From: Yoonia sp.
GTDB lineage: Bacteria > Pseudomonadota > Alphaproteobacteria > Rhodobacterales > Rhodobacteraceae
DNA: 60,046 nucleotides
NCBI GenBank assembly: GCA_023955335.1
Contig: JAGSGF010000015.1
Coordinates: 1-60,046 of the forward strand
Reading direction: 5' to 3'
A model generated the notes under the pieces. It was not told the origin of the DNA. It did not search any database and worked only from the letters and a program-made list of their open reading frames with translations. Every line of letters starts with the position of its first letter. Position 1 is the first letter of the stretch. The position numbers and the translations under genes are program-made. Shown here one piece after another: positions 1 through 60,046 of this stretch.

Positions 1-414
1 CACGTTGGCGCTTCACGCAAGACAAAAGTTCAAGGCGATCTGAAGCAGTGAGGAAATTCGGACGGATCATACAAACACCTGAATCCCATTCGCTCAGTCC
101 GTCAATACAAAAGTCGGGTAATCAAGGACTCCGAGTATAGGTTTGTATGGTTATGATTTTTCAGTGTTGGTCCAAACGTTTGAGAAAAGCCTTGGGCCTA
201 TGGAACCGATACCAAGCCATTTTATTCCGCATGAAACGAGTTGGCCCGGTCGTTTTAGATGGACCTGGTGCTGGTTAATAGGGGAGCCGTTCGGCAGGGC
301 AGTGCCACGATTTACACTTCGAGAGTTTTGGGAGAGGTTTCCGGAAAACAAAATGTGATCAGAGGCTGGACGCTATCGCTGCACCAGAACTGAAATGCGG
401 TTGATGATCGGGGG
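1..414. other. no supportable gene; decayed intergenic DNA
   Basis: I see no gene I can support here. The first 51 bases read as an open frame ending in TGA (a tail ...KTKVQGDLKQ), which could be the end of a gene starting left of the window, but 16 codons are not enough to judge. A 71-codon open frame at 143-358 on the plus strand and one of similar length opposite it have no recognisable motif or convincing ribosome-binding site. Together with the pseudogene next to it, this looks like a region losing its genes. Confidence 0.5.
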
Positions 415-587
415 CTACTCATCTGCGTCCGGTTTTTGAGACGCCAATGCGCCTGACAGGCAGGTGTGGATCCTTGCAGCGACCTCTTCGGCGGTGCAAT
501 TGTCAGGCTGAACCCAAGGGCACTGGGTGGGGTCAACACCTTTGGCAATTTTAAGAAACAGCTTCGGGCGTGGACACAGCGCTTCAT
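415..587 (-). pseudogene. frameshifted divergent 4Fe-4S mono-cluster (Fer4_19-like) domain
   Basis: Reading leftward, one frame gives VSFDMKRCVHARSC...LPKV (587 down to about 532) and the next frame gives CPWVQPDNCTAEEVAARIHT followed by CLSGAL, ending at TAG (417-415). Joined, these match the pattern of divergent 4Fe-4S mono-cluster domains: a CxHxxxC segment, then PWxxPD, then a CPSGAL-like third cysteine. The join needs a one-base shift near 530-536. Upstream, the first frame meets TGA at 659-657 with no good start between. I infer a disrupted ferredoxin-type gene. The proline in the usual CPSGAL is leucine here, also consistent with decay. A sequencing indel would be the alternative, but the missing start argues against an intact gene. 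Confidence 0.55.
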
Positions 588-699
588 GTCGAAACTTACG
601 GTGGTGCCTTGGCCTTGATCAGTTTTGCGTGCCGTGCACTGCTCCTTTTGACCAGTTCAGATTACCACGAAAATCAAAAAGACGATGCTGTACGCCGTA

Positions 700-719
700 G
701 GATGGGTTTTAACCCATCC
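700..719. repeat. REP-like palindrome
   Basis: GGATGGGTT and AACCCATCC form a perfect 9-bp inverted repeat around a TT centre. It lies in the gap beyond the stop of the leftward L,D-transpeptidase gene. There is no T-run next to it on either strand, so it is not a standard intrinsic terminator, though it could slow transcription or protect a 3' end. It resembles the GTAGGRTGGGTT-type palindromes scattered through many proteobacterial genomes; that resemblance is from memory and only one copy is in this window. Confidence 0.5.
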
Positions 720-760
720 CCCTCAAACGCCAAAAGGATCAGATTTCTCTGCCTGCTATT

Positions 761-1354
761 TTAAATCAACAACACCTGAGTGCCATTTTTGGTCATACCA
801 AAAAGCTCGGCGATGTGTTCATTATATAGGCCGATGCAACCGTTCGACGACCGCCGCCCAATCTTGCGCGTATCGTGTGTGCCGTGAATGCGGTAATACT
901 GCCACGTTAGATAAAGCGCATGCGACCCAAGCGGATTGTCAGGGCCGGGGCCGATAAACTCTGGCCATTCGGGGTTATTCGCACGCATCGACGGGGTCGG
1001 GCGCCAGCTTGGACCATCGACCTTACGCACAATCGACGTCCGGCCTTTACGCGTCAAATCCTCGGTCAAAGGCACCGATGTCGGATACAGCTTATAGATG
1101 CTCTGGTCTTCGGACCAAAAGTGCAGCGCTCGGCTTTGAAGATCCACAAGCACGGCGCCATTGGCCAGATCGCTGAAATACGGCTGCCAATCAAGTGACC
1201 GGAAACTGGAGATATTACGGGTCACACCGCCAGCGATATCTGCCTCGATCTCGGTGCTGTTCGCTGTCTGGGCAATTGCGCCAGTGCCGATGGTCGCTGC
1301 GGTCGCTGCTATAAATCCACGGCGGGACAGTGTTTTGGTATCAAACGTGCTCAT
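761..1354 (-). CDS. Tat-exported L,D-transpeptidase (YkuD domain)
   Basis: Periplasmic enzyme expected to make 3-3 peptidoglycan crosslinks or attach proteins to peptidoglycan through a catalytic cysteine. The 197-residue product begins with a twin-arginine-like signal (SRRGF at 10-14, hydrophobic to about 29). The YkuD signature is at the C-terminus: HGTH at 157-160 and SSNGC at 169-173, with Cys173 the nucleophile. The arginine that commonly follows the GC dipeptide is glycine (GCIGLYN). I chose the ATG at 1354 because GGAGAT lies seven bases upstream; an in-frame extension to 1429 lacks a signal-like start. It is divergent from a CAP-domain lipoprotein gene, and a second L,D-transpeptidase follows, suggesting an envelope cluster. 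Confidence 0.85.
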   Translation of the reverse strand: MSTFDTKTLSRRGFIAATAATIGTGAIAQTANSTEIEADIAGGVTRNISSFRSLDWQPYFSDLANGAVLVDLQSRALHFWSEDQSIYKLYPTSVPLTEDLTRKGRTSIVRKVDGPSWRPTPSMRANNPEWPEFIGPGPDNPLGSHALYLTWQYYRIHGTHDTRKIGRRSSNGCIGLYNEHIAELFGMTKNGTQVLLI

Positions 1355-1506
1355 CAATATCTCCATCAGTCTGTGCTGCTGTTTAACTTGAGATTGATTT
1401 AGGCCGCCCGCATGATCCATGCAAATCAAACAATCGTTAGACAGGCGAACCCTTGCCGAACAATGTTTGAAGTGTGTCCGTGAAGTCGCTAAGAGGGCTA
1501 AACACT

Positions 1507-2118
1507 ATGAGAATGAGTATGCATATGAACCGCCGTAAGATTTTGACCGGATTGACCTTGATGGGTCTGGCTGCGTGCAGCGGAAACACATCTGCACGCA
1601 TCGGCGCGGATGGCCTGCCTTTGCCGCAGGTCTATAAGATCGGACCAAACGATACGGACGATATTCAATTTCGGATGCTCGACAGTCTGAACACCCTGCG
1701 CCAAGCCGCTGGCGTGCCCGCTGTCGAACTTGATGCACAGCTTAACGCAGCCGCCGCGACCCATTCACGCGATATGTCCGCCCAGAACCGCCCATGGCTG
1801 TTTGGATCTGACGGATCATCGCCGTTGGACCGCGCCCAGCGTGCTGGATTCCAAGGGAAAGTTGTTGGCGAAAACATCTCTGAATCCTACGAGACCGAGC
1901 TGGAAACATTAGCCGCATGGATGCGTCAGCCTGACACGCGCAGCGTGATCCTTGACCCCAATGCGCGCCGCATGGGGATTGCGTGGTTTCAAGAACCCGC
2001 TGGCAAACTGTGGTGGACATTAAGCATGGGCAGCAATGCCGTGGTCAGCGCACCAGTTGTGCAAACCACGTCGACATCTGAAGACACGCAAGTACCGTTT
2101 CAATTGGGTAATTTCTAG
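1507..2118 (+). CDS. CAP-domain (SCP/PR1-like) lipoprotein
   Basis: Secreted CAP-superfamily protein of about 203 residues. The N-terminus is basic and hydrophobic and ends in a lipobox LAAC (Cys24 counted from the ATG at 1507, Cys18 if translation starts at 1525), so membrane anchoring by a lipid is likely. The CAP core shows LNAAAATHSRDM (first conserved His), GENISES (conserved Glu) and a C-terminal WWTLSMGS strand. Bacterial CAP proteins are extracytoplasmic, with roles that are mostly undefined. AAGAGG about a dozen bases before 1507 favours that start. Its stop shares the four bases CTAG with the convergent L,D-transpeptidase gene. Confidence 0.8.
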   Translation: MRMSMHMNRRKILTGLTLMGLAACSGNTSARIGADGLPLPQVYKIGPNDTDDIQFRMLDSLNTLRQAAGVPAVELDAQLNAAAATHSRDMSAQNRPWLFGSDGSSPLDRAQRAGFQGKVVGENISESYETELETLAAWMRQPDTRSVILDPNARRMGIAWFQEPAGKLWWTLSMGSNAVVSAPVVQTTSTSEDTQVPFQLGNF

Positions 2119-2606
2119 GCGTGGATGTAGATGATGGTGCCGTCGTTCACCATCGCATAGATCTCTTCCACCTCTTCGTTGGTCACAGCGATACAACCCC
2201 ATGTCCAATCATCCTGGCCAAGGTAATTCGTTGGTGTCCCATGGATGAAAATCTCTCCGCCCGGTGATTTTCCGACAGACCGCGCATAGGCCACGTCGTC
2301 CGCGTCAGGATACGAAATACCCAATGACAGATGAAAGCGGCTGTTAGGGTTGCGACGGTTGATCAAATACGCGCCTTCAGGGGTGCGCCCATCGCCTTCG
2401 ACTTGCTTATGCTCAGTCGGCGCGAAGCCCAGTTGGAAATTATACGTCCGCACAGCCGTCGATCCGCTCAAAAGCCGCATGACGCGCGCCTCTTTGAACA
2501 CTTGAACGCGCGTCACTTCAGGGCCGTCATAAGCCTTAAATTTAGTCGCGCATCCGGCCAGCCCAAAGGCCGCGCCAATCATCATTAATCGTCTGGTAAT
2601 GTTCAT
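2115..2606 (-). CDS. lipoprotein L,D-transpeptidase (YkuD domain)
   Basis: A compact 163-residue L,D-transpeptidase family protein. The signal peptide ends in lipobox LAGC (Cys19). Catalytic signature: HGTP at 122-125 and TWGC at 135-138, with Cys138 the expected nucleophile. The middle part (GDGRTPEGAYLINRRNPNS) is typical of the ErfK/YafK-like branch, where the residue after GCI is not arginine. Known family members act on the peptide stems of peptidoglycan; whether this one crosslinks, anchors a protein or cleaves cannot be told from sequence. Its stop overlaps the CAP-gene stop in CTAG (2115-2118), so the two transcripts must run into each other. Confidence 0.85.
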   Translation of the reverse strand: MNITRRLMMIGAAFGLAGCATKFKAYDGPEVTRVQVFKEARVMRLLSGSTAVRTYNFQLGFAPTEHKQVEGDGRTPEGAYLINRRNPNSRFHLSLGISYPDADDVAYARSVGKSPGGEIFIHGTPTNYLGQDDWTWGCIAVTNEEVEEIYAMVNDGTIIYIHA

Positions 2607-2685
2607 TCCTGCCCCCGGTCTACGCCGTTTGGTCGATCATACACCACTGCGTACAATTCTGTGACGAAAAACTTTGCTTAGGCGA

Positions 2686-3888
2686 TCACGACCGCGTGAA
2701 ATTGCCGACCATTTCCACATGGGGTGACCAGCGGAATTGATCAACGACCTGCACCCACCTGAGAGTAAAGCCTGCTTTTTCCAAATGTGCGGCGTCGCGT
2801 GCGAAGGTCACCGGATTGCATGACACCATCGCAATCGTGTTAATGTCAGACACAGCAAGCGTCGCGATCTGCGCCTCTGCACCCGCACGTGGCGGGTCAA
2901 TGACAGCAGCGTCAAACTTGCGTAACTCATCAGGTTCCAGCGGGCGACGGAACAAATCGCGGGCCTCGGATGTAACCCGCTTAAGCTCACGGCCACCGCG
3001 CCAGCCCCGATCAAGGGCGGCAACCATATCGGCGTCGCCTTCAACTGCATGGACTTCGGCGCGCGCAGATAACGGCAACGCAAATGTCCCGCACCCGGCA
3101 AACAGATCAACGATCCGGTTCGCCTTGGCAGTGATTTCTTCAACGGCGCCCAATAACGCAGCCTCGCCATGTTTGGTAGCCTGCAAAAACGCGCCTGCGG
3201 GCGGCGTCACACGTGTGGTTCCCAAAAATTGCTCTGGCGGATTCATCGTCACAACGGGTTCCGTCGGCCAAACCAAACGAGCGATCCCGTTTTCTTGGGC
3301 AAACACTGCAAGCGTCTGACGCAGCTCTGGTGTCAGTGGCGTTTCAGTATCAACATAAATGTCCATACCAGCGGCGGTTTCGGTCACGGTCAACGCAATT
3401 TCGGCTTTGCGGGATGCAGCGATCACCACCAGCTTTTCCAGCATTGGAAAGGCTGCCATGATCCCCGGTGTCAAAAGCTGACAATCCGGCGTTGCGACCA
3501 AGTTATGTGTGCCCTTGGCGTGAAAGCCCAACATCGCCCCACCCTTGGTCCGCTTGCCAGCAATCTTAGCACGGCGGCGCGACTGCGGCGGCGATGTCTG
3601 CACATCACGGTATGTTGTCTTGATCCGCTGGGCGGACAGCGCCCGCTGCACGATACCCATCTTCCACGCAGCCACGAAATCGTCATTGGCATGCTGCATC
3701 GCACAACCACCGCAGATCTTAAAATGACGGCAGGGTGCAGCAACGCGATCAGGAGATGGCGTAATAATCCGCACGGTACCGTCTTGGGTGACCTCGATCT
3801 CTTCACCAGGCAGCACGCGGGGTAGCAATGTGCGCCCGTCATCAACTTTGCCCAGACCCAGATGGGTTAGCCCTTCGATCATCGCCAT
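2686..3888 (-). CDS. class I SAM-dependent RNA m5U-type methyltransferase (TrmA/RlmC/RlmD family)
   Basis: A 400-residue RNA methyltransferase that should transfer a methyl group from SAM to carbon 5 of a uridine in rRNA or tRNA. A TRAM-like N-terminus (ITHLGLG... to about 42) is followed by iron-sulfur ligands Cys53, Cys59 and Cys62 in CxxxxxCGGC, with a fourth in TPDCQLL. The SAM site is VDLFAGCGTFALPLS and the catalytic cysteine is in VSCNPVTFARD. The substrate is undecided: alphaproteobacteria often carry one such protein, and I cannot separate rRNA from tRNA targets. It starts three bases after the stop of the upstream ABC transporter gene, so they are probably cotranscribed. Confidence 0.85.
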   Translation of the reverse strand: MAMIEGLTHLGLGKVDDGRTLLPRVLPGEEIEVTQDGTVRIITPSPDRVAAPCRHFKICGGCAMQHANDDFVAAWKMGIVQRALSAQRIKTTYRDVQTSPPQSRRRAKIAGKRTKGGAMLGFHAKGTHNLVATPDCQLLTPGIMAAFPMLEKLVVIAASRKAEIALTVTETAAGMDIYVDTETPLTPELRQTLAVFAQENGIARLVWPTEPVVTMNPPEQFLGTTRVTPPAGAFLQATKHGEAALLGAVEEITAKANRIVDLFAGCGTFALPLSARAEVHAVEGDADMVAALDRGWRGGRELKRVTSEARDLFRRPLEPDELRKFDAAVIDPPRAGAEAQIATLAVSDINTIAMVSCNPVTFARDAAHLEKAGFTLRWVQVVDQFRWSPHVEMVGNFTRS

Positions 3889-3891
3889 AGT

Positions 3892-5727
3892 TTATTCCGC
3901 CGCATCTTTGACATTAATGAATCCACCCGACTGCCTGTTCCAATAACGCGCATAAAGCCCGTCTTGCCGTAGCAGGTCGGCGTGCGTTCCCTGTTCCTTG
4001 ATCTGCCCCGCGTCAAGCACAATAATCCGGTCCATGCGCGCGAGGGTCGACAAACGGTGCGCTATTGCGATGACGGTCTTGCCCTCCATCACCGTTTCTA
4101 ACGCGGATTGAATGGATGCCTCGACCTCGGAATCAAGCGCACTTGTGGCCTCGTCCAGCACCAAGATTGGCGCGTCTTTCAAAATGGCGCGGGCAATTGC
4201 GATGCGCTGGCGCTGTCCGCCCGACAGCTTTACGCCCCGCTCGCCTAAATGTGCATCATACCCTTTGCGCCCCTGATGGTCGCGCAGGTCTTTGATGAAA
4301 TCCGTGGCCTCAGCTTGGGCAGCGGCGGCGGCGATCTCGGCCATCGATGCATCTGGTCGACCATAGCCAATGTTGTCGCGAGCGGACCTGTTAAACATCG
4401 CCGTCTCTTGGGTGACCATTCCAATTTGGCGACGCAGGCTTTCTTGCGTGACGTCTCGCACGTCTTGCCCGTCAATCAGAACCGCACCACCTTCGGTATC
4501 GTAAAGCCGCAAAAGCACGGACACGAGCGTGGATTTCCCCGCACCTGACGCTCCGACAATGCCCAACTTTTCACCAGATGCAATCGACAGATTGATGCCA
4601 TGCAAACCGCCTGCACCACCGTCATATGTAAAGGTCACTTCATCAAAATTGATCTGCCCGTCAGTCACATCCATGACCGACGCATCGCTATTATCGACAA
4701 GCGTATGCATGGGTGAAAGTGTGCGGATCGCGTCCTCAACTTCACCGACATCGGCGTACATACCAAGCAACGTGAAACTGACCCAACCGGTCATCTGCGC
4801 CAGCCGCAATCCGATGGCACCTGCAATAGCAATATCACCAGCGGTTGCGGTGCCCATGGTCCAGAAATACAGCGTCGCCCCCACAATGATCAGCGGAAGC
4901 ACACCTGCAAGCGTCATCAGGCAGAACCGGAAACTCGCCGACAACCAGCCAAAGCTGACGGTCGCAAGACGCATGTCTTCTAGCGCATCAATCGCGGTAC
5001 GATCTTCAAAGCTGTCGTGGGCAAATAGCTTTACCGTTTTGATGTTCGTCACGGTATCCACGATCTGCCCCGTGACCATCGCATTGCGGGCCGCTTTTAT
5101 TTTGGAGGCGGCCCGCACGCGCGGCAGGAAAAACCGGATCAAAATGATGTAGGCAACCGCCCAAACCGCAAGCAAAGTCGCCGTGCGACCATCAATCGCA
5201 AGCATCAACAGCAACGACCCGATCAGCGACGCAAGCGCGAAAATAACCGTGTGGATCGTTTCAATCACCAAGTTGGTCGCAGCACGGGCCGCCTGCCCCT
5301 GCTTTTGCGCGATGCGCCCAGCAAAATCGTCGTCGAAGAACTTGACGGACTGACCCAGTGTATGGCGGTGCAACCGCGCATAAATGAGCGTCGTCAAAGA
5401 TGGCCGCAGCACGACCGCCTGCATCACGCCAAGAGCGCCCATCACAATTGGGCGCAAGATGATAAAAAACGCACCGACGCCTAGCAGCAGACCCATATTC
5501 GTGTCGAAAAACTGTGCGCGGTCCACGTCCAATGCGGCGTCAATAACAAGCCCAAGAATCAACGCCGATACGACTTCGATCGCACCCGCAATAACAGACA
5601 CGAAACCGCCCAAAGCCATATAGCGAAAGCTGCCTTTGAACGCCCAGATAAAGAACGCGGTGAACGTGTTGGGCGGCGGGCCTTCTGCGCGGGCGTTTGG
5701 GTTAATCAGGTTGCTTGCGTTTCTCAT
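3892..5727 (-). CDS. ABC exporter half-transporter (membrane plus ATPase domain), second of a pair
   Basis: A 611-residue inner-membrane exporter with an N-terminal six-helix domain (about 45-330) fused to an ATPase domain. The ATPase has GASGAGKST (Walker A), LSGGQRQR (signature), ILVLDEATSALD (Walker B with catalytic Glu) and the switch His in IAHRLST, so it should be fully active. I chose the ATG at 5727 because it forms an ATGA overlap with the stop of the preceding, similar gene; the open frame extends 12 codons further up inside that gene. The tandem arrangement suggests a heterodimer. The substrate (lipid, peptide or drug) is unknown. Confidence 0.85.
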   Translation of the reverse strand: MRNASNLINPNARAEGPPPNTFTAFFIWAFKGSFRYMALGGFVSVIAGAIEVVSALILGLVIDAALDVDRAQFFDTNMGLLLGVGAFFIILRPIVMGALGVMQAVVLRPSLTTLIYARLHRHTLGQSVKFFDDDFAGRIAQKQGQAARAATNLVIETIHTVIFALASLIGSLLLMLAIDGRTATLLAVWAVAYIILIRFFLPRVRAASKIKAARNAMVTGQIVDTVTNIKTVKLFAHDSFEDRTAIDALEDMRLATVSFGWLSASFRFCLMTLAGVLPLIIVGATLYFWTMGTATAGDIAIAGAIGLRLAQMTGWVSFTLLGMYADVGEVEDAIRTLSPMHTLVDNSDASVMDVTDGQINFDEVTFTYDGGAGGLHGINLSIASGEKLGIVGASGAGKSTLVSVLLRLYDTEGGAVLIDGQDVRDVTQESLRRQIGMVTQETAMFNRSARDNIGYGRPDASMAEIAAAAAQAEATDFIKDLRDHQGRKGYDAHLGERGVKLSGGQRQRIAIARAILKDAPILVLDEATSALDSEVEASIQSALETVMEGKTVIAIAHRLSTLARMDRIIVLDAGQIKEQGTHADLLRQDGLYARYWNRQSGGFINVKDAAE

Positions 5728-7556
5728 GATTGTCCTAAAAACCCACCGGACTGACGCGCCCAAAATTTTGCGTATTTGCCGTTTTGCTCAAGCAGGCCGC
5801 TATGCGTACCGTCTTCGATCACACGGCCCTGATCCATGACAATGATCCGGTCCATCTGCGCGATAGTCGACAAGCGGTGCGCGATTGCGATGACAGTTTT
5901 ACCCTGCATCATTTTATAAAGGGTCTCTTGGATCGCGGCCTCAACCTCTGAGTCCAATGCACTTGTCGCCTCGTCCAAAATCAAAATTGGCGGATCTTTT
6001 AAGATCACACGCGCCAGCGCGATCCGCTGCCGTTGTCCACCAGACAACTTAACACCGCGTTCACCAACACGGGCATCATAGCCTTTGTTGCCTTCGCTGT
6101 CTTCCAGCCCAAGAATGAAATCATGGGCCTCGGCCATTTTGGCGGCCGCGATGATCTGATCTTCGGTCGCCGTGGGATCACCATAAATGATGTTTTCGCG
6201 CACCGACCGATGCAGCAGGGAACTGTCCTGTTGCACCATGCCAATTGCGGACCTCAGGCTGTCTTGAGTCACCTCTGCAATGTCTTGTCCGTCGATCATA
6301 ATCGCGCCTTGCTCAATATCATAAAACCGCAAGATTAGCTTAACTAGGGTCGATTTGCCCGCGCCCGATTGACCAACAAGCCCAACCTTTTGGCCTGCCT
6401 TTATCGACAGATTGATATGATCCAGACCACCCGCCGTTTTACCGTAATGATGCGAAAGATCGCGCAGCTCTAACGCCCCGTCGGTGATAACAAGCGGCTT
6501 GGCGCCGGCCCCATCGCGCAGGCCAATCGGTTGTGCAATCGTCTGCATGCCTTCGGCGATCACACCAAGGTTGCGGTAAAAATTGGACACAGCGAACATG
6601 ATCCAACCGGACATGCCGTTCATCCGCAGGGTCAATGCGGTCGCAACAGCAACGACTCCGATATCGGCAAAGCCTTGGACCCAAAGCCAAACCGCCCAAG
6701 CCACGACACCTACGATCAGGAATCCGTTCAGCACGCTAAGCGCAATATCCATGATCGTATAAAGCCGCATTTCCTTTTGGAATGTCTGACGCGCGTTTTC
6801 AATCACGTCTTTCGCATAGTTAATCTCGAGATCCTGATGCGCGAACATTTTGACCGCGTGAATGTTTGTATAGCTATCGACAACACGACCAGTGACAGCG
6901 CTGCGAGCGTTTGATGCGGCCTCGGATGCTGGGGTGATCCGCCGCACGACCCAGCGCAGCAGCAAGGCATAAAGCGCGAACCAAATGAGCAGCGGTATGA
7001 CCAAACGGATATCTGCGTCGCCTAGCAAAATTAGTGCACCAACAAGATAAGCGGCCGAAAATGTCAGTGCGTCAAACACCTGAAACACCACCTCGCCTGC
7101 GGCTGGGGGCGTCTGCATAATACGGTTGGCGATCCGTCCGGCAAAGTCGTCTTCGAACCAGCCAACGGATTGACGCAACACTTGCCTGTGCGCACGCCAC
7201 CGGACCAACGTGCCAAAGTTCGGCATGATCGTTTGGTTCAAAAGCAAGACATGCAAAGCCTGCGTCAATGGCCGCAATGTCAGCAAAAAGATCGCAATCA
7301 GCGTCAGTTCTGTCCCACTTTGAACCCACACTTGCGCTGGGGTTCCTTGGGTCAGAATGTTTACCAACCGTCCAAGATAGCCAAGCAGCCACACCTCGAC
7401 CGCGGCCACAACAACTGACAAAATACCCGTTAGCCAGAACACGCGCGTGAACGGTTGCGCATAGTCGCGCAGGAACGGCCATAGCCGCTGTGGCGGTGCG
7501 TCGGTTTCCTCATACTTTATATATGGATCGACAAGATTTTCGAAAAACCGAAACAT
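5724..7556 (-). CDS. ABC exporter half-transporter (membrane plus ATPase domain), first of a pair
   Basis: A 610-residue exporter half with the same architecture as its downstream neighbour: six predicted transmembrane helices, then an ATPase domain with GQSGAGKST, LSGGQRQR, ILILDEATSALD and IAHRLST. Both partners keep the catalytic Walker B glutamate, unlike many heterodimeric exporters with one degenerate site. Stop and start overlap by ATGA (5727-5724), implying translational coupling and roughly equal synthesis. MsbA-like lipid flipping is one possibility, but nothing in the sequence proves it. A methyltransferase gene follows three bases after the pair. Confidence 0.85.
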   Translation of the reverse strand: MFRFFENLVDPYIKYEETDAPPQRLWPFLRDYAQPFTRVFWLTGILSVVVAAVEVWLLGYLGRLVNILTQGTPAQVWVQSGTELTLIAIFLLTLRPLTQALHVLLLNQTIMPNFGTLVRWRAHRQVLRQSVGWFEDDFAGRIANRIMQTPPAAGEVVFQVFDALTFSAAYLVGALILLGDADIRLVIPLLIWFALYALLLRWVVRRITPASEAASNARSAVTGRVVDSYTNIHAVKMFAHQDLEINYAKDVIENARQTFQKEMRLYTIMDIALSVLNGFLIVGVVAWAVWLWVQGFADIGVVAVATALTLRMNGMSGWIMFAVSNFYRNLGVIAEGMQTIAQPIGLRDGAGAKPLVITDGALELRDLSHHYGKTAGGLDHINLSIKAGQKVGLVGQSGAGKSTLVKLILRFYDIEQGAIMIDGQDIAEVTQDSLRSAIGMVQQDSSLLHRSVRENIIYGDPTATEDQIIAAAKMAEAHDFILGLEDSEGNKGYDARVGERGVKLSGGQRQRIALARVILKDPPILILDEATSALDSEVEAAIQETLYKMMQGKTVIAIAHRLSTIAQMDRIIVMDQGRVIEDGTHSGLLEQNGKYAKFWARQSGGFLGQS

Positions 7557-7603
7557 CTGGGTCCGCCTTTGGCTGCAATTCCCAAGATATAGCGTGGTTC
7601 AGG

Positions 7604-8197
7604 TCAGAGGAAAACAGCCAGCGAAAACCCTGCCAGTGCAACGGCCATGATCCGCATAAATATCAACCATGCGCGCGGGTTGTTTAGCAGCAGCGACAGC
7701 AACGTGCCCGCCCACGTCCAGAACAGGCAAACGAACAGATTGATGCCTGAAAACGCTGCCGCCAGATACATCGCCTGTTGGGTTGGTGGAACGTCAGCAA
7801 CATAGATCGCCGCTGCCAATGCGACGACCCAGATTTTTGGGTTCACGGCTTGGAACAGCACGGCCTCGACAAACGTAAAAGGCCGGATGCCCGTGTCGCG
7901 TTTCGTCACAGGACGTGCTTGCCACAACCCCCATGCCATCCACAAAATCCAAAGGGCCGCAATCATCTTGAGCCCAAAGATAAGCCACGGAACGGTCAGG
8001 ATCAGAACGCCGATCCCCACCCCCGTCAGCCCGGCAATGATCCCGACGCCCAGCGCCACGCCAAGGATATGCGGCACCGTCGCCTTAAACCCAAAGCGTG
8101 CGCCGGACGCCGTTAGCAAGACCACGTTTGGACCCGGCGAAAACAACCCAACGAAGACATATATCATCATCAGATAGATGGCGTCTGTGTTGTTCAA
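7604..8197 (-). CDS. LysE/RhtB-family amino-acid exporter
   Basis: A 197-residue membrane protein with about six hydrophobic segments and the LysE-family N-terminal signature FSPGPNVVLL (residues 19-28). Relatives export amino acids or related metabolites; the substrate here is unknown. The likely start is a TTG at 8197 that overlaps the stop of the upstream CCA-adding enzyme gene (TTGA). A later ATG pair at codons 10-11 would leave too short a lead before the PGPN motif but cannot be excluded. It is the last gene of a tightly packed leftward run from hslO. Confidence 0.8.
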   Translation of the reverse strand: MNNTDAIYLMMIYVFVGLFSPGPNVVLLTASGARFGFKATVPHILGVALGVGIIAGLTGVGIGVLILTVPWLIFGLKMIAALWILWMAWGLWQARPVTKRDTGIRPFTFVEAVLFQAVNPKIWVVALAAAIYVADVPPTQQAMYLAAAFSGINLFVCLFWTWAGTLLSLLLNNPRAWLIFMRIMAVALAGFSLAVFL

Positions 8198-9321
8198 AGA
8201 AGATCAGATTTGGTGAGGGTAAAGCCAGACGCGATCCATTTTTCCTCGGCCTGTTTCAACGCTTTTCCAAGCGCCGCACCTTTCAGGGCAGGCATCAGGT
8301 CAGCAGCTTTTAACGGAAACACTTGGCCTGCGGCTGCGGCAAAATCATCTAATCGCGCGGCATTCACGGGCTGCGTCATGCCCGCTTGTTCAATCAAATA
8401 GCGATCCGTTGCGGCACTCGCACCATGGCGGTAAGCCAACTCGGTCAGCGACATATCTGCAAGCCGGACATCAACGGCTTTTTGTTGCGCATTCGATAAC
8501 CGTAAGAAATCCCGCTCTCCACCAAGTGCGACAAGCCGCCGGATCGGATCGGGGTCTAGCCCAAGAATTTGCTCGAGGTGTACCAGAACGGCGACCACAT
8601 CACGGGCCGACCCTGGTAAAACATGCATCAGGACACCCGACTGCCCCATCGCGGCCACTGCCGGTGCAGGATTGGGCGCAGACAGCAACCTGAGCATCTC
8701 GGACGTCACCCGTTCCGCCGACAGCCCATCAATCCCATCCGCGTACATCGCACAGGCTGCAAGGCCATCCGCATCAATCCCTGCATCCGTATCGCCATAC
8801 CAAGCGTAGAACCGGAAAAACCGCAGGATGCGCAGGTAGTCTTCTTTAATCCGCGTCACCGGGTCTTCAATGAAACGAATCTGGCGGGCGTGTAGGTCCG
8901 GCAAGCCGCCCAGCGGGTCCGCCACCTGCCCACGGATATCGCAATAAAGCGCATTCATCGTGAAATCGCGGCGGCGCGCGTCGTCTTCCATGGTGTCGGC
9001 AAACGTTACAACGGCGCGCCTGCCATCAGTGGCGACATCGCGGCGGAACGTGGTAACCTCGATAGGTTCGCCCTTGGACACAATCGTGACCGTGCCGTGG
9101 TCTATGCCTGTCGGAATACCCTTCAACCCTACGGCTTTGGCAAGCGTCATTACGGTTTCAGGGCGTGCATCGGTGGACAGATCAAGGTCGGACACAGGGG
9201 CATCGATCAGCGCATTGCGCACGGACCCACCAACAAACCACGCCTGATAACCGGCGTCTTCTAGCATCGCACAAACAGCGCGGGCGGGGCCATACAGCCA
9301 CGGTGCATCAAGCATCGTCAT
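8194..9321 (-). CDS. CCA tRNA nucleotidyltransferase / poly(A) polymerase family
   Basis: A 375-residue enzyme of the class II nucleotidyltransferase family that adds or repairs the CCA end of tRNAs. The N-terminal catalytic part shows WFVGGSVRNALI and the metal-binding acid pair in DLDLST, followed by RRDFTMNALY and the RI(K)EDYLRILRFFRF motif. The start at ATG 9321 overlaps the stop of the upstream Nudix gene as ATGA; a longer open frame to 9423 has no family similarity. Some alphaproteobacterial members are annotated as poly(A) polymerases; the sequence does not decide, but CCA addition is most likely. Confidence 0.85.
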   Translation of the reverse strand: MTMLDAPWLYGPARAVCAMLEDAGYQAWFVGGSVRNALIDAPVSDLDLSTDARPETVMTLAKAVGLKGIPTGIDHGTVTIVSKGEPIEVTTFRRDVATDGRRAVVTFADTMEDDARRRDFTMNALYCDIRGQVADPLGGLPDLHARQIRFIEDPVTRIKEDYLRILRFFRFYAWYGDTDAGIDADGLAACAMYADGIDGLSAERVTSEMLRLLSAPNPAPAVAAMGQSGVLMHVLPGSARDVVAVLVHLEQILGLDPDPIRRLVALGGERDFLRLSNAQQKAVDVRLADMSLTELAYRHGASAATDRYLIEQAGMTQPVNAARLDDFAAAAGQVFPLKAADLMPALKGAALGKALKQAEEKWIASGFTLTKSDLL

Positions 9322-9911
9322 GCCATACGATCCGCAAGGGCACGCAAGATGCGCGCAGTGGCACCCCAGATGTAATAGGGCCCGTAAGGCACCACGAAAT
9401 ATTGCCGACGGCGACCTTGCCACCGGCGACCCTCAATACGGAACATCGCAGGAGCTGCAAAGTGGGTCAGCGGCACCTCGAACACCTCGGAGACTTCGCC
9501 CGCCTCTGGGACCGGATCAAACGGACCATGGACCAGCGCGATGACAGGTGTGACGACATATCCGGTGACTGTTTCATGAGCGGGAAGTGTGCCAAGAACT
9601 TCGACGCAATCAGGCATCAGCCCAATTTCCTCGCTGGCTTCGCGCAACGCAGCGGCAATTGCATCCACATCACTGGCGTCCTGCTTGCCACCAGCAAACG
9701 CGATCTGTCCCGGGTGATGTTTCAGCTTAGCCGACCGCTTGGTCAGGATGACATTGCCCGTGTCCAAGCGAACAGCGATCAACACCGACGCGGGGGTCAA
9801 CTTGCGCCCCTCGGGTAAAACCACATCCTTGTTCAGGTCGTAGTCAGAGGATGCACGGCCCGTCTTAGACAGCGCATCCATCAATGTTTGGCGTAAATCA
9901 GGCGCCCTCAC
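9318..9911 (-). CDS. CoA pyrophosphatase-type Nudix hydrolase
   Basis: A Nudix enzyme of about 197 residues that should cleave coenzyme A or its derivatives to 3',5'-ADP and a phosphopantetheine product. The CoA-specific extension before the Nudix box is recognisable (LTKRSAKLKHHPGQIAFAGG), and the box runs as GGKQD...AALREASEEIGL. The most economical start is GTG at 9911, overlapping the end of hslO by 14 bases; an open extension to 9944 lies wholly within hslO. The stop overlaps the start of the CCA-adding enzyme gene, so the hslO-Nudix-CCA-LysE genes form one coupled unit. Confidence 0.8.
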   Translation of the reverse strand: MRAPDLRQTLMDALSKTGRASSDYDLNKDVVLPEGRKLTPASVLIAVRLDTGNVILTKRSAKLKHHPGQIAFAGGKQDASDVDAIAAALREASEEIGLMPDCVEVLGTLPAHETVTGYVVTPVIALVHGPFDPVPEAGEVSEVFEVPLTHFAAPAMFRIEGRRWQGRRRQYFVVPYGPYYIWGATARILRALADRMA

Positions 9912-10887
9912 TTTTCGCCTCGAACCCAAGCGACGTCGGATCAAAGACGTAATGCGACCCGCAGAACTGGCAATCAGCGGTGACCGTTCCCTCGTCCGTT
10001 GTCATATAGTCGATGTCCTTGGCCGAATAAATCGACAAGGACTGGCGCACCTTATCCTCGGAACAGGTGCACCCGAATTTGACAGGCTGCGGGTCATAAA
10101 CGCGTGGCTTTTCTTCGTGGAACAGGCGAAGCAACAAATCAGCCGGCGTCACTGTCGGGCCGATCAATTCGATTTCGTTGACTGTGTCCAGCAATGCATT
10201 GGCGCGGGTCCAATTTTCAGACTCGCCGTCCGTCAATATATCTAACGCCTCAAGCAAACCATCTTCGCCAGATCCACCTTCGCCCGTGATATGCGGGGAT
10301 GCCTTTGGCATGTGCTGCAACATCATGCCGCCAGCGCGCCACTTTTCGTTCTCGCCGGGCAATTGACTGCGGCCAAAGGATAGCTCGAACCGTGTTGGCA
10401 ATTGCTCTGACTGCGAAAAATAGGTTTGTGCACATGATGCCAACGACCCACCCGCAATCGGCGTGATTCCTTGATACGGGGTCATATCCTCGCCTTGGTC
10501 AATCAGGATCGCAAAGTAGCCTTTGCCGATCTGGCTGAACGGGTCTGCTGTCAAATCGATCGTGTCCTTATCATAGGACGCATATGCGCGGATGCGCGCA
10601 GGTTCGCCATCAGCAGTCGGGGCGTAATAATCAGTCGCGATCAGACGCGCAGGACCATCACCGCGGACCTGCAGTGACAGCTTCCAACGGGTTTTCATCG
10701 ATTGGCCGATCATCGCGGTCAACAGTGCCATCTCTGCCACCAGACTTTCGATCAGCGGTGGATAGTCGTGCTGGGCCAGAATTTCTTCAAACGCCGTATC
10801 CAAACGTGCGACGCGCCCCCGAATATCAGAAGCGTCGAGCTGAAATGGCAGGACAGTATCGTCCCAAGCAATTTTGCCGGTGGTCAT
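9898..10887 (-). CDS. hslO: Hsp33 redox-regulated chaperone
   Basis: Cytosolic holdase chaperone activated by oxidation. The 329-residue length is slightly above the usual 290-300 of the family. The zinc site is complete: Cys273 and Cys275 (CTC) with Cys306 and Cys309 (CQFC) at the C-terminus. Under oxidative stress these cysteines release zinc and form disulfides, opening the chaperone. The gene heads a coupled leftward unit with a Nudix hydrolase. It is divergent from a second Nudix gene, and a 12-bp palindrome sits between them, about 36 bases upstream of this start. Confidence 0.92.
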   Translation of the reverse strand: MTTGKIAWDDTVLPFQLDASDIRGRVARLDTAFEEILAQHDYPPLIESLVAEMALLTAMIGQSMKTRWKLSLQVRGDGPARLIATDYYAPTADGEPARIRAYASYDKDTIDLTADPFSQIGKGYFAILIDQGEDMTPYQGITPIAGGSLASCAQTYFSQSEQLPTRFELSFGRSQLPGENEKWRAGGMMLQHMPKASPHITGEGGSGEDGLLEALDILTDGESENWTRANALLDTVNEIELIGPTVTPADLLLRLFHEEKPRVYDPQPVKFGCTCSEDKVRQSLSIYSAKDIDYMTTDEGTVTADCQFCGSHYVFDPTSLGFEAKSEGA

Positions 10888-10922
10888 GGGCTTTCCTTAC
10901 ATGTGCGGACTTGGCATACCGC

Positions 10923-10934
10923 GCCTATATAGGC
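10923..10934. promoter_or_regulatory. 12-bp palindrome in a divergent promoter region
   Basis: GCCTATATAGGC is a perfect palindrome between the divergently transcribed hslO and Nudix genes. Its central TATA could be part of a -10 element, or the whole may be an operator. Only position and symmetry support a role. Confidence 0.3.
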
Positions 10935-10963
10935 AGAACAAGCCACGGTCCAAGGGGGCAACG

Positions 10964-11401
10964 ATGATCAAACGATACGGAAATTCACCCAAGGCAGGGC
11001 AGCAGTACACATTACGCCCCGGCGTCTATGCGATTTTACCCAATGCTGGACAGCTTTTGTTGACCTATCAGGCGACGCCACATTATGAATTCCAACTCCC
11101 CGGTGGCGGCATCGATGCAGGCGAAAGCCCATTGCAGGCGCTTCACCGCGAAGTATTCGAGGAAACAGGGTGGAGCATTGCAAAGCCTCGCCGCCTTGGT
11201 GCGTTCCGCAAATTTGTCTGGATGCCGGAATACGACATGCACGCAGAAAAGCTGTGCCATATCTATACGGCTATGCCCATACGCCGACACGGCCCGCCGC
11301 GCGAAGCAGGCCACGAAGCCGTCTGGATGTACCCCAGCGACGCCATCCAAGAACTGGCTAATGATGGCGACGCGGCGTTTGTGGCAAACTTGTCGTTTTA
11401 G
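10964..11401 (+). CDS. Nudix hydrolase
   Basis: A 145-residue cytosolic hydrolase with a textbook Nudix box at 47-70 (GGGIDAGESPLQALHREV followed by FEETGW). Nudix enzymes cleave nucleoside diphosphates linked to another group; the substrate cannot be named from this sequence. Start ATG 10964 is preceded by AAGGGGG; the open frame continues further upstream but runs back into hslO. It is divergent from hslO, and its stop overlaps the stop of the convergent membrane-protein gene in TTAG. Confidence 0.8.
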   Translation: MIKRYGNSPKAGQQYTLRPGVYAILPNAGQLLLTYQATPHYEFQLPGGGIDAGESPLQALHREVFEETGWSIAKPRRLGAFRKFVWMPEYDMHAEKLCHIYTAMPIRRHGPPREAGHEAVWMYPSDAIQELANDGDAAFVANLSF

Positions 11402-12207
11402 GTGCCTGTTAAAGGGCGCCCTTGAACACTGTGTCCGTAAATTGTTGTCAGCACAGAGATACCCACCATTGTCGACAACCAGTTAATTGCAAGCTCAACA
11501 ATAGACGACACCAACGGCACGCCATTTAAGATCACGCCCAAAACCAAAGCCGCGCCAATATTCAAGCCCACGATAATCAAGGTGACGCCAAAGAGTGTCC
11601 CGCTGATATCGCGCGTTTTCGCCCATGCCTCAGCGAACTTCATATCCTCACCAAGCGCCTTAGCAGGCAGACATATTGCTGTCCGGAACCACAAGAACCC
11701 GATGAATGTACCGATGATAAGGCCAAAAATCGCGAAAACAATCAGGGACGGACCACCGGTCATTTGCATAAATGGCGCCGACACCAAGCCTGCTATCATT
11801 GTCACTGGGATCGCCGCCAAGCTTAGCAACAGACCCAAAAGAATGCTTTTACCGATATAGCCCCAAATCGGGCGGCCAGCAGTCGCAGGGAGAAGGCCAG
11901 TGTATTCTTCGAGCAGGATGAAGCGATGCCAAGCAACAGCGACCCAGCCAGCGACAAAAAACGAAAACGCGAGTAATGGAATTATCAATAATACCACCAA
12001 AGTAGAGCCACCGCCTGAAAGGGCATTAAGATCAGGATCACCGTCCAACGGCATGCCAGCCAAGCTGAAGAACGCCAACCAAGCCAGTAGCAACAACAGT
12101 CCAGGACCGACAGTTACGCGCACCGCCTGTCCAAAATTGTTAAAAATCATCAAAAATGCATGTCGCACAATATTCCAAGCCACGGGCAAATTCCTTTGGG
12201 TGATCAA
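11398..12207 (-). CDS. multi-pass membrane protein of unknown function
   Basis: A 269-residue integral membrane protein with about six hydrophobic stretches (around 30-50, 70-95, 118-145, 150-172, 200-225, 235-255) and little else. I recognise no catalytic motif. The pattern of two long hydrophobic pairs separated by a short amphipathic stretch recalls uncharacterised membrane domains of glycerophosphodiester-type or DUF975-like proteins, but that is a loose impression. It is divergent from argG with a 117-bp gap and convergent with a Nudix gene, sharing the stop bases TTAG. Confidence 0.65.
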
Positions 12208-12324
12208 TCTTATCTGCCTTTGGTTGCATCATGCGCCCTACCCCGTCAATCCGCTATCCTTGCGCGGCCCCACAAAACCCGTTACCCCGCTGGCAAATTC
12301 ACACTTCTGAAAAGGCCCGTGCTT

Positions 12325-13545
12325 ATGTCCGCTCCGAAAAAAGTTGTCCTCGCGTATTCTGGTGGTCTTGATACCTCGATCATCCTGAAATGGCTGCAAA
12401 CCGAATATGGCTGCGAGGTCGTGACATTTACGGCCGATCTGGGTCAGGGCGAAGAGCTGGAGCCAGCGCGCGCCAAGGCCGAAACGATGGGTGCATCGAA
12501 GATCTATATCGAAGACCTGCGCGAAGAATTCGTGCGCGATTTCGTCTTTCCAATGTTCCGCGCCAATGCGCTGTATGAAGGGCTGTATCTGCTCGGCACA
12601 TCCATCGCGCGCCCGCTGATTTCCAAACGTCTGGTCGAAATTGCAGCGATAGAAGGTGCCGATGCCGTGTCTCACGGGGCAACTGGCAAGGGCAACGATC
12701 AGGTGCGTTTCGAGCTGGCGGCTTATGCCCTGAACCCCGACATTAAGGTTATCGCGCCATGGCGTGAATGGGACCTAACCAGCCGGACAAAGCTGATTGA
12801 ATTTGCCGAACTGCACCAGATCCCCGTGGCGAAAGACAAGCGCGGCGATGCGCCGTTTAGCGTCGACGCAAACCTGCTGCACACATCGTCAGAAGGTAAG
12901 GTCCTCGAAGACCCATCTGTCGAGGCACCAGATTACGTCTACCAGCGCACCGTGTCCCCAGAGGATGCGCCGAACGAGCCAGAGTTCATTGAAATCGGGT
13001 TCGAACAGGGTGATGCAGTGTCTATCAATGGCGAAATGCTGTCGCCAGCGACGGTTTTGACTAAACTGAACGAACTTGGCGGCAAGCACGGCGTGGGGCG
13101 TTTGGACCTGGTTGAAAACCGTTTTGTCGGCATGAAATCTCGCGGCGTTTACGAAACACCAGGCGGGACTGTCTTGCTAGAAGCCCACCGTGGCATCGAG
13201 CAAATCACAATGGACAGCGGCGCTGGTCATTTGAAAGACAGCATCATGCCGCGCTACGCAGAGCTGATCTATAACGGTTTCTGGTTCTCACCAGAGCGGG
13301 AAATGATGCAAGCGCTGATCGACAAATCACAAGAACATGTGACGGGCACCGTGAAGATCAAACTTTACAAAGGATCCGCCACCACTGTTGCGCGCTGGTC
13401 CGATCATTCGTTGTATTCAGAAGCCCACGTCACATTCGAAGACGACGCAGGTGCCTACGACCAAACAGATGCGCAGGGCTTCATTCAGTTGAACGCATTG
13501 CGGTTGAAATTGCTGGCAGCACGGGACCGTCGCACCAAATCCTAA
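12325..13545 (+). CDS. argG: argininosuccinate synthase
   Basis: Cytosolic enzyme joining citrulline and aspartate with ATP to make argininosuccinate, the penultimate step of arginine synthesis. The 406-residue product has the PP-loop ATP site AYSGGLDTS (9-17), the TADLGQGEE segment, [15 protein letters not shown], and the substrate loop [13 protein letters not shown]. Length fits the family. I start at ATG 12325 ([14 protein letters not shown]); a 55-codon upstream extension has no similarity and covers the intergenic region. The stop is one base offset from the stop of the convergent sulfotransferase gene (CTAA, 13542-13545). Confidence 0.95.
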
Positions 13546-14240
13546 ATCTTATGCGCTGCCAGTTTTTCGTAAATTGGCAGCGCGTTTTCCAGCAAGGTCA
13601 AATTGGCGCCCGTTAAGGTTGGCAACGGACCCTCCGCACCAGCAAACCCAGTCGAATTGTGAACTGCATTGTACCAATGCGACGCCCAAATGCCGTCATC
13701 TTTGCGCGGTCCAGCGGACCAAGACAACATCGCCGGATCAAACGGCAAATTGATCGCAGTGCACAGCTTTTTCAACATGCCATCAGGATCACGGCGGATG
13801 TCGGCGCTGTCGATAACAAGGCCACCGATTTTATCAAAAAGGTCGGCTTGGGCCGTATAGCCGATATCATAATCCGTGATGGTATCCCGTTTGACGCCAT
13901 AGCTTGCGATCACGCGGGCGGGGTGGCGGATCAGGTGGATGTTAACGCAGTCCTTTGCCCACGCAAGCGGGACGCCATCGATCATGTGATGCGGCATGTG
14001 TTTCATGTAAAAATGTGGCTTTTGGCCAGGAATAGTGTCTAAACAACGTGCCGCAACCCGCGCAGGATCAGCTTCGTGTTTGGCAATGATTTCGGCCGCC
14101 ATCGGATGATCTGCACCCGTCAATCGCAGATATGATGCATAGAACGGTTCGTCCCAAATCGCGACGTCAGCACGGTTTCCAAAGGCGTACATCATCGCTG
14201 TCGACAGATTGCGCGGCCCAGACCACATGGCGATCCGCAT
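13542..14240 (-). CDS. sulfotransferase-like P-loop protein
   Basis: A 232-residue protein of the PAPS-dependent sulfotransferase fold. The 5'-phosphosulfate loop is seen near the N-terminus as [18 protein letters not shown], and the 3'-phosphate region as [17 protein letters not shown]. The start codon at 14240 overlaps the stop of the upstream aminotransferase in TGATG, so the two are translationally coupled. The closest architecture I recall is plant and fungal proteins in which such a domain is fused to a branched-chain-aminotransferase-like domain, implying that the pair acts on one pathway. The acceptor substrate is unknown, and sulfate transfer itself is not proven. Confidence 0.7.
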
Positions 14241-15148
14241 CAGGCGCACTCTAGCGCGATAAGGTCTTTGTACAGACCGCGAATGCGTGTGGTCATCGAG
14301 CCCAAATCACCGGTGCCAATAATCCGTCCGTCAATCGAACTGACGGGGGTTTGCGCCCCAAACGTCCCAGTCAAAAACGCCTCGTCCGCCCCGTAGGTAT
14401 CCACAAGGCTGAAGTTACGTTCAAAAACAGGGATATCATTGGCACGACACAGATCGATGACCTTTTGACGGGTGATTCCATTCATGCAGTAGTCGCCTGT
14501 GCTGGTCCAAACGGCCCCTTTTCGGACGATGAAAAAGTTACAGGCGTTGGTCGTGTTCACAAACCCATGCAAGTCCAACATCAACGCTTCGTCGGCGCCA
14601 GCCTTTTGCGCAGCGATGCAGGCAAGGATGCAATTCAGCTTGGAATGGCTGTTTAACTTCGGGTCTTGGGTCATCGGTAGACCGCGCAGGTGCGGCACGG
14701 TCGCCAGCGTAATCGGTCGGGGAATTTTGGGCTGCGAATGCTCCATGATGATCACGAATGTCGGACCGGACTGGGACAAAGACGGGTGCTGGAACGGCAG
14801 GACTTTTACACCCCGCGTAATCATCATCCGCGCATGGGCGTTGTCAGACATGTCATTCGCCATTTGAGTGTCTAACAAGGCGGAAATGACGCCTTTTCGG
14901 TCCATGCCGATATCGAGATCGATTGCTTTGGCAGCCTCGAACAGACGATCCATATGCTCATCTAGGAATGCCCATTTATCGTTATACAAGCGAAGTCCTT
15001 CCCACACACCATCACCTAACATGAAGCCACTGTCATAGACGCTGACCACGGCCTGATCGCGGGGCACGATTTTTCCATCCACATAAATAAGGATAGATTG
15101 ATTGCGGATGTCGTCATGGGCTTGGTGTGTTGTCACGTGATCGGTCAT
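14240..15148 (-). CDS. class IV PLP aminotransferase (branched-chain/D-amino-acid aminotransferase-like)
   Basis: A 302-residue fold-type IV aminotransferase. The N-terminal substrate loop (VSVYDSGFMLGDGVWEGLR, 36-54) and the PLP lysine in NSHSKLNC (Lys170) are present. PLP-phosphate contacts lie in NGITRQKVIDLC and GTFGAQTPV. BCAT, D-alanine aminotransferase and aminodeoxychorismate lyase share this fold; the LDLHGFVNTTNACNFF region looks more BCAT-like, but I would not call it IlvE. It heads a two-gene unit with a sulfotransferase-like gene and is divergent from msrA. Confidence 0.75.
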   Translation of the reverse strand: MTDHVTTHQAHDDIRNQSILIYVDGKIVPRDQAVVSVYDSGFMLGDGVWEGLRLYNDKWAFLDEHMDRLFEAAKAIDLDIGMDRKGVISALLDTQMANDMSDNAHARMMITRGVKVLPFQHPSLSQSGPTFVIIMEHSQPKIPRPITLATVPHLRGLPMTQDPKLNSHSKLNCILACIAAQKAGADEALMLDLHGFVNTTNACNFFIVRKGAVWTSTGDYCMNGITRQKVIDLCRANDIPVFERNFSLVDTYGADEAFLTGTFGAQTPVSSIDGRIIGTGDLGSMTTRIRGLYKDLIALECA

Positions 15149-15283
15149 GCTGGTCCTCTTTTTGCCACGCTAGGCCCAGTTTTGATATGTTCCAAGCGGT
15201 AAAGAGCCCGTGATATCACTGCGCTGTGAATTGCGCTGCACGTCCGTTCGGGGTCAGGTCATCCCAATATTTAGGAGATACCC

Positions 15284-15943
15284 ATGCCCTACCCGATCCA
15301 ATCCGCCAAAACGGCCCTACTCGCAATGACCATTTCTCTGGGCGCGTTTATGCAAGGCACCGCCGCCGAGGCCCGCGACATTCAGACCGCCGTGGTTGCC
15401 GGTGGATGTTTTTGGTGCGTCGAAAGCGATTTTGAACATGTGACGGGTGTGATTGAGGTCGTGTCTGGATACACTGGCGGCACATCGCGCAACCCGACCT
15501 ATAAGACGCTCAAAGGGACCGGCCATTATGAAGCGGTCGAGATTACATATGACGCCGATCAGGTGAGTTATGATCAGTTGTTGCACATGTTCTTCCGGTC
15601 GATTGATCCAACGGATGCGGGCGGTCAGTTCTGTGATCGCGGCGATGCGTATCGCACTGCAGTTTTTGTTGCGAACGGATCCGAGGAAGCCGCAGCCAAT
15701 CAAGCGATTGCAGCCGCCCAATCCGCGCTTGGCCAACAGATCATGACCCCCGTTTTGAATGCTGCCCGCTTTTACGAGGCCGAAGAATATCATCAAGATT
15801 ATTACAAAGGCAGCAGTATCGTATTGACCCGTCGTGGTCCAAAATCAGAGGCAGAAGCGTATAAGTTTTACCGCAATGCCTGTGGACGTGATCAGCGTAT
15901 TACACAGCTTTGGGGCAACAACGCGCCGTTTGTTAACCATTAA
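15284..15943 (+). CDS. msrA: peptide methionine sulfoxide reductase MsrA, exported form
   Basis: Reduces methionine-S-sulfoxide in proteins. The 219-residue product has the catalytic GGCFWCVES motif (Cys42 nucleophile, Cys45), [11 protein letters not shown], and a C-terminal resolving cysteine (NACG). Residues 1-30 look like a cleavable signal peptide (hydrophobic core, TAAEA before RDI), so it should work in the periplasm rather than the cytosol where MsrA usually sits. A strong AGGAGA precedes ATG 15284. It overlaps the end of the convergent PfkB kinase by 11 bases. Confidence 0.9.
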
Positions 15944-16799
15944 AATCACGAACCTCTGATAAGTCGGGGATCACATCAGCGGTGCCGTGGCGGGTGACCA
16001 TCAAGGCGCCCGCCTTGGTGGCCATCGCAATGGCTTGGGTCATCGGCATACCTTGATCAAGCCCCCCCAGAACATAACCCGTGAAGGTATCGCCAGCACC
16101 GGTTGTGTCGACGGGCGTGACGGGAAATGCATCGAAATGCTGCTTGCCGCCAGCCCCATACCAGTCGGCCCCATCCCCACCTAAGGTGACAATCACATCC
16201 GCCACGCCCAGCGCATCCGGCGTTTTTCCCGTGGCGTCGGCCAGTTGCTGTGCCTCGACTTCATTGAGGATAAGAAAGTCGAGGTGTTCAAGAACCGCTT
16301 CGACCCGTGCTGCGTCAAATGGTGCGGCGGCATAACCGACCTTAAGCCCCATTTTCTTGGCCAAGGTCACGGCCGTCCGCTGCAGGTTCGTTTCATTTTG
16401 CGTGATGAACCAATCGCCCGTTGATGCCTCTGACAACGCAGTCTGCAGGGTCGTTTGAGGAATATCGACGCTGGCACCAGGCGCGAGGATGATTGCATTT
16501 TCACCTTGGGGGTCGACGGCAATCATCGCTTGGGATGTAGGTCCGTCCACAATTGAAATATGCTGTGTGTCGACGCCATATTCAAGCAAGCGTTCACCTG
16601 TCCAAATACCGTCGTGGCCAATCGCGCCAATATGGTTCACACGGCTACCAGACCGCGCGATAGCAACGGACATATTCGCGCCTTTTCCGCCCAGAAAAGT
16701 GGCGCGATCTGTCGCTGCCAGTGTCTCTCCCGGTACGGGAATATGCGGGACGCTATAGACGACATCGATGTTGATCGAACCAAGATTCCAAACGGCCAT
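15933..16799 (-). CDS. PfkB-family carbohydrate kinase (ribokinase-like)
   Basis: A 288-residue kinase with both PfkB signatures: [15 protein letters not shown] near residue 37 and [16 protein letters not shown] near 216, which holds the catalytic aspartate and anion hole. The N-terminal [14 protein letters not shown] resembles ribokinase. The physiological sugar is uncertain because no sugar transporter or catabolic gene is adjacent. The ATG follows directly after the stop of maeB (TAGATG), so it is probably read from the same message; the metabolic link to malic enzyme is not obvious. Confidence 0.8.
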
Positions 16800-19055
16800 C
16801 TAGCCGACCTTACAGGCCGCAATCACGGCCATGTTCATAATGTCATTTGTCGTTGATCCAGTAGAGCAAAGCTGAACCGGCTTACCGACCCCAGACAAAA
16901 TCGGTCCGATAACGGTGGCGCCTGCCATTTCCTGCAGCAGCTTTACGCTAATTGATGCAGAATGCCGCGCAGGTACGACCAATACGTTGGCGGGGCCTGT
17001 GAGGCGTGAAAACGGATAATATTCCATTGCCGCAGGGTTCAACGCGACATCAACGGTCATCTCGCCTTCATATTCAAAATCGACGCCACGTGCGTCAAGC
17101 ACGGTCGGCGCAATATGCATTTTCTCTGCCCTTTCGGACACAGGGTAGCCAAATGTCGAGAACGATACAAAAGCCACGCGCGGCTCTAGCCCCAGTTCAC
17201 GCGCGACAGACGCACCACGTTCAGCAATATCAGCCAGATCGTTTTCATCCGGCCATTCGTGCACAAGCGTATCGGTGATCAGAACGATCCGCCCCTTGTG
17301 CAAAATCGCAGTCACACCGACCGCTCCATCGTGTGGTCCGGCATCAAAGACGTGATTGATCAGTTCCAGCACATGCGCAGATTTGCGCGTTGCACCCGTG
17401 ACCATGCCGTCGGCGTGTCCATGAGCCAGCATCAAAGATGCAAACACATGCCTGTCGCGGGCAGCCAAACGGTAGATGTCTTGGCTATCAAATCCCTTGC
17501 GGTTCAAGCGGTTATAAAGGAACGACTTATAGGTTTCGAAATGCTCTGTCTTCGCGGCGTTGACGATTTCAAGCTCTTCGAACGCGTCACCCAGGCCTTC
17601 GGCCTCTAGCTTGGCTTTCACGTCATCATCGCGCCCAACAACCATCGCTTGACCAAGGCCGGATCGTTGAAATTGGACAGCGGCACGCAACACACGCAAA
17701 TCATCGCCTTCTGCAAAAATCACGCGCGATTGAGCGACACGGGCGCGGTTGTTGAGGCCACGCAAAATGCTGGCGGTCGGGTCCATGCGTGCCTTGAGCG
17801 TATTTTCATAGCCTTCCATATCAACGATCGGGCGACGAGCGACGCCCGTGTCCATGCCTGCGCGCGCAACGGCAGTCGGGATGACGTGGATCAGACGCGG
17901 ATCAAACGGGGTTGGGATGATATAGTCGCGTCCGAATTTGAGCTTTTTGCCATAGGCCATCGCGACCTCGTCCGGCACATCTTCGCGGGCCAGATCGGCA
18001 AGGGCACGTGCACAAGCAATCTTCATCTCGTCGTTGATTGCACGCGCGTGAATATCAAGCGCACCACGGAACAGATAGGGAAAGCCCAGCACGTTGTTCA
18101 CCTGGTTTGGATAATCGGACCGACCCGTGGCAACGATCACGTCTTCGCGCACAGCGTGCACCTCTTCTGGCGTGATCTCGGGGTCGGGGTTTGCCATCGC
18201 AAAGATGACGGCGTTTGATGCCATACTGATCACCATGTCTTGGGTCACTGCACCCTTGGCTGATACACCAAGGAAAACATCGCAGCCGTCCATGGCTTGC
18301 GCCAAGTCGCGGGCGTCGGTGTTCGCCGCATGCGCAGATTTCCACTGGTTCATGCCTTCGGTCCGGCCTTGGTAAATTACGCCTTTTGTGTCGCACATGA
18401 TGCAATTGTCATGCTTTGCACCCATCGCCTTAAGCAGTTCAAGACACGCGATGCCAGCAGCGCCTGCGCCATTCAGGACAATCTTAACGTCTTCGATTTT
18501 CTTGCCGGAAATGTGCAACGCATTCAGCAAGCCCGCCGCACAGATCACAGCAGTACCGTGTTGGTCATCGTGGAAAACGGGGATATCCATTTCCTCTTTT
18601 AACCGCTGTTCGATGATAAAGCATTCTGGCGCTTTGATGTCTTCGAGGTTGATGCCGCCAAACGTTGGACCCATCAGACGGACCGCATTGCAGAACGCGT
18701 CGGGATCTTCGGTATCAAGCTCGATATCAATCGAGTTCACGTCGGCGAACCGTTTGAACAGAACCGATTTGCCCTCCATAACCGGCTTAGATGCAAGCGC
18801 ACCAAGGTTGCCAAGCCCAAGAACCGCAGTCCCGTTCGAGATCACAGCCACAAGATTTCCCTTGTTGGTGTAGTCGTAGGCAAGCGCGGGGTTGGCTGCA
18901 ATGTCTTCACACGGAACGGCAACACCAGGAGAATACGCAAGCGACAAATCACGCTGTGTCGTCATGGGGACGGTCGCGTTGATCTCCCATTTGCCAGGGG
19001 TGGGTTGCAGGTGGAATGCAAGTGCGTCTTCACGGGTCAGTTTCTGCTTGGCCAT
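16800..19055 (-). CDS. maeB: NADP-dependent malic enzyme with phosphotransacetylase-like C-terminus
   Basis: Converts malate to pyruvate and CO2 with NADP+. The 751-residue MaeB architecture is clear: malic enzyme domain to about residue 430 (catalytic region AYSPGVAVPCEDI, metal-binding VFHDDQHGTA, dinucleotide fold GAGAAGIACLELL) and a phosphotransacetylase-like domain from about 435 to the end (MVTGATRKSAHV..., PARHSASISVKLLQ). In studied MaeB proteins the second domain is regulatory and lacks transacetylase activity. It is divergent from mutS; the PfkB kinase gene follows immediately. Confidence 0.93.
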   Translation of the reverse strand: MAKQKLTREDALAFHLQPTPGKWEINATVPMTTQRDLSLAYSPGVAVPCEDIAANPALAYDYTNKGNLVAVISNGTAVLGLGNLGALASKPVMEGKSVLFKRFADVNSIDIELDTEDPDAFCNAVRLMGPTFGGINLEDIKAPECFIIEQRLKEEMDIPVFHDDQHGTAVICAAGLLNALHISGKKIEDVKIVLNGAGAAGIACLELLKAMGAKHDNCIMCDTKGVIYQGRTEGMNQWKSAHAANTDARDLAQAMDGCDVFLGVSAKGAVTQDMVISMASNAVIFAMANPDPEITPEEVHAVREDVIVATGRSDYPNQVNNVLGFPYLFRGALDIHARAINDEMKIACARALADLAREDVPDEVAMAYGKKLKFGRDYIIPTPFDPRLIHVIPTAVARAGMDTGVARRPIVDMEGYENTLKARMDPTASILRGLNNRARVAQSRVIFAEGDDLRVLRAAVQFQRSGLGQAMVVGRDDDVKAKLEAEGLGDAFEELEIVNAAKTEHFETYKSFLYNRLNRKGFDSQDIYRLAARDRHVFASLMLAHGHADGMVTGATRKSAHVLELINHVFDAGPHDGAVGVTAILHKGRIVLITDTLVHEWPDENDLADIAERGASVARELGLEPRVAFVSFSTFGYPVSERAEKMHIAPTVLDARGVDFEYEGEMTVDVALNPAAMEYYPFSRLTGPANVLVVPARHSASISVKLLQEMAGATVIGPILSGVGKPVQLCSTGSTTNDIMNMAVIAACKVG

Positions 19056-19183
19056 CGTGCCGTCCTTTAATCTGGTCAGTCCAATCTATGGTGAATATGG
19101 GGGCACCCGCAACGCCCGACTTTTGCACTTCCGTCGCTAACATTGGCCAGTTACTGTCAGCCCAATTGATCCGGGGGGATTTC

Positions 19184-21811
19184 ATGACCATCGCACCATC
19201 CACAGTCACGCCCATGATGGCGCAATATCTGGACTTGAAGGCCGGCTATCCGGACGCCTTGCTGTTTTACCGGATGGGCGATTTCTATGAGATGTTTTTC
19301 GACGATGCTGTGTCTGCGTCTGCCGCGTTAGATATTGCGCTGACAAAACGTGGTAAACACGATGGCGCCGATATTCCGATGTGCGGTGTGCCACATCATG
19401 CCGCCGAAGGCTATTTTCTGACGCTGATCCGCAAGGGGTTTCGTGTGGCCGTTTGCGAGCAGATGGAAAGCCCTGCAGAGGCGAAAAAGCGTGGCCATAA
19501 ATCCATTGTTCGTCGCGATGTTGTCCGGCTGGTGACACCCGGCACCTTGACCGAAGAATCATTACTAGATGCGCGTCGCCACAATTTCTTGGCCGCCTAC
19601 GCTGATGTCCGTGGTGTCGGGGCACTTGCGTGGATCGATATCTCGACAGGTGCGTTTTATGTGATGAGCTGTCCGCGTGTGACGCTTGGGCCTGAACTGG
19701 CCCGACTGTCCCCGCGAGAGGTCATCGTTTTGGATGGATCAGAGGCCGATTACGCCGAAATAGTGTCTGATTCAGGTGCCGCACTGACCACATTGGGTGG
19801 GGCCGCGTTTGATAGCACATCAGGTGAAAAACGTCTGCTTTCACTCTTCAATGTCGGATCACTCGACGCATTTGGCAGCTTTGATCGTGCGCAGGTGTCA
19901 GCGATGTCCGCTGTCGCGGAATACCTGGAAATTACCCAAAAAGGGAACCTGCCGCTTGTCCGCCCGCCTGTGATCGAAGGCCAGGCAAGCGCGATGCAAA
20001 TCGACACCGCAACGCGCAGGTCGCTTGAATTGACCCACGGAACAGGCGGGGGCAGGGCAGGATCGCTTTTGGCAACGATTGACCGAACAGTTACCGCTGG
20101 TGGTGCCCGATTGCTGGAAAGGCGGCTATCAAGCCCGTCTTGTGCATTGTCTGCAATTGCAGAGCGGCAAAGCAGTGTGGCATATTTCGTCGGAAATCCA
20201 CGACTGGCAGAGGATCTACGCGACACCTTGCGCAATGTGCACGATTTGGACCGTGCGTTATCTCGACTTGCGCTGGAACGGGGTGGACCGCGCGATATGA
20301 CGGCGATCCGCAATACGATCGCACAAGCAAGTTTATTGCGCGGGACGCTTCCCGACGATATGCCCGAGGCGTTGATCGCAGCCAGCGTTGCGCTTTCTGG
20401 TCACGATGATTTGTTGGCGTTGCTAGATGACGCGCTTATTGCCGAACCGCCGTTGTTGGCACGCGATGGTGGCTTTATTGCGCCGACGTATGACGCTGAT
20501 CTCGATGAGGCACGCAAATTGCGCGACGAAGGTCGATCTGTGATCGCTGCCATGCAGACTGAATTCATTGAACTAAGCGGAATTTCAGCGCTGAAAATTA
20601 AGCATAACAATGTGCTTGGCTATTTCATCGAAACGACGGCGACACATGCTGAAAAGATGTTGGCTGCGCCGCTGAACGAGACATTCATTCATCGGCAAAC
20701 CACAGCCAACCAAGTCCGGTTCACAACCGTAGAATTGTCCGAGATTGAGACGCGTATTTTGAACGCGGGCGGCCGGGCGCTTGAGATTGAAAAGCGGTTA
20801 TATCAGACACTAACAAAGGCGATTGTCGCACAAGCAGGCCCACTGGGTGCTTTGGCGCGCGGGTTAGCGGAATTTGATACAGCAACTGCGCTGGCACATT
20901 TGGCCACCACGGAAAACTGGTGCAAACCCACAATCGACGACAGTCGAGCGTTTAATATTTCTGGCGGAAGGCATCCTGTAGTCGAACAGGCTCTGCAAAA
21001 ATCCGGCACGCCATTTATTGCCAATGACTGTGGATTAAGCGAAACGCCGATTTGGCTGCTAACAGGTCCAAACATGGCCGGTAAGTCGACGTTTTTGCGT
21101 CAAAACGCGCTGATCGGGATTATGGCGCAGATGGGCAGCTATGTGCCTGCGAAATCCGCCCATATTGGGATTATCAGCCAGATATTCAGCCGTGTTGGCG
21201 CGTCAGACGACTTGGCCAAAGGACGGTCTACATTCATGGTCGAAATGGTCGAAACCGCAGCGATCTTGAACCAAGCGGATGATCGGGCGCTTGTGATTTT
21301 GGATGAAATCGGACGCGGCACCGCAACCTATGACGGGCTGTCGATTGCGTGGGCCACATTGGAACATTTGCACGACGTGAACCGTTGCCGTGCGTTGTTT
21401 GCCACGCATTACCACGAAATGGCGCAGCTTTCGGCAAAACTGGACGGCGTCGATAACGCCACGGTAACGGTCAAAGAATGGGACGACGACATCGTGTTTT
21501 TGCACGAGGTCAAAAAGGGCACGGCAGATCGCAGTTACGGTGTGCAGGTCGCCCGTTTGGCAGGCCTTCCACAGGTTGTTGTGGACCGCGCGACAGTTGT
21601 GCTTGGGGCGCTAGAAAAAGGTGAGAGGGAAGGGCGGCAGAAGGCCATTATCGACGATTTACCCCTGTTTTCTATGACGCCGACACCCATAGCAAAGCCT
21701 GCCGCGCCATCAAAAGTCGAAGACACGCTGCGTGATGTGATGCCTGATGAGCTTACACCCAAGGACGCGCTGGCGCTAATTTACCAGCTGCGTGACTTGT
21801 TGAGCGACTAA
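19184..21811 (+). CDS. mutS: DNA mismatch repair protein MutS
   Basis: Recognises mismatches and small loops in DNA. The 875-residue product has the mismatch-reading F-x-E motif at Phe34-Glu36 (MGDFYEMFF), the connector and lever domains, and the ATPase core with Walker A GPNMAGKST near 628, ILDEIGRGTATYDG (Walker B and signature) and FATHYHEM. The start at ATG 19184 is preceded by GGGGGGAT; the open frame reaches upstream to 19016 but without family similarity. mutL is not in the window. The stop lies one base from the convergent grpE stop. Confidence 0.95.
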   Translation: MTIAPSTVTPMMAQYLDLKAGYPDALLFYRMGDFYEMFFDDAVSASAALDIALTKRGKHDGADIPMCGVPHHAAEGYFLTLIRKGFRVAVCEQMESPAEAKKRGHKSIVRRDVVRLVTPGTLTEESLLDARRHNFLAAYADVRGVGALAWIDISTGAFYVMSCPRVTLGPELARLSPREVIVLDGSEADYAEIVSDSGAALTTLGGAAFDSTSGEKRLLSLFNVGSLDAFGSFDRAQVSAMSAVAEYLEITQKGNLPLVRPPVIEGQASAMQIDTATRRSLELTHGTGGGRAGSLLATIDRTVTAGGARLLERRLSSPSCALSAIAERQSSVAYFVGNPRLAEDLRDTLRNVHDLDRALSRLALERGGPRDMTAIRNTIAQASLLRGTLPDDMPEALIAASVALSGHDDLLALLDDALIAEPPLLARDGGFIAPTYDADLDEARKLRDEGRSVIAAMQTEFIELSGISALKIKHNNVLGYFIETTATHAEKMLAAPLNETFIHRQTTANQVRFTTVELSEIETRILNAGGRALEIEKRLYQTLTKAIVAQAGPLGALARGLAEFDTATALAHLATTENWCKPTIDDSRAFNISGGRHPVVEQALQKSGTPFIANDCGLSETPIWLLTGPNMAGKSTFLRQNALIGIMAQMGSYVPAKSAHIGIISQIFSRVGASDDLAKGRSTFMVEMVETAAILNQADDRALVILDEIGRGTATYDGLSIAWATLEHLHDVNRCRALFATHYHEMAQLSAKLDGVDNATVTVKEWDDDIVFLHEVKKGTADRSYGVQVARLAGLPQVVVDRATVVLGALEKGEREGRQKAIIDDLPLFSMTPTPIAKPAAPSKVEDTLRDVMPDELTPKDALALIYQLRDLLSD

Positions 21812-21812
21812 G

Positions 21813-22355
21813 TTAGGACGCAGGAGAAGATGACACGCCGACCTGTGCTGCGCGCAGCAGGCGGTCATGTATCATGAAGCCTTCGGCAGCGACCTGAATG
21901 ATGTCGCCTGCTTTTGTGCCGGGTACCGGGGCTTCGAACATGGCTTGGTGCAGCTTGGGATCAAACCTGTCGCCAACTTCGGGGACGATTGGGTCGATAC
22001 CATGCTTTTTAAAGACCGAGATTAATTCTCGCATGGTCAACTGAATGCCCTCAAGAAGGACAGAGTTTACTTCTTTTTCTGATTCTTCGACTGACAACAG
22101 CGCACGGCGCAGATTGTCGTAGACGGGCAGCATATCGCGGGCGAGCTTGGATCCGCCATAGTTTTCGCCCTCACGGCGATCACGGTCTGACCGTTTGCGC
22201 ATGTTTTCAGTGTCAGCCAGCGCCCGCATAAAACGGTCGCGGAAATCGTCGCGCTCAGCCTCGAGGTCAGCAATGCGGCCAAGCATATCGTCCTGCATGT
22301 CACCTTCAGCGGCGAGATCATCTAGGCTTAGTGGTTCGACGTTTTCGTCAGTCAT
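21813..22355 (-). CDS. grpE: nucleotide exchange factor GrpE
   Basis: Exchange factor that releases ADP from DnaK in the Hsp70 cycle. The 180-residue product shows the long N-terminal coiled coil (about 20-75, LGRIADLEAERDDFRDRF), then the four-helix and beta-wing parts (DNLRRAL, LHQAMFEAPVPGTKAGDI, HDRLLRAAQVGV). It lies 12 bases downstream of hrcA in the same orientation; dnaK and dnaJ are elsewhere. No CIRCE palindrome is visible upstream of hrcA. Confidence 0.93.
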   Translation of the reverse strand: MTDENVEPLSLDDLAAEGDMQDDMLGRIADLEAERDDFRDRFMRALADTENMRKRSDRDRREGENYGGSKLARDMLPVYDNLRRALLSVEESEKEVNSVLLEGIQLTMRELISVFKKHGIDPIVPEVGDRFDPKLHQAMFEAPVPGTKAGDIIQVAAEGFMIHDRLLRAAQVGVSSSPAS

Positions 22356-22367
22356 GGTTCGGTCCTG

Positions 22368-23432
22368 TCATGAGCGGTCGGCAATCATTTTGCCCACCAA
22401 CTGTGCGGTGTAATTCACGATGGGCACAATGCGCCCGTAATTCAGACGCGTCGGGCCAATTACACCCACTGCGCCAATAATCTGTTGGTCGGCGTTCATA
22501 TAAGGAGAAACGACCAAAGATGAACCCGAAAGTGAGAATAATTTGTTCTCAGACCCAATAAAAATGCGCACACCATCGCCACCCTCGGCCAGATCGAGAA
22601 AATTGGCGATATCACGCTTACGTTCAAGGTCATCAAACAGGGTGCGGATGCGTTCAAGGTCCGCTTCGGATTCGTTGTCGGACAGCAGATTTCCGCGTCC
22701 GCGCACAATCAGCCGTTCCGTGGCCTGCCCTTCGTTTTCCCACGTTGCAAAGCCGCTTTCGACGAGTTCTGCGGCAAGCGTGTCGATCTGCTGACGACGC
22801 GCACCGATTTCGCGCTCAATGACTGCGCCAAGGTCGGACAGGGTGTGCCCCTCAGCAATGGCATTGAGAAAATTTGCAGCCTCGCGCATCGATGATGGCG
22901 TTTGGCCGGGTGGCGGATTGAACAGGCGGTTCTCGACGCGCCCATCAGCAAAGACCAAAACCACCAATGCACGTTCGCGCGAAAGCGACACAAAATCGAT
23001 ATGCTTGATCGGAGCTTCGTGTTTCGGGGTCAGAACAAGGCTCGCGCCGCGCGTCATGGATGACAAGGCAGTACCAACGTTGTCGAGCAGGGAAGACACA
23101 TCTTGGTCGGTGTTTCCGATGGTCTGTTCGATCTGACGGCGGTCATCGCTGGTGACGTCAGCCATTTCCAAAACGCCATCAACGAACATGCGCAAGCCAA
23201 GCTGCGTTGGCATACGCCCCGCGCTGGTGTGGGGACTGTCAAGCAGGCCGAGATGTTCGAGGTCTTGCATCACGTTGCGGACAGTCGCCGCACTGACCTG
23301 TTCAGATAGCGTGCGGGTCAGGGTGCGGGACCCCACCGGATCACCTGTCTCAAGATACCCTTCGACAACGCGGCGAAATACTTCGCGCGAGCGGTCGTTC
23401 ATATCGGCAAAGGGTGGTGATGTATCGGACAT
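22368..23432 (-). CDS. hrcA: heat-inducible transcription repressor HrcA
   Basis: Repressor of chaperone operons that binds CIRCE elements. The 354-residue protein has the N-terminal winged helix (SREVFRRVVEGYLETGDPVG, then VSAATVRNVMQDLEHLGLL), the GAF-like middle and the C-terminal DNYAPQIVGxV-type ending (IGPTRLNYGRIVPIVNYTAQ). grpE follows in the same unit. The 107-bp gap to divergent rph shows no obvious CIRCE (TTAGCACTC-N9-GAGTGCTAA), so autoregulation through that element is not supported; the target is more likely groESL elsewhere. Confidence 0.92.
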   Translation of the reverse strand: MSDTSPPFADMNDRSREVFRRVVEGYLETGDPVGSRTLTRTLSEQVSAATVRNVMQDLEHLGLLDSPHTSAGRMPTQLGLRMFVDGVLEMADVTSDDRRQIEQTIGNTDQDVSSLLDNVGTALSSMTRGASLVLTPKHEAPIKHIDFVSLSRERALVVLVFADGRVENRLFNPPPGQTPSSMREAANFLNAIAEGHTLSDLGAVIEREIGARRQQIDTLAAELVESGFATWENEGQATERLIVRGRGNLLSDNESEADLERIRTLFDDLERKRDIANFLDLAEGGDGVRIFIGSENKLFSLSGSSLVVSPYMNADQQIIGAVGVIGPTRLNYGRIVPIVNYTAQLVGKMIADRS

Positions 23433-23539
23433 GGGAACCTGTTTAACAAAGACGTGGTGGGATGCATAGTCAATCGGGCTTGGATATCATACATGGGCAG
23501 CGTATCCCCATGACGCAACCCATATTCAGGAGACTTTCC

Positions 23540-24247
23540 ATGCGCCCATCAGGCCGTCAGACCAACGAAATGCGTGAAATCAAGATTGAGACTGGCGTGA
23601 CCATGCATGCGGAGGGCTCCTGCCTGATCAAATGCGGAAATACCCATGTCCTTTGTACCGCGTCGATCGATAGTCGCGTGCCGTCGTTTTTGAAGGGGTC
23701 CGGCCTGGGGTGGGTAACTGCAGAATACGGCATGCTGCCACGTGCAACGAACACACGGATGCGCCGCGAGGCCAAGAACGGCCAATCTGGTCGCACTCAG
23801 GAAATTCAGCGGCTGATCGGTCGGTCCTTGCGGGCTGGCGTTGATCGTGTGGCACTTGGCGAGCGGCAGATCGTTGTGGATTGCGATGTTATTCAAGCGG
23901 ATGGAGGCACGCGCTGCGCATCCATCACTGGTGGTTGGGTCGCACTTAAGCTGGCGGTAAACCAATTGATGAAAGCAGGTCTTATCACGTCCGACCCGCT
24001 GGTTGATCCGGTGGCTGCGATTTCCTGCGGGATTTATGCGGGGCAAGAGATTTTGGATATGGATTATCCAGAGGATTCAGAAGCTGGCGTTGACGGAAAC
24101 TTTGTCATGACGGCGGGCAAGTTAATTGAAGTACAGATGTCTGCGGAAGGGTCCGTTTATTCCCGCGCACAGATGAATGGTCTGCTTGATCTGGCGGAAA
24201 AGGGTGTTTCAGAGCTGGTCAGCAAGCAGCTAGAGGCGGTTTACTAA
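23540..24247 (+). CDS. rph: ribonuclease PH
   Basis: Phosphorolytic 3'-5' exoribonuclease that trims tRNA 3' ends. The 235-residue product starts [17 protein letters not shown] and carries [38 protein letters not shown] and a C-terminal [10 protein letters not shown] segment, all typical. AGGAGA sits seven bases before ATG 23540. An in-frame ATG at 23462 would add 26 residues not seen in the family. rdgB follows immediately after the stop, so rph-rdgB-hemW form one unit. Confidence 0.95.
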
Positions 24248-24856
24248 ATGCGCAAATTCACTAGTCCGCGGCTGGTTGTGGCAACACATAACGCCGGAAA
24301 GCTTGTCGAGATCGCCGATCTTTTGAAGCCGTATGGCGTGGAATTGTCATCCAACGCGGATCATGGATTGCCTGAACCCGAAGAAACCGAGACGACGTTT
24401 GTCGGAAACGCGCGGATCAAAGCACATGCAGCAGCAAAGGCAACGGGTTTGCCGGCGCTCGCTGATGACAGCGGGATCGAGATTGACGGCCTTGACGGGG
24501 CGCCGGGTGTTTATACGGCTGATTGGGCCGAAACACCAAATGGGCGTGACTTTGTGATGGCTATGACCCGAAGCTGGAACGCACTTGAGGCCGCAGGCGC
24601 GCCCGAACCAAGGACCGCAAGATTTTGCTCTACACTTGTGCTGGCTTGGCCTGACGGACACGACGAAGTATTTGCGGGCGTAATGGCTGGGCAGATTGTT
24701 TGGCCAATGCGTGGCGAGCAGGGTCATGGCTACGACCCCATTTTCCAGCCCGAAGGGTACGATGTGACATTTGGCGAAATGGATCGTTGGGAAAAGAACA
24801 AAATTAGCCATCGTGCAGATGCGTTTACTAAACTTGTGGCTGGTTGTTTTGCCTGA
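24248..24856 (+). CDS. rdgB: non-canonical purine NTP pyrophosphatase RdgB/HAM1
   Basis: House-cleaning enzyme that hydrolyses dITP, XTP and ITP to monophosphates. The 202-residue protein has the N-terminal [13 protein letters not shown] (nucleotide-binding), the [11 protein letters not shown] loop and C-terminal [12 protein letters not shown] and SHRADAF motifs. It begins at the base after the rph stop, a typical alphaproteobacterial arrangement, and overlaps hemW slightly. Confidence 0.95.
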
Positions 24857-26009
24857 CGATTGGGAAAACGCCGGCTTTGGCCTGTATATTCACTGGCCGT
24901 TTTGTCAGGCGAAATGCCCGTATTGCGATTTTAACAGCCATGTCGTTGCGCATATTGACCAGATGGCATGGGCCAAAGCTTATGTATCCGAGATCGAGCG
25001 GGTAGGGGCCGAAACCCAAGGCCGGCTCTTGCGATCCGTGTTCTTTGGCGGCGGAACGCCCAGCCTGATGGACCCAGACGTTGTCGACGTGATCCTACGC
25101 AAAGTGCGGGATACATGGACCATCGCCAATGACATCGAAATCACGCTAGAGGCCAATCCAACATCCGTCGAAGCAGGACGCTTTGCGGGCTATCGGCAAG
25201 CTGGCGTGAACCGCGTTTCCATGGGCATTCAGGCGCTAAACGACGTGGACCTAAAAGCGCTCGGTCGTTTGCATTCGGCAAAAGATGCGATGGCAGCGTT
25301 TGATGTAGCGCGCCACGAATTCGATCGGGTCAGCTTTGACCTGATTTACGCGCGGCAAAACCAAACATTGACCGACTGGCAGGCCGAACTGCGGACAGCG
25401 TTGTCGATGGCGATTGATCATCTGTCGCTTTATCAGCTGACCATTGAATCGGGGACCGCGTTCGGGGACCGTTATGCCGCCGGAAAACTAGCGGGCCTGC
25501 CAGACGATGATCGGGCCGCCGATATGTATGAGGCAACGCAAGACATATGCGGGGAGTCTGGTTTTCCAGCGTATGAAGTGTCTAACCACGCAAAACTGGG
25601 TGCGCAAAGCACGCACAACAGAATTTATTGGACCTACGGCGATTATGTTGGAATCGGACCCGGGGCACATGGTCGGGTCACGCTGAATGGACAAAGGTTT
25701 GCAACTGAAACACCATTGGCACCCGGAAAATGGGTGAATGACGTGCGCACGTCACGATCAGGCGAAAGTAGCAAAACCGCGCTGTCCCAAGAGGACCAGT
25801 CGGTTGAGTTTCTGCTGATGGGGTTACGTTTAACGGAAGGCGTGGATCTTGAGCGTCTTGGTGCCAGAAGAGCATATTTTAATAATAATATCAAAGACTT
25901 GGTTGATATGGGCATGCTGTCGTTAGACAAAGACCAACTGCGAACAACCCAGGCAGGACGCCCTGTCTTAAACGCTATTCTACGGCAGCTTTTGACAGGT
26001 TCATCCTAG
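24849..26009 (+). CDS. hemW: HemW-type radical SAM protein (heme chaperone)
   Basis: Formerly annotated as oxygen-independent coproporphyrinogen oxidase, HemW is thought to deliver heme to target proteins. About 386 residues; the 4Fe-4S motif is [10 protein letters not shown] close to the N-terminus, with [10 protein letters not shown] next. The usual extra cysteine of true HemN is absent. The start is uncertain: a TTG at 24849, overlapping the end of rdgB, gives [19 protein letters not shown], which fits relatives best; the nearest ATG (24819) would add 10 residues inside rdgB. Its stop shares CTAG with the parB stop. Confidence 0.85.
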
Positions 26010-26902
26010 CCACCGGACAACGCACGGAGCAAATCGTCGAGCTGATCAAGGTCGCGATAGCTTACGCTCAGACGACCGCCTTCGGTTCCAGATGCATGAT
26101 CGATCGACACCTTCATACCCAAGGCAGCAGAAAGTTCGCCTTCGATTTGGACCGTATCAGCATCCTTGATGGGCGTCGGCCTAGTCGTTTTTGCTGTCTT
26201 AGCCTTTGTCAGACCCTGCTTTGCAAGCTTTTCAGCGTCTCTGACCGACATGCCAGTCTTAACGATATGATCCGCTAATTGTTGAGCATTGTCGTGCCCA
26301 ATAAGCGTGCGGGCATGACCCGCTGTCAATTTGCCGTCAACAAGATACGCTCGTACGCCATCTGGAAGGCTGAGCAACCGAATGACGTTTGCAATATGAC
26401 TACGGCTTTTACCCAATACAGAAGACAGTTGTTCTTGTGTGTGTCCGAATTTTTGCATGAGCTGGCGGTAACCGGCGCCCTCATCAATTGGGTTGAGGTC
26501 TGCACGTTGAATATTCTCGATAATCGCAACTTCGAGGACCTCTGTGTCAGTATATTCGCGGACAATGACAGGAACAGCGTGAATTTGCGCAATCTGGGAC
26601 GCACGCCAGCGACGTTCGCCAGCGACAATCTCGTAAATGCCCGTACGTGTTGGGTGTTCGCGAACGATAAGAGGCTGAATAACGCCTTTTTCTGCGATTG
26701 ATGCAGCAAGTTCTTGCAGGGCAGCGTTGTCAAAAGCGCGGCGCGGCTGATCCGGATTTGGCTGCACCTGCTCGACGGGAACAAAGAAATCGGCACGGCG
26801 TGGTGCTTGGTCAACCTGAGGCGCGATTTCATGCGTGACATCGGACATAAGTGCCGACAGTCCACGACCAAGACCGCGTGTTTTTGTTTTCTTTTCAGTC
26901 AT
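26006..26902 (-). CDS. parB: chromosome partitioning protein ParB
   Basis: CTP-dependent DNA clamp that loads at parS and organises the origin region. The 298-residue protein shows GLGRGLSALM (ParA-stimulating N-terminus), the CTP/parS-loading region GERRWRASQ and ENIQRADLNPIDEG, a helix-turn-helix (HTQEQLSSVLGKSRSHIANVI) and a C-terminal dimerisation segment ending RALSGG. It directly follows parA (TAA then ATG). Two perfect parS sites lie 1.4 and 3.3 kb upstream. Convergent with hemW. Confidence 0.95.
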   Translation of the reverse strand: MTEKKTKTRGLGRGLSALMSDVTHEIAPQVDQAPRRADFFVPVEQVQPNPDQPRRAFDNAALQELAASIAEKGVIQPLIVREHPTRTGIYEIVAGERRWRASQIAQIHAVPVIVREYTDTEVLEVAIIENIQRADLNPIDEGAGYRQLMQKFGHTQEQLSSVLGKSRSHIANVIRLLSLPDGVRAYLVDGKLTAGHARTLIGHDNAQQLADHIVKTGMSVRDAEKLAKQGLTKAKTAKTTRPTPIKDADTVQIEGELSAALGMKVSIDHASGTEGGRLSVSYRDLDQLDDLLRALSGG

Positions 26903-27727
26903 TTAGGCCACCTTATTCTTACGTTTACCATCGTTTAGGATGAGTTCTTGCGCCAAGGCACGATAGGCCGTGCTGCCCTTGGATTGCGAGTCGTATGTCA
27001 AAACAGGCGCCGCAAATGAGGGGGCCTCGCTAAGTCGCACATTGCGCGGAATCATCGTCTGAAACACGAGATCACCAAGATTTTCACGCGCGTCTGCTTC
27101 CACCTGTTGAGACAGATTGTTGCGCTTGTCATACATCGTCAAGACAATGCCTTCGATCCGCAGATTAGCGTTCGCGGTCTCACGAATTTCGCGGATTGTG
27201 AGCATAAGCTGGGACAACCCTTCGAGCGCGAAGAACTCACTTTGAAGCGGTACAATGACGCCATCCGCAGCAACCATTGCGTTAACTGTTAGGATATTGA
27301 GCGAGGGTGGACAGTCGATCAGGATATAGTCAAATGCGAACGCATCCATACCTGTCTGCCGCAGAGCATCGCGGAGGAGAAAACTCCGCTTTTCGTTCGC
27401 CATAAGCTCAATATCAGCCGAACTAAGGTCTGTGGTTGCCGGAACAATCCACAGATTTGCAACGTTTGTTTGCTGAATGGCCTCCGATGGAGCCGCGTCG
27501 CCAGAAATAAGGTCGTAGGTCGTAACTTCGCGGTTATCATAACTGACCCCAAGACCGGTTGACGCATTACCCTGAGGGTCAAGATCGACCAATAGGATCC
27601 GCTTTTCAGTCTCCGCAAGAGCGGCGCCAAGGTTAATTGTCGTAGTTGTCTTGCCGACACCGCCTTTTTGGTTCGCAATTGCGATGATTTTTGGGCTCGG
27701 TCCGCGGCTATAATCAATCACTGGCAA
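26903..27727 (-). CDS. parA: chromosome partitioning ATPase ParA
   Basis: Deviant-Walker ATPase that moves ParB-parS complexes. KGGVGKTTTTINL gives the nucleotide site, LLVDLDPQGNAS Walker A' and DYILIDCPPSL Walker B. About 274 residues. The start is a non-ATG codon: TTG at 27727 overlaps the rsmG end by 14 bases, and GTG at 27721 is an alternative two codons on; both give normal N-termini. Position between rsmG and parB is the common alphaproteobacterial order. Confidence 0.93.
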   Translation of the reverse strand: MPVIDYSRGPSPKIIAIANQKGGVGKTTTTINLGAALAETEKRILLVDLDPQGNASTGLGVSYDNREVTTYDLISGDAAPSEAIQQTNVANLWIVPATTDLSSADIELMANEKRSFLLRDALRQTGMDAFAFDYILIDCPPSLNILTVNAMVAADGVIVPLQSEFFALEGLSQLMLTIREIRETANANLRIEGIVLTMYDKRNNLSQQVEADARENLGDLVFQTMIPRNVRLSEAPSFAAPVLTYDSQSKGSTAYRALAQELILNDGKRKNKVA

Positions 27728-28325
27728 TGTCTTTCAAGATAAGGATACGAGCGTCTGCGTCAGTGATACTGGCATGTGCAGTCATATCAAAGCGCCAATT
27801 CTCGCGTGCTGCCGGTATTTCGTCCGCGAAAGTGCGCCCTTTGGGAAGAATTGCGATACCATCGGCTGCAAGATGCCTATCTAACATAGGCATAAGTTCT
27901 GATACTGACTTCAACGCACGGGCTGTGATAACTCCCGCACGTTGTGCGTCGGTCTCCTCAACACGTTCAGCAAGAACGGTAATTTTTAACCCCAACTCAC
28001 GCGCTGCTGCCCTCAGGAAGGTCGCTTTTCGCTGATCGCTTTCAATAAATGTAAACTCAGTTTGATGACCAAGGCCTACAGACATGACAGCCACGACGAT
28101 ACCCGGGAAGCCGCCGCCACTGCCAATATCGAGCCATCTAGAAACATTTGCAGGCGCGTACTGAAATAGTTGCGCGGAATCTTTGATATGCCGTATCCAA
28201 ACGTCATCTACAGTACTTTTAGCGATCAAATTAATCTTGGGGTTCCACTTGAGAACAATGTCTTCAAACGCACTTAAGCGATCAATTGTTTCACGTGAAA
28301 CATCTATTCCGGAGAGTGTTTTCAA
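27714..28325 (-). CDS. rsmG: 16S rRNA (guanine-527-N7) methyltransferase RsmG
   Basis: Methylates G527 of 16S rRNA; also called GidB. The 203-residue product has the SAM site WLDIGSGGGFPGIVVA and the ITARALKSV region. The start is TTG at 28325, supported by GGAAG eight bases before it in the tail of mnmG. Codons 8-13 (DVSRET) are written by a perfect parS sequence, so this stretch is constrained by ParB binding as well as by the protein. Confidence 0.93.
   Translation of the reverse strand: MKTLSGIDVSRETIDRLSAFEDIVLKWNPKINLIAKSTVDDVWIRHIKDSAQLFQYAPANVSRWLDIGSGGGFPGIVVAVMSVGLGHQTEFTFIESDQRKATFLRAAARELGLKITVLAERVEETDAQRAGVITARALKSVSELMPMLDRHLAADGIAILPKGRTFADEIPAARENWRFDMTAHASITDADARILILKDIASD
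28287..28302. promoter_or_regulatory. parS centromere site 1 (inside rsmG)
   Basis: TGTTTCACGTGAAACA, a perfect 16-bp palindrome identical to the bacterial parS consensus. It encodes VSRET in rsmG. ParB encoded 1.4 kb away should load here. Confidence 0.95.
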
Positions 28326-28328
28326 GAC

Positions 28329-30203
28329 CTAACTTCCTGTTTTCGCTAAATTTTGCCGTTTTAACCACGCCACGATCAACATCAAACCCGCTGGCGTCAT
28401 CCCATCAATACGCCCAGCCTGTGCAACGTCTTTTGGTTGTACACGTTGAAGTTTTTGCGCAAGCTCATTCGACAGACCAATGATTTCTGCATAGTTCATA
28501 TCAAACGGGAGAACATGCTTTTCATCACGCTCTAGCGCTGCGATATCCTTTGCTTGGCGCGCAATATAATTGGCATAAAGCGCATCATTTTTAACCTGTT
28601 GCTGGATGTCAGGCGTTCCTCTTGGAGGGTATCCCGTTAAAGCCTCGATACTGCTAAAATCAAAGTCATTTAAGCTTAAAGCATCGAGCGCAGTTCGCTT
28701 TGGTCCATCTGGTGACAATTTAACACCCAAACCAGCAATTTGGCGCGCTGAAAACGTAAGACCACTCAGTTCAGCGCGGACCGTTTCAATTCCATCTCGC
28801 TTTTCAGAAAAGGAAGACCAGCGGTCTGCTCCGACGCACCCAAATTCACGGCCCCAAGCCGTGAGGCGTTGGTCCGCGTTGTCCGCACGCAAGGACAGTC
28901 GGAATTCAGCGCGTGATGTGAACATACGGTAAGGCTCTGACACGCCGCGTGTCGTCAAATCATCAATCATCACGCCAATGTAGGAATGACGTCGTTCAAA
29001 ATAGATCGGCTCAGCTGCTTTTGCCTGCCGCGCGGCGTTCAATCCTGCCACAAGACCCTGCGCTGCTGCTTCCTCGTAACCAGTGGTTCCGTTGATCTGA
29101 CCAGCGAGAAAAAGGCCTGGCACATCCCGCAACTCTAATGTTGACCTAAGTGCGCGGGGGTCAATGTAATCGTATTCGATCGCATAACCTGGTTGTAGGA
29201 TTTTTGCGCTTTCCAACCCGACGATCGAGTTAACGTAATCCTTTTGCACATCAATAGGCAGTGACGTCGAAATTCCGTTCGGATACACCGTATAATCGTC
29301 CGCACCTTCCGGCTCTAAGAAAATTTGGTGAGACGTCTTGTCGGCGAATCGAACAACCTTGTCCTCAATCGATGGGCAATATCGCGGCCCTACGCCCTCA
29401 ATATGACCGCCGTACATTGCGGACCGGCGTAGGTTTTTCTGAATGATATCATGTGTTTGTTGATTTGTGTGCGTAATGCCACAAGAGATTTGCGTTGCTG
29501 TTGTCTTTTTGGATAAGAATGAAAAAAGCGTCGGCTCGTCATCACCGGGCTGCATCTCCAGGATAGACCAATCAATGGTCCGGCCATCTAACCGCGGCGG
29601 CGTCCCGGTCTTAAGTCGCCCTAGGGGCAAACCAAAGCCATCAAGCCGCTCTGCCATCTTAATTGCTGGCTTTTCGCCCATTCGCCCACCGGGCTGCGCA
29701 ACATCTCCGATATGTATTACGCCGCGCAAAAATGTGCCCGTCGTCAAAATTACCGTCCGCGCTCGAACTTCGGACCCATCTGCAAGCAGAAGACCGACAA
29801 CGCGGTCTCCATCCATCATCAAGTCGACAGCTTCACCGACGATAACGGCAAGATCTTTGGCCAAGTTGATCTCGTTTTGCATTGCTTGACGGTATAACTT
29901 CCGGTCCGCTTGCGCTCGTGGGCCCTGTACGGCAGGGCCTTTTTTGCGGTTAAGCAAACGGAACTGAATGCCAGCCGAATCAGCCACACGTCCCATTGCA
30001 CCGTCAAGCGCGTCAATTTCGCGGACCAAATGCCCTTTTCCCAGCCCACCAATGGCTGGATTACAGGACATAACGCCAATTGTTTCGGTTGATAATGTCA
30101 CCAGCGCGGTTTGCGCGCCCATACGGGACGCGGCCAGAGCGGCCTCCGTTCCGGCATGTCCGCCGCCAATGACCACAACATCAAAATGTTTCACGTGAAA
30201 CAA
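28329..30203 (-). CDS. mnmG: tRNA uridine-5-carboxymethylaminomethyl modification enzyme MnmG
   Basis: FAD enzyme that with MnmE modifies wobble U34 of several tRNAs; also called GidA. About 624 residues with the FAD site [18 protein letters not shown], the [15 protein letters not shown] segment and the C-terminal helical region. The reading frame begins in a parS site. Two starts are possible: TTG at 30203 gives [10 protein letters not shown] with AAGGA almost touching it; GTG at 30194 gives VKHFDVV with AAGGA nine bases upstream, a better spacing. mnmE lies three bases upstream, rsmG follows. Confidence 0.95.
30187..30202. promoter_or_regulatory. parS centromere site 2 (start of mnmG)
   Basis: A second perfect TGTTTCACGTGAAACA, 1.9 kb from the first. 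It spans codons 1-6 of mnmG (FHVKH) and covers one of the possible start codons. ParB occupancy here could affect mnmG initiation. Confidence 0.95.
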
Positions 30204-30206
30204 TCC

Positions 30207-31481
30207 TTATTTTCCAATACAAAAACTGGAAAAGATCTCTCCCAGTATATCTTCCACATCGATACGCCCCAAGAGGCTATCAATTGAGCGCCCCGCAGTT
30301 CGGATATCTTCTGCAACCAGATCTTCCATGAAATCACCACCTTCAAGGGCAACCTGAACGTTGTCTAGATAATCTATCGCCTGCAACATCGCAATCCTGT
30401 GACGTTCACGCATCGCAACACCAATGGTTCCAACACGATGCCGTAAAACGCCCGTAATCTGTGCGATAAGGTCATCAACGCCCTGACCTGTCGCACCGGA
30501 AATACCGTTTCCATTGTTCAAGTCAGCCTTCGCATCAACGACGATATCACCGTTTTCCAGCACAATTGGGCTATCTTTCCCAGATTCCCGCAACACCACC
30601 CTTAAGTCGGCTGACCGTGCGCGAGACATTGCCCGCTCAATACCAATACTTTCAACAACATCGGTCGTATCACGCAGCCCAGCAGTATCCAAGAGCGTCA
30701 CCGGTAAGCCATCAAGGTCCATTTTGACTTCGATCACATCCCGCGTCGTCCCTGCAATTTCCGACGTAATTGCCGCCTCACGCCCCGCTAACCGGTTAAG
30801 TAGTGTCGATTTCCCCACATTAGGCGAACCCAGAATGGCAACTTCAAACCCATGCCGTAGACGTTCTGCAAACACAACACCTGCCGCCTCCTGCTGAAGA
30901 CTTTTCCGCACAGATTGCACCAACGCGATGACCTCTGGTGCCACATCAACCGGCACGTCTTCGTCTGCAAAGTCGATCGTCGCCTCAATCAAGGCAGCCG
31001 CACGCAACAATTTACCGCGCCATTCCTCGGCAAGGACGCCAAGCGCGCCATCAAGAACGCGCAGCGCCTGCCGCCGCTGCCCTTCAGTTTCGGCATCAAT
31101 AAGGTCCGCAAGTCCTTCGACCTGCGCCAAATCAAGCTTGCCGTTTTCCATCGCGCGTCGCGTGAATTCTCCAGCTTCGGCCATCCGTAAATCAGGATCA
31201 TCACCTAACACCCGCAGAACCGCCGCGACCACGGCCAACGACCCATGCAAGTGCAGCTCGATGACAGGTTCACCCGTAAAGCTGCGGCCCGACGGGAAGC
31301 CCAAAACGAGAGCTTCATCCAGATGAACTCCACCAAAATCAAACAACCGCCTCAAGCCCCGTGTGGACGGGACGTTATCCATTAAACGCCCAGCCGCAAC
31401 ACGCGCCAAATCACCCGAAATCCGGATGACGGCGACACCAGCGCGACCTTGCGCTGTAGCTAAGGCAAAAATCGTGTCCAT
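30207..31481 (-). CDS. mnmE: tRNA modification GTPase MnmE
   Basis: Partner of MnmG in wobble-uridine modification. At 424 residues it is a little shorter than the common 430-455. The N-terminal tetrahydrofolate-binding domain ([20 protein letters not shown]) is followed by helices, the GTPase domain with [14 protein letters not shown] and DTAGLRDT, and the invariant C-terminal FCIGK with the functional cysteine. It lies 31 bases downstream of rho and three upstream of mnmG. Confidence 0.95.
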
Positions 31482-31497
31482 TTAATTTAACCCATTG

Positions 31498-31511
31498 TTA
31501 TTGAACAATAA
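31498..31511. repeat. small AT-rich inverted repeat between rho and mnmE
   Basis: TTATTG-AA-CAATAA occupies almost half of the 31-bp gap. The stem has six pairs, mostly A-T, so a stable RNA hairpin is doubtful and there is no T-run after it. It may be a protein-binding site or chance. Confidence 0.25.
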
Positions 31512-31512
31512 G

Positions 31513-32784
31513 TTACGTGTTCATTGAATCAAAGAAGTCCGCGTTTGTCTTGGTCTGCTTCAGCTTCCCGATCAGGAATTCGACTGCATCCGTGGTCCCC
31601 ATCGGGTTCAAGATACGACGCAATACATAGGTCTTCGCCAAATCGCCTTTTTCCACCAACAGCTCTTCTTTCCGTGTGCCGGACTTCGTGATGTCCATTG
31701 CAGGGAATACGCGCTTATCAGCGACTTTACGGTCCAGAACAATTTCGGAGTTACCAGTCCCTTTGAATTCTTCAAAGATGACTTCGTCCATCCGGCTGCC
31801 TGTGTCGATCAGCGCTGTCGCGATAATGGTTAGCGACCCGCCTTCTTCAATGTTCCGTGCTGCACCAAAGAACCGCTTTGGCCGTTGCAGCGCATTTGCG
31901 TCCACACCACCGGTCAGCACTTTTCCCGACGACGGTACAGTCGTGTTGAATGCGCGGCCCAACCGCGTGATCGAATCAAGCAAGATTACAACGTCACGCT
32001 TATGTTCAACCAACCGTTTGGCTTTTTCGATCACCATTTCGGAAACAGCAACGTGCCGCTCTGCTGGTTCGTCAAACGTGGATGACACAACTTCGCCCTT
32101 CACAGACCGCTGCATGTCAGTAACTTCTTCCGGCCGCTCATCGATCAACAGAACGATCAAATAGCACTCTGGGTGATTCTTTTCGATCGAGTTCGCTATA
32201 TTTTGCAAAAGAACCGTTTTACCTGTCCGCGGTGGTGCCACGATCAAGGCCCGCTGACCTTTACCAATAGGCGACACGAGGTCGATAATTCGTGCGGATT
32301 TATCTTTAATTGTTGGGTCTGCGACTTCCATCGTCAGCCGCTCATCAGGGTAAAGCGGTGTCAGGTTATCAAACGCAACCTTATGCTTCGCTTTTTCCGG
32401 CTCTTCGAAATTGATCGATTCGACGATGGTCAGGGCAAAGTAACGCTCTGTGTCGTTTGGTTCTTTCATCACGCCTTGAACAGTATCGCCGGTCCGCAAG
32501 GAATGCTGACGGATCATGTCCGGCGATACGTAAATATCATCTGGTCCGGGAAGATAGTTGGCTTCGGGTGACCGCAAGAACCCAAATCCGTCTTTCAGGA
32601 CTTCAAGCACGCCATCACCACCGATAACCCATTCTTCATCTGCGCGTTCCTTAAGGATCGCGAACATCATGTCGCCTTTGCGCATAGTGGATGCGTTTTC
32701 GATCTCTAGCTCTTCTGCCATAGACAAAAGTACCTTTGGGCTTTGCGCCTTCAGATCAGCAAGGTTTAAACGGTCAATGGTCAT
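31513..32784 (-). CDS. rho: transcription termination factor Rho
   Basis: Hexameric RNA-dependent ATPase that ends transcription. The 423-residue product has the N-terminal Rho domain ([20 protein letters not shown]), the RNA-binding cold-shock-like region with [19 protein letters not shown], Walker [12 protein letters not shown], Walker B region [11 protein letters not shown] and the Q/R-loop segments. I start at ATG 32784 (MTIDRLNL); the frame extends 20 codons further without family similarity. Since almost no intrinsic terminators are visible in this window, Rho may carry much of the termination load here. Confidence 0.95.
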
Positions 32785-32898
32785 AACAATATCCAACTGC
32801 TGCCAGCAAAGGCAGTCATCAAGCAGATTAGGAGTGGAAAACATCTATCCCGAACGGGTAGCGCAGAAACGTCTACGCAACCACCTGACCGAAGTCAA

Positions 32899-33348
32899 TT
32901 AAAACGGCCGTACAATGACCATCACAACGATTACCAGCATCAGCACCGTCGGCACCTCGTTCACCAGCCTGTAGGTGCGCCCTGTGCGTGTGTTGGTCCC
33001 TTGCGCAAATTCTTTACGTCGTTTGCCAAGCCAAATGTGCGCCACAGTCATCAATACCACCGCAATCAGCTTGACCCACGTCCAACCCGCGCCAAAATCC
33101 ATCGCGCCCATTCCAATCAGGATCAGCCCACAGACCCAAGCCACACCCATTGCCGGTGTCATGATTAAATTCAGCAGTTTCTGTTCCATCACCTGGAACG
33201 TCAGATCAAGCTCTGACCCAACCGTTGCCCGCTCTGCATGATAAACAAAAAGTCGTGGCAAATAGAACACGCCTGCCATCCATGACATCACCGCCACAAC
33301 GTGCAGCGCTTTGACCCATGGATATAGGATTCCTAAAATCTCGGACAT
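32899..33348 (-). CDS. hemJ: protoporphyrinogen oxidase HemJ
   Basis: Membrane enzyme of heme synthesis oxidising protoporphyrinogen IX, used by bacteria without HemG or HemY. The 149-residue product has four hydrophobic segments with the family signature KALHVVAVMSWMAGVFYLPR and FVYH (His16 and a second His near 37, likely heme ligands) and a C-terminal RLVNEVPTVLML. I chose ATG 33348; the open frame continues to 33432 through the AT-rich palindrome and lacks similarity. This is the last leftward gene before the origin-like gap. Confidence 0.88.
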   Translation of the reverse strand: MSEILGILYPWVKALHVVAVMSWMAGVFYLPRLFVYHAERATVGSELDLTFQVMEQKLLNLIMTPAMGVAWVCGLILIGMGAMDFGAGWTWVKLIAVVLMTVAHIWLGKRRKEFAQGTNTRTGRTYRLVNEVPTVLMLVIVVMVIVRPF

Positions 33349-33379
33349 GCTTCGTTTCCCTGATCGATCCTGATCTCTC

Positions 33380-33395
33380 TTAATATATATATTAA
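33380..33395. repeat. 16-bp AT palindrome upstream of hemJ
   Basis: TTAATATATATATTAA is a perfect palindrome made only of A and T, 32 bases upstream of the hemJ start. Three GATC tetramers lie just beside it (33362-33375). It could be a protein-binding site or easily melted DNA linked to the adjoining origin-like region, or hold the hemJ -10 region. Confidence 0.45.
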
Positions 33396-33429
33396 TATAG
33401 AAAGAAGATGATGATGTGTGTTGTGTCGT

Positions 33430-33760
33430 CATTTTCTGTGGATTAAAATCTTATCCGCAGAGTTATCCACCGTTAACCAAAAATAATAAAAACCTAAAGA
33501 GCGGTAAAATTGGCAAAAATAATATTTAATAACAAAAGTTTACAATAAGACACAGGTGCTGATTTTCTAACCCTTGATACATTGACTCTGGCATTGAAGC
33601 AGATTCGTCCACAACCCCGACTTATCCTTGCCCACAGTGGACATTTTGCCGAAACTACGCGCATAACTTATGACATACACACAGGCTGGCGTGACGCGTG
33701 CCTTATCCACCATTTCCACCACACGATCACACAACGTTTGTCCCAAGGGTTATCCCCATG
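33430..33760. other. putative chromosomal replication origin (oriC)
   Basis: A gap of 409 bases between the hemJ and maf starts with no gene. Near-consensus DnaA boxes (TTATCCACA, one mismatch each): 33437-33445 on the minus strand, 33451-33459, 33463-33471, 33703-33711 and 33750-33758; weaker ones at 33605-33613 and 33622-33630. Between the two groups lies an AT-rich tract; 48 of 60 bases at 33481-33540 are A or T, a candidate unwinding element. Two GANTC sites (33584, 33602), the CcrM methylation target in alphaproteobacteria, lie inside. Genes on either side point away, and parAB with two parS sites are within 3-7 kb. The last box overlaps the maf start codon. The call is inference from these features; strand-skew analysis was not possible. 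Confidence 0.75.
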
Positions 33761-34357
33761 CCAGATACCATCATTCTTGCGTCCAGTTCTGAAATTCGTG
33801 CGACGTTGTTGCGCAATGCAGGGGTCCTGTTTGATGTCGTCGTTCCGCGTGTCGACGAGGACACCATAAAGGCGTCACTGATTGCTGAACAGGCGTCACC
33901 CCGTGATATCGCCGATGCATTGGCCGAGATGAAAGCGGTGCGCGTCGCGTCGAAACATCCCGATGCATTGGTGATTGGCTGCGATCAGGTGCTTGCGCAT
34001 AATCGTGCGATTCTGTCAAAACCTGAAAGCCCCGATGACGCGCTTGCGCAGCTTCAGGCACTGCGCGGTGAAACCCATCAACTTTTGTCAGCGGCTGTTA
34101 TTTATGCCGAAGGTAAACCCCAATGGCGTCATGTCGGCCAAACGCGATTGTTTATGCGCGATGTGTCTGATGCTTATTTGGCGGATTACGTTGATCGTAA
34201 TTGGGACAGTATTCGACATTCCGTCGGCAGTTATAAACTCGAAGAAGAAGGTGCTCGTCTTTTTTCGCGCATTGAGGGCGATTACTTTAACGTTCTTGGG
34301 CTGCCACTGTTAGAACTCTTGTCATATCTCACACTTCGCGGAACATTAGACGGATGA
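33758..34357 (+). CDS. maf: Maf-family nucleoside triphosphate pyrophosphatase
   Basis: A 199-residue Maf protein, hydrolysing non-standard or pyrimidine nucleoside triphosphates to monophosphates. The N-terminal ILASSSEIRATLLRNAG, VIGCDQVL and the SVGSYKLEEEG segment define the family. Its ATG lies within the last DnaA-like box of the putative origin, so initiation of replication and the 5' end of this gene are physically linked. First of four overlapping rightward genes; its stop overlaps aroE as ATGA. Confidence 0.88.
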   Translation: MPDTIILASSSEIRATLLRNAGVLFDVVVPRVDEDTIKASLIAEQASPRDIADALAEMKAVRVASKHPDALVIGCDQVLAHNRAILSKPESPDDALAQLQALRGETHQLLSAAVIYAEGKPQWRHVGQTRLFMRDVSDAYLADYVDRNWDSIRHSVGSYKLEEEGARLFSRIEGDYFNVLGLPLLELLSYLTLRGTLDG

Positions 34358-35184
34358 CACAAAAAATTCCCTTGGCTGGCGTTATTGGTTCGCCGATCGC
34401 TCAATCTAAGTCCCCACGGCTGCACCGCCATTGGCTGCGCCGCTATGGTCTGCGCGGGGATTATGTCCCGCTGCATGTCGAACCTGATGATCTGGAAACC
34501 GTTTTGCGGACCATGCCCAAGATGGGCTTTGTCGGTGCCAACGTCACGATCCCGCATAAGGTTGCCGTGATGAAGTTTGCGGATCAGATCAGTGACCGTG
34601 CCACGTTGGTTGGGGCTGCCAATACGCTGATCTTCAAAGAAGACGGGCGTATCATGGCCGATAACACAGATGGTTACGGGTTTATGGCAAACCTGCGCCA
34701 GCAAGCCCCTGATTGGGATCCAAGATCTGGCCCCGCAGCTGTGCTTGGCGCTGGCGGTGCCGCCCGCGCAATCATTGTGGCCCTTGCCGACGCTGGGGTG
34801 ACAGAAATTTTTCTGTCCAACCGCACCCGCGCCAAAGCGGACGCGCTGCGTGCCGAATTTGGCGCGCGCATTCGTGTGGTCGATTGGGTCCAGGCTGGCA
34901 ACATGTTCGAAGATGCAACCACTGTGGTCAACACCACGTCGCTTGGGATGACAGGACAGCCTGATTTACGTGTTCCGTTGGACGGGCTGCGGGCAGGGAC
35001 CCTTGTCACGGATCTGGTTTACAACCCGCTGCGTACGCCGCTGCTTGAAACCGCGCAGGCGGCAGGCTGTGTTACGGTTGATGGTTTGGGCATGTTGTTG
35101 CACCAAGGCGTTCCAGGGTTTGAGCGTTGGTTTGGTATCCGACCCGAAGTCGACGATGAAACACGCCGCGTCGTTCTAGAATGA
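34354..35184 (+). CDS. aroE: shikimate dehydrogenase
   Basis: Reduces 3-dehydroshikimate to shikimate with NADPH in aromatic amino-acid synthesis. The 276-residue product has the shikimate-binding IAQSKSPRLHRHWL, the catalytic-lysine region NVTIPHKVAVM, and the NADP fold VLGAGGAARAI, followed by SNRTRAKADAL (NADP-selective Arg). Overlaps maf and coaE by ATGA at both ends, showing tight coupling across unrelated pathways. Confidence 0.94.
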   Translation: MTQKIPLAGVIGSPIAQSKSPRLHRHWLRRYGLRGDYVPLHVEPDDLETVLRTMPKMGFVGANVTIPHKVAVMKFADQISDRATLVGAANTLIFKEDGRIMADNTDGYGFMANLRQQAPDWDPRSGPAAVLGAGGAARAIIVALADAGVTEIFLSNRTRAKADALRAEFGARIRVVDWVQAGNMFEDATTVVNTTSLGMTGQPDLRVPLDGLRAGTLVTDLVYNPLRTPLLETAQAAGCVTVDGLGMLLHQGVPGFERWFGIRPEVDDETRRVVLE

Positions 35185-35780
35185 CCTTGCGCGTCGGTCT
35201 GACTGGCTCAATCGGGATGGGCAAATCGACCACCGCGGCGATGTTTGCAGATGAAGGTATCCCTGTCTGGGACGCCGACCGCGCGGTGCATGACCTTTAT
35301 GCGCCAAACGGCGCTGCCGTAGAAATCATCCGTGCCCAGTTTCCAAGTGTGATCAACGACGGTGCGGTATCCCGACGTCGCCTGCGCGAATTGATTGCAA
35401 CTGATCCAACGGTTTTGGATCGGCTTCAAACCCTTGTGCATCCATTGGTCGCTCAAAACAGGCAGGACTTTTTGGCTGCCAATGCAGGATCAATCGTTCT
35501 GCTCGATATCCCGTTGTTATTTGAAACCGGCGCCGATGCTCTGTGTGACGTAATCGTCGTTGTATCTGCGCCTGCGGATGTACAGCGCGCACGTGTCGTG
35601 GCGCGCGCCGAGATGTCCGAGTCTGATTTCGACATGATCCTAGCGCGTCAGACACCAGACGCCGAAAAACGCAAAAGAGCGGATTATATCGTTGAAACAC
35701 TGACCCTTGATACTGCCCGCGCGGCCGTGCGAGATATTGTGCAACAGCTAAGGGATACCCATGCGCCAGATCGTTCTTGA
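35181..35780 (+). CDS. coaE: dephospho-CoA kinase
   Basis: Final step of coenzyme A synthesis. The 199-residue protein begins with a P-loop GSIGMGKST (9-17), followed by WDADRAVHDLY (catalytic Asp) and IPLLFETGAD in the substrate lid. It overlaps aroE by four bases upstream and dnaQ by 20 bases downstream. The aroE-coaE-dnaQ order is common in alphaproteobacteria. Confidence 0.94.
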   Translation: MTLRVGLTGSIGMGKSTTAAMFADEGIPVWDADRAVHDLYAPNGAAVEIIRAQFPSVINDGAVSRRRLRELIATDPTVLDRLQTLVHPLVAQNRQDFLAANAGSIVLLDIPLLFETGADALCDVIVVVSAPADVQRARVVARAEMSESDFDMILARQTPDAEKRKRADYIVETLTLDTARAAVRDIVQQLRDTHAPDRS

Positions 35781-36489
35781 TACAGAGACCACCGGTTTTG
35801 AACCCCACGAAGGCGACCGTATCGTTGAAATCGGCGCGGTTGAATTGATCGGGCACGTTCCCACAGGCCGCACGTATCACCAATATATCAACCCGATGCG
35901 GTCCATGCCTGCCGGCGCGTTTGGTGTTCATGGCATTGGCCCTGATTTGCTCGAACCGCCGCAACAGCCAAAACCCGGCCAGGTCATATTGCGGGACAAA
36001 CCCGTGTTCGCAGATATCGCACAGGGTTTCCTCGACTTTATTGGCACTGACGTCATGGTCATTCACAATGCGTCGTTTGACATGAAGTTTTTGAATGCAG
36101 AGCTTGGCTGGCTCAAACGCCCGCTTTTGCCGATGGCGCAATCGTTGGACACGTTGGCGATAGCGCGGCGTAAATTCCCCGGATCGCCAGCATCATTGGA
36201 TGCGCTATGCCGTCGGTTTGGAATCGACAACAGCAACCGAACGCTGCACGGCGCGCTTTTGGACAGTGAAATTCTGGCGGAAGTGTATCTGGAACTGATT
36301 GGTGGCCGGCAGCCCGATTTCGGGCTTGGTACGGCAGCGACGAAGACATCAGCGGCGGGCGAAAACCAAGATTGGCGACCAACTGCGCGGCCAAATGCGT
36401 TGCCACCCCGTCTTACAAATGAAGAAGCCGCCGCCCATTCCGCCTTCATAGAAAGCTTGGGCGACGGCGTGCTTTGGAATCGTGACTAA
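35761..36489 (+). CDS. dnaQ: DNA polymerase III epsilon subunit (3'-5' proofreading exonuclease)
   Basis: Proofreading subunit of the replicative polymerase. The 242-residue product has ExoI LDTETTGF (Asp7, Glu9), ExoII HNASFDMKFLN and ExoIII HGALLDSEILAEVYL. The C-terminal tail (about 190-242) is low in conserved motifs, as expected for the segment that binds the alpha subunit. It ends a four-gene rightward unit starting at maf, and lies three bases from the convergent secB stop. Confidence 0.94.
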   Translation: MRQIVLDTETTGFEPHEGDRIVEIGAVELIGHVPTGRTYHQYINPMRSMPAGAFGVHGIGPDLLEPPQQPKPGQVILRDKPVFADIAQGFLDFIGTDVMVIHNASFDMKFLNAELGWLKRPLLPMAQSLDTLAIARRKFPGSPASLDALCRRFGIDNSNRTLHGALLDSEILAEVYLELIGGRQPDFGLGTAATKTSAAGENQDWRPTARPNALPPRLTNEEAAAHSAFIESLGDGVLWNRD

Positions 36490-36492
36490 GGT

Positions 36493-36993
36493 TTAGTTCT
36501 CGGTCGACTTTGCTTTTTCTGCCTCAAGACGACGGTTGATTTCGGAACGGTACAGCGCCACAAAATCAATTGTCTCAAGGTTCAGCGGCGGGAAGCCGCC
36601 GTCACGGGTCACGTCGCTGACGATACGGCGCAAGAATGGGAATGTGATGCGCGGGCATTCGACGAGAAGGTAAGGGTGCATCTGTTCTTCTGGCACGCCT
36701 TTCACTTCGAAAACGCCGGCATATTCCAGTTCGAGAACGAACAGCGGATCGCCAGTTTCTTTTGCGTTGCTTTCGACTTTCAGCTTGGTGATCACTTCAA
36801 ACTGACCTTCTGCGCCGCGTTTGCGCGCATCAAGGTTTACCTGAACTTTGATCTCTGGCTGTGCGTCGCCGCTAATGCCTTTTTGGGCAAGAATGTTTTC
36901 AAACGACATATCGCGCACATATTGTGCCAATACGCGGTTGGAAACTTTTGGTGTGGCTGCGGCGTCCGCGCCGGTGGGTGGTGTATCGGCCAT
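36493..36993 (-). CDS. secB: protein-export chaperone SecB
   Basis: Tetrameric cytosolic chaperone that keeps preproteins unfolded and hands them to SecA. The 166-residue protein shows VRDMSFENILAQKG, the beta strands with VKVESNAK and LELEYAGVFEVKGVPEE, and the VECPRITFPFLRRIVSDVTRDGGFPPL signature. I start at MADTPPTG (ATG 36993); the open frame to 37053 contains no similarity. fxsA lies 66 bases upstream in the same orientation. Confidence 0.94.
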   Translation of the reverse strand: MADTPPTGADAAATPKVSNRVLAQYVRDMSFENILAQKGISGDAQPEIKVQVNLDARKRGAEGQFEVITKLKVESNAKETGDPLFVLELEYAGVFEVKGVPEEQMHPYLLVECPRITFPFLRRIVSDVTRDGGFPPLNLETIDFVALYRSEINRRLEAEKAKSTEN

Positions 36994-37059
36994 TGTTTGC
37001 TCCGGTCTAAAATTGGTTCGGCCGTTGTTATCAGGTGAAAGCCGCGTCCTCAATCACGA

Positions 37060-37554
37060 TTAATGCTTGGTCCACTCGGATGCTTCGTGGGTCGGCCGTT
37101 TTGATTTTGAAAGATCTTTGAATTCGCCGTCAATCACGCGATCATCGGGGCCAGCCGGGTGTGTAGGGCCTGCATTCATCGGACCCGCGCCCATGGAAAA
37201 CTGTTGTACTTTGACCTTGGACTTTCCCCATTTGAACGCCGCGCTGCGAAATGGTGGAAATAGCAGGGCAAACCCGACCGCATCGGTAAAAAACCCCGGA
37301 GTGAGCAGCAAAGCGCCCGCAAATAAGATCATCGCGCCATTGGCCAGCGGTTCTGTTGGGTCGCGCAGATCAGAAAAAGCACCTTGAAGGCGGGAAATTT
37401 CACGCGCACCTTGGCTTCGCACCAGCCATGACCCTAAAATCGCGGTCACAAGCACGATACCAAGCGTCGGCCAAAGCCCGATGAACCCGCCAACTTGGAT
37501 AAACAAAGCGATTTCGATCAACGGAATCGCGATAAAAGCAATAAGCAGCCACAT
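37060..37554 (-). CDS. fxsA: FxsA-family membrane protein
   Basis: A 164-residue inner-membrane protein of the FxsA (suppressor of F exclusion) family. Hydrophobic segments at about 1-20, 25-46 and 75-100 include the family-typical LIEIALFIQVGGFIG and PGFFTDAVGFALLFPPFR. The C-terminal third is hydrophilic. Overproduced FxsA interferes with phage T7 exclusion in E. coli; its normal role is undefined. It is divergent from the Tim44-like gene across 111 bp and upstream of secB. Confidence 0.85.
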   Translation of the reverse strand: MWLLIAFIAIPLIEIALFIQVGGFIGLWPTLGIVLVTAILGSWLVRSQGAREISRLQGAFSDLRDPTEPLANGAMILFAGALLLTPGFFTDAVGFALLFPPFRSAAFKWGKSKVKVQQFSMGAGPMNAGPTHPAGPDDRVIDGEFKDLSKSKRPTHEASEWTKH

Positions 37555-37665
37555 TTGCTGGCCCTTTCCTTTGTTGTTTGGGGGGCGACAGTGGACTTGG
37601 CCCTACCCAACACCTACATAAGGACAGAACCCGTTTTTTCCATGCCCTTTTTGAATGAGGCCCCG

Positions 37666-38328
37666 ATGAACTCTCCGATTATCCAACTGATAGTGCTTGC
37701 TGGCATTGCCGTTTTCCTAATTCTTAAATTGCGGTCGGTGCTTGGCACCCGCGAAGGGTTTGAAAAGCCAGAGGTCCGCCCCACTGATATCGAAAGCCGC
37801 CGCCGTCGTGATGGTTTTGAAGTGATCGAAGGTGGGCCAGATGAGGACATCATGGATCACGCGGATGAAGGGTCCGATACCGCCTTGGCCCTGTCCGCGA
37901 TGAAACGCGTTGATCCATCGTTTAACGTGGGCGAGTTTTTGGGCGGTGCCCGTGGCGCCTACGAAATGATCCTCGTGGCGTTTGAGAACGGCGATCTTGC
38001 GTCGGTTCTGCCGTTTATCTCTGAAGATGTGTACGAGGCCTTGTCGAGTGTTGTCGATGACCGCGAGAAAAAGGGCTTGACCGTCGAGGCGAATTTCATC
38101 GGGATCAGCGATATGGTTCTGAAATCCGCGAGCTTTGATGAGGCTAGCAAAGAGGCCGAGATCACGATGCGCTTCAAAAGCGAGATGACCTATCAAGTCC
38201 GCGATGCCGGTGGTGACGTGATCGAAGGCAACGAGAACGAAATCAAGCGTCAAAAAGATGTCTGGACGTTTGCGCGCGACATGGGTGCGGATGATCCGAA
38301 CTGGCACCTTGTCGCAACGGGCGAATGA
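37666..38328 (+). CDS. Tim44/TimA-family membrane-anchored adaptor protein
   Basis: A 220-residue protein with one N-terminal transmembrane segment (IIQLIVLAGIAVFLILK, 4-20), a charged linker, and a C-terminal Tim44-like domain from about 75 (GGARGAYEMILVAFENGDL, then the NTF2-like fold). The domain resembles mitochondrial Tim44; alphaproteobacterial members are thought to assist membrane or export processes. ATG 37666 is preceded by GAGG; another in-frame ATG at 37642 is possible. Coupled to mltA through ATGA, near secB and fxsA: an envelope-biogenesis cluster. Confidence 0.82.
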   Translation: MNSPIIQLIVLAGIAVFLILKLRSVLGTREGFEKPEVRPTDIESRRRRDGFEVIEGGPDEDIMDHADEGSDTALALSAMKRVDPSFNVGEFLGGARGAYEMILVAFENGDLASVLPFISEDVYEALSSVVDDREKKGLTVEANFIGISDMVLKSASFDEASKEAEITMRFKSEMTYQVRDAGGDVIEGNENEIKRQKDVWTFARDMGADDPNWHLVATGE

Positions 38329-39359
38329 TCCAAAATCGGCTGGGAGCTGTGGCTCTCGGCTTGTTGCTGGCGGGAGAGGCAATGGCAGGACCCACTTATA
38401 CATTGCTGAACTTTGACGATTTGGCCGGTTGGGCCAAGGATGATCACGCAACTGCATTGACTGTTTTCACCGATACCTGCGGCGACATGAAAGATCCTGA
38501 ATGGGCGGGTCTTTGTGCGTTTGCCAAATCCGCGCCGGACGCCCGAGCGTTTTTTGAAACGTTCTTTCAGCCGGTGTTGATAGAAGACGGTGAACCGATG
38601 TTATTCACCGGATATTTTGAACCGGAATTACGCGGGTCCAAGACCCAAATTGGTCCGTTCCAATATCCGATCTATAGTTTGCCATCCGATCATAAGGTTG
38701 GTCAGCCATATCTTTCCCGTCAAGAAATTGAAGAAACTGCCGCCCTTTCTGACAGGGGATTAGAGATAGCTTGGCTTGCAGATCCTGTTGATCTGTTCTT
38801 TTTGCAGGTTCAGGGGTCTGGTCGCATTCGGCTTCCTGATGGTGGTGGAATGCGTGTTGGTTATGGTGGCAAAAACGGGCGCGAATATTCGTCCATCGGT
38901 CAGGAATTGGTCCGCCGTGGCACTTACGAATCCCATCAGGTTTCTGCGCAAGTGATCCGCAATTGGGTCCGTGATAACCCTGAAGAAGGCCGCGAACTAT
39001 TGTGGGTGAACAAGTCCTATGTGTTCTTTCGTGAAGTGAGCGAAGTACCTGTCGATAAGGGTCCGCTTGGCGCGATGAACAGGTCCATCACCACGGACAG
39101 AACGATCGCGGTCGACCCTGCGTTCACGACATTGGGTACGCCTGTCTGGATTGAAAAAGAAGGGGCGGCGCCAATTAACCGCCTGATGGTCGCTCAGGAC
39201 ACAGGATCGGCGATCAAAGGAGCGCAGCGCGCTGATATTTTCTACGGAACCGGTAAAGCTGCGGGTCGTGAGGCGGGCCGCATTAAGGATACTGGCCGGA
39301 TGATCCGGTTACTGCCAATCCAAATGGCCTATGCAATGTTGCCTGAAACCATCCAATGA
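38325..39359 (+). CDS. mltA: membrane-bound lytic murein transglycosylase A
   Basis: Cleaves peptidoglycan glycan strands with 1,6-anhydroMurNAc formation. The 344-residue precursor has a signal peptide (1-21, ending GEAMAG), the MltA barrel (FTGYFEPELRGS, FFLQVQGSGRIRLPDGG) and the C-terminal 3D domain with VAQDTGSAIKGAQRADIFYG holding the catalytic aspartate. No lipobox cysteine is seen at the cleavage region, so it may be soluble in the periplasm. Overlaps its neighbours on both sides by ATGA. Confidence 0.9.
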   Translation: MIQNRLGAVALGLLLAGEAMAGPTYTLLNFDDLAGWAKDDHATALTVFTDTCGDMKDPEWAGLCAFAKSAPDARAFFETFFQPVLIEDGEPMLFTGYFEPELRGSKTQIGPFQYPIYSLPSDHKVGQPYLSRQEIEETAALSDRGLEIAWLADPVDLFFLQVQGSGRIRLPDGGGMRVGYGGKNGREYSSIGQELVRRGTYESHQVSAQVIRNWVRDNPEEGRELLWVNKSYVFFREVSEVPVDKGPLGAMNRSITTDRTIAVDPAFTTLGTPVWIEKEGAAPINRLMVAQDTGSAIKGAQRADIFYGTGKAAGREAGRIKDTGRMIRLLPIQMAYAMLPETIQ

Positions 39360-39940
39360 GACGCCCTCGCCATCTATCATCCGAAGAACGGGCCCTGTGG
39401 GACCGCGTTGCCGACACGGCCCAAGCGCTTGATCCGGTGCGGGCTGTCGACATGTCAGCAGCTATCGCCCAAAAGCCGAAACCCGTAATTTCCCCCGATC
39501 CGCTGCCGCAATTCAAAGTTGGCCAAAAGGTCGATCACCAGCGTCGCAACGATGTGCTGCCCGGTATTGCAGACCGCTTGTCGCGCGCACCCCTGAACAT
39601 GGACAACAAAGCGTTCGGCAAGATGAAGCGCGGTAAGCTAAAACCTGAAGCCCGCATTGACCTGCACGGCATGACGATGGATCAGGCGCACCCTGAATTG
39701 ATGGGGTTCATCCTCAATTCCCAAGCGATGGGGCGACGGTTGGTATTGGTGATTACCGGTAAAGGTAAGCTGCGCGACGACGGTGGTCCGATGCCTGCAC
39801 GTCATGGAATTTTACGACATCAGGTGCCGCAGTGGATGGCATTGCCACCAATTTCGCAGGCGATCTTGCAGGTTACAACAGCCCATCTGACGCACGGTGG
39901 GCATGGTGCATATTACGTTTATCTACGACGCGTCCGCTAG
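39356..39940 (+). CDS. Smr/MutS2 C-terminal domain protein
   Basis: A 194-residue protein with a C-terminal Smr domain: LDLHGM-type motif seen as IDLHGMTMDQAH, then VLVITGKGKLRDDGGPM and the end VYLRRVR. The N-terminal half is basic and less ordered. Smr domains are nucleases that act on DNA or on stalled-ribosome mRNA; which applies here is unknown. Overlaps mltA by ATGA and overlaps the end of the convergent MFS gene by 18 bases. Confidence 0.85.
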   Translation: MRRPRHLSSEERALWDRVADTAQALDPVRAVDMSAAIAQKPKPVISPDPLPQFKVGQKVDHQRRNDVLPGIADRLSRAPLNMDNKAFGKMKRGKLKPEARIDLHGMTMDQAHPELMGFILNSQAMGRRLVLVITGKGKLRDDGGPMPARHGILRHQVPQWMALPPISQAILQVTTAHLTHGGHGAYYVYLRRVR

Positions 39941-41149
39941 CTGGTTGGCCATACGTGCGGCCATTCCCATCATGAACGCCGCGAAGCCGAAACAGGCTGC
40001 ATAGCCTAACATTTGCACTTCGATCCCAACGCCTGCATCAATCAGCAGCCCGCTTAGGCCTGGACCAATTGCAGACCCGAGAACCATAAGAGCGGCGGCG
40101 GCAGCCTTGATTGATCCAATGAAGCGCGTCCCATAAAACCCTGCCCAACAGGCCGATAGGATCGTGGCATTTCCGCCGCCTGATATCCCCATCAGGATTA
40201 CGGCGATGGCTGTCCAGATCAGGTTCGGCGCATACCAATGCAAGCAGAACGCCACGATATAAGGCAAAATATAAAGCGGCATCAGCCGCACAACCCCAAA
40301 TCGGTCAATTGCCCAGCCGTATATGATCGTCGATATCGCGAGCGCGATTGTGCCAAGCGGGAATACAGCGACAAGCGCCAGATGCGAGTATCCTTTGACT
40401 TCGGCAAAGTGGACTTGGTGGAACCAGAACGCTGTGCCGAATGCGGAAAAGAAACCGATGGCGGGGACCATGAGCCAGAAAAGCGGATGACGTAGGGCCA
40501 TTGTGCGGGTCCAGTGTTTGCCCAAAAGGCCTGTCGCCGCTGTCTCATTTGCCGCTGATTGCGGCGTGCGTTCAAGCCGGAGAAGGCGGTACAGGATCAC
40601 TGACAAGATCACGCAGATGACCGCGAACCAAAGCCAGAGGCCGCGCCATTCCGTGATTGATTTGAGCCAAACCATGATCAACGGTAATGTCGCCTCGCCC
40701 AACATGAACCCCATGCCAGCCACCGCAAGCGCCCGCCCGCGCGCCGCCACAAACCAACGCGTCATGGACACGACCGCCATGTGAGATGCCATGCCTTGGC
40801 CGAAAAACCGCAATGCAAAGATGACAAGCACCAGTCCAGCCATGGAGGTATTCACGGACATAGCAATGCACGCCGCCCCAAGCGCCAATACAACCCCGAT
40901 GCCCAATGACCGCACGCGAAACAAGTCAGCCAAGCCGCCAGCGAATACCATCGTGACCGCAGATGCGCCCGTCGCGATCATATATAGCAAACCCCAGTCG
41001 CCGTTCGACAAACCATAAGCTTCGCGGATTTCCCCGCCAAAGATTGCGATAAAAAACGTCTGCCCAAAGCTGGACAAAAACGACAACAACGCACCCGCTA
41101 ACAAGAAAGGCGCGTTGTCACGGATGAATTGAATGTAACCGAATTGCAT
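39923..41149 (-). CDS. major facilitator superfamily transporter
   Basis: A 408-residue transporter with about 12 hydrophobic helices. FAGGLADLFRVRSLG (loop 2-3 motif A-like) and YGWAIDRFGVVRLM (the repeat in the second half) mark the MFS fold. The substrate is unknown; the family branch includes oxalate/formate-like and nitrate-like carriers. The start is likely ATG 41149 (MQFGYIQF), although its ribosome-binding site (AAAGGG) is unusually close; a longer frame to a TTG at 41212 overlaps the upstream small membrane-protein gene. Confidence 0.8.
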   Translation of the reverse strand: MQFGYIQFIRDNAPFLLAGALLSFLSSFGQTFFIAIFGGEIREAYGLSNGDWGLLYMIATGASAVTMVFAGGLADLFRVRSLGIGVVLALGAACIAMSVNTSMAGLVLVIFALRFFGQGMASHMAVVSMTRWFVAARGRALAVAGMGFMLGEATLPLIMVWLKSITEWRGLWLWFAVICVILSVILYRLLRLERTPQSAANETAATGLLGKHWTRTMALRHPLFWLMVPAIGFFSAFGTAFWFHQVHFAEVKGYSHLALVAVFPLGTIALAISTIIYGWAIDRFGVVRLMPLYILPYIVAFCLHWYAPNLIWTAIAVILMGISGGGNATILSACWAGFYGTRFIGSIKAAAAALMVLGSAIGPGLSGLLIDAGVGIEVQMLGYAACFGFAAFMMGMAARMANQLADAS

Positions 41150-41186
41150 GCCCTTTGATGGGGGTAAACGCTGCGCTCGGAAAGCC

Positions 41187-41477
41187 CTATTCGGTGCTGT
41201 TCGACCATTCAAAATAGCGTGTCACAAGCTCGCGTTCGCATACCTTGAAACCAAGAAAGAAAAACAGGGCGAGGGCACCGCCGATGGCAATTTCAATTGT
41301 TTGACCCAAAGCACCTTCTTGAATGGCCACTAATCCGTAGGTCGTTATGAATCCAAGGTTTGCCATCGACAGGTGGAATAGATTGTAAGTCGAGAACGCA
41401 AACGCTGCTGCAAATACGCCGGCCATCACAAAAACAACCAACCAGTGAAGCCGGGAAATGCGCATCAGCCGTGCCAT
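41187..41477 (-). CDS. small membrane protein of unknown function
   Basis: A 96-residue protein with two or three hydrophobic segments (about 12-32, 38-52 and 62-78) and a charged end. No family recognised. The start ATG overlaps the hslU stop (TAATG), so it is probably translated by ribosomes leaving hslU. Conservation of this coupling would decide whether it serves the HslUV protease or is just a passenger. Confidence 0.6.
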   Translation of the reverse strand: MARLMRISRLHWLVVFVMAGVFAAAFAFSTYNLFHLSMANLGFITTYGLVAIQEGALGQTIEIAIGGALALFFFLGFKVCERELVTRYFEWSNSTE

Positions 41478-42784
41478 TACAAAACGTAGCGGCTAAGATC
41501 GGTGGATCGGGCCAGTGCGCCAAGATGTTCCTCAACAAATGCGGCGTTGATTGTGACCGACTGGCCTGCTTGGTCTGGCGCGTTGAACGACAGATCCTCG
41601 AACACGCGTTCGATCACTGTGTACAGGCGGCGGGCGCCGATGTTTTCAACGCTTTCGTTCACTTCCGCCGCGATCTTGGCAAGCGCTTTGATCCCGTCGT
41701 CGGCAAATGTCACAGTGACATCTTCTGTCGCCATCAATGCAGTGTATTGTAGCGTCAGCGCGTTGTCGGTTTCCGTCAGGATACGCACAAAGTCGTCCTC
41801 GGTCAGCGCGCGCAACTCCACGCGGATCGGCAAGCGCCCCTGCAATTCGGGCAACAAATCGGATGGTTTCGCCACATGGAATGCACCGGATGCGATGAAC
41901 AAGATGTGGTCGGTTTTGATGGGGCCATGTTTGGTGGAAACGGTCGTGCCCTCGATCAAAGGCAGCAGATCACGCTGCACACCTTCACGCGATACATCGG
42001 CGCCACGGGCATCGGCGCGAGCGCAAACCTTGTCGATTTCATCCAAGAACACGATCCCGTTCTGTTCGACTGCCTCAATCGCCGTCTTTATTACGGATTC
42101 GTCATCCAGTAACTTGTCTGCCTCGTCTGCAATTAACGCGGTGTAGCTGTCAGCAACGGTCATCTGTTTGCGCGTGGTGCGCCCACCCATTTTGCCAAAA
42201 ATCTCGCCCAGATTCATCATGCCGCCCATGCCCGCACCGGGCTGTCCGGGGACTTCGAAACCACCAAGCGGATTGGATGTGTCGGCGAGTTCAAGGTCGA
42301 TAATGGTGTCGTCTAGTTCGCCGGATTTCAGTTTCTTGCGGAACATATCGCGGGTGGCTTCACGCGCATCAGCGCCAGCGACTGCGGTAATCACACGTTC
42401 TTCGGCAGCCTCGCGGGCCTTGGCGGCAACGTCTTCACGCATTTGGTCGCGGGTATCGTTGATGGCCGTTTCAATCAGATCGCGGATAATCTGTTCAACG
42501 TCACGGCCGACATAGCCAACTTCGGTAAACTTCGTCGCTTCGATCTTGATGAACGGCGCGCGCCCGAGTTTGGCCAAACGGCGAGAAATCTCGGTTTTAC
42601 CAACGCCAGTGGGCCCAATCATAAGGATGTTCTTTGGATACACTTCATCACGCAGATCATCGCCAAGCTGCTTGCGCCGCCAACGGCTGCGCAGGGCCAC
42701 GGCAACGGCGCGTTTGGCGTCATTTTGGCCAATGATGAAACGGTCCAATTCGGATACAATTTCGCGGGGGGTCAGGTCTGTCAT
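41477..42784 (-). CDS. hslU: ATP-dependent protease ATPase subunit HslU
   Basis: AAA+ unfoldase that feeds substrates to HslV. The 435-residue product has [14 protein letters not shown] (Walker A), the inserted I-domain (about 110-235), [11 protein letters not shown] (Walker B) and a C-terminal LSRYVL that docks into HslV pockets. It begins nine bases after the stop of a DUF2157-like membrane protein that separates it from hslV; usually hslV and hslU are adjacent. Confidence 0.95.
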
Positions 42785-42793
42785 ATCACACCT

Positions 42794-43852
42794 TTAGATG
42801 TTGGATGGAGGAAGACGATGCAGCGGCACAAACCGTGGCATCAGACGCAAAAGACGGGCGCGGAATTTCTCCCAGAACGCCCCAAGAAGAAGCAGGATCC
42901 CACCAAGGATCAGCACGGTCAGCGCCGTGGTTTCGCCGTCAAACACGGTGCTGGCTAACGCAACGATATACCCAATCGCTGCGATCAAGAATGACCGCCT
43001 GTCGATGATGATTGCCACAAGTGCGAAGACCAGCATCACCCCAAGCAGCACCCAATGCGCGTCACGATCCAAAAGTGTCAACGCAAGCGTGTTTACCAAA
43101 GCAGGGGCAGCAACAACATGCAGCCAGAACCCGTTGGCGCTTCGGCGGGTCACGCGGTGGGGGTCAGACATATCAAACGCCATCGCGGCGGCAAAAACCG
43201 CAAAGCCCAAGACAAGCGTGATCCACGCAAACGGTCCGCCAGCGGATAGCAGGAATAGATCGCTCGGGTCTTGGGGTGTGCCTTGGGACGTGGCCGCCAT
43301 CAGGATTGCCACGATAAAGAAGCCAACAGCGATCATCGCCATCGCGAACGGCACACGGAACCGATACCAAAAAACGCCAATCGCGGCTGTCCCAAGGATA
43401 AAGGGTAGGGGCAGCGATCCGTAATCTTGCTGCGCCACCATAAACGGCTGCGCGAAATAGGTGGTTAGCGCGAGGGCGGCGTTTCCAGCGAATAGGATCG
43501 ACAGAGCGATCGCCGGGCCAACCATACGGCGACGGCGAATGAAATATTCAGACATGCCCCAGATGATCAGTGCGCCGATGGACCCGTAAAGCATGGCCGC
43601 TTGTTGCGGATTTGTGATTTCAGCCGCATAGGCGATACCGACAACACCAGCCCACCCCATAGAAAGGATCAACAATCCGACAACGATGAAAACCTCGTTG
43701 AACCCTTTAAACAGCTCAAACGGTTCATCGCCCTCGGCCAAATCTGTCCGCGCACCGCGGCGTCTATCGGCAAGGGACGCAAGCGACGCGGCTTGTGCTT
43801 CGGAGACGATCCCAGCTCCAACAGCAGCACGAAGATCATCGCGGTTCATCAT
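42794..43852 (-). CDS. DUF2157-like multi-pass membrane protein
   Basis: A 352-residue protein: an N-terminal soluble region of about 50 residues ([20 protein letters not shown], a pattern seen in DUF2157 proteins) followed by about ten hydrophobic helices to residue 330 and a basic tail. The function is unknown. The start overlaps the hslV stop as ATGA and hslU follows nine bases later, so it is made from the same message as the HslUV protease subunits. A role in membrane-linked proteolysis is only a guess. Confidence 0.7.
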
Positions 43853-44406
43853 GCGTCAATCGTTTCCACGGTCAGGTTACCGTTAGTGTAAACGCAGATC
43901 TCTGACGCAATGGACATGGCTTTGCGGGCGATTGCCTCTGCATCCAGATCGCTGTCCATCAACGCGCGCGCAGCGGCGAGCGCAAAGTTACCGCCAGATC
44001 CGATAGCTGCCACATCATGTTCGGGTTCAAGCACATCGCCTGCGCCAGTGATGACGTAAAGATCAGCGCCGTCGGACACGATCAACATTGCCTCAAGCTT
44101 TTGCAGGTATTTGTCAGTGCGCCAATCTTTGGCCAATTCCACAGATGCACGCGCAAGCTGACCCGGTGTCGCCTCAAGCTTTTTCTCAAGCCGTTCAAGC
44201 AAGGTGAACGCATCGGCGGTGGACCCGGCAAATCCGGCAATGACATCCGAGCGACCAGCGGTCAGGCGGCGGACCTTACGTGCGGTGCCTTTGATAACGG
44301 TCTGGCCAAGGCTAACTTGTCCATCACCTGCGATCACAACGCGGCCACCTTTGCGCACACCGATAATTGTGGTGCCGTGCCAGCCGGGGAATTCGTCTTT
44401 TGCCAT
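43849..44406 (-). CDS. hslV: ATP-dependent protease proteolytic subunit HslV
   Basis: Threonine protease forming the core of HslUV. The 185-residue product reads [21 protein letters not shown]; the active Thr is expected at position 12 after removal of an 11-residue leader, unlike E. coli HslV where only Met is removed. Then [22 protein letters not shown] and [20 protein letters not shown] lies six bases before ATG 44406. A 60-base tandem repeat lies just upstream. Confidence 0.93.
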
Positions 44407-44422
44407 AGGGTCACCTTTTGCG

Positions 44423-44479
44423 TTTGTTGCACCGTAGGTGCGCCAGTTGGTTTGTTGCACCGGTAGGTACACCAGTTGG
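44423..44479. repeat. imperfect tandem duplication upstream of hslV
   Basis: Two adjacent copies of a 28/29-base unit (44423-44450 and 44451-44479) starting TTTGTTGCACC and ending CCAGTTGG. They differ by one inserted G and two G-to-A changes. They occupy the 5' leader or promoter region of hslV, 17 bases before the start codon, and may be a duplicated regulatory site. Confidence 0.8.
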
Positions 44480-44529
44480 GTTGTCATGCCCTATATGGCG
44501 GCGCGTCCGGCAATCGACAAGGCGGACAT

Positions 44530-44554
44530 AAAAAAGGGCGCCACCAGGGCGCCC
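44530..44554 (-). terminator. intrinsic terminator of trxA
   Basis: On the minus strand GGGCGCC-CTGGT-GGCGCCC forms a 7-bp all-GC stem with a five-base loop, followed by six T. It sits 24 bases past the trxA stop, ending the long addB-addA-trxA side of the operon. Confidence 0.88.
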
Positions 44555-44577
44555 GATTTATGAGATTTTCAACGCGA

Positions 44578-44898
44578 TCAGATAGATTCTTCGATCCAGC
44601 TTTGAAGGGCGGCTTTTGGTGCGGCGCCCGCTTTGTTCGAAACAACTTCGCCATCTTTAAACAAGAACAACGCAGGAATGCCGCGCACGCCCATCTGCGC
44701 AGGAGAGTTGGGGTTTTCATCAACGTTTACTTTGACGATCTTAACCTTGCCGTCCATTTCGACGGACAGCTCTTCCAATGATGGGCCGATCTGTTTGCAT
44801 GGGCCGCACCATTCTGCCCAGAAATCCACAACAACTGGGATATCGGACTGGCGGACTTCGGCGTCGAATGTGGCGTCTGTGACTGCTACGGTGGCCAT
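44578..44898 (-). CDS. trxA: thioredoxin
   Basis: Cytosolic dithiol reductase of 106 residues with the active site WCGPC (Cys31, Cys34), cis-proline region [10 protein letters not shown] and the usual length. It lies 59 bases downstream of addA in the same orientation and is followed by a clear intrinsic terminator, so it closes the tsaE-to-addA operon, an order shared across many alphaproteobacteria. Confidence 0.95.
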
Positions 44899-44957
44899 TG
44901 GGGCTCTCCTTGGCGAAAATGATTAGGTGCTGAACCTATGAACCGTATGCGTGATGG

Positions 44958-47900
44958 TCAAGCCGCTGTCACGCGGTTGAGAGCGTCGAGCACAAGTTCG
45001 TTGGGTAAAGTCATCAATTGGGCGTTTTTTGTCCAAAGGATCGCGACGTTGATTGTGTGATCGGGAAATATGGCGGCAAGACTTGCGTGATAGGCCCCCA
45101 TCTGACGCAACAATCCTTCGGGTGTTTGGTCGGCCGTGGTAGGCACATTATGGTTTGATTTGTAATCCACAGCGAGAACATGGGTGTCGGTGACCAGCAA
45201 ACGGTCGATTGTGCCGTGGAATCGATACGGCCCGACTTGCGCGGTGAAATCAACTTCGGCCAATGCATCCGACGTCCAAAGATGGCTCAGATGTGCGGCG
45301 GTCAAAATACCGTCCACCACGTCAGGCACATCGGCAGCGATGGAACCTGCATCCAATCCGGCGAGCAATGCAGCGGCGATTTTGGGGCGATCCGCAATGG
45401 ACCTATTGGGGAGGTGTTCAAGCAATAAGTGGATGGCGGTGCCGCGCATCTTGGCATCGTCTTCATCAAGCTCGCCTGAATCTTCAGATAGGACCTTGGG
45501 GCCACCAAGATCAGATGGCGAAAGGGTGCGTGACGCAGCCAGTTCAGGCAGTGGGTCAAGCTGGACAGGCGTCGCGATTGAAACGGTTTCGGCGGCTTTC
45601 GTTTCCAGATCACCGGACTGCCAGCGTTCATGGGTCAATCGCTGTACGGATATGTCACCAGATTGATCTTTCGCCGCACCGCTGTGGGTCATGGCGTCGG
45701 CGACCATGTTGTACCAACTGTCTTCAACCACATCACCAACATCGCCTGCCGCAGCGACGATCAACCACTTTTCAGCGCGCGTCATGGCGACATAAAGTAG
45801 TCGCTTATTTTCCTCTGACTGGGCGTCCGCGATTTTTGTGCTCAGGGCGGCGACGTTTTCGGCAGACGAATCTGACGCCGTTTTCCAAATCACATGGTCG
45901 CCGGTTGGCAAAAGGTCATCGCGCACGGAGTTCTTTTTCTTGGCGCTATCGGGCAGGAACACAATGGGGGCCTCTAGCCCCTTGGCGCCATGTACGGTCA
46001 TCACGCGAATGCGGTCGCTTTGGCTATCCATCTGGCGTTTGACTTCAAGGTCATCAGTTTCCATCGCAGCCAGAAAGCCCGTCAGGCTCGGCACACCAAG
46101 AGATTCGTAGTTCAATGCTTGAGAGAGCAGCGCATCAATCCCATCTTCTGCCTCGTTCCCAAGACGCGCGAGCAATTTGCGCCGCCCATCATGGCGGGTC
46201 AGAATGCGCTCGATCAAATCGTAGGGACGCATGAAATCTGCTTTGCCGCGCAAGTCATCCAAGATTGCTTTGCTTGGCGTGCCGTCTTGCGTTTCGCGGA
46301 TCGCCGTCCAAAGAAAACCCTTTTCAGGGCGGTGATGCGCCAACGTGAACAGGTCCTGTTCAGACCAGCCAAACAGTGGGGATCGCAAGGCAGCGGCCAA
46401 GGACAAATCATCCTCTGGCAGGGCCACAAATGCTAACAACGCCGCAAGGTCTCGCACGGCCAGCTCGGCACCAACGCGCAAACGGTCAGCCCCCGCGATT
46501 TGCAAATCTGCGGCCTTACAAGCGCGGATAATTTCATCGAACAGACCAGTTTTGCGCCCACGCACAAGAATCAAAACATCGCCTTCGGTGATCGGACGGT
46601 GGTTGTATGTGCCAGACCGACCAATCTCGACGGGCAGCGTTTCATGATCGACCATGTGCCGAATATGGGCCGCAACCTTGGCCGCAAGCACGACCTTTTC
46701 GTCTGTCGCACTGCGCATATCGACCGGTTCAAACCATTTGCGGTCATCGTCGTCTTTGACTTTTTCTTCGACAGGCCACAGATCAACACGGCCAGGCATG
46801 TCTTCTTTAAATGCAAGATGCCCCGCGCCTGTTTCCATGCCAAAGGACTGCGGCCCGCTGAATGTCTGATCAACGACGCGCAAAATGGCGAAGGATGACC
46901 GGAATGAATAATCCAGCGATCGGTTCATCAGCTGGCGGCCCACGTTTGACAGGGCGTTATCAAAGTGGTGGCGCATCTCATCGAACGCCTCTGGGGCTGC
47001 ACCTTGGAATGAATAGATAGATTGCTTGCGGTCGCCCACGACAAAAATCGTGCGATCTGCATCCTTTTTCGCACCGTCGCCTGCTGTGAATTCCTGGGTC
47101 AACTGCCGAACCACGGCCCATTGGGTTGGGCTGGTGTCTTGGGCTTCGTCGACCAACAAATGGTCGATCCCGCCATCAAGCCGGAACAGCACCCATTGAG
47201 CCACATCGCGGTCGGTCAAAAGCTGCTTGGTTTTACCGATCAAATCGTCAAAATCAAGCATCCCCTTCGCGAGTTTCGCTGCCTCATAGGCGGGCAAGAA
47301 TACTTGAGCAAAGACATAAAGCGCGCGGGTTTTGTCGGCGGCGTCCAGCGCCCATTCGTGGTTTTTAACAATCGCAACACGGTCCATCCACCCATGTAGA
47401 TCGTCGATAAATGGCTCCGCAGCTTCGACCGCTTTCTTATGATTGCTCTGCGGGAAATTGACAGATTTGGACTGCGCGCTGTTTGCATACAAGAACATCT
47501 TGCCGACAGTTTTATAGGCGGCCCAGTCGGGTGTTTTGATGTTCAGCGCCTGCAACGCCTTGGCGAAATCCACATAGGTCTTTGATTGCCCGCTAAAGCA
47601 TTGTGCGATCTCTTCGATCAGACCGGATTCGGACCCGTCAATTGCCAATGACGGCAAGTCAGCGCGTTTCAAATTCGCCGGCAACCCAAGGGCGGCTCGC
47701 AGGGAATCGTCAGTTAGCGGCGCTAAGAATTGCGCACGTTTGCGTGCAATTTCAGCCGTCAGATCGGTGAGGTCCGCGCCCGTGAAATGGCGAAGCAGGT
47801 CTGCAACGACATGACCGTCCGGCCCTTCGACCATCCTGTCCACGACATCGGCGCGCAGCTCGCGCGCGGTCGTGTCTTCGATTTCTTTGAACTGTGGGCT

Positions 47901-48320
47901 GATCTCGACCTCAAGGGGGAACCGTCGCAAGACACCCGAACAGAAAGAGTGAATCGTTTGGATTTTCAAGCCACCGGGGGTCTCAATCGCGCGGGCAAAA
48001 AGCTGTCGCGCATTGCGCAGGCGGGCGGCGTCAATCGTGCCGCTGACGCCAAGATCGGTTAGGTCATCCTGCAACATCCCGTCGGGCATCATCGCCCATT
48101 TTCCCAAGCGTTCGAAGAGACGGTTCTGCATCTCGGCGGCAGCGGCCTTGGTATAGGTCAGGCACAGAATATTCTGCGGTTCGACGTCTTCAAACAACAA
48201 CCGTGCCACACGGTCGGTCAGGACACGGGTTTTGCCAGACCCGGCATTGGCTGATAGCCAAGTCGATGCATAGGGGTCGGCGGCGTCAACCTGGGCTTGG
48301 GTCGCATCATCGCGGATCAT
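44958..48320 (-). CDS. addA: AddA helicase-nuclease subunit
   Basis: Double-strand-break processing helicase of the AddAB complex, functional counterpart of RecBCD. The 1120-residue protein has Walker A NAGSGKTRVL near 25, LVDEAQDTSPTQW (motif II), FVVGDRKQSIYSFQGA (III), MTVHGAKGLEAP (V), VAMTRAEKWL (VI), and the C-terminal RecB-type nuclease with LAVDYKSNH. The start ATG 48320 overlaps the addB stop as ATGA. Confidence 0.94.
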   Translation of the reverse strand: MIRDDATQAQVDAADPYASTWLSANAGSGKTRVLTDRVARLLFEDVEPQNILCLTYTKAAAAEMQNRLFERLGKWAMMPDGMLQDDLTDLGVSGTIDAARLRNARQLFARAIETPGGLKIQTIHSFCSGVLRRFPLEVEISPQFKEIEDTTARELRADVVDRMVEGPDGHVVADLLRHFTGADLTDLTAEIARKRAQFLAPLTDDSLRAALGLPANLKRADLPSLAIDGSESGLIEEIAQCFSGQSKTYVDFAKALQALNIKTPDWAAYKTVGKMFLYANSAQSKSVNFPQSNHKKAVEAAEPFIDDLHGWMDRVAIVKNHEWALDAADKTRALYVFAQVFLPAYEAAKLAKGMLDFDDLIGKTKQLLTDRDVAQWVLFRLDGGIDHLLVDEAQDTSPTQWAVVRQLTQEFTAGDGAKKDADRTIFVVGDRKQSIYSFQGAAPEAFDEMRHHFDNALSNVGRQLMNRSLDYSFRSSFAILRVVDQTFSGPQSFGMETGAGHLAFKEDMPGRVDLWPVEEKVKDDDDRKWFEPVDMRSATDEKVVLAAKVAAHIRHMVDHETLPVEIGRSGTYNHRPITEGDVLILVRGRKTGLFDEIIRACKAADLQIAGADRLRVGAELAVRDLAALLAFVALPEDDLSLAAALRSPLFGWSEQDLFTLAHHRPEKGFLWTAIRETQDGTPSKAILDDLRGKADFMRPYDLIERILTRHDGRRKLLARLGNEAEDGIDALLSQALNYESLGVPSLTGFLAAMETDDLEVKRQMDSQSDRIRVMTVHGAKGLEAPIVFLPDSAKKKNSVRDDLLPTGDHVIWKTASDSSAENVAALSTKIADAQSEENKRLLYVAMTRAEKWLIVAAAGDVGDVVEDSWYNMVADAMTHSGAAKDQSGDISVQRLTHERWQSGDLETKAAETVSIATPVQLDPLPELAASRTLSPSDLGGPKVLSEDSGELDEDDAKMRGTAIHLLLEHLPNRSIADRPKIAAALLAGLDAGSIAADVPDVVDGILTAAHLSHLWTSDALAEVDFTAQVGPYRFHGTIDRLLVTDTHVLAVDYKSNHNVPTTADQTPEGLLRQMGAYHASLAAIFPDHTINVAILWTKNAQLMTLPNELVLDALNRVTAA

Positions 48321-51262
48321 GTCAAATCCTCCGGTACAGCGTCGTCGCTGGTGTCCCATTCGCCAAAGCGTGACAGGTGGTCATAATTGCTGTGATCCGC
48401 TGTTGAAAACATTGCTATCCGCGCTGAATAGCCGCGCGATTTTTGCTGATATTCCAACAATAGAGCCTGAAATTCGTCCCATACCTGCATCGCGGGATGG
48501 TCTTTCAGCGGGGCAGGCACATCGCGCATACCGGTATTCACGGCCACGAATGATGCACCTTCGACCACCTTTCGGCCCACGTCAGAGAATGCGCCAAGCT
48601 CGATCATCGCCGCTTCAAGCAAAAGTTGTTTGTCGAACGCGATCTGCTGGTTCTTGCTTGGGACTGCGCCGGTTTTATAGTCGTAAACATAAGCAAGACC
48701 GTCGACGGTCAAATCAATTCGGTCCGCCTTGCAGGTCAGATCAATGCCAGTCGATCCAACAGCGATCTTGCCTTTGCGTTCGAGTTCGTGATGTTGGGCG
48801 AGCGCTTGCCGTCCAATTTCACCAACGATAAACCGGTCTGCAACACGGTCCAACCGCGACAGCCATTGCGCACGGATCGTAGGCCACGGGCAGTCACGGG
48901 CGAAAATCTGTTCAGCGATTTCCATCAGTTTTTCGCGCGCATCCGGCGCAGTTGCGTCAACGCCTTGCGACACGAAGTTTTCCAAAATCTCATGTACGAT
49001 CATGCCGCGCAATGCCGCATCCACGCGGGGCGTCAGCGGATCAAGCCGGTTGAGGCGCAAAACCTTTCGCGCATAAATCGAATATGGATCACGGATCAGG
49101 GTTTTGACCTGCGTAACCGAAATTGATGTGGGCCGCGCCGCAACGGGCGGTTGCGGCGATGGGCGATGTGCGCTGGGGACGGGTGCGCCCGGAATGGAAA
49201 GTGCGGCCGATTGCGCAAGCCATACGTCGCCATCTGCCCGCATCCGCGCCAATGCGGCCGGGCCGTCCTGATCGGGCAGCCCGCCCAATAGATTGACCAA
49301 TCGGTTGACCCACCGCGATGATACTGTTTCGGCGTCAGCAGACCGTTTGGCGCGGCTGATCCATACTTCCTTGGCGGCGACTGCTTGTTGATAATCGTGG
49401 GCGGAAAGCCCGATCCTGCGCTCGGGCAACAACAGCACCGCGTCTCGTCGCATGTTGCGGTTTAGCCAAGGATCAGGGCTCGCGGCCTCTGGCCAAATAC
49501 CTTCGTTCATGCCGCCCAAGATCACGAGATCGGCGCCTTGAACGCGGGCTTCGAGCGTACCCCAAATCAGAATATTTGGATGCGCAGCGTCGCGATCCCG
49601 AACCGTTCCACCTGCTAGAACTGCACCAAACAAGTTGGTATATTCGCGCGGTGTCAGTTCTCCACCAGCATCGGCATGAGTGGTCAGGGTGTCGCAAATG
49701 CGGCGGGCCTCGCGACCGGCGGCTTCTTTCCATAGCGCGCCTGCGCCATCGGCACTTGGGCCGGAACACAGTTGTTCAGTTAAGGTTAAGTGTTGATCAA
49801 GGTGATCGGCCAGATCACGTGGGGTGACGTCATCCAGTCCGGTGATCATGCCGCTGACCCACGCCGCCCAAGCTGCGCGGTCGCCATTCTCATTTTCAGA
49901 TTTCGCGGCCCAGTTGGCCAATGCCTCTGGTGACGGAAATGGCGGACCATAGCGCCGCAAGGACAACTCCAATTCACGGGTGAACCGCAGATGCAAACCA
50001 CGATAGTCGCTGTCTGAATGACAAAGCGGATGCTTAAGAAGGGTGAGCAGGCTCTCGCTCGTTACGGGTTGGCCGAATAGATCAGCAGTGTGCCGCAGCA
50101 TTCGGCCCGGAGGCGAAAGAGCAAGCGGAAGGCCCGCGCTGTCGTCTGGCTTGATGTTCCACCGGTCTAACGCGGCAGTGACTTGGCGGGTCAGCATCCG
50201 GTCGGGTGAAATCAGCGCGGCGGTAATCCCGTCCTGGGCGGCGATACGCAGACGCAAGGCGATGGCTTCTGCCTCTGCGCGCGGTGACGCGGCCTCGATC
50301 AAGGTCATGTTTTGCGTGGCGGCCTTTAGGTCGCCCAAGTCTGGACCATCGCGCAACCATTGGTCGGTCACGGGGGCGGGACGCAATGACAGTGACACCA
50401 ATCTGTTGCGATGCGCATGTGGAGCAGCGGCATCTGGCCAAGCGGGAACGTCCGCGGGGGAAACGTTCACTGCAGTCAAAAAGCGGTGGAACCGATATTG
50501 CGGATGGTCTTCGGAAACGCGGGCATCGGTCATGCTGTCCCAAACGTCAGCGGGCATATCAAAGTCGAAACCGGGGAGGACGACCGCCCCTTGCGGCAAC
50601 TTGGCGACGGCCTGCATCAGCACAGATGTCGCCCCACGAGATCCAGTGGACCCAGCCACAATGATTGGATGTTGGGGTGGTTTTGTTGCCCATTCTTCCG
50701 CAAAGCCAGCCACAACGCGGCGCAATCGCAGGTCTTTGTCTGGCGCGGCGTTTTCGTCAAAATAAGGTGTTACGATCCGTAAGAATTTCAGCGCACGGTC
50801 CCAATGGCCGGACTCGTCGGTAACATCAAGGGTTTGAAACACATCGGGGCTAACGCCTTCGCCGTGCATTTCCTCCATCAATGTCGCTAAGCTATCGGAT
50901 AAATCGTAAAGCGCGGATCGCGGCGCGAGTTTAGCGTCTTGGGTCAACAATGCTGCGACCAGTTGCGACAGTTCCAAGCGGCGGCGCAGCGGCGACACCG
51001 ATGGCAGGCCCGCGTCGATGGCCGGATCGTTGGCAAGATCGGTTATCAGACGCACCCGTGGCAAAAGCCGCGCTGGGCCTGCGTCGAAAACGGACCTGAT
51101 CCGGCGTTGTGTCCGGCTTGTGTTGACGAAAATCTCGACCCTCGCCCAGTCGGTTGGGGCTAATTCGGCCCCTTGTTTTTGCAGACCCGCCACCAATGCG
51201 GTTGCGAAATCTGCGCCGGGCGGCATGCCAAAGATGCGAGGGGTTTTGCTGGTGTCAAACAT
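48317..51262 (-). CDS. addB: AddB nuclease subunit
   Basis: Second subunit of AddAB. The 981-residue protein belongs to the alphaproteobacterial AddB type: N-terminal inactive helicase-like part starting IFGMPPGADFA and a C-terminal RecB-type nuclease with MIVHEILENF, DLTCKADRID and VYDYKTGAVP. I see no C-terminal four-cysteine iron-sulfur arrangement of the Bacillus type. It overlaps the MurU-like gene by eight bases upstream and addA by four downstream. Confidence 0.9.
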   Translation of the reverse strand: MFDTSKTPRIFGMPPGADFATALVAGLQKQGAELAPTDWARVEIFVNTSRTQRRIRSVFDAGPARLLPRVRLITDLANDPAIDAGLPSVSPLRRRLELSQLVAALLTQDAKLAPRSALYDLSDSLATLMEEMHGEGVSPDVFQTLDVTDESGHWDRALKFLRIVTPYFDENAAPDKDLRLRRVVAGFAEEWATKPPQHPIIVAGSTGSRGATSVLMQAVAKLPQGAVVLPGFDFDMPADVWDSMTDARVSEDHPQYRFHRFLTAVNVSPADVPAWPDAAAPHAHRNRLVSLSLRPAPVTDQWLRDGPDLGDLKAATQNMTLIEAASPRAEAEAIALRLRIAAQDGITAALISPDRMLTRQVTAALDRWNIKPDDSAGLPLALSPPGRMLRHTADLFGQPVTSESLLTLLKHPLCHSDSDYRGLHLRFTRELELSLRRYGPPFPSPEALANWAAKSENENGDRAAWAAWVSGMITGLDDVTPRDLADHLDQHLTLTEQLCSGPSADGAGALWKEAAGREARRICDTLTTHADAGGELTPREYTNLFGAVLAGGTVRDRDAAHPNILIWGTLEARVQGADLVILGGMNEGIWPEAASPDPWLNRNMRRDAVLLLPERRIGLSAHDYQQAVAAKEVWISRAKRSADAETVSSRWVNRLVNLLGGLPDQDGPAALARMRADGDVWLAQSAALSIPGAPVPSAHRPSPQPPVAARPTSISVTQVKTLIRDPYSIYARKVLRLNRLDPLTPRVDAALRGMIVHEILENFVSQGVDATAPDAREKLMEIAEQIFARDCPWPTIRAQWLSRLDRVADRFIVGEIGRQALAQHHELERKGKIAVGSTGIDLTCKADRIDLTVDGLAYVYDYKTGAVPSKNQQIAFDKQLLLEAAMIELGAFSDVGRKVVEGASFVAVNTGMRDVPAPLKDHPAMQVWDEFQALLLEYQQKSRGYSARIAMFSTADHSNYDHLSRFGEWDTSDDAVPEDLT

Positions 51263-51935
51263 GGGAAGCCTCGATCATATTTTCCGCAATTGCGATGCTT
51301 TCGGGCTGGCCGACGTCGCACCATTGTCCACTATATGAAACGCCGTAAAGCCCGCCGCGCTCCGCGATCCTATCCCAGAGGACGTTCATCGAAAATGCGG
51401 TGTCAGTGATATGGGTCAGATCATCTGTGCGGATCATCTGGAGGCCGGAGTAAACATCGCCTGCTCCACGTGTAAGCCGCCCGTCCGCATCGTGGTTAAA
51501 GTCGCCGTCGCCAAGGTGGCCATGCACGTTAGGTTTTGGAATGGTCACCAGCAACGCCTCCATTTCCGGTTTCCACGCCGACAAAAGCATCGCGATTGGA
51601 TTTGGTCCCGCCCAAACGGCATCGGTATTGAGTGTCACCACGGGTGATCCGCCAAGAAGCGGTCCCGCCTTACGCAACCCACCCCCTGTTTCCAAAAGCG
51701 CATCGCTTTCGTCCGAGTATGTCACCTCGCGGCCGCGTAGGTGATCGCGGATCATCTGACCTTTGTAGTGAAGGTTGATGACAACTGGCCCGAGTTTCAG
51801 ACCTTGCATCAACGCGATTGCATGGTCGACAAGCGGCGACCCTGCAACGGGAACAAGCGGTTTGGGCCGATCAGCCGTCAGTACACCCATGCGCGTGCCA
51901 AATCCGGCTGCAAACAAAAGGACCGGTGTCGTCAT
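51255..51935 (-). CDS. murU: MurU-like sugar-1-phosphate nucleotidyltransferase
   Basis: A 226-residue nucleotidyltransferase with the signature LLFAAGFGTRMGVLTADRPKP and the KPLVPVAGSPLVDH segment, plus LETGGGL and NTDAVW for substrate and metal. Together with the AmgK-like kinase upstream it is expected to make UDP-MurNAc from MurNAc-1-phosphate, a peptidoglycan recycling route that bypasses de novo, fosfomycin-sensitive synthesis. That assignment rests on the pairing; mannose-1-phosphate guanylyltransferase is the alternative annotation. Overlaps its neighbours by ATGA and by eight bases. Confidence 0.75.
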   Translation of the reverse strand: MTTPVLLFAAGFGTRMGVLTADRPKPLVPVAGSPLVDHAIALMQGLKLGPVVINLHYKGQMIRDHLRGREVTYSDESDALLETGGGLRKAGPLLGGSPVVTLNTDAVWAGPNPIAMLLSAWKPEMEALLVTIPKPNVHGHLGDGDFNHDADGRLTRGAGDVYSGLQMIRTDDLTHITDTAFSMNVLWDRIAERGGLYGVSYSGQWCDVGQPESIAIAENMIEASHV

Positions 51936-52909
51936 TTGGGGCTTAACCTTTGTTGGTATTGGCTTTGTCGGTATTGGCCTTGTCGATTTTGGGCGTTGGG
52001 TGGCGGCAAGATTGACATGACCATTTTGTTTAGATTGCCAAGCGCCGGATGCGATAAATCTGACATCAAGTAACGCCAGACGCGGGGAATGAGTTGAAGA
52101 TAGTGCGGCTTGCCACCCTGCGACGCGAGTCGCGCAAAGATGCCCAAAATCCGTAAATTCCGCTGCGCACCGACACAGGCCAAATGAGCGCTCATTTCGG
52201 TCATATCACGACCGATGTGGTTGCAGAATTGCAGCATGATCGCTTTGCCAACGGTATCGTCCACGTCGCGCCGCGCGTCGCGGATCAACGACATAAGATC
52301 ATATCCCAGCGGCGCCATGCAGGCGTCTTGGAAATCCAGAAGTCCAACCCGATCCGTGCCAATCTTTATGGGCCGCCAGATGAGGTTTTCCGCATGGTAG
52401 TCACGTAGCGCCAGGTGCAATGACGGATCAACATGTGATTTGAATGCGCTGAGCATTGCATCGCACAGCGGCGGAGCTTTGGTCGGATCATTTGCATAAA
52501 ATTCGGCAGCAAGGCCAATCATGTCAGCAGCTGTTTTGTGGGTCATTCCAGGAACGTCGATGGTGATATTTTTGTCATGTAACTGGCACAACACATCAGT
52601 TGCGGCCTTGTACAGGGCAGGCTCATCGTCTGGGCTTTGCGTTAAATGCTGGGCGAAGTCAGTTTGCCCAAGATCGGAGATAATCATCAAACCTTGGTTT
52701 GGATCGTGAGCGTAAATCTTTGGAGGGCAAAGGCCTGCATCGGTCAATGTCGACGCGATTTGCGCAAATCGTAACGTGTCCCCTGACGGGTCCGTCATAA
52801 GAATGGCGGGCGGTTGATCAAGTCTCGCGTATTGCCGCGCAGACGCATCACCGGCTATCGGTGTCAGGCTCGCCGCTTCCCATGCCGTGCCGCGTAAAAA
52901 TTCATGCAT
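51932..52909 (-). CDS. amgK: AmgK-like anomeric MurNAc/GlcNAc kinase (aminoglycoside phosphotransferase fold)
   Basis: A 325-residue kinase with the fold's catalytic loop seen as LALRDYHAENLIW and metal-binding LLDFQDACMAPLGYDL. It should phosphorylate MurNAc at C1, supplying MurU. ATG 52909 overlaps tsaE by eight bases; the frame runs further up inside tsaE. The last 19 residues are an odd Gln-rich tail (QNRQG QYRQS QYQQR) coded by three 15-base repeats. Confidence 0.78.
   Translation of the reverse strand: MHEFLRGTAWEAASLTPIAGDASARQYARLDQPPAILMTDPSGDTLRFAQIASTLTDAGLCPPKIYAHDPNQGLMIISDLGQTDFAQHLTQSPDDEPALYKAATDVLCQLHDKNITIDVPGMTHKTAADMIGLAAEFYANDPTKAPPLCDAMLSAFKSHVDPSLHLALRDYHAENLIWRPIKIGTDRVGLLDFQDACMAPLGYDLMSLIRDARRDVDDTVGKAIMLQFCNHIGRDMTEMSAHLACVGAQRNLRILGIFARLASQGGKPHYLQLIPRVWRYLMSDLSHPALGNLNKMVMSILPPPNAQNRQGQYRQSQYQQRLSPK
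51949..51993. repeat. three 15-bp tandem repeats in the amgK 3' end
   Basis: Units at 51949-51963, 51964-51978 and 51979-51993; the first two differ at one base, the third at four or five. Read on the minus strand they give three five-residue units rich in Gln, extending the AmgK C-terminus. The length is divisible by three so the frame is kept when copy number changes. Confidence 0.8.
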
Positions 52910-53354
52910 CTGAAAAAGCGGCACTAAGATGGGGTGGCACCTTGGCTGTAAGATGGTGCACATCTTTGCCGACGCTGAATGAAAACCGTGCCGCGCCTTC
53001 GGGTTGGTCCGACCCAAGGCGGTCAGGCCATTCGATAAGGCAGATCGCCGTGTCGAACGCATCGATCAATCCCAGCTCTGCCGCCTCGTCGGGATGGGTC
53101 AGTCGGTAAAGGTCGCAATGCCAGATGTCGCCCGCAGCATCGTCATAGGTTTGCACCAACGTGAATGTTGGCGATGGCACGTCCTCTTGTCGGCCCAAAC
53201 GCGCACGGATCAAGGCGCGTGAAAATGCGGTTTTGCCCGCGCCAATTGGCCCTTCTAACAAAATACAATCGCCAATTTTTAGCAATGGCGCTATGCGGGC
53301 GGCCAGTGCTGCGGTTGCCAATTCATCGCGAAGATAGAGATCGAATGTCATCAT
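52902..53354 (-). CDS. tsaE: tRNA threonylcarbamoyladenosine biosynthesis ATPase TsaE
   Basis: ATPase of the t6A37 tRNA modification complex. The 150-residue product has the P-loop GPIGAGKTAFSRALI (about 36-50), PSPTFTLVQTY and HCDLYRLTHPDEAAELG, all diagnostic. It is the first gene of the amgK-murU-addB-addA-trxA operon. A 7-bp hairpin ends at the base before its ATG and includes the only G-rich (Shine-Dalgarno-like) bases. Confidence 0.92.
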   Translation of the reverse strand: MMTFDLYLRDELATAALAARIAPLLKIGDCILLEGPIGAGKTAFSRALIRARLGRQEDVPSPTFTLVQTYDDAAGDIWHCDLYRLTHPDEAAELGLIDAFDTAICLIEWPDRLGSDQPEGAARFSFSVGKDVHHLTAKVPPHLSAAFSDA

Positions 53355-53377
53355 GCCCCAAGACTATGTTTTGGGGC
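53355..53377 (-). promoter_or_regulatory. hairpin over the tsaE ribosome-binding region
   Basis: On the transcribed strand GCCCCAA, a nine-base loop, then TTGGGGC form a perfect 7-bp stem ending at the base before the tsaE ATG. The 3' arm contains the G-rich bases that could bind 16S rRNA. It also lies 17 bases after the PAS gene stop, so it may act in processing or attenuation. No T-run follows. Confidence 0.55.
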
Positions 53378-53394
53378 GGTACCTGCAAGTCAAA

Positions 53395-55002
53395 TCAACC
53401 CTTGGCGGACAACAATGCTGGATCAGCTTGGACCAGTTTTTGAATCGTCGGCGTTTTGGGCCGTTCGAATTTGAACCTGATCAAAGTCATACCGCCCGCA
53501 ATCGGATCAGCCTGACAAGTGATGTGGCGTCCGTCATCCATGATTGCAGTATCCGTCCAAGGCTGGCGTAAACCCATGTGACTGGAAAATTCGCGCAAGT
53601 TTGTCCAAATGCGCGTGGGTGTGCAGCGGTCTTGCCATTTGCGCAGCTCAATTCGAAGATCATAGTGCGTCAAGCCATCTGCAAGATCAGTGCCCCAAAG
53701 CGTGCTGTATGCAGTGTTTGCCATGACAAGGTTGCCAGCGTTCGAGAAAACAACAACGGCATCCTCAATATGGTCGATCACAGCTTGACCTGTTTCAATT
53801 TCTGACCGGAACCGACGGGTTAGCGAAATCTCGGCGCTGATATCTTCGAAAAACAACGCGAACGCACCGTCAGGATGGGGTCGACCAGTGACGCGGAATG
53901 TTTGCCCATCGGGTAGATCCCAATGTTCGGAATACGTCCCGTTTTTTGCGGCTTGCTCCATTGCACTGAACTGCTCTCGCCAAGAGGTGTAGTTTTTTGG
54001 CTCCGGGAGCATTCTGGACTCGCGGAGCCGATCAAGAACCGCATCCAGCGTTGGCCGTCCCGACAAGAATTCAAAGTTGATGCCTGTCATATCCAACAGC
54101 GCCGGATTGAATGTGGCCAATTGCCGTCGGCTGTCAAAGATCGCAAGTCCGATCGAAAGCTGGGCAAATGTCTGGCTAAGTGTTTGTACAAAATTGCGCT
54201 GGGCCAGCTCTGCACGCACGATAGAATCTGCCCCTGCTGCATAGTGGAACGTCGCTGTTTCCGATTTGTATGTGGAGATGTCAAACCAGCGTGGTGCGTC
54301 TTGGTCGGCGATTTTAAGCGATTTTCGTGTCTGCGTGGATTCAAGCGCTACTGTATCATCAAACTCGCCAAACAGTGGGGTATTCGACAGACGCGCCGTT
54401 TCAATTTCCGCGCCGGCACAAGCGTCGGCAACCTGAAAATAGGCATCGTTTGCCCAGAGCAGCTGCCCTTTCTCGTTGCACCGCCACATCATTGTTGGCG
54501 CGTTTTTTACGACATCGCGCAACTCCGCCAATTCAGTATTTCCCTTGACCAAGGTCAAAGCGTTGATCTGGGCGACGTTTGCGTCAGAATGCCCGCCAAC
54601 CGTGATGCGAATGGTATTTCCTGCCGGTACGATATTTACCCAACTGGAAGATCCATCAATGGCCGCCAAGACAAGCGGTTCCGCCTCACATTCATCAAGC
54701 GTTTGTCGCAGGTCGCCAAATGTTGGTTCAAGCACAGCAATAATCGAATCCCGATGCGGTTCGGAAAACCCAGCCTTAGAAAGCAACACTGCAGCATCGC
54801 ATGTTGAGTCAATGATATCCTCGCCATCAAGCAGAAATGCGATGTCGTCACGACCCGTTTCGCGCCGTAAACGTTGGGGGCGACGTGAAAACTTATGGGA
54901 CACTGCAATGCCCACCGTTGCAATCATTGCCGCCAAAAAGGTGACCACAATTAGATCAAGAATTCCTAATGCCATGCCTACAACCGTCCATTTTTGTCCC
55001 AA
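53395..55002 (-). CDS. membrane-anchored PAS-domain protein lacking a kinase domain
   Basis: A 535-residue protein with one N-terminal transmembrane helix (about 10-33), a linker, and two or three PAS-like domains: around 165-285 (VVKNAPTMMWRCNEKGQLLW), 290-400 (AIFDSRRQLATFNPALLDM) and 408-510 (HIEDAVVVFSNAGNLVMANT). It ends about 25 residues after the last PAS without any HisKA or HATPase motif. In several alphaproteobacteria the tsaE-amgK-murU-addBA block is preceded by a DivL-type sensor kinase, so this may be a truncated relative. That is inference. It lies 40 bases upstream of tsaE. Confidence 0.75.
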   Translation of the reverse strand: MGQKWTVVGMALGILDLIVVTFLAAMIATVGIAVSHKFSRRPQRLRRETGRDDIAFLLDGEDIIDSTCDAAVLLSKAGFSEPHRDSIIAVLEPTFGDLRQTLDECEAEPLVLAAIDGSSSWVNIVPAGNTIRITVGGHSDANVAQINALTLVKGNTELAELRDVVKNAPTMMWRCNEKGQLLWANDAYFQVADACAGAEIETARLSNTPLFGEFDDTVALESTQTRKSLKIADQDAPRWFDISTYKSETATFHYAAGADSIVRAELAQRNFVQTLSQTFAQLSIGLAIFDSRRQLATFNPALLDMTGINFEFLSGRPTLDAVLDRLRESRMLPEPKNYTSWREQFSAMEQAAKNGTYSEHWDLPDGQTFRVTGRPHPDGAFALFFEDISAEISLTRRFRSEIETGQAVIDHIEDAVVVFSNAGNLVMANTAYSTLWGTDLADGLTHYDLRIELRKWQDRCTPTRIWTNLREFSSHMGLRQPWTDTAIMDDGRHITCQADPIAGGMTLIRFKFERPKTPTIQKLVQADPALLSAKG

Positions 55003-55043
55003 ATGAACATTCGAATAGTAAGGTTAATGTCAGGTTAAGCTTA

Positions 55044-56417
55044 CTAATTAGTTTCAAACGGTTCGTTATCACCGAGGGCATTCCGCGTCGCATCAGACTG
55101 CGGCGAGCGTGGCCACGTCACGTCAATAACGGCACCGCCCCGCCCATAAGAATGACGGGGTGCATTGCGAAAGTGGGTGCGGGCGCCGGACCGTTCCAAA
55201 AGGGTTTTAGCAATGAATAACCCCAGTCCCATACCAGAATAGCCGGGCCGTTTTTGTTGGTCCGCACCAGCACGGCGCCTGCTTACAAACGGATCTCCAA
55301 TCCGGCCAATGACCGATGCGGGGAACCCTGCGCCATCGTCAGAAATTTGCACCCGCAATTCAGTTTCCGTCCAGCTGATTGTGACGTCAACGGACGATTC
55401 GGCAAAGTCGACGGCGTTTTGGATAAGGTTGCGCAAGCCGTGCACGATCTCGGGGCGACGGGGTACGATTGGGTGCCCTCCGGCGCTGCTGTCTTCGGGT
55501 CCAACATGATAGTTGATGGACTTGTCGCGATCGGCATGTGGCTCTGCGGCTTCGCGAACCAATGCCTCGATCGGGGCGTTTTTGACTTGGCGGTCGTCCT
55601 TGCCGGCGTGTCCCATCGATAGCAAGATTTCGCGGCAGCGGGCGGCTTGGGCATGGATCAAATTAACGTCGTCAGTCAATTCGGGATCATCTGCGACTTC
55701 GGCGCGCAACTCGCCACTGACCAGCATGATTGTGGCAAGCGGTGTGCCAAGTTCATGCGCAGTCGCGGCGACCACGCCACCCAAGTCCGTCAGCTTTTGT
55801 TCGCGCGACAATGCCAGCTGCGTCGCCAACAATGCCTCGCCCATGTTGTGCATTTCCGTGGTGACTTGGCGGGCGTAAATCCCCAAAAATACGACCCCGA
55901 TCACCAGCGCCAACCAAAACCCGAATTGAAACAAACCGGGCAATACCAGCGTCACATCATTCGCTGTGATGATGGGGAGATTAAATTGGCTCAAAACGGA
56001 CGTGAGCACAATTGCGACGCCCCCCAGCAAAACAGTGCTGCCCAGATGAAGCACCGTTGCAGCGATTGTCACGGGGGCCAACAGCAACATCGCAAATGGA
56101 TTGTTCAGACCACCAGTAAGAAACAACAGAACGCTAAGCTGAACGATATCAAACGTGAGCATCAAGAACGCCTCGCGTTCTTTCAGCCGTTTGTTTTCAG
56201 GATAAATGAAACCGATGATCAGGTTAACGATGATTGACGCACCGATTGTCATTGCGGCCAAGCCGGTTTCCAGTTGCAGATCAAATAGCCGCACAGCGAC
56301 GATCAATGCGACGGTCTGACCGAGCACGGCGAACCAGCGGAGCGTGACAAGCGTCCGTAATCGTACCCAATTGCTACGCTGTCGTTCTTCAAGCATTTCG
56401 AATTCAGTACCGGACAT
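55044..56417 (-). CDS. regB: redox sensor histidine kinase RegB/PrrB
   Basis: Membrane sensor controlling respiration and, in phototrophs, photosynthesis genes in response to redox state. The 457-residue protein has six transmembrane helices (about 25-185), the ubiquinone-sensing GGLNNPFAM (102-110), H-box AATAHELGTPLATI with His221, redox Cys261 in AARCREIL, and N/G boxes NLIQNAV and GMGLGLFIAKTL. ATG 56417 has AAGGAT upstream; a longer frame extends through senC on the other strand and is not real. Divergent from senC-regA. Confidence 0.93.
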   Translation of the reverse strand: MSGTEFEMLEERQRSNWVRLRTLVTLRWFAVLGQTVALIVAVRLFDLQLETGLAAMTIGASIIVNLIIGFIYPENKRLKEREAFLMLTFDIVQLSVLLFLTGGLNNPFAMLLLAPVTIAATVLHLGSTVLLGGVAIVLTSVLSQFNLPIITANDVTLVLPGLFQFGFWLALVIGVVFLGIYARQVTTEMHNMGEALLATQLALSREQKLTDLGGVVAATAHELGTPLATIMLVSGELRAEVADDPELTDDVNLIHAQAARCREILLSMGHAGKDDRQVKNAPIEALVREAAEPHADRDKSINYHVGPEDSSAGGHPIVPRRPEIVHGLRNLIQNAVDFAESSVDVTISWTETELRVQISDDGAGFPASVIGRIGDPFVSRRRAGADQQKRPGYSGMGLGLFIAKTLLERSGARTHFRNAPRHSYGRGGAVIDVTWPRSPQSDATRNALGDNEPFETN

Positions 56418-56501
56418 CACAGATCCTTGAGTGCGACTAGCTGTTCCAAAGGTACGCCGTGTGAGATAGTTCATCAATGCGGCCAATTGGAAAGGGTTCA
56501 A

Positions 56502-57110
56502 ATGTCGAAAATCATTGCAATTGGGGCAACTGTTACTGTGCTTGCTTTGATCGGGGGAACGTTTGCGATGACGCGAATGCGCGCGCCGACTATGGCTGAT
56601 TGTAGTACCAGCGCTGTGGGTGGCGCCACGATTGGCGGGCCGTTCGAGCTGGTCGACGAAACCGGACGCACGGTGACGGATGCTGACGTAATAACCAAGC
56701 CGACGCTGATCTATTTCGGTTATACGTTCTGCCCTGATGTGTGCCCGCTCGATGTGGCGCGCAATGCAGCAGCGGTCGATATTTTGGCTGAGCGCGGGCT
56801 CGACGTATCGTCTGTCTTCATAACGATCGATCCAGCCCGAGACACGCCCGAAGTGGTGGGTGATTACACTGATAATTTCCACCCTGATATGATTGGGCTG
56901 ACCGGGTCAGATGCCCAAATTGCCGCCGCATCCAAAGCGTACCGCACGTTTTACTCCAAGGCCGATGACGACCCCGAATATTACCTGATGCAGCATTCAA
57001 CCTTCACTTATCTGACGTTCCCCGATAAAGGTTTCGTCGAATTTTTCCGCCAAATTGACAGCCCCGAAAAAGTGGCCGATGCTGTGCAGTGTTTTATTAT
57101 GGCAACCTGA
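56502..57110 (+). CDS. senC: SCO1/SenC copper chaperone
   Basis: Membrane-anchored periplasmic copper protein that helps assemble the CuA/CuB centre of cytochrome c oxidase. The 202-residue product has an N-terminal membrane anchor (5-24), the copper site YTFCPDVCP (Cys77, Cys81) and the distal His in MQHSTFTY. Located between regB (divergent) and regA, the standard reg/prr cluster order, linking oxidase assembly to redox signalling. Confidence 0.92.
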   Translation: MSKIIAIGATVTVLALIGGTFAMTRMRAPTMADCSTSAVGGATIGGPFELVDETGRTVTDADVITKPTLIYFGYTFCPDVCPLDVARNAAAVDILAERGLDVSSVFITIDPARDTPEVVGDYTDNFHPDMIGLTGSDAQIAAASKAYRTFYSKADDDPEYYLMQHSTFTYLTFPDKGFVEFFRQIDSPEKVADAVQCFIMAT

Positions 57111-57172
57111 CAAGTTGACCATGCTGGATCACACGCTAATTGGTTGATTAACCGAACAGGAGTTCTGGCGCG

Positions 57173-57724
57173 ATGGACATGGCTGATCTGAAACTTGGGG
57201 ATGACCGGTCCTTGTTGCTTCTTGACGACGATGAAGCATTTCTAAAACGGCTTGCCAAAGCGATGGAAAAGCGCGGATTTACAGTTGAAACTGCGGGATC
57301 TGTTGCGGCGGGTAAAGCCATTGCGACAGCTCGGCCCCCTGCCTATGCAGTGTGTGATTTGCGGCTTGGCGATGGCAATGGACTGGATGTTGTCGAGGTG
57401 CTACGAGAGCGTCGCCCTGATGCGCGGATCGTGGTTTTGACCGGATACGGCGCGATTGCCACGGCGGTCGCTGCGGTTAAAATCGGGGCCACCGATTATT
57501 TGGCCAAACCTGCCGATGCGACCGACATTACAAACGCCCTATTGGCGCAGGAGGGCGAGATGCCTCCACCGCCAGAAAACCCAATGAGCGCGGACCGCGT
57601 GCGTTGGGAACATATTCAGCGCGTGTTCGAGATGTGCGACCGGAATGTATCAGAAACCGCCCGTCGTTTAAGCATGCACCGCCGTACATTGCAGCGCATC
57701 TTGGCAAAACGCAGCCCGCGTTAG
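57173..57724 (+). CDS. regA: redox response regulator RegA/PrrA
   Basis: DNA-binding partner of RegB. The 183-residue protein has the acid pocket LLDDDE (18-20), phosphoacceptor Asp62 in CDLRLGDGNG, a short polyproline linker (PPPPENP) and the highly conserved C-terminal Fis-like helix-turn-helix, VFEMCDRNVSETARRLSMHR. Downstream of senC by 62 bases. Its stop shares TTAG with the convergent GNAT gene. Confidence 0.94.
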   Translation: MDMADLKLGDDRSLLLLDDDEAFLKRLAKAMEKRGFTVETAGSVAAGKAIATARPPAYAVCDLRLGDGNGLDVVEVLRERRPDARIVVLTGYGAIATAVAAVKIGATDYLAKPADATDITNALLAQEGEMPPPPENPMSADRVRWEHIQRVFEMCDRNVSETARRLSMHRRTLQRILAKRSPR

Positions 57725-58227
57725 GCCTGTAGGACCAGTTTCTTGCGAATGCGGGTCACGGGTGTGCCATCTGATAACGGCAAGTTTGGGATTTCGGCGT
57801 AATCCGTGAACCCAAGCCCGCCATAATATTTTAGGCCACCAACATTATCCGCCCTGATCGTTGCATCGATAGTTTGCACGCCAGCGGCGACGGCGGCACG
57901 CCGTGTGGCTGACCACAGCTTTTGCCCGATCCCCAACTGACCTCGATCAAGTGCGACAAATGACGCGATGATCGCCCAGCCGTCTGGCATCGGATCACTA
58001 GGATTGGCTGGCCAGCCAAGAAACTGAAACCCGGATAGCCGCCCGTTTGTGATCGCGACTTGCACGCTAATCACACCGTCGGGCGCAATGTAGTGATCGC
58101 GCATTTCAGTAGCGGTCATCGGTGTCTGATGCGCAGTTGTGCCGCCAGCGGCGATAACGCCGTTCAAAAGCACAGCCATTTGCGGTGCGTCGCCAGGTAC
58201 AGCGGGCCGAATGCGTGTGTTGATCAT
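57721..58227 (-). CDS. GNAT-family N-acetyltransferase
   Basis: A 168-residue GNAT protein. The acetyl-CoA site is the RGQLGIGQKLWSATRRAA segment, and the C-terminal NVGGLKYYGGLGFTDY is typical of the fold. The N-terminal region resembles the phosphinothricin-acetyltransferase-like branch, but the substrate is unknown. Starts in an ATGA overlap with the stop of an HD-domain hydrolase. Confidence 0.8.
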   Translation of the reverse strand: MINTRIRPAVPGDAPQMAVLLNGVIAAGGTTAHQTPMTATEMRDHYIAPDGVISVQVAITNGRLSGFQFLGWPANPSDPMPDGWAIIASFVALDRGQLGIGQKLWSATRRAAVAAGVQTIDATIRADNVGGLKYYGGLGFTDYAEIPNLPLSDGTPVTRIRKKLVLQA

Positions 58228-58814
58228 AATCTATCCATCAGGTTGGCATGGCGCATGGTAAAGTCATTGCGGACTTCGACAGGGGGCCGCAGCCGAATTT
58301 CTAGCGTTTCGGCCAATTTAGTGTCTATCTTTCCAAAGAATTTATCAGCCTCGGCTGCCGTAAACCCTGCAATTTGCACGGCTTCCAGCCATGCTGAAAT
58401 CTTATCCGCCTTCTTGATCTGCTTCTTGATCGTGACAGGCAGTTGCGCAGGAAGGCCAAACCGGATGTGGATCGCGGCCATCAATCGGTCGTCGAGCACG
58501 CCATAATCTCGGCCAACGGCGGCCTTCACGGGGCTGATCATATCCCCAATCACGTATTCGGGCGCATCGTGCAAAAGTGCGGCGAGCTGCCATTTGATAG
58601 GTGCTGTCGGGTTCTGCGCTGTGAAAATATCAGTGACCAATAAAGAGTGTTCGGCGACGGAATAGGCGTAGTCCCCAATCGTCTGTCCGTTCCACCGCGC
58701 CACAAATGCAAGCCCGTGAGCGATGTCTTCGACCTCGATATCCATTGGTGTTGGGTCCAGTAGGTCAAGCCTGCGACCCGATAACATACGCTGCCATGCG
58801 CGCGGCTGTTTCAT
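58224..58814 (-). CDS. HD-domain hydrolase (YfbR-like 5'-nucleotidase family)
   Basis: A 196-residue metal-dependent phosphohydrolase. Motifs: YSVAEHSLLVT (first His), LAALLHDAPEYVIGDM (HD pair and Glu) and KKADKISAWLEAVQIAG (last Asp). Relatives such as YfbR hydrolyse deoxynucleoside monophosphates; the substrate here is inferred only. Start ATG 58814 (MKQPRAWQRM) is favoured over an upstream in-frame codon at 58832. Divergent from ahcY across 78 bases. Confidence 0.78.
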   Translation of the reverse strand: MKQPRAWQRMLSGRRLDLLDPTPMDIEVEDIAHGLAFVARWNGQTIGDYAYSVAEHSLLVTDIFTAQNPTAPIKWQLAALLHDAPEYVIGDMISPVKAAVGRDYGVLDDRLMAAIHIRFGLPAQLPVTIKKQIKKADKISAWLEAVQIAGFTAAEADKFFGKIDTKLAETLEIRLRPPVEVRNDFTMRHANLMDRL

Positions 58815-58892
58815 ATGTGACCTCGTGACCATTGTCGTAGGGGGGTTGCGGTGCTAAATGCCCCAACAACCAGATGAAAAAGGATGTGCCAG

Positions 58893-60046
58893 ATGGCGAC
58901 GGATTATATTGTAAAAGATATTGCATTGGCGGGCTTTGGCCGCAAGGAGCTCGATATCGCGGAAACCGAAATGCCGGGGCTGATGTCGCTGCGGACAGAA
59001 TTCGGTGACGCCAAACCGCTGGCTGGGTCCCGCATTGTTGGATCTTTGCATATGACGATCCAGACGGCGGTTCTGATTGAGACGCTAACCGCGCTTGGCG
59101 CTGATGTGCGCTGGGCGTCTTGCAACATCTTTTCCACGCAAGACCATGCCGCGGCTGCGATTGCAGAATCCGGTGTTCCGGTGTTCGCGATCAAAGGCCA
59201 GTCATTGACCGAGCATTGGGATTATTTGGATCGCTCGTTCATGTTCCCCGAAGGCGCGAACCTGATCCTTGATGATGGTGGCGATGCCACGCTGTATATT
59301 CTGCTGGGTGCCCGCATGGAAGCTGGCGAAGATGTGCTGGCTGTGCCGACATCCGAAGAGGAAGAAGCCATCAAGGTTCAGATCAAGAAACGTATCGCCG
59401 AGACGCCGGGTTGGTTTGCCAAGACGAGGGCCGCGATCATGGGTGTGTCCGAGGAAACGACGACAGGTGTGCACCGTCTGTATGACCTGCATAAGAATGG
59501 CCAGTTGCCGTTCCCTGCGATCAACGTAAATGACAGTGTGACCAAATCCAAGTTTGATAACAAATACGGCTGCAAAGAGAGCCTTGTTGACGGTATTCGC
59601 CGTGCGACTGACACGATGATGGCCGGTAAGGTCGCTGTTGTGTGCGGTTACGGCGATGTTGGCAAAGGGTCCGCTGCGTCCCTGTCCGGCGCTGGTGCCC
59701 GCGTAAAGGTCACTGAGGTCGATCCAATCTGTGCATTGCAGGCTGCGATGGACGGCTTTGAAGTCGTATTGCTGGAAGACGCAGTTGAGACGGCTGACAT
59801 CTTTATCACCACAACTGGCAATAAAGACGTCATTCGCATCGAGCATATGCGCAAGATGAAAGACATGGCGATCGTTGGTAACATCGGCCACTTCGACAAT
59901 GAAATTCAGGTCGCATCCCTGAAAAACCACAAGTGGACGAACATCAAAGACCAGGTCGACATGATTGAGATGCCATCTGGCAGTCGGTTGATCCTGCTGT
60001 CCGAGGGGCGGTTGTTGAACCTTGGTAACGCAACCGGTCATCCGTC
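58893..60046 (+). CDS. ahcY: S-adenosylhomocysteine hydrolase (partial, runs off the right edge)
   Basis: Breaks SAH into adenosine and homocysteine, relieving inhibition of methyltransferases. The first 384 codons are visible without a stop. [15 protein letters not shown] start, [18 protein letters not shown] substrate region, [10 protein letters not shown] (with catalytic Lys/Asp), and the NAD fold [13 protein letters not shown] plus [13 protein letters not shown] and [18 protein letters not shown] precedes the ATG at 58893. No SAH riboswitch is recognisable in the 78-base leader. Proximity to the reg cluster recalls Rhodobacter. Confidence 0.95.

Follow-up and report, generated by a model that had tools for sequence, protein, structure and literature searches.

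We draw on excerpts of three reports as background to this locus. As described there, the Caulobacter crescentus origin Cori occupies 404 bp between hemE and the COG1806 gene and contains several DnaA boxes, raised A/T content and five CtrA sites, and the hemE|COG1806 arrangement is found in Rickettsia too (PMC1914354). Within the Rhodobacteraceae, oriC was predicted with Ori-Finder for 101 members, and eight strains were left unplaced (PMC6699656). On a finer scale, the BUS rule describes a DnaA box, a spacer of at most 16 bp and at least three DnaA-trios (PMC8287927).

Here we analyzed a 60,046-nt stretch of DNA from a Yoonia sp. (contig JAGSGF010000015.1 of assembly GCA_023955335.1), referred to below as the window, in which a preliminary description made from the sequence alone had placed a probable replication origin between hemJ and maf. 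This placement is supported by the DnaA boxes, the related genomes, the parS sites, the GC skew and the lack of a rival box cluster at dnaA or hemE, and the gap between the two genes (Table 1) is very likely the chromosomal oriC of this Loktanella/Yoonia-like member of the Rhodobacteraceae. The gap resembles Cori in its length of ∼400 bp, its several boxes, its raised A/T content and its gene neighborhood, and in one relative (genome G085) the flanks are identical to those of Cori; it differs from Cori, as described in the excerpt, in that it is not bordered by hemE or COG1806, holds no full CtrA site and has a DnaA box (box 5) on the maf ATG (PMC1914354). We assign the gap as oriC, and not as an origin of the hemE|COG1806 type, because the other features of such an origin are found in it, although hemE and COG1806 do not border it. 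The kind of origin is already known and ordinary, with a derived edge at maf; the new details are the DnaA box at the maf ATG, a second unstable tract on the hemJ side and a box separated by one or two turns of the helix from a GATGATG element that is conserved. Our analysis shares with the Ori-Finder work the family and the criteria (boxes, skew minimum, local GC minimum and parAB nearby) and differs from the passages of that report used here, which are without flanking genes, box layout or a base-level footprint (PMC6699656). For a marine group whose origins, in the reports consulted, were assigned by prediction (PMC6699656), the locus offers an exact, testable oriC.

Results

DnaA boxes cluster in the gap between hemJ and maf

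The gap is free of genes over its 409 bases, and gene direction switches across it, both as described before. An ORF with a TTG start at 33582-33869 was rejected as a gene because it overlaps maf in another frame, and searches for Rfam RNAs and tRNAs found none in the 60-kb window. All five of the DnaA boxes listed in the preliminary description are present in the gap, each with one mismatch to TTATCCACA. The window as a whole contains 18 one-mismatch boxes, and outside the gap no 400-bp stretch has more than one; in base shuffles of the gap (n = 2000) the mean number of boxes was 0.14 and the maximum 2. The 3.03-Mb genome has 548 one-mismatch boxes, compared with 386 matches to the reversed word, which gives an expectation of ∼0.08 boxes per 426 bp. 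Pairs of the form TTATCC-N3-33-TTATCC occur at 4 places in the genome, boxes 2 and 3 among them, against 7 for the reversed control, and since the pair pattern is without genome-wide enrichment, the pairing of these two boxes is by itself weak evidence. The inverted half-box pair recurs in 11 of the 48 related gaps described below, in 10 of these at 128-142 nt from the maf end. No IHF site was found in the gap of the window; such sites occur in 5 of the 48 gaps versus 1.2 in shuffles.

Table 1. Features of the origin region and its surroundings in the window. Fractions give conservation among the 43 aligned close sequences.
Feature	Position	Strand	Remarks
parB	26006-26902	-	TIGR00180 over cut-off
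parA	26903-27727	-	best NCBIfam match ParA_partition, under cut-off; adjoins parB
parS, perfect	28287-28302	.	
parS, perfect	30187-30202	.	
hemJ, left flank	32899-33348	-	TIGR00701, 163.6 bits, cut-off 138.05
Intergenic gap, proposed oriC	33349-33757	.	409 bases, non-coding
50-mer with the lowest stability in the 60 kb; favored unwinding tract	33366-33415	.	sequence conserved among close relatives
GATGATGATG, end of hemJ-side tract	33407-33416	+	GATG.TG at 33407 in 42/43
DnaA box 1, points into hemJ-side tract	33437-33445	-	TG.GG.T (looser core) 34/43; GTGGAT 6/43
DnaA box 2, 3 bp ahead of box 3	33451-33459	+	T.ATCC.CA 27/43; exact TTATCC 4/43
DnaA box 3	33463-33471	+	TTATCC 36/43
Central AT-rich tract (33481-33540 plus second least stable 50-mer, 33504-33553)	33481-33553	.	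sequence not conserved
TTGAC, conserved, -35-like	33582-33586	+	38/43
GANTC site (GACTC)	33584-33588	.	19/43
GANTC site (GATTC)	33602-33606	.	30/43
Weak DnaA box, 2 mismatches	33605-33613	+	CCACA core 30/43
Half box TTATCC, conserved	33622-33627	+	31/43
Inverted pair of half boxes, 1 mismatch to TCCACNGTGGA	33631-33641	.	GTGGA at 33637 in 30/43
DnaA box 4, lineage-specific	33703-33711	+	kept in 7/43
DnaA box 5, overlaps A of maf ATG	33750-33758	+	TTATCC.CATG 38/43;.T.TCC.CATG 43/43
maf, right flank, ATG at 33758-33760	33758-34357	+	TIGR00172, 131.3 bits, cut-off 117.15

The box-bearing gap persists while its flanking genes change

We drew a family set of 150 genomes, all of which match Maf, some only by a weak, paralogue-like match. 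Among the 30 best maf loci (that of the window included), 27 have a divergent HemJ at ∼360-430 bp, within the 1500 bp examined. A further 20 loci, mostly the most distant ones, were taken, 13 of which supplied distant hemJ|maf gaps, and the 48 pooled gaps consist of the 27 nearer and these 13 distant hemJ|maf gaps, 5 gaps bordered by rho and 3 with other flanks. Together they hold 144 boxes with at most one mismatch, compared with 4 for the reversed word, 1 for a permuted word and 5.8 in dinucleotide shuffles. At least one box was found in 47 of the 48 gaps and none at one mismatch in the remaining one, and some relatives have few. The pool does not include genomes G016 and G072; in these an apparent hemE, read by eye, stands beside hemJ, with one near-box each. 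For the closest comparisons, 80 named loci with HemJ were collected, the nearest of them from Loktanella and Yoonia; 76 have both genes, and 42 close gaps plus that of the window make up the 43-sequence alignment of Table 1.

The neighbors of the gap vary. Its border is rho in the nearer relatives G042, G061 and G045 and in the distant G010 and G030, whereas the other flanks are hemE|maf in G079, hemJ|COG1806 in G001 and hemE|COG1806, followed by maf, in G085. A border of hemE and/or COG1806 is hence present in G079, G001 and G085 and absent from the window, and a search for PF03618 found no match in the window's genome (∼95% complete). We read the missing border as a derived loss because relatives have it, and hemE and COG1806 are, from these comparisons, the likely ancestral flanks, which would have been lost in steps. 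The core of the origin would last while its neighbors are replaced one gene at a time. The five rho-bordered genomes have only remote HemJ matches, and another protoporphyrinogen oxidase may be present in them.

The parABS genes and GC skew point to the same region

ParA, ParB and two parS sites were said to lie nearby, and all are present to the left of the gap. When up to two mismatches were allowed, these two parS sites were the only ones in the whole genome, and both lie within 5.1 kb of the gap; the reversed control gave 2 and 2 chance matches, and the weight of the finding rests on both real sites being perfect.

The GC-skew check proposed in the preliminary description was borne out in part. 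The cumulative skew of the window has its minimum at 33784, but this minimum is shallow (−716 versus −694 at 49024), and in the relative G085 the minimum lies away from the locus. Because the window's genome is an 83-contig draft, skew was sampled in four of the eight single-contig relatives (G003, G085, G100 and G116), with twenty 20-kb stretches taken from each. Whether or not the mean is corrected for, in G085, G100 and G116 the sampled maximum spans the point opposite the locus, and in G003 it stops ∼15 kb before that point. The sampled minimum adjoins the locus in G100, is within one sample of it in G116 and comes one or two samples before it in G003, depending on mean correction; in G085 it follows the 3.45-Mb sample, the gap being at 2.74 Mb. 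At closer range, a local skew minimum lies 0.7 kb from the gap in G085, and the local 20-kb minima lie at most 2 kb from the maf match in G116 and G003 but not in G048. In G100, a contiguous 228-kb region has its minimum at a distance of 31.5 kb from maf, in a flat stretch.

In other bacteria, hemE and dnaA are neighbors of the origin. Here both are on contig C35 (63296-64303 and 86969-88285, respectively, ∼23 kb apart), which is not the contig of the proposed origin. The 35 kb around the two genes contain 8 boxes, at most one in any 400 bp, with the skew declining steadily throughout and reaching no minimum inside. An origin near dnaA or hemE was rejected, there being no box cluster in these 35 kb of C35. 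One near DnaA box (G000:C35:88317) lies ∼30 bp upstream of dnaA and is a possible autoregulatory site.

Two unstable tracts and a conserved element lie in the gap

Five boxes were said to flank an AT-rich tract. The A/T content over 33481-33540 is indeed 0.80, but by stability this central tract is only the second least stable of the 60 kb, and the hemJ-side tract, which contains the least stable 50-mer, had been missed. The stability energies used in the 50-mer scan are values of general knowledge. In 39 family gaps, two valleys of low stability are seen again, the weakest point being on the hemJ side in 19 and in the center in 20; although the central tract is unconserved in sequence, the arrangement is thus not absent from close relatives, the case named beforehand as one that would speak against an origin.

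In 25 of the 48 gaps, both the GATGATG element and a minus-strand box of at most two mismatches are present; their distance is 22-23 nt in 16 gaps and 9-14 nt in 8, and that of the window itself, 26 nt, is the sole such case among the 25. The pattern was picked after alignment, and we treat it as a lead. The two spacing modes, about one DNA turn apart, suggest that box 1 has to lie on a particular face of the helix relative to the tract, which a DnaA filament extending into the tract would require. Together with the maf-start box, this spacing could serve as a ruler for finding origins in draft genomes.

The layout resembles the BUS, as described in the excerpt, in that a DnaA box is directed at a tract with the triplet-like GATGATG, and differs from it in that the rule picks no consistent place, the pick in the window being the weak box at 33605 (PMC8287927). 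Across the 48 gaps, the best match to the rule was on the minus strand in 20 and on the plus strand in 16, with none in 12, and the distance from GATGATG to the box, mostly 22-23 nt, is beyond the 16 bp of the rule. No clean BUS assignment emerged, as the rule pointed to no single consistent site across the 48 gaps. The scan score was 1.49 versus 0.40 in shuffles, which are no fair control because shuffling destroys the boxes.

The box at the maf start is a feature of the clade

As had been claimed, the last DnaA-like box covers the start of maf, the A of the ATG being its final base. By the count used here, hemJ|maf gaps have a maf-start box in 24 of the 27 nearer and 3 of the 13 distant cases, rho|maf gaps have one in 3 of 5, and the three gaps with other flanks lack it; some of the misses are gap ends cut short (for example, locus L041). 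Because the counts fall in the distant gaps, we regard the box as a clade-wide gain and not as a family-wide rule. Among the 76 loci with both genes, a plus-strand box lies at most 30 nt from the maf-side end in 58, and the ATG-overlapping pattern is present in 49; the 36 nearest of the gaps listed all end in this pattern. A limited literature search found no earlier description of a DnaA box at a maf start. In the genome, TTATCCMCATG occurs at 2 places, the other being G000:C53:21998-22008 (locus L238), in or near short ORFs without a clear gene start.

The gap holds two GANTC sites and no full CtrA site

The proposal that GANTC sites in the gap fit control by CcrM holds in so far as a CcrM-like RAMA-domain protein is encoded (contig C61) and the site at 33602 is conserved in 30 of 43 sequences; it does not hold for enrichment, the 48 gaps containing 76 GANTC sites versus 85 in shuffles. 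Two of the 66 sites of the window lie in the gap, an unremarkable count. The TTGAC element is 14 nt ahead of a GANTC site and could be the −35 element of a GcrA-type maf promoter. A full CtrA site has the consensus TTAA-N7-TTAA. Control of the window's gap by CtrA is not supported, as it holds no full site of this form; among the 48 gaps, 6 have such sites versus 0.8 in shuffles.

Discussion

DnaA would load on three groups of sites, a left group of boxes 1 to 3, a middle group at 33605-33641 and, on the right, box 5, which would form the outer edge of the origin. The duplex would then open at an unstable tract, for which we favor that on the hemJ side on three grounds: the conservation of its sequence, the GATGATG at its end and the orientation of box 1 toward it from about one or two helical turns away. 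Melting of the central tract, or entry of the helicase there, would follow.

It is quite possible, if not probable, that the gap is oriC but that unwinding starts in the central tract, beside boxes 2 and 3, instead of in the hemJ-side tract. This tract contains the 50-mer that ranks second in instability across the 60 kb, the weakest point is central in 20 of the 39 family gaps, and boxes 2 and 3 stand in tandem with a 3-bp space; yet its sequence is unconserved in close relatives, unlike that of the hemJ-side tract, the other 19 gaps have their weakest point on the hemJ side, and the A-rich strand after boxes 2 and 3 has a polarity opposite to that required by the trio rule. Opening on the hemJ side hence remains the order we prefer. 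A different doubt concerns box 5, which could be no DnaA site at all but a spacer between a Shine-Dalgarno-like run of G and the ATG. Such a run does precede it in the consensus of the close relatives, and the maf-start box is also missing, by the count used, from G079 (hemE|maf) and from 10 of the 13 distant hemJ|maf gaps (at least one of these misses, that at L041, being a gap end cut short). We consider a spacer unlikely all the same, as one fixed 9-mer is not what one would expect of a spacer, yet 38 of 43 sequences keep TTATCC.CATG, TTATCCMCATG has only the 2 genomic occurrences, and where maf starts away from the gap (G085 and G001) it does so without a box.

The remaining alternative touches the origin itself. 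DnaA is also a transcription factor. With this general knowledge in mind, the boxes between two divergent genes, one of them overlapping the maf ATG, together with a TTGAC at 33582 (38/43) that could be a −35 element, might be read as a DnaA-responsive divergent hemJ/maf promoter, with the origin at another place such as the dnaA or hemE region of C35. This is highly improbable, given that the box-bearing gap stays where hemJ or maf does not adjoin it, that the maf starts of G085 and G001, away from the gap, have no box, that the 35 kb at dnaA and hemE contain neither a box cluster nor a skew minimum and that parS is found only near this gap. Because the gap persists under changing flanks, an origin fits better than a control region of hemJ and maf.

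With the gap taken as oriC, an effect of box 5 on maf transcription is possible. The further claim that in this part of the Rhodobacteraceae the origin is fused with the maf operon, its outermost box occupying the space ahead of the maf ATG, so that DnaA loading would also gate maf-aroE-coaE-dnaQ and couple supply and fidelity to initiation cycle by cycle, is rather doubtful. Among the functions encoded there are nucleotide house-cleaning, CoA and, for the replicative polymerase, its proofreading subunit; if the maf-start box were a switch, initiation would be tied to a proofreading gene. Elsewhere in the genome, two perfect DnaA boxes stand 129 bp apart on contig C16 (G000:C16:36313 and 36442; L055 2014 and 2143), upstream of an apparent mraZ and a cell-wall/division cluster as read by eye, and may mark a DnaA-controlled promoter.
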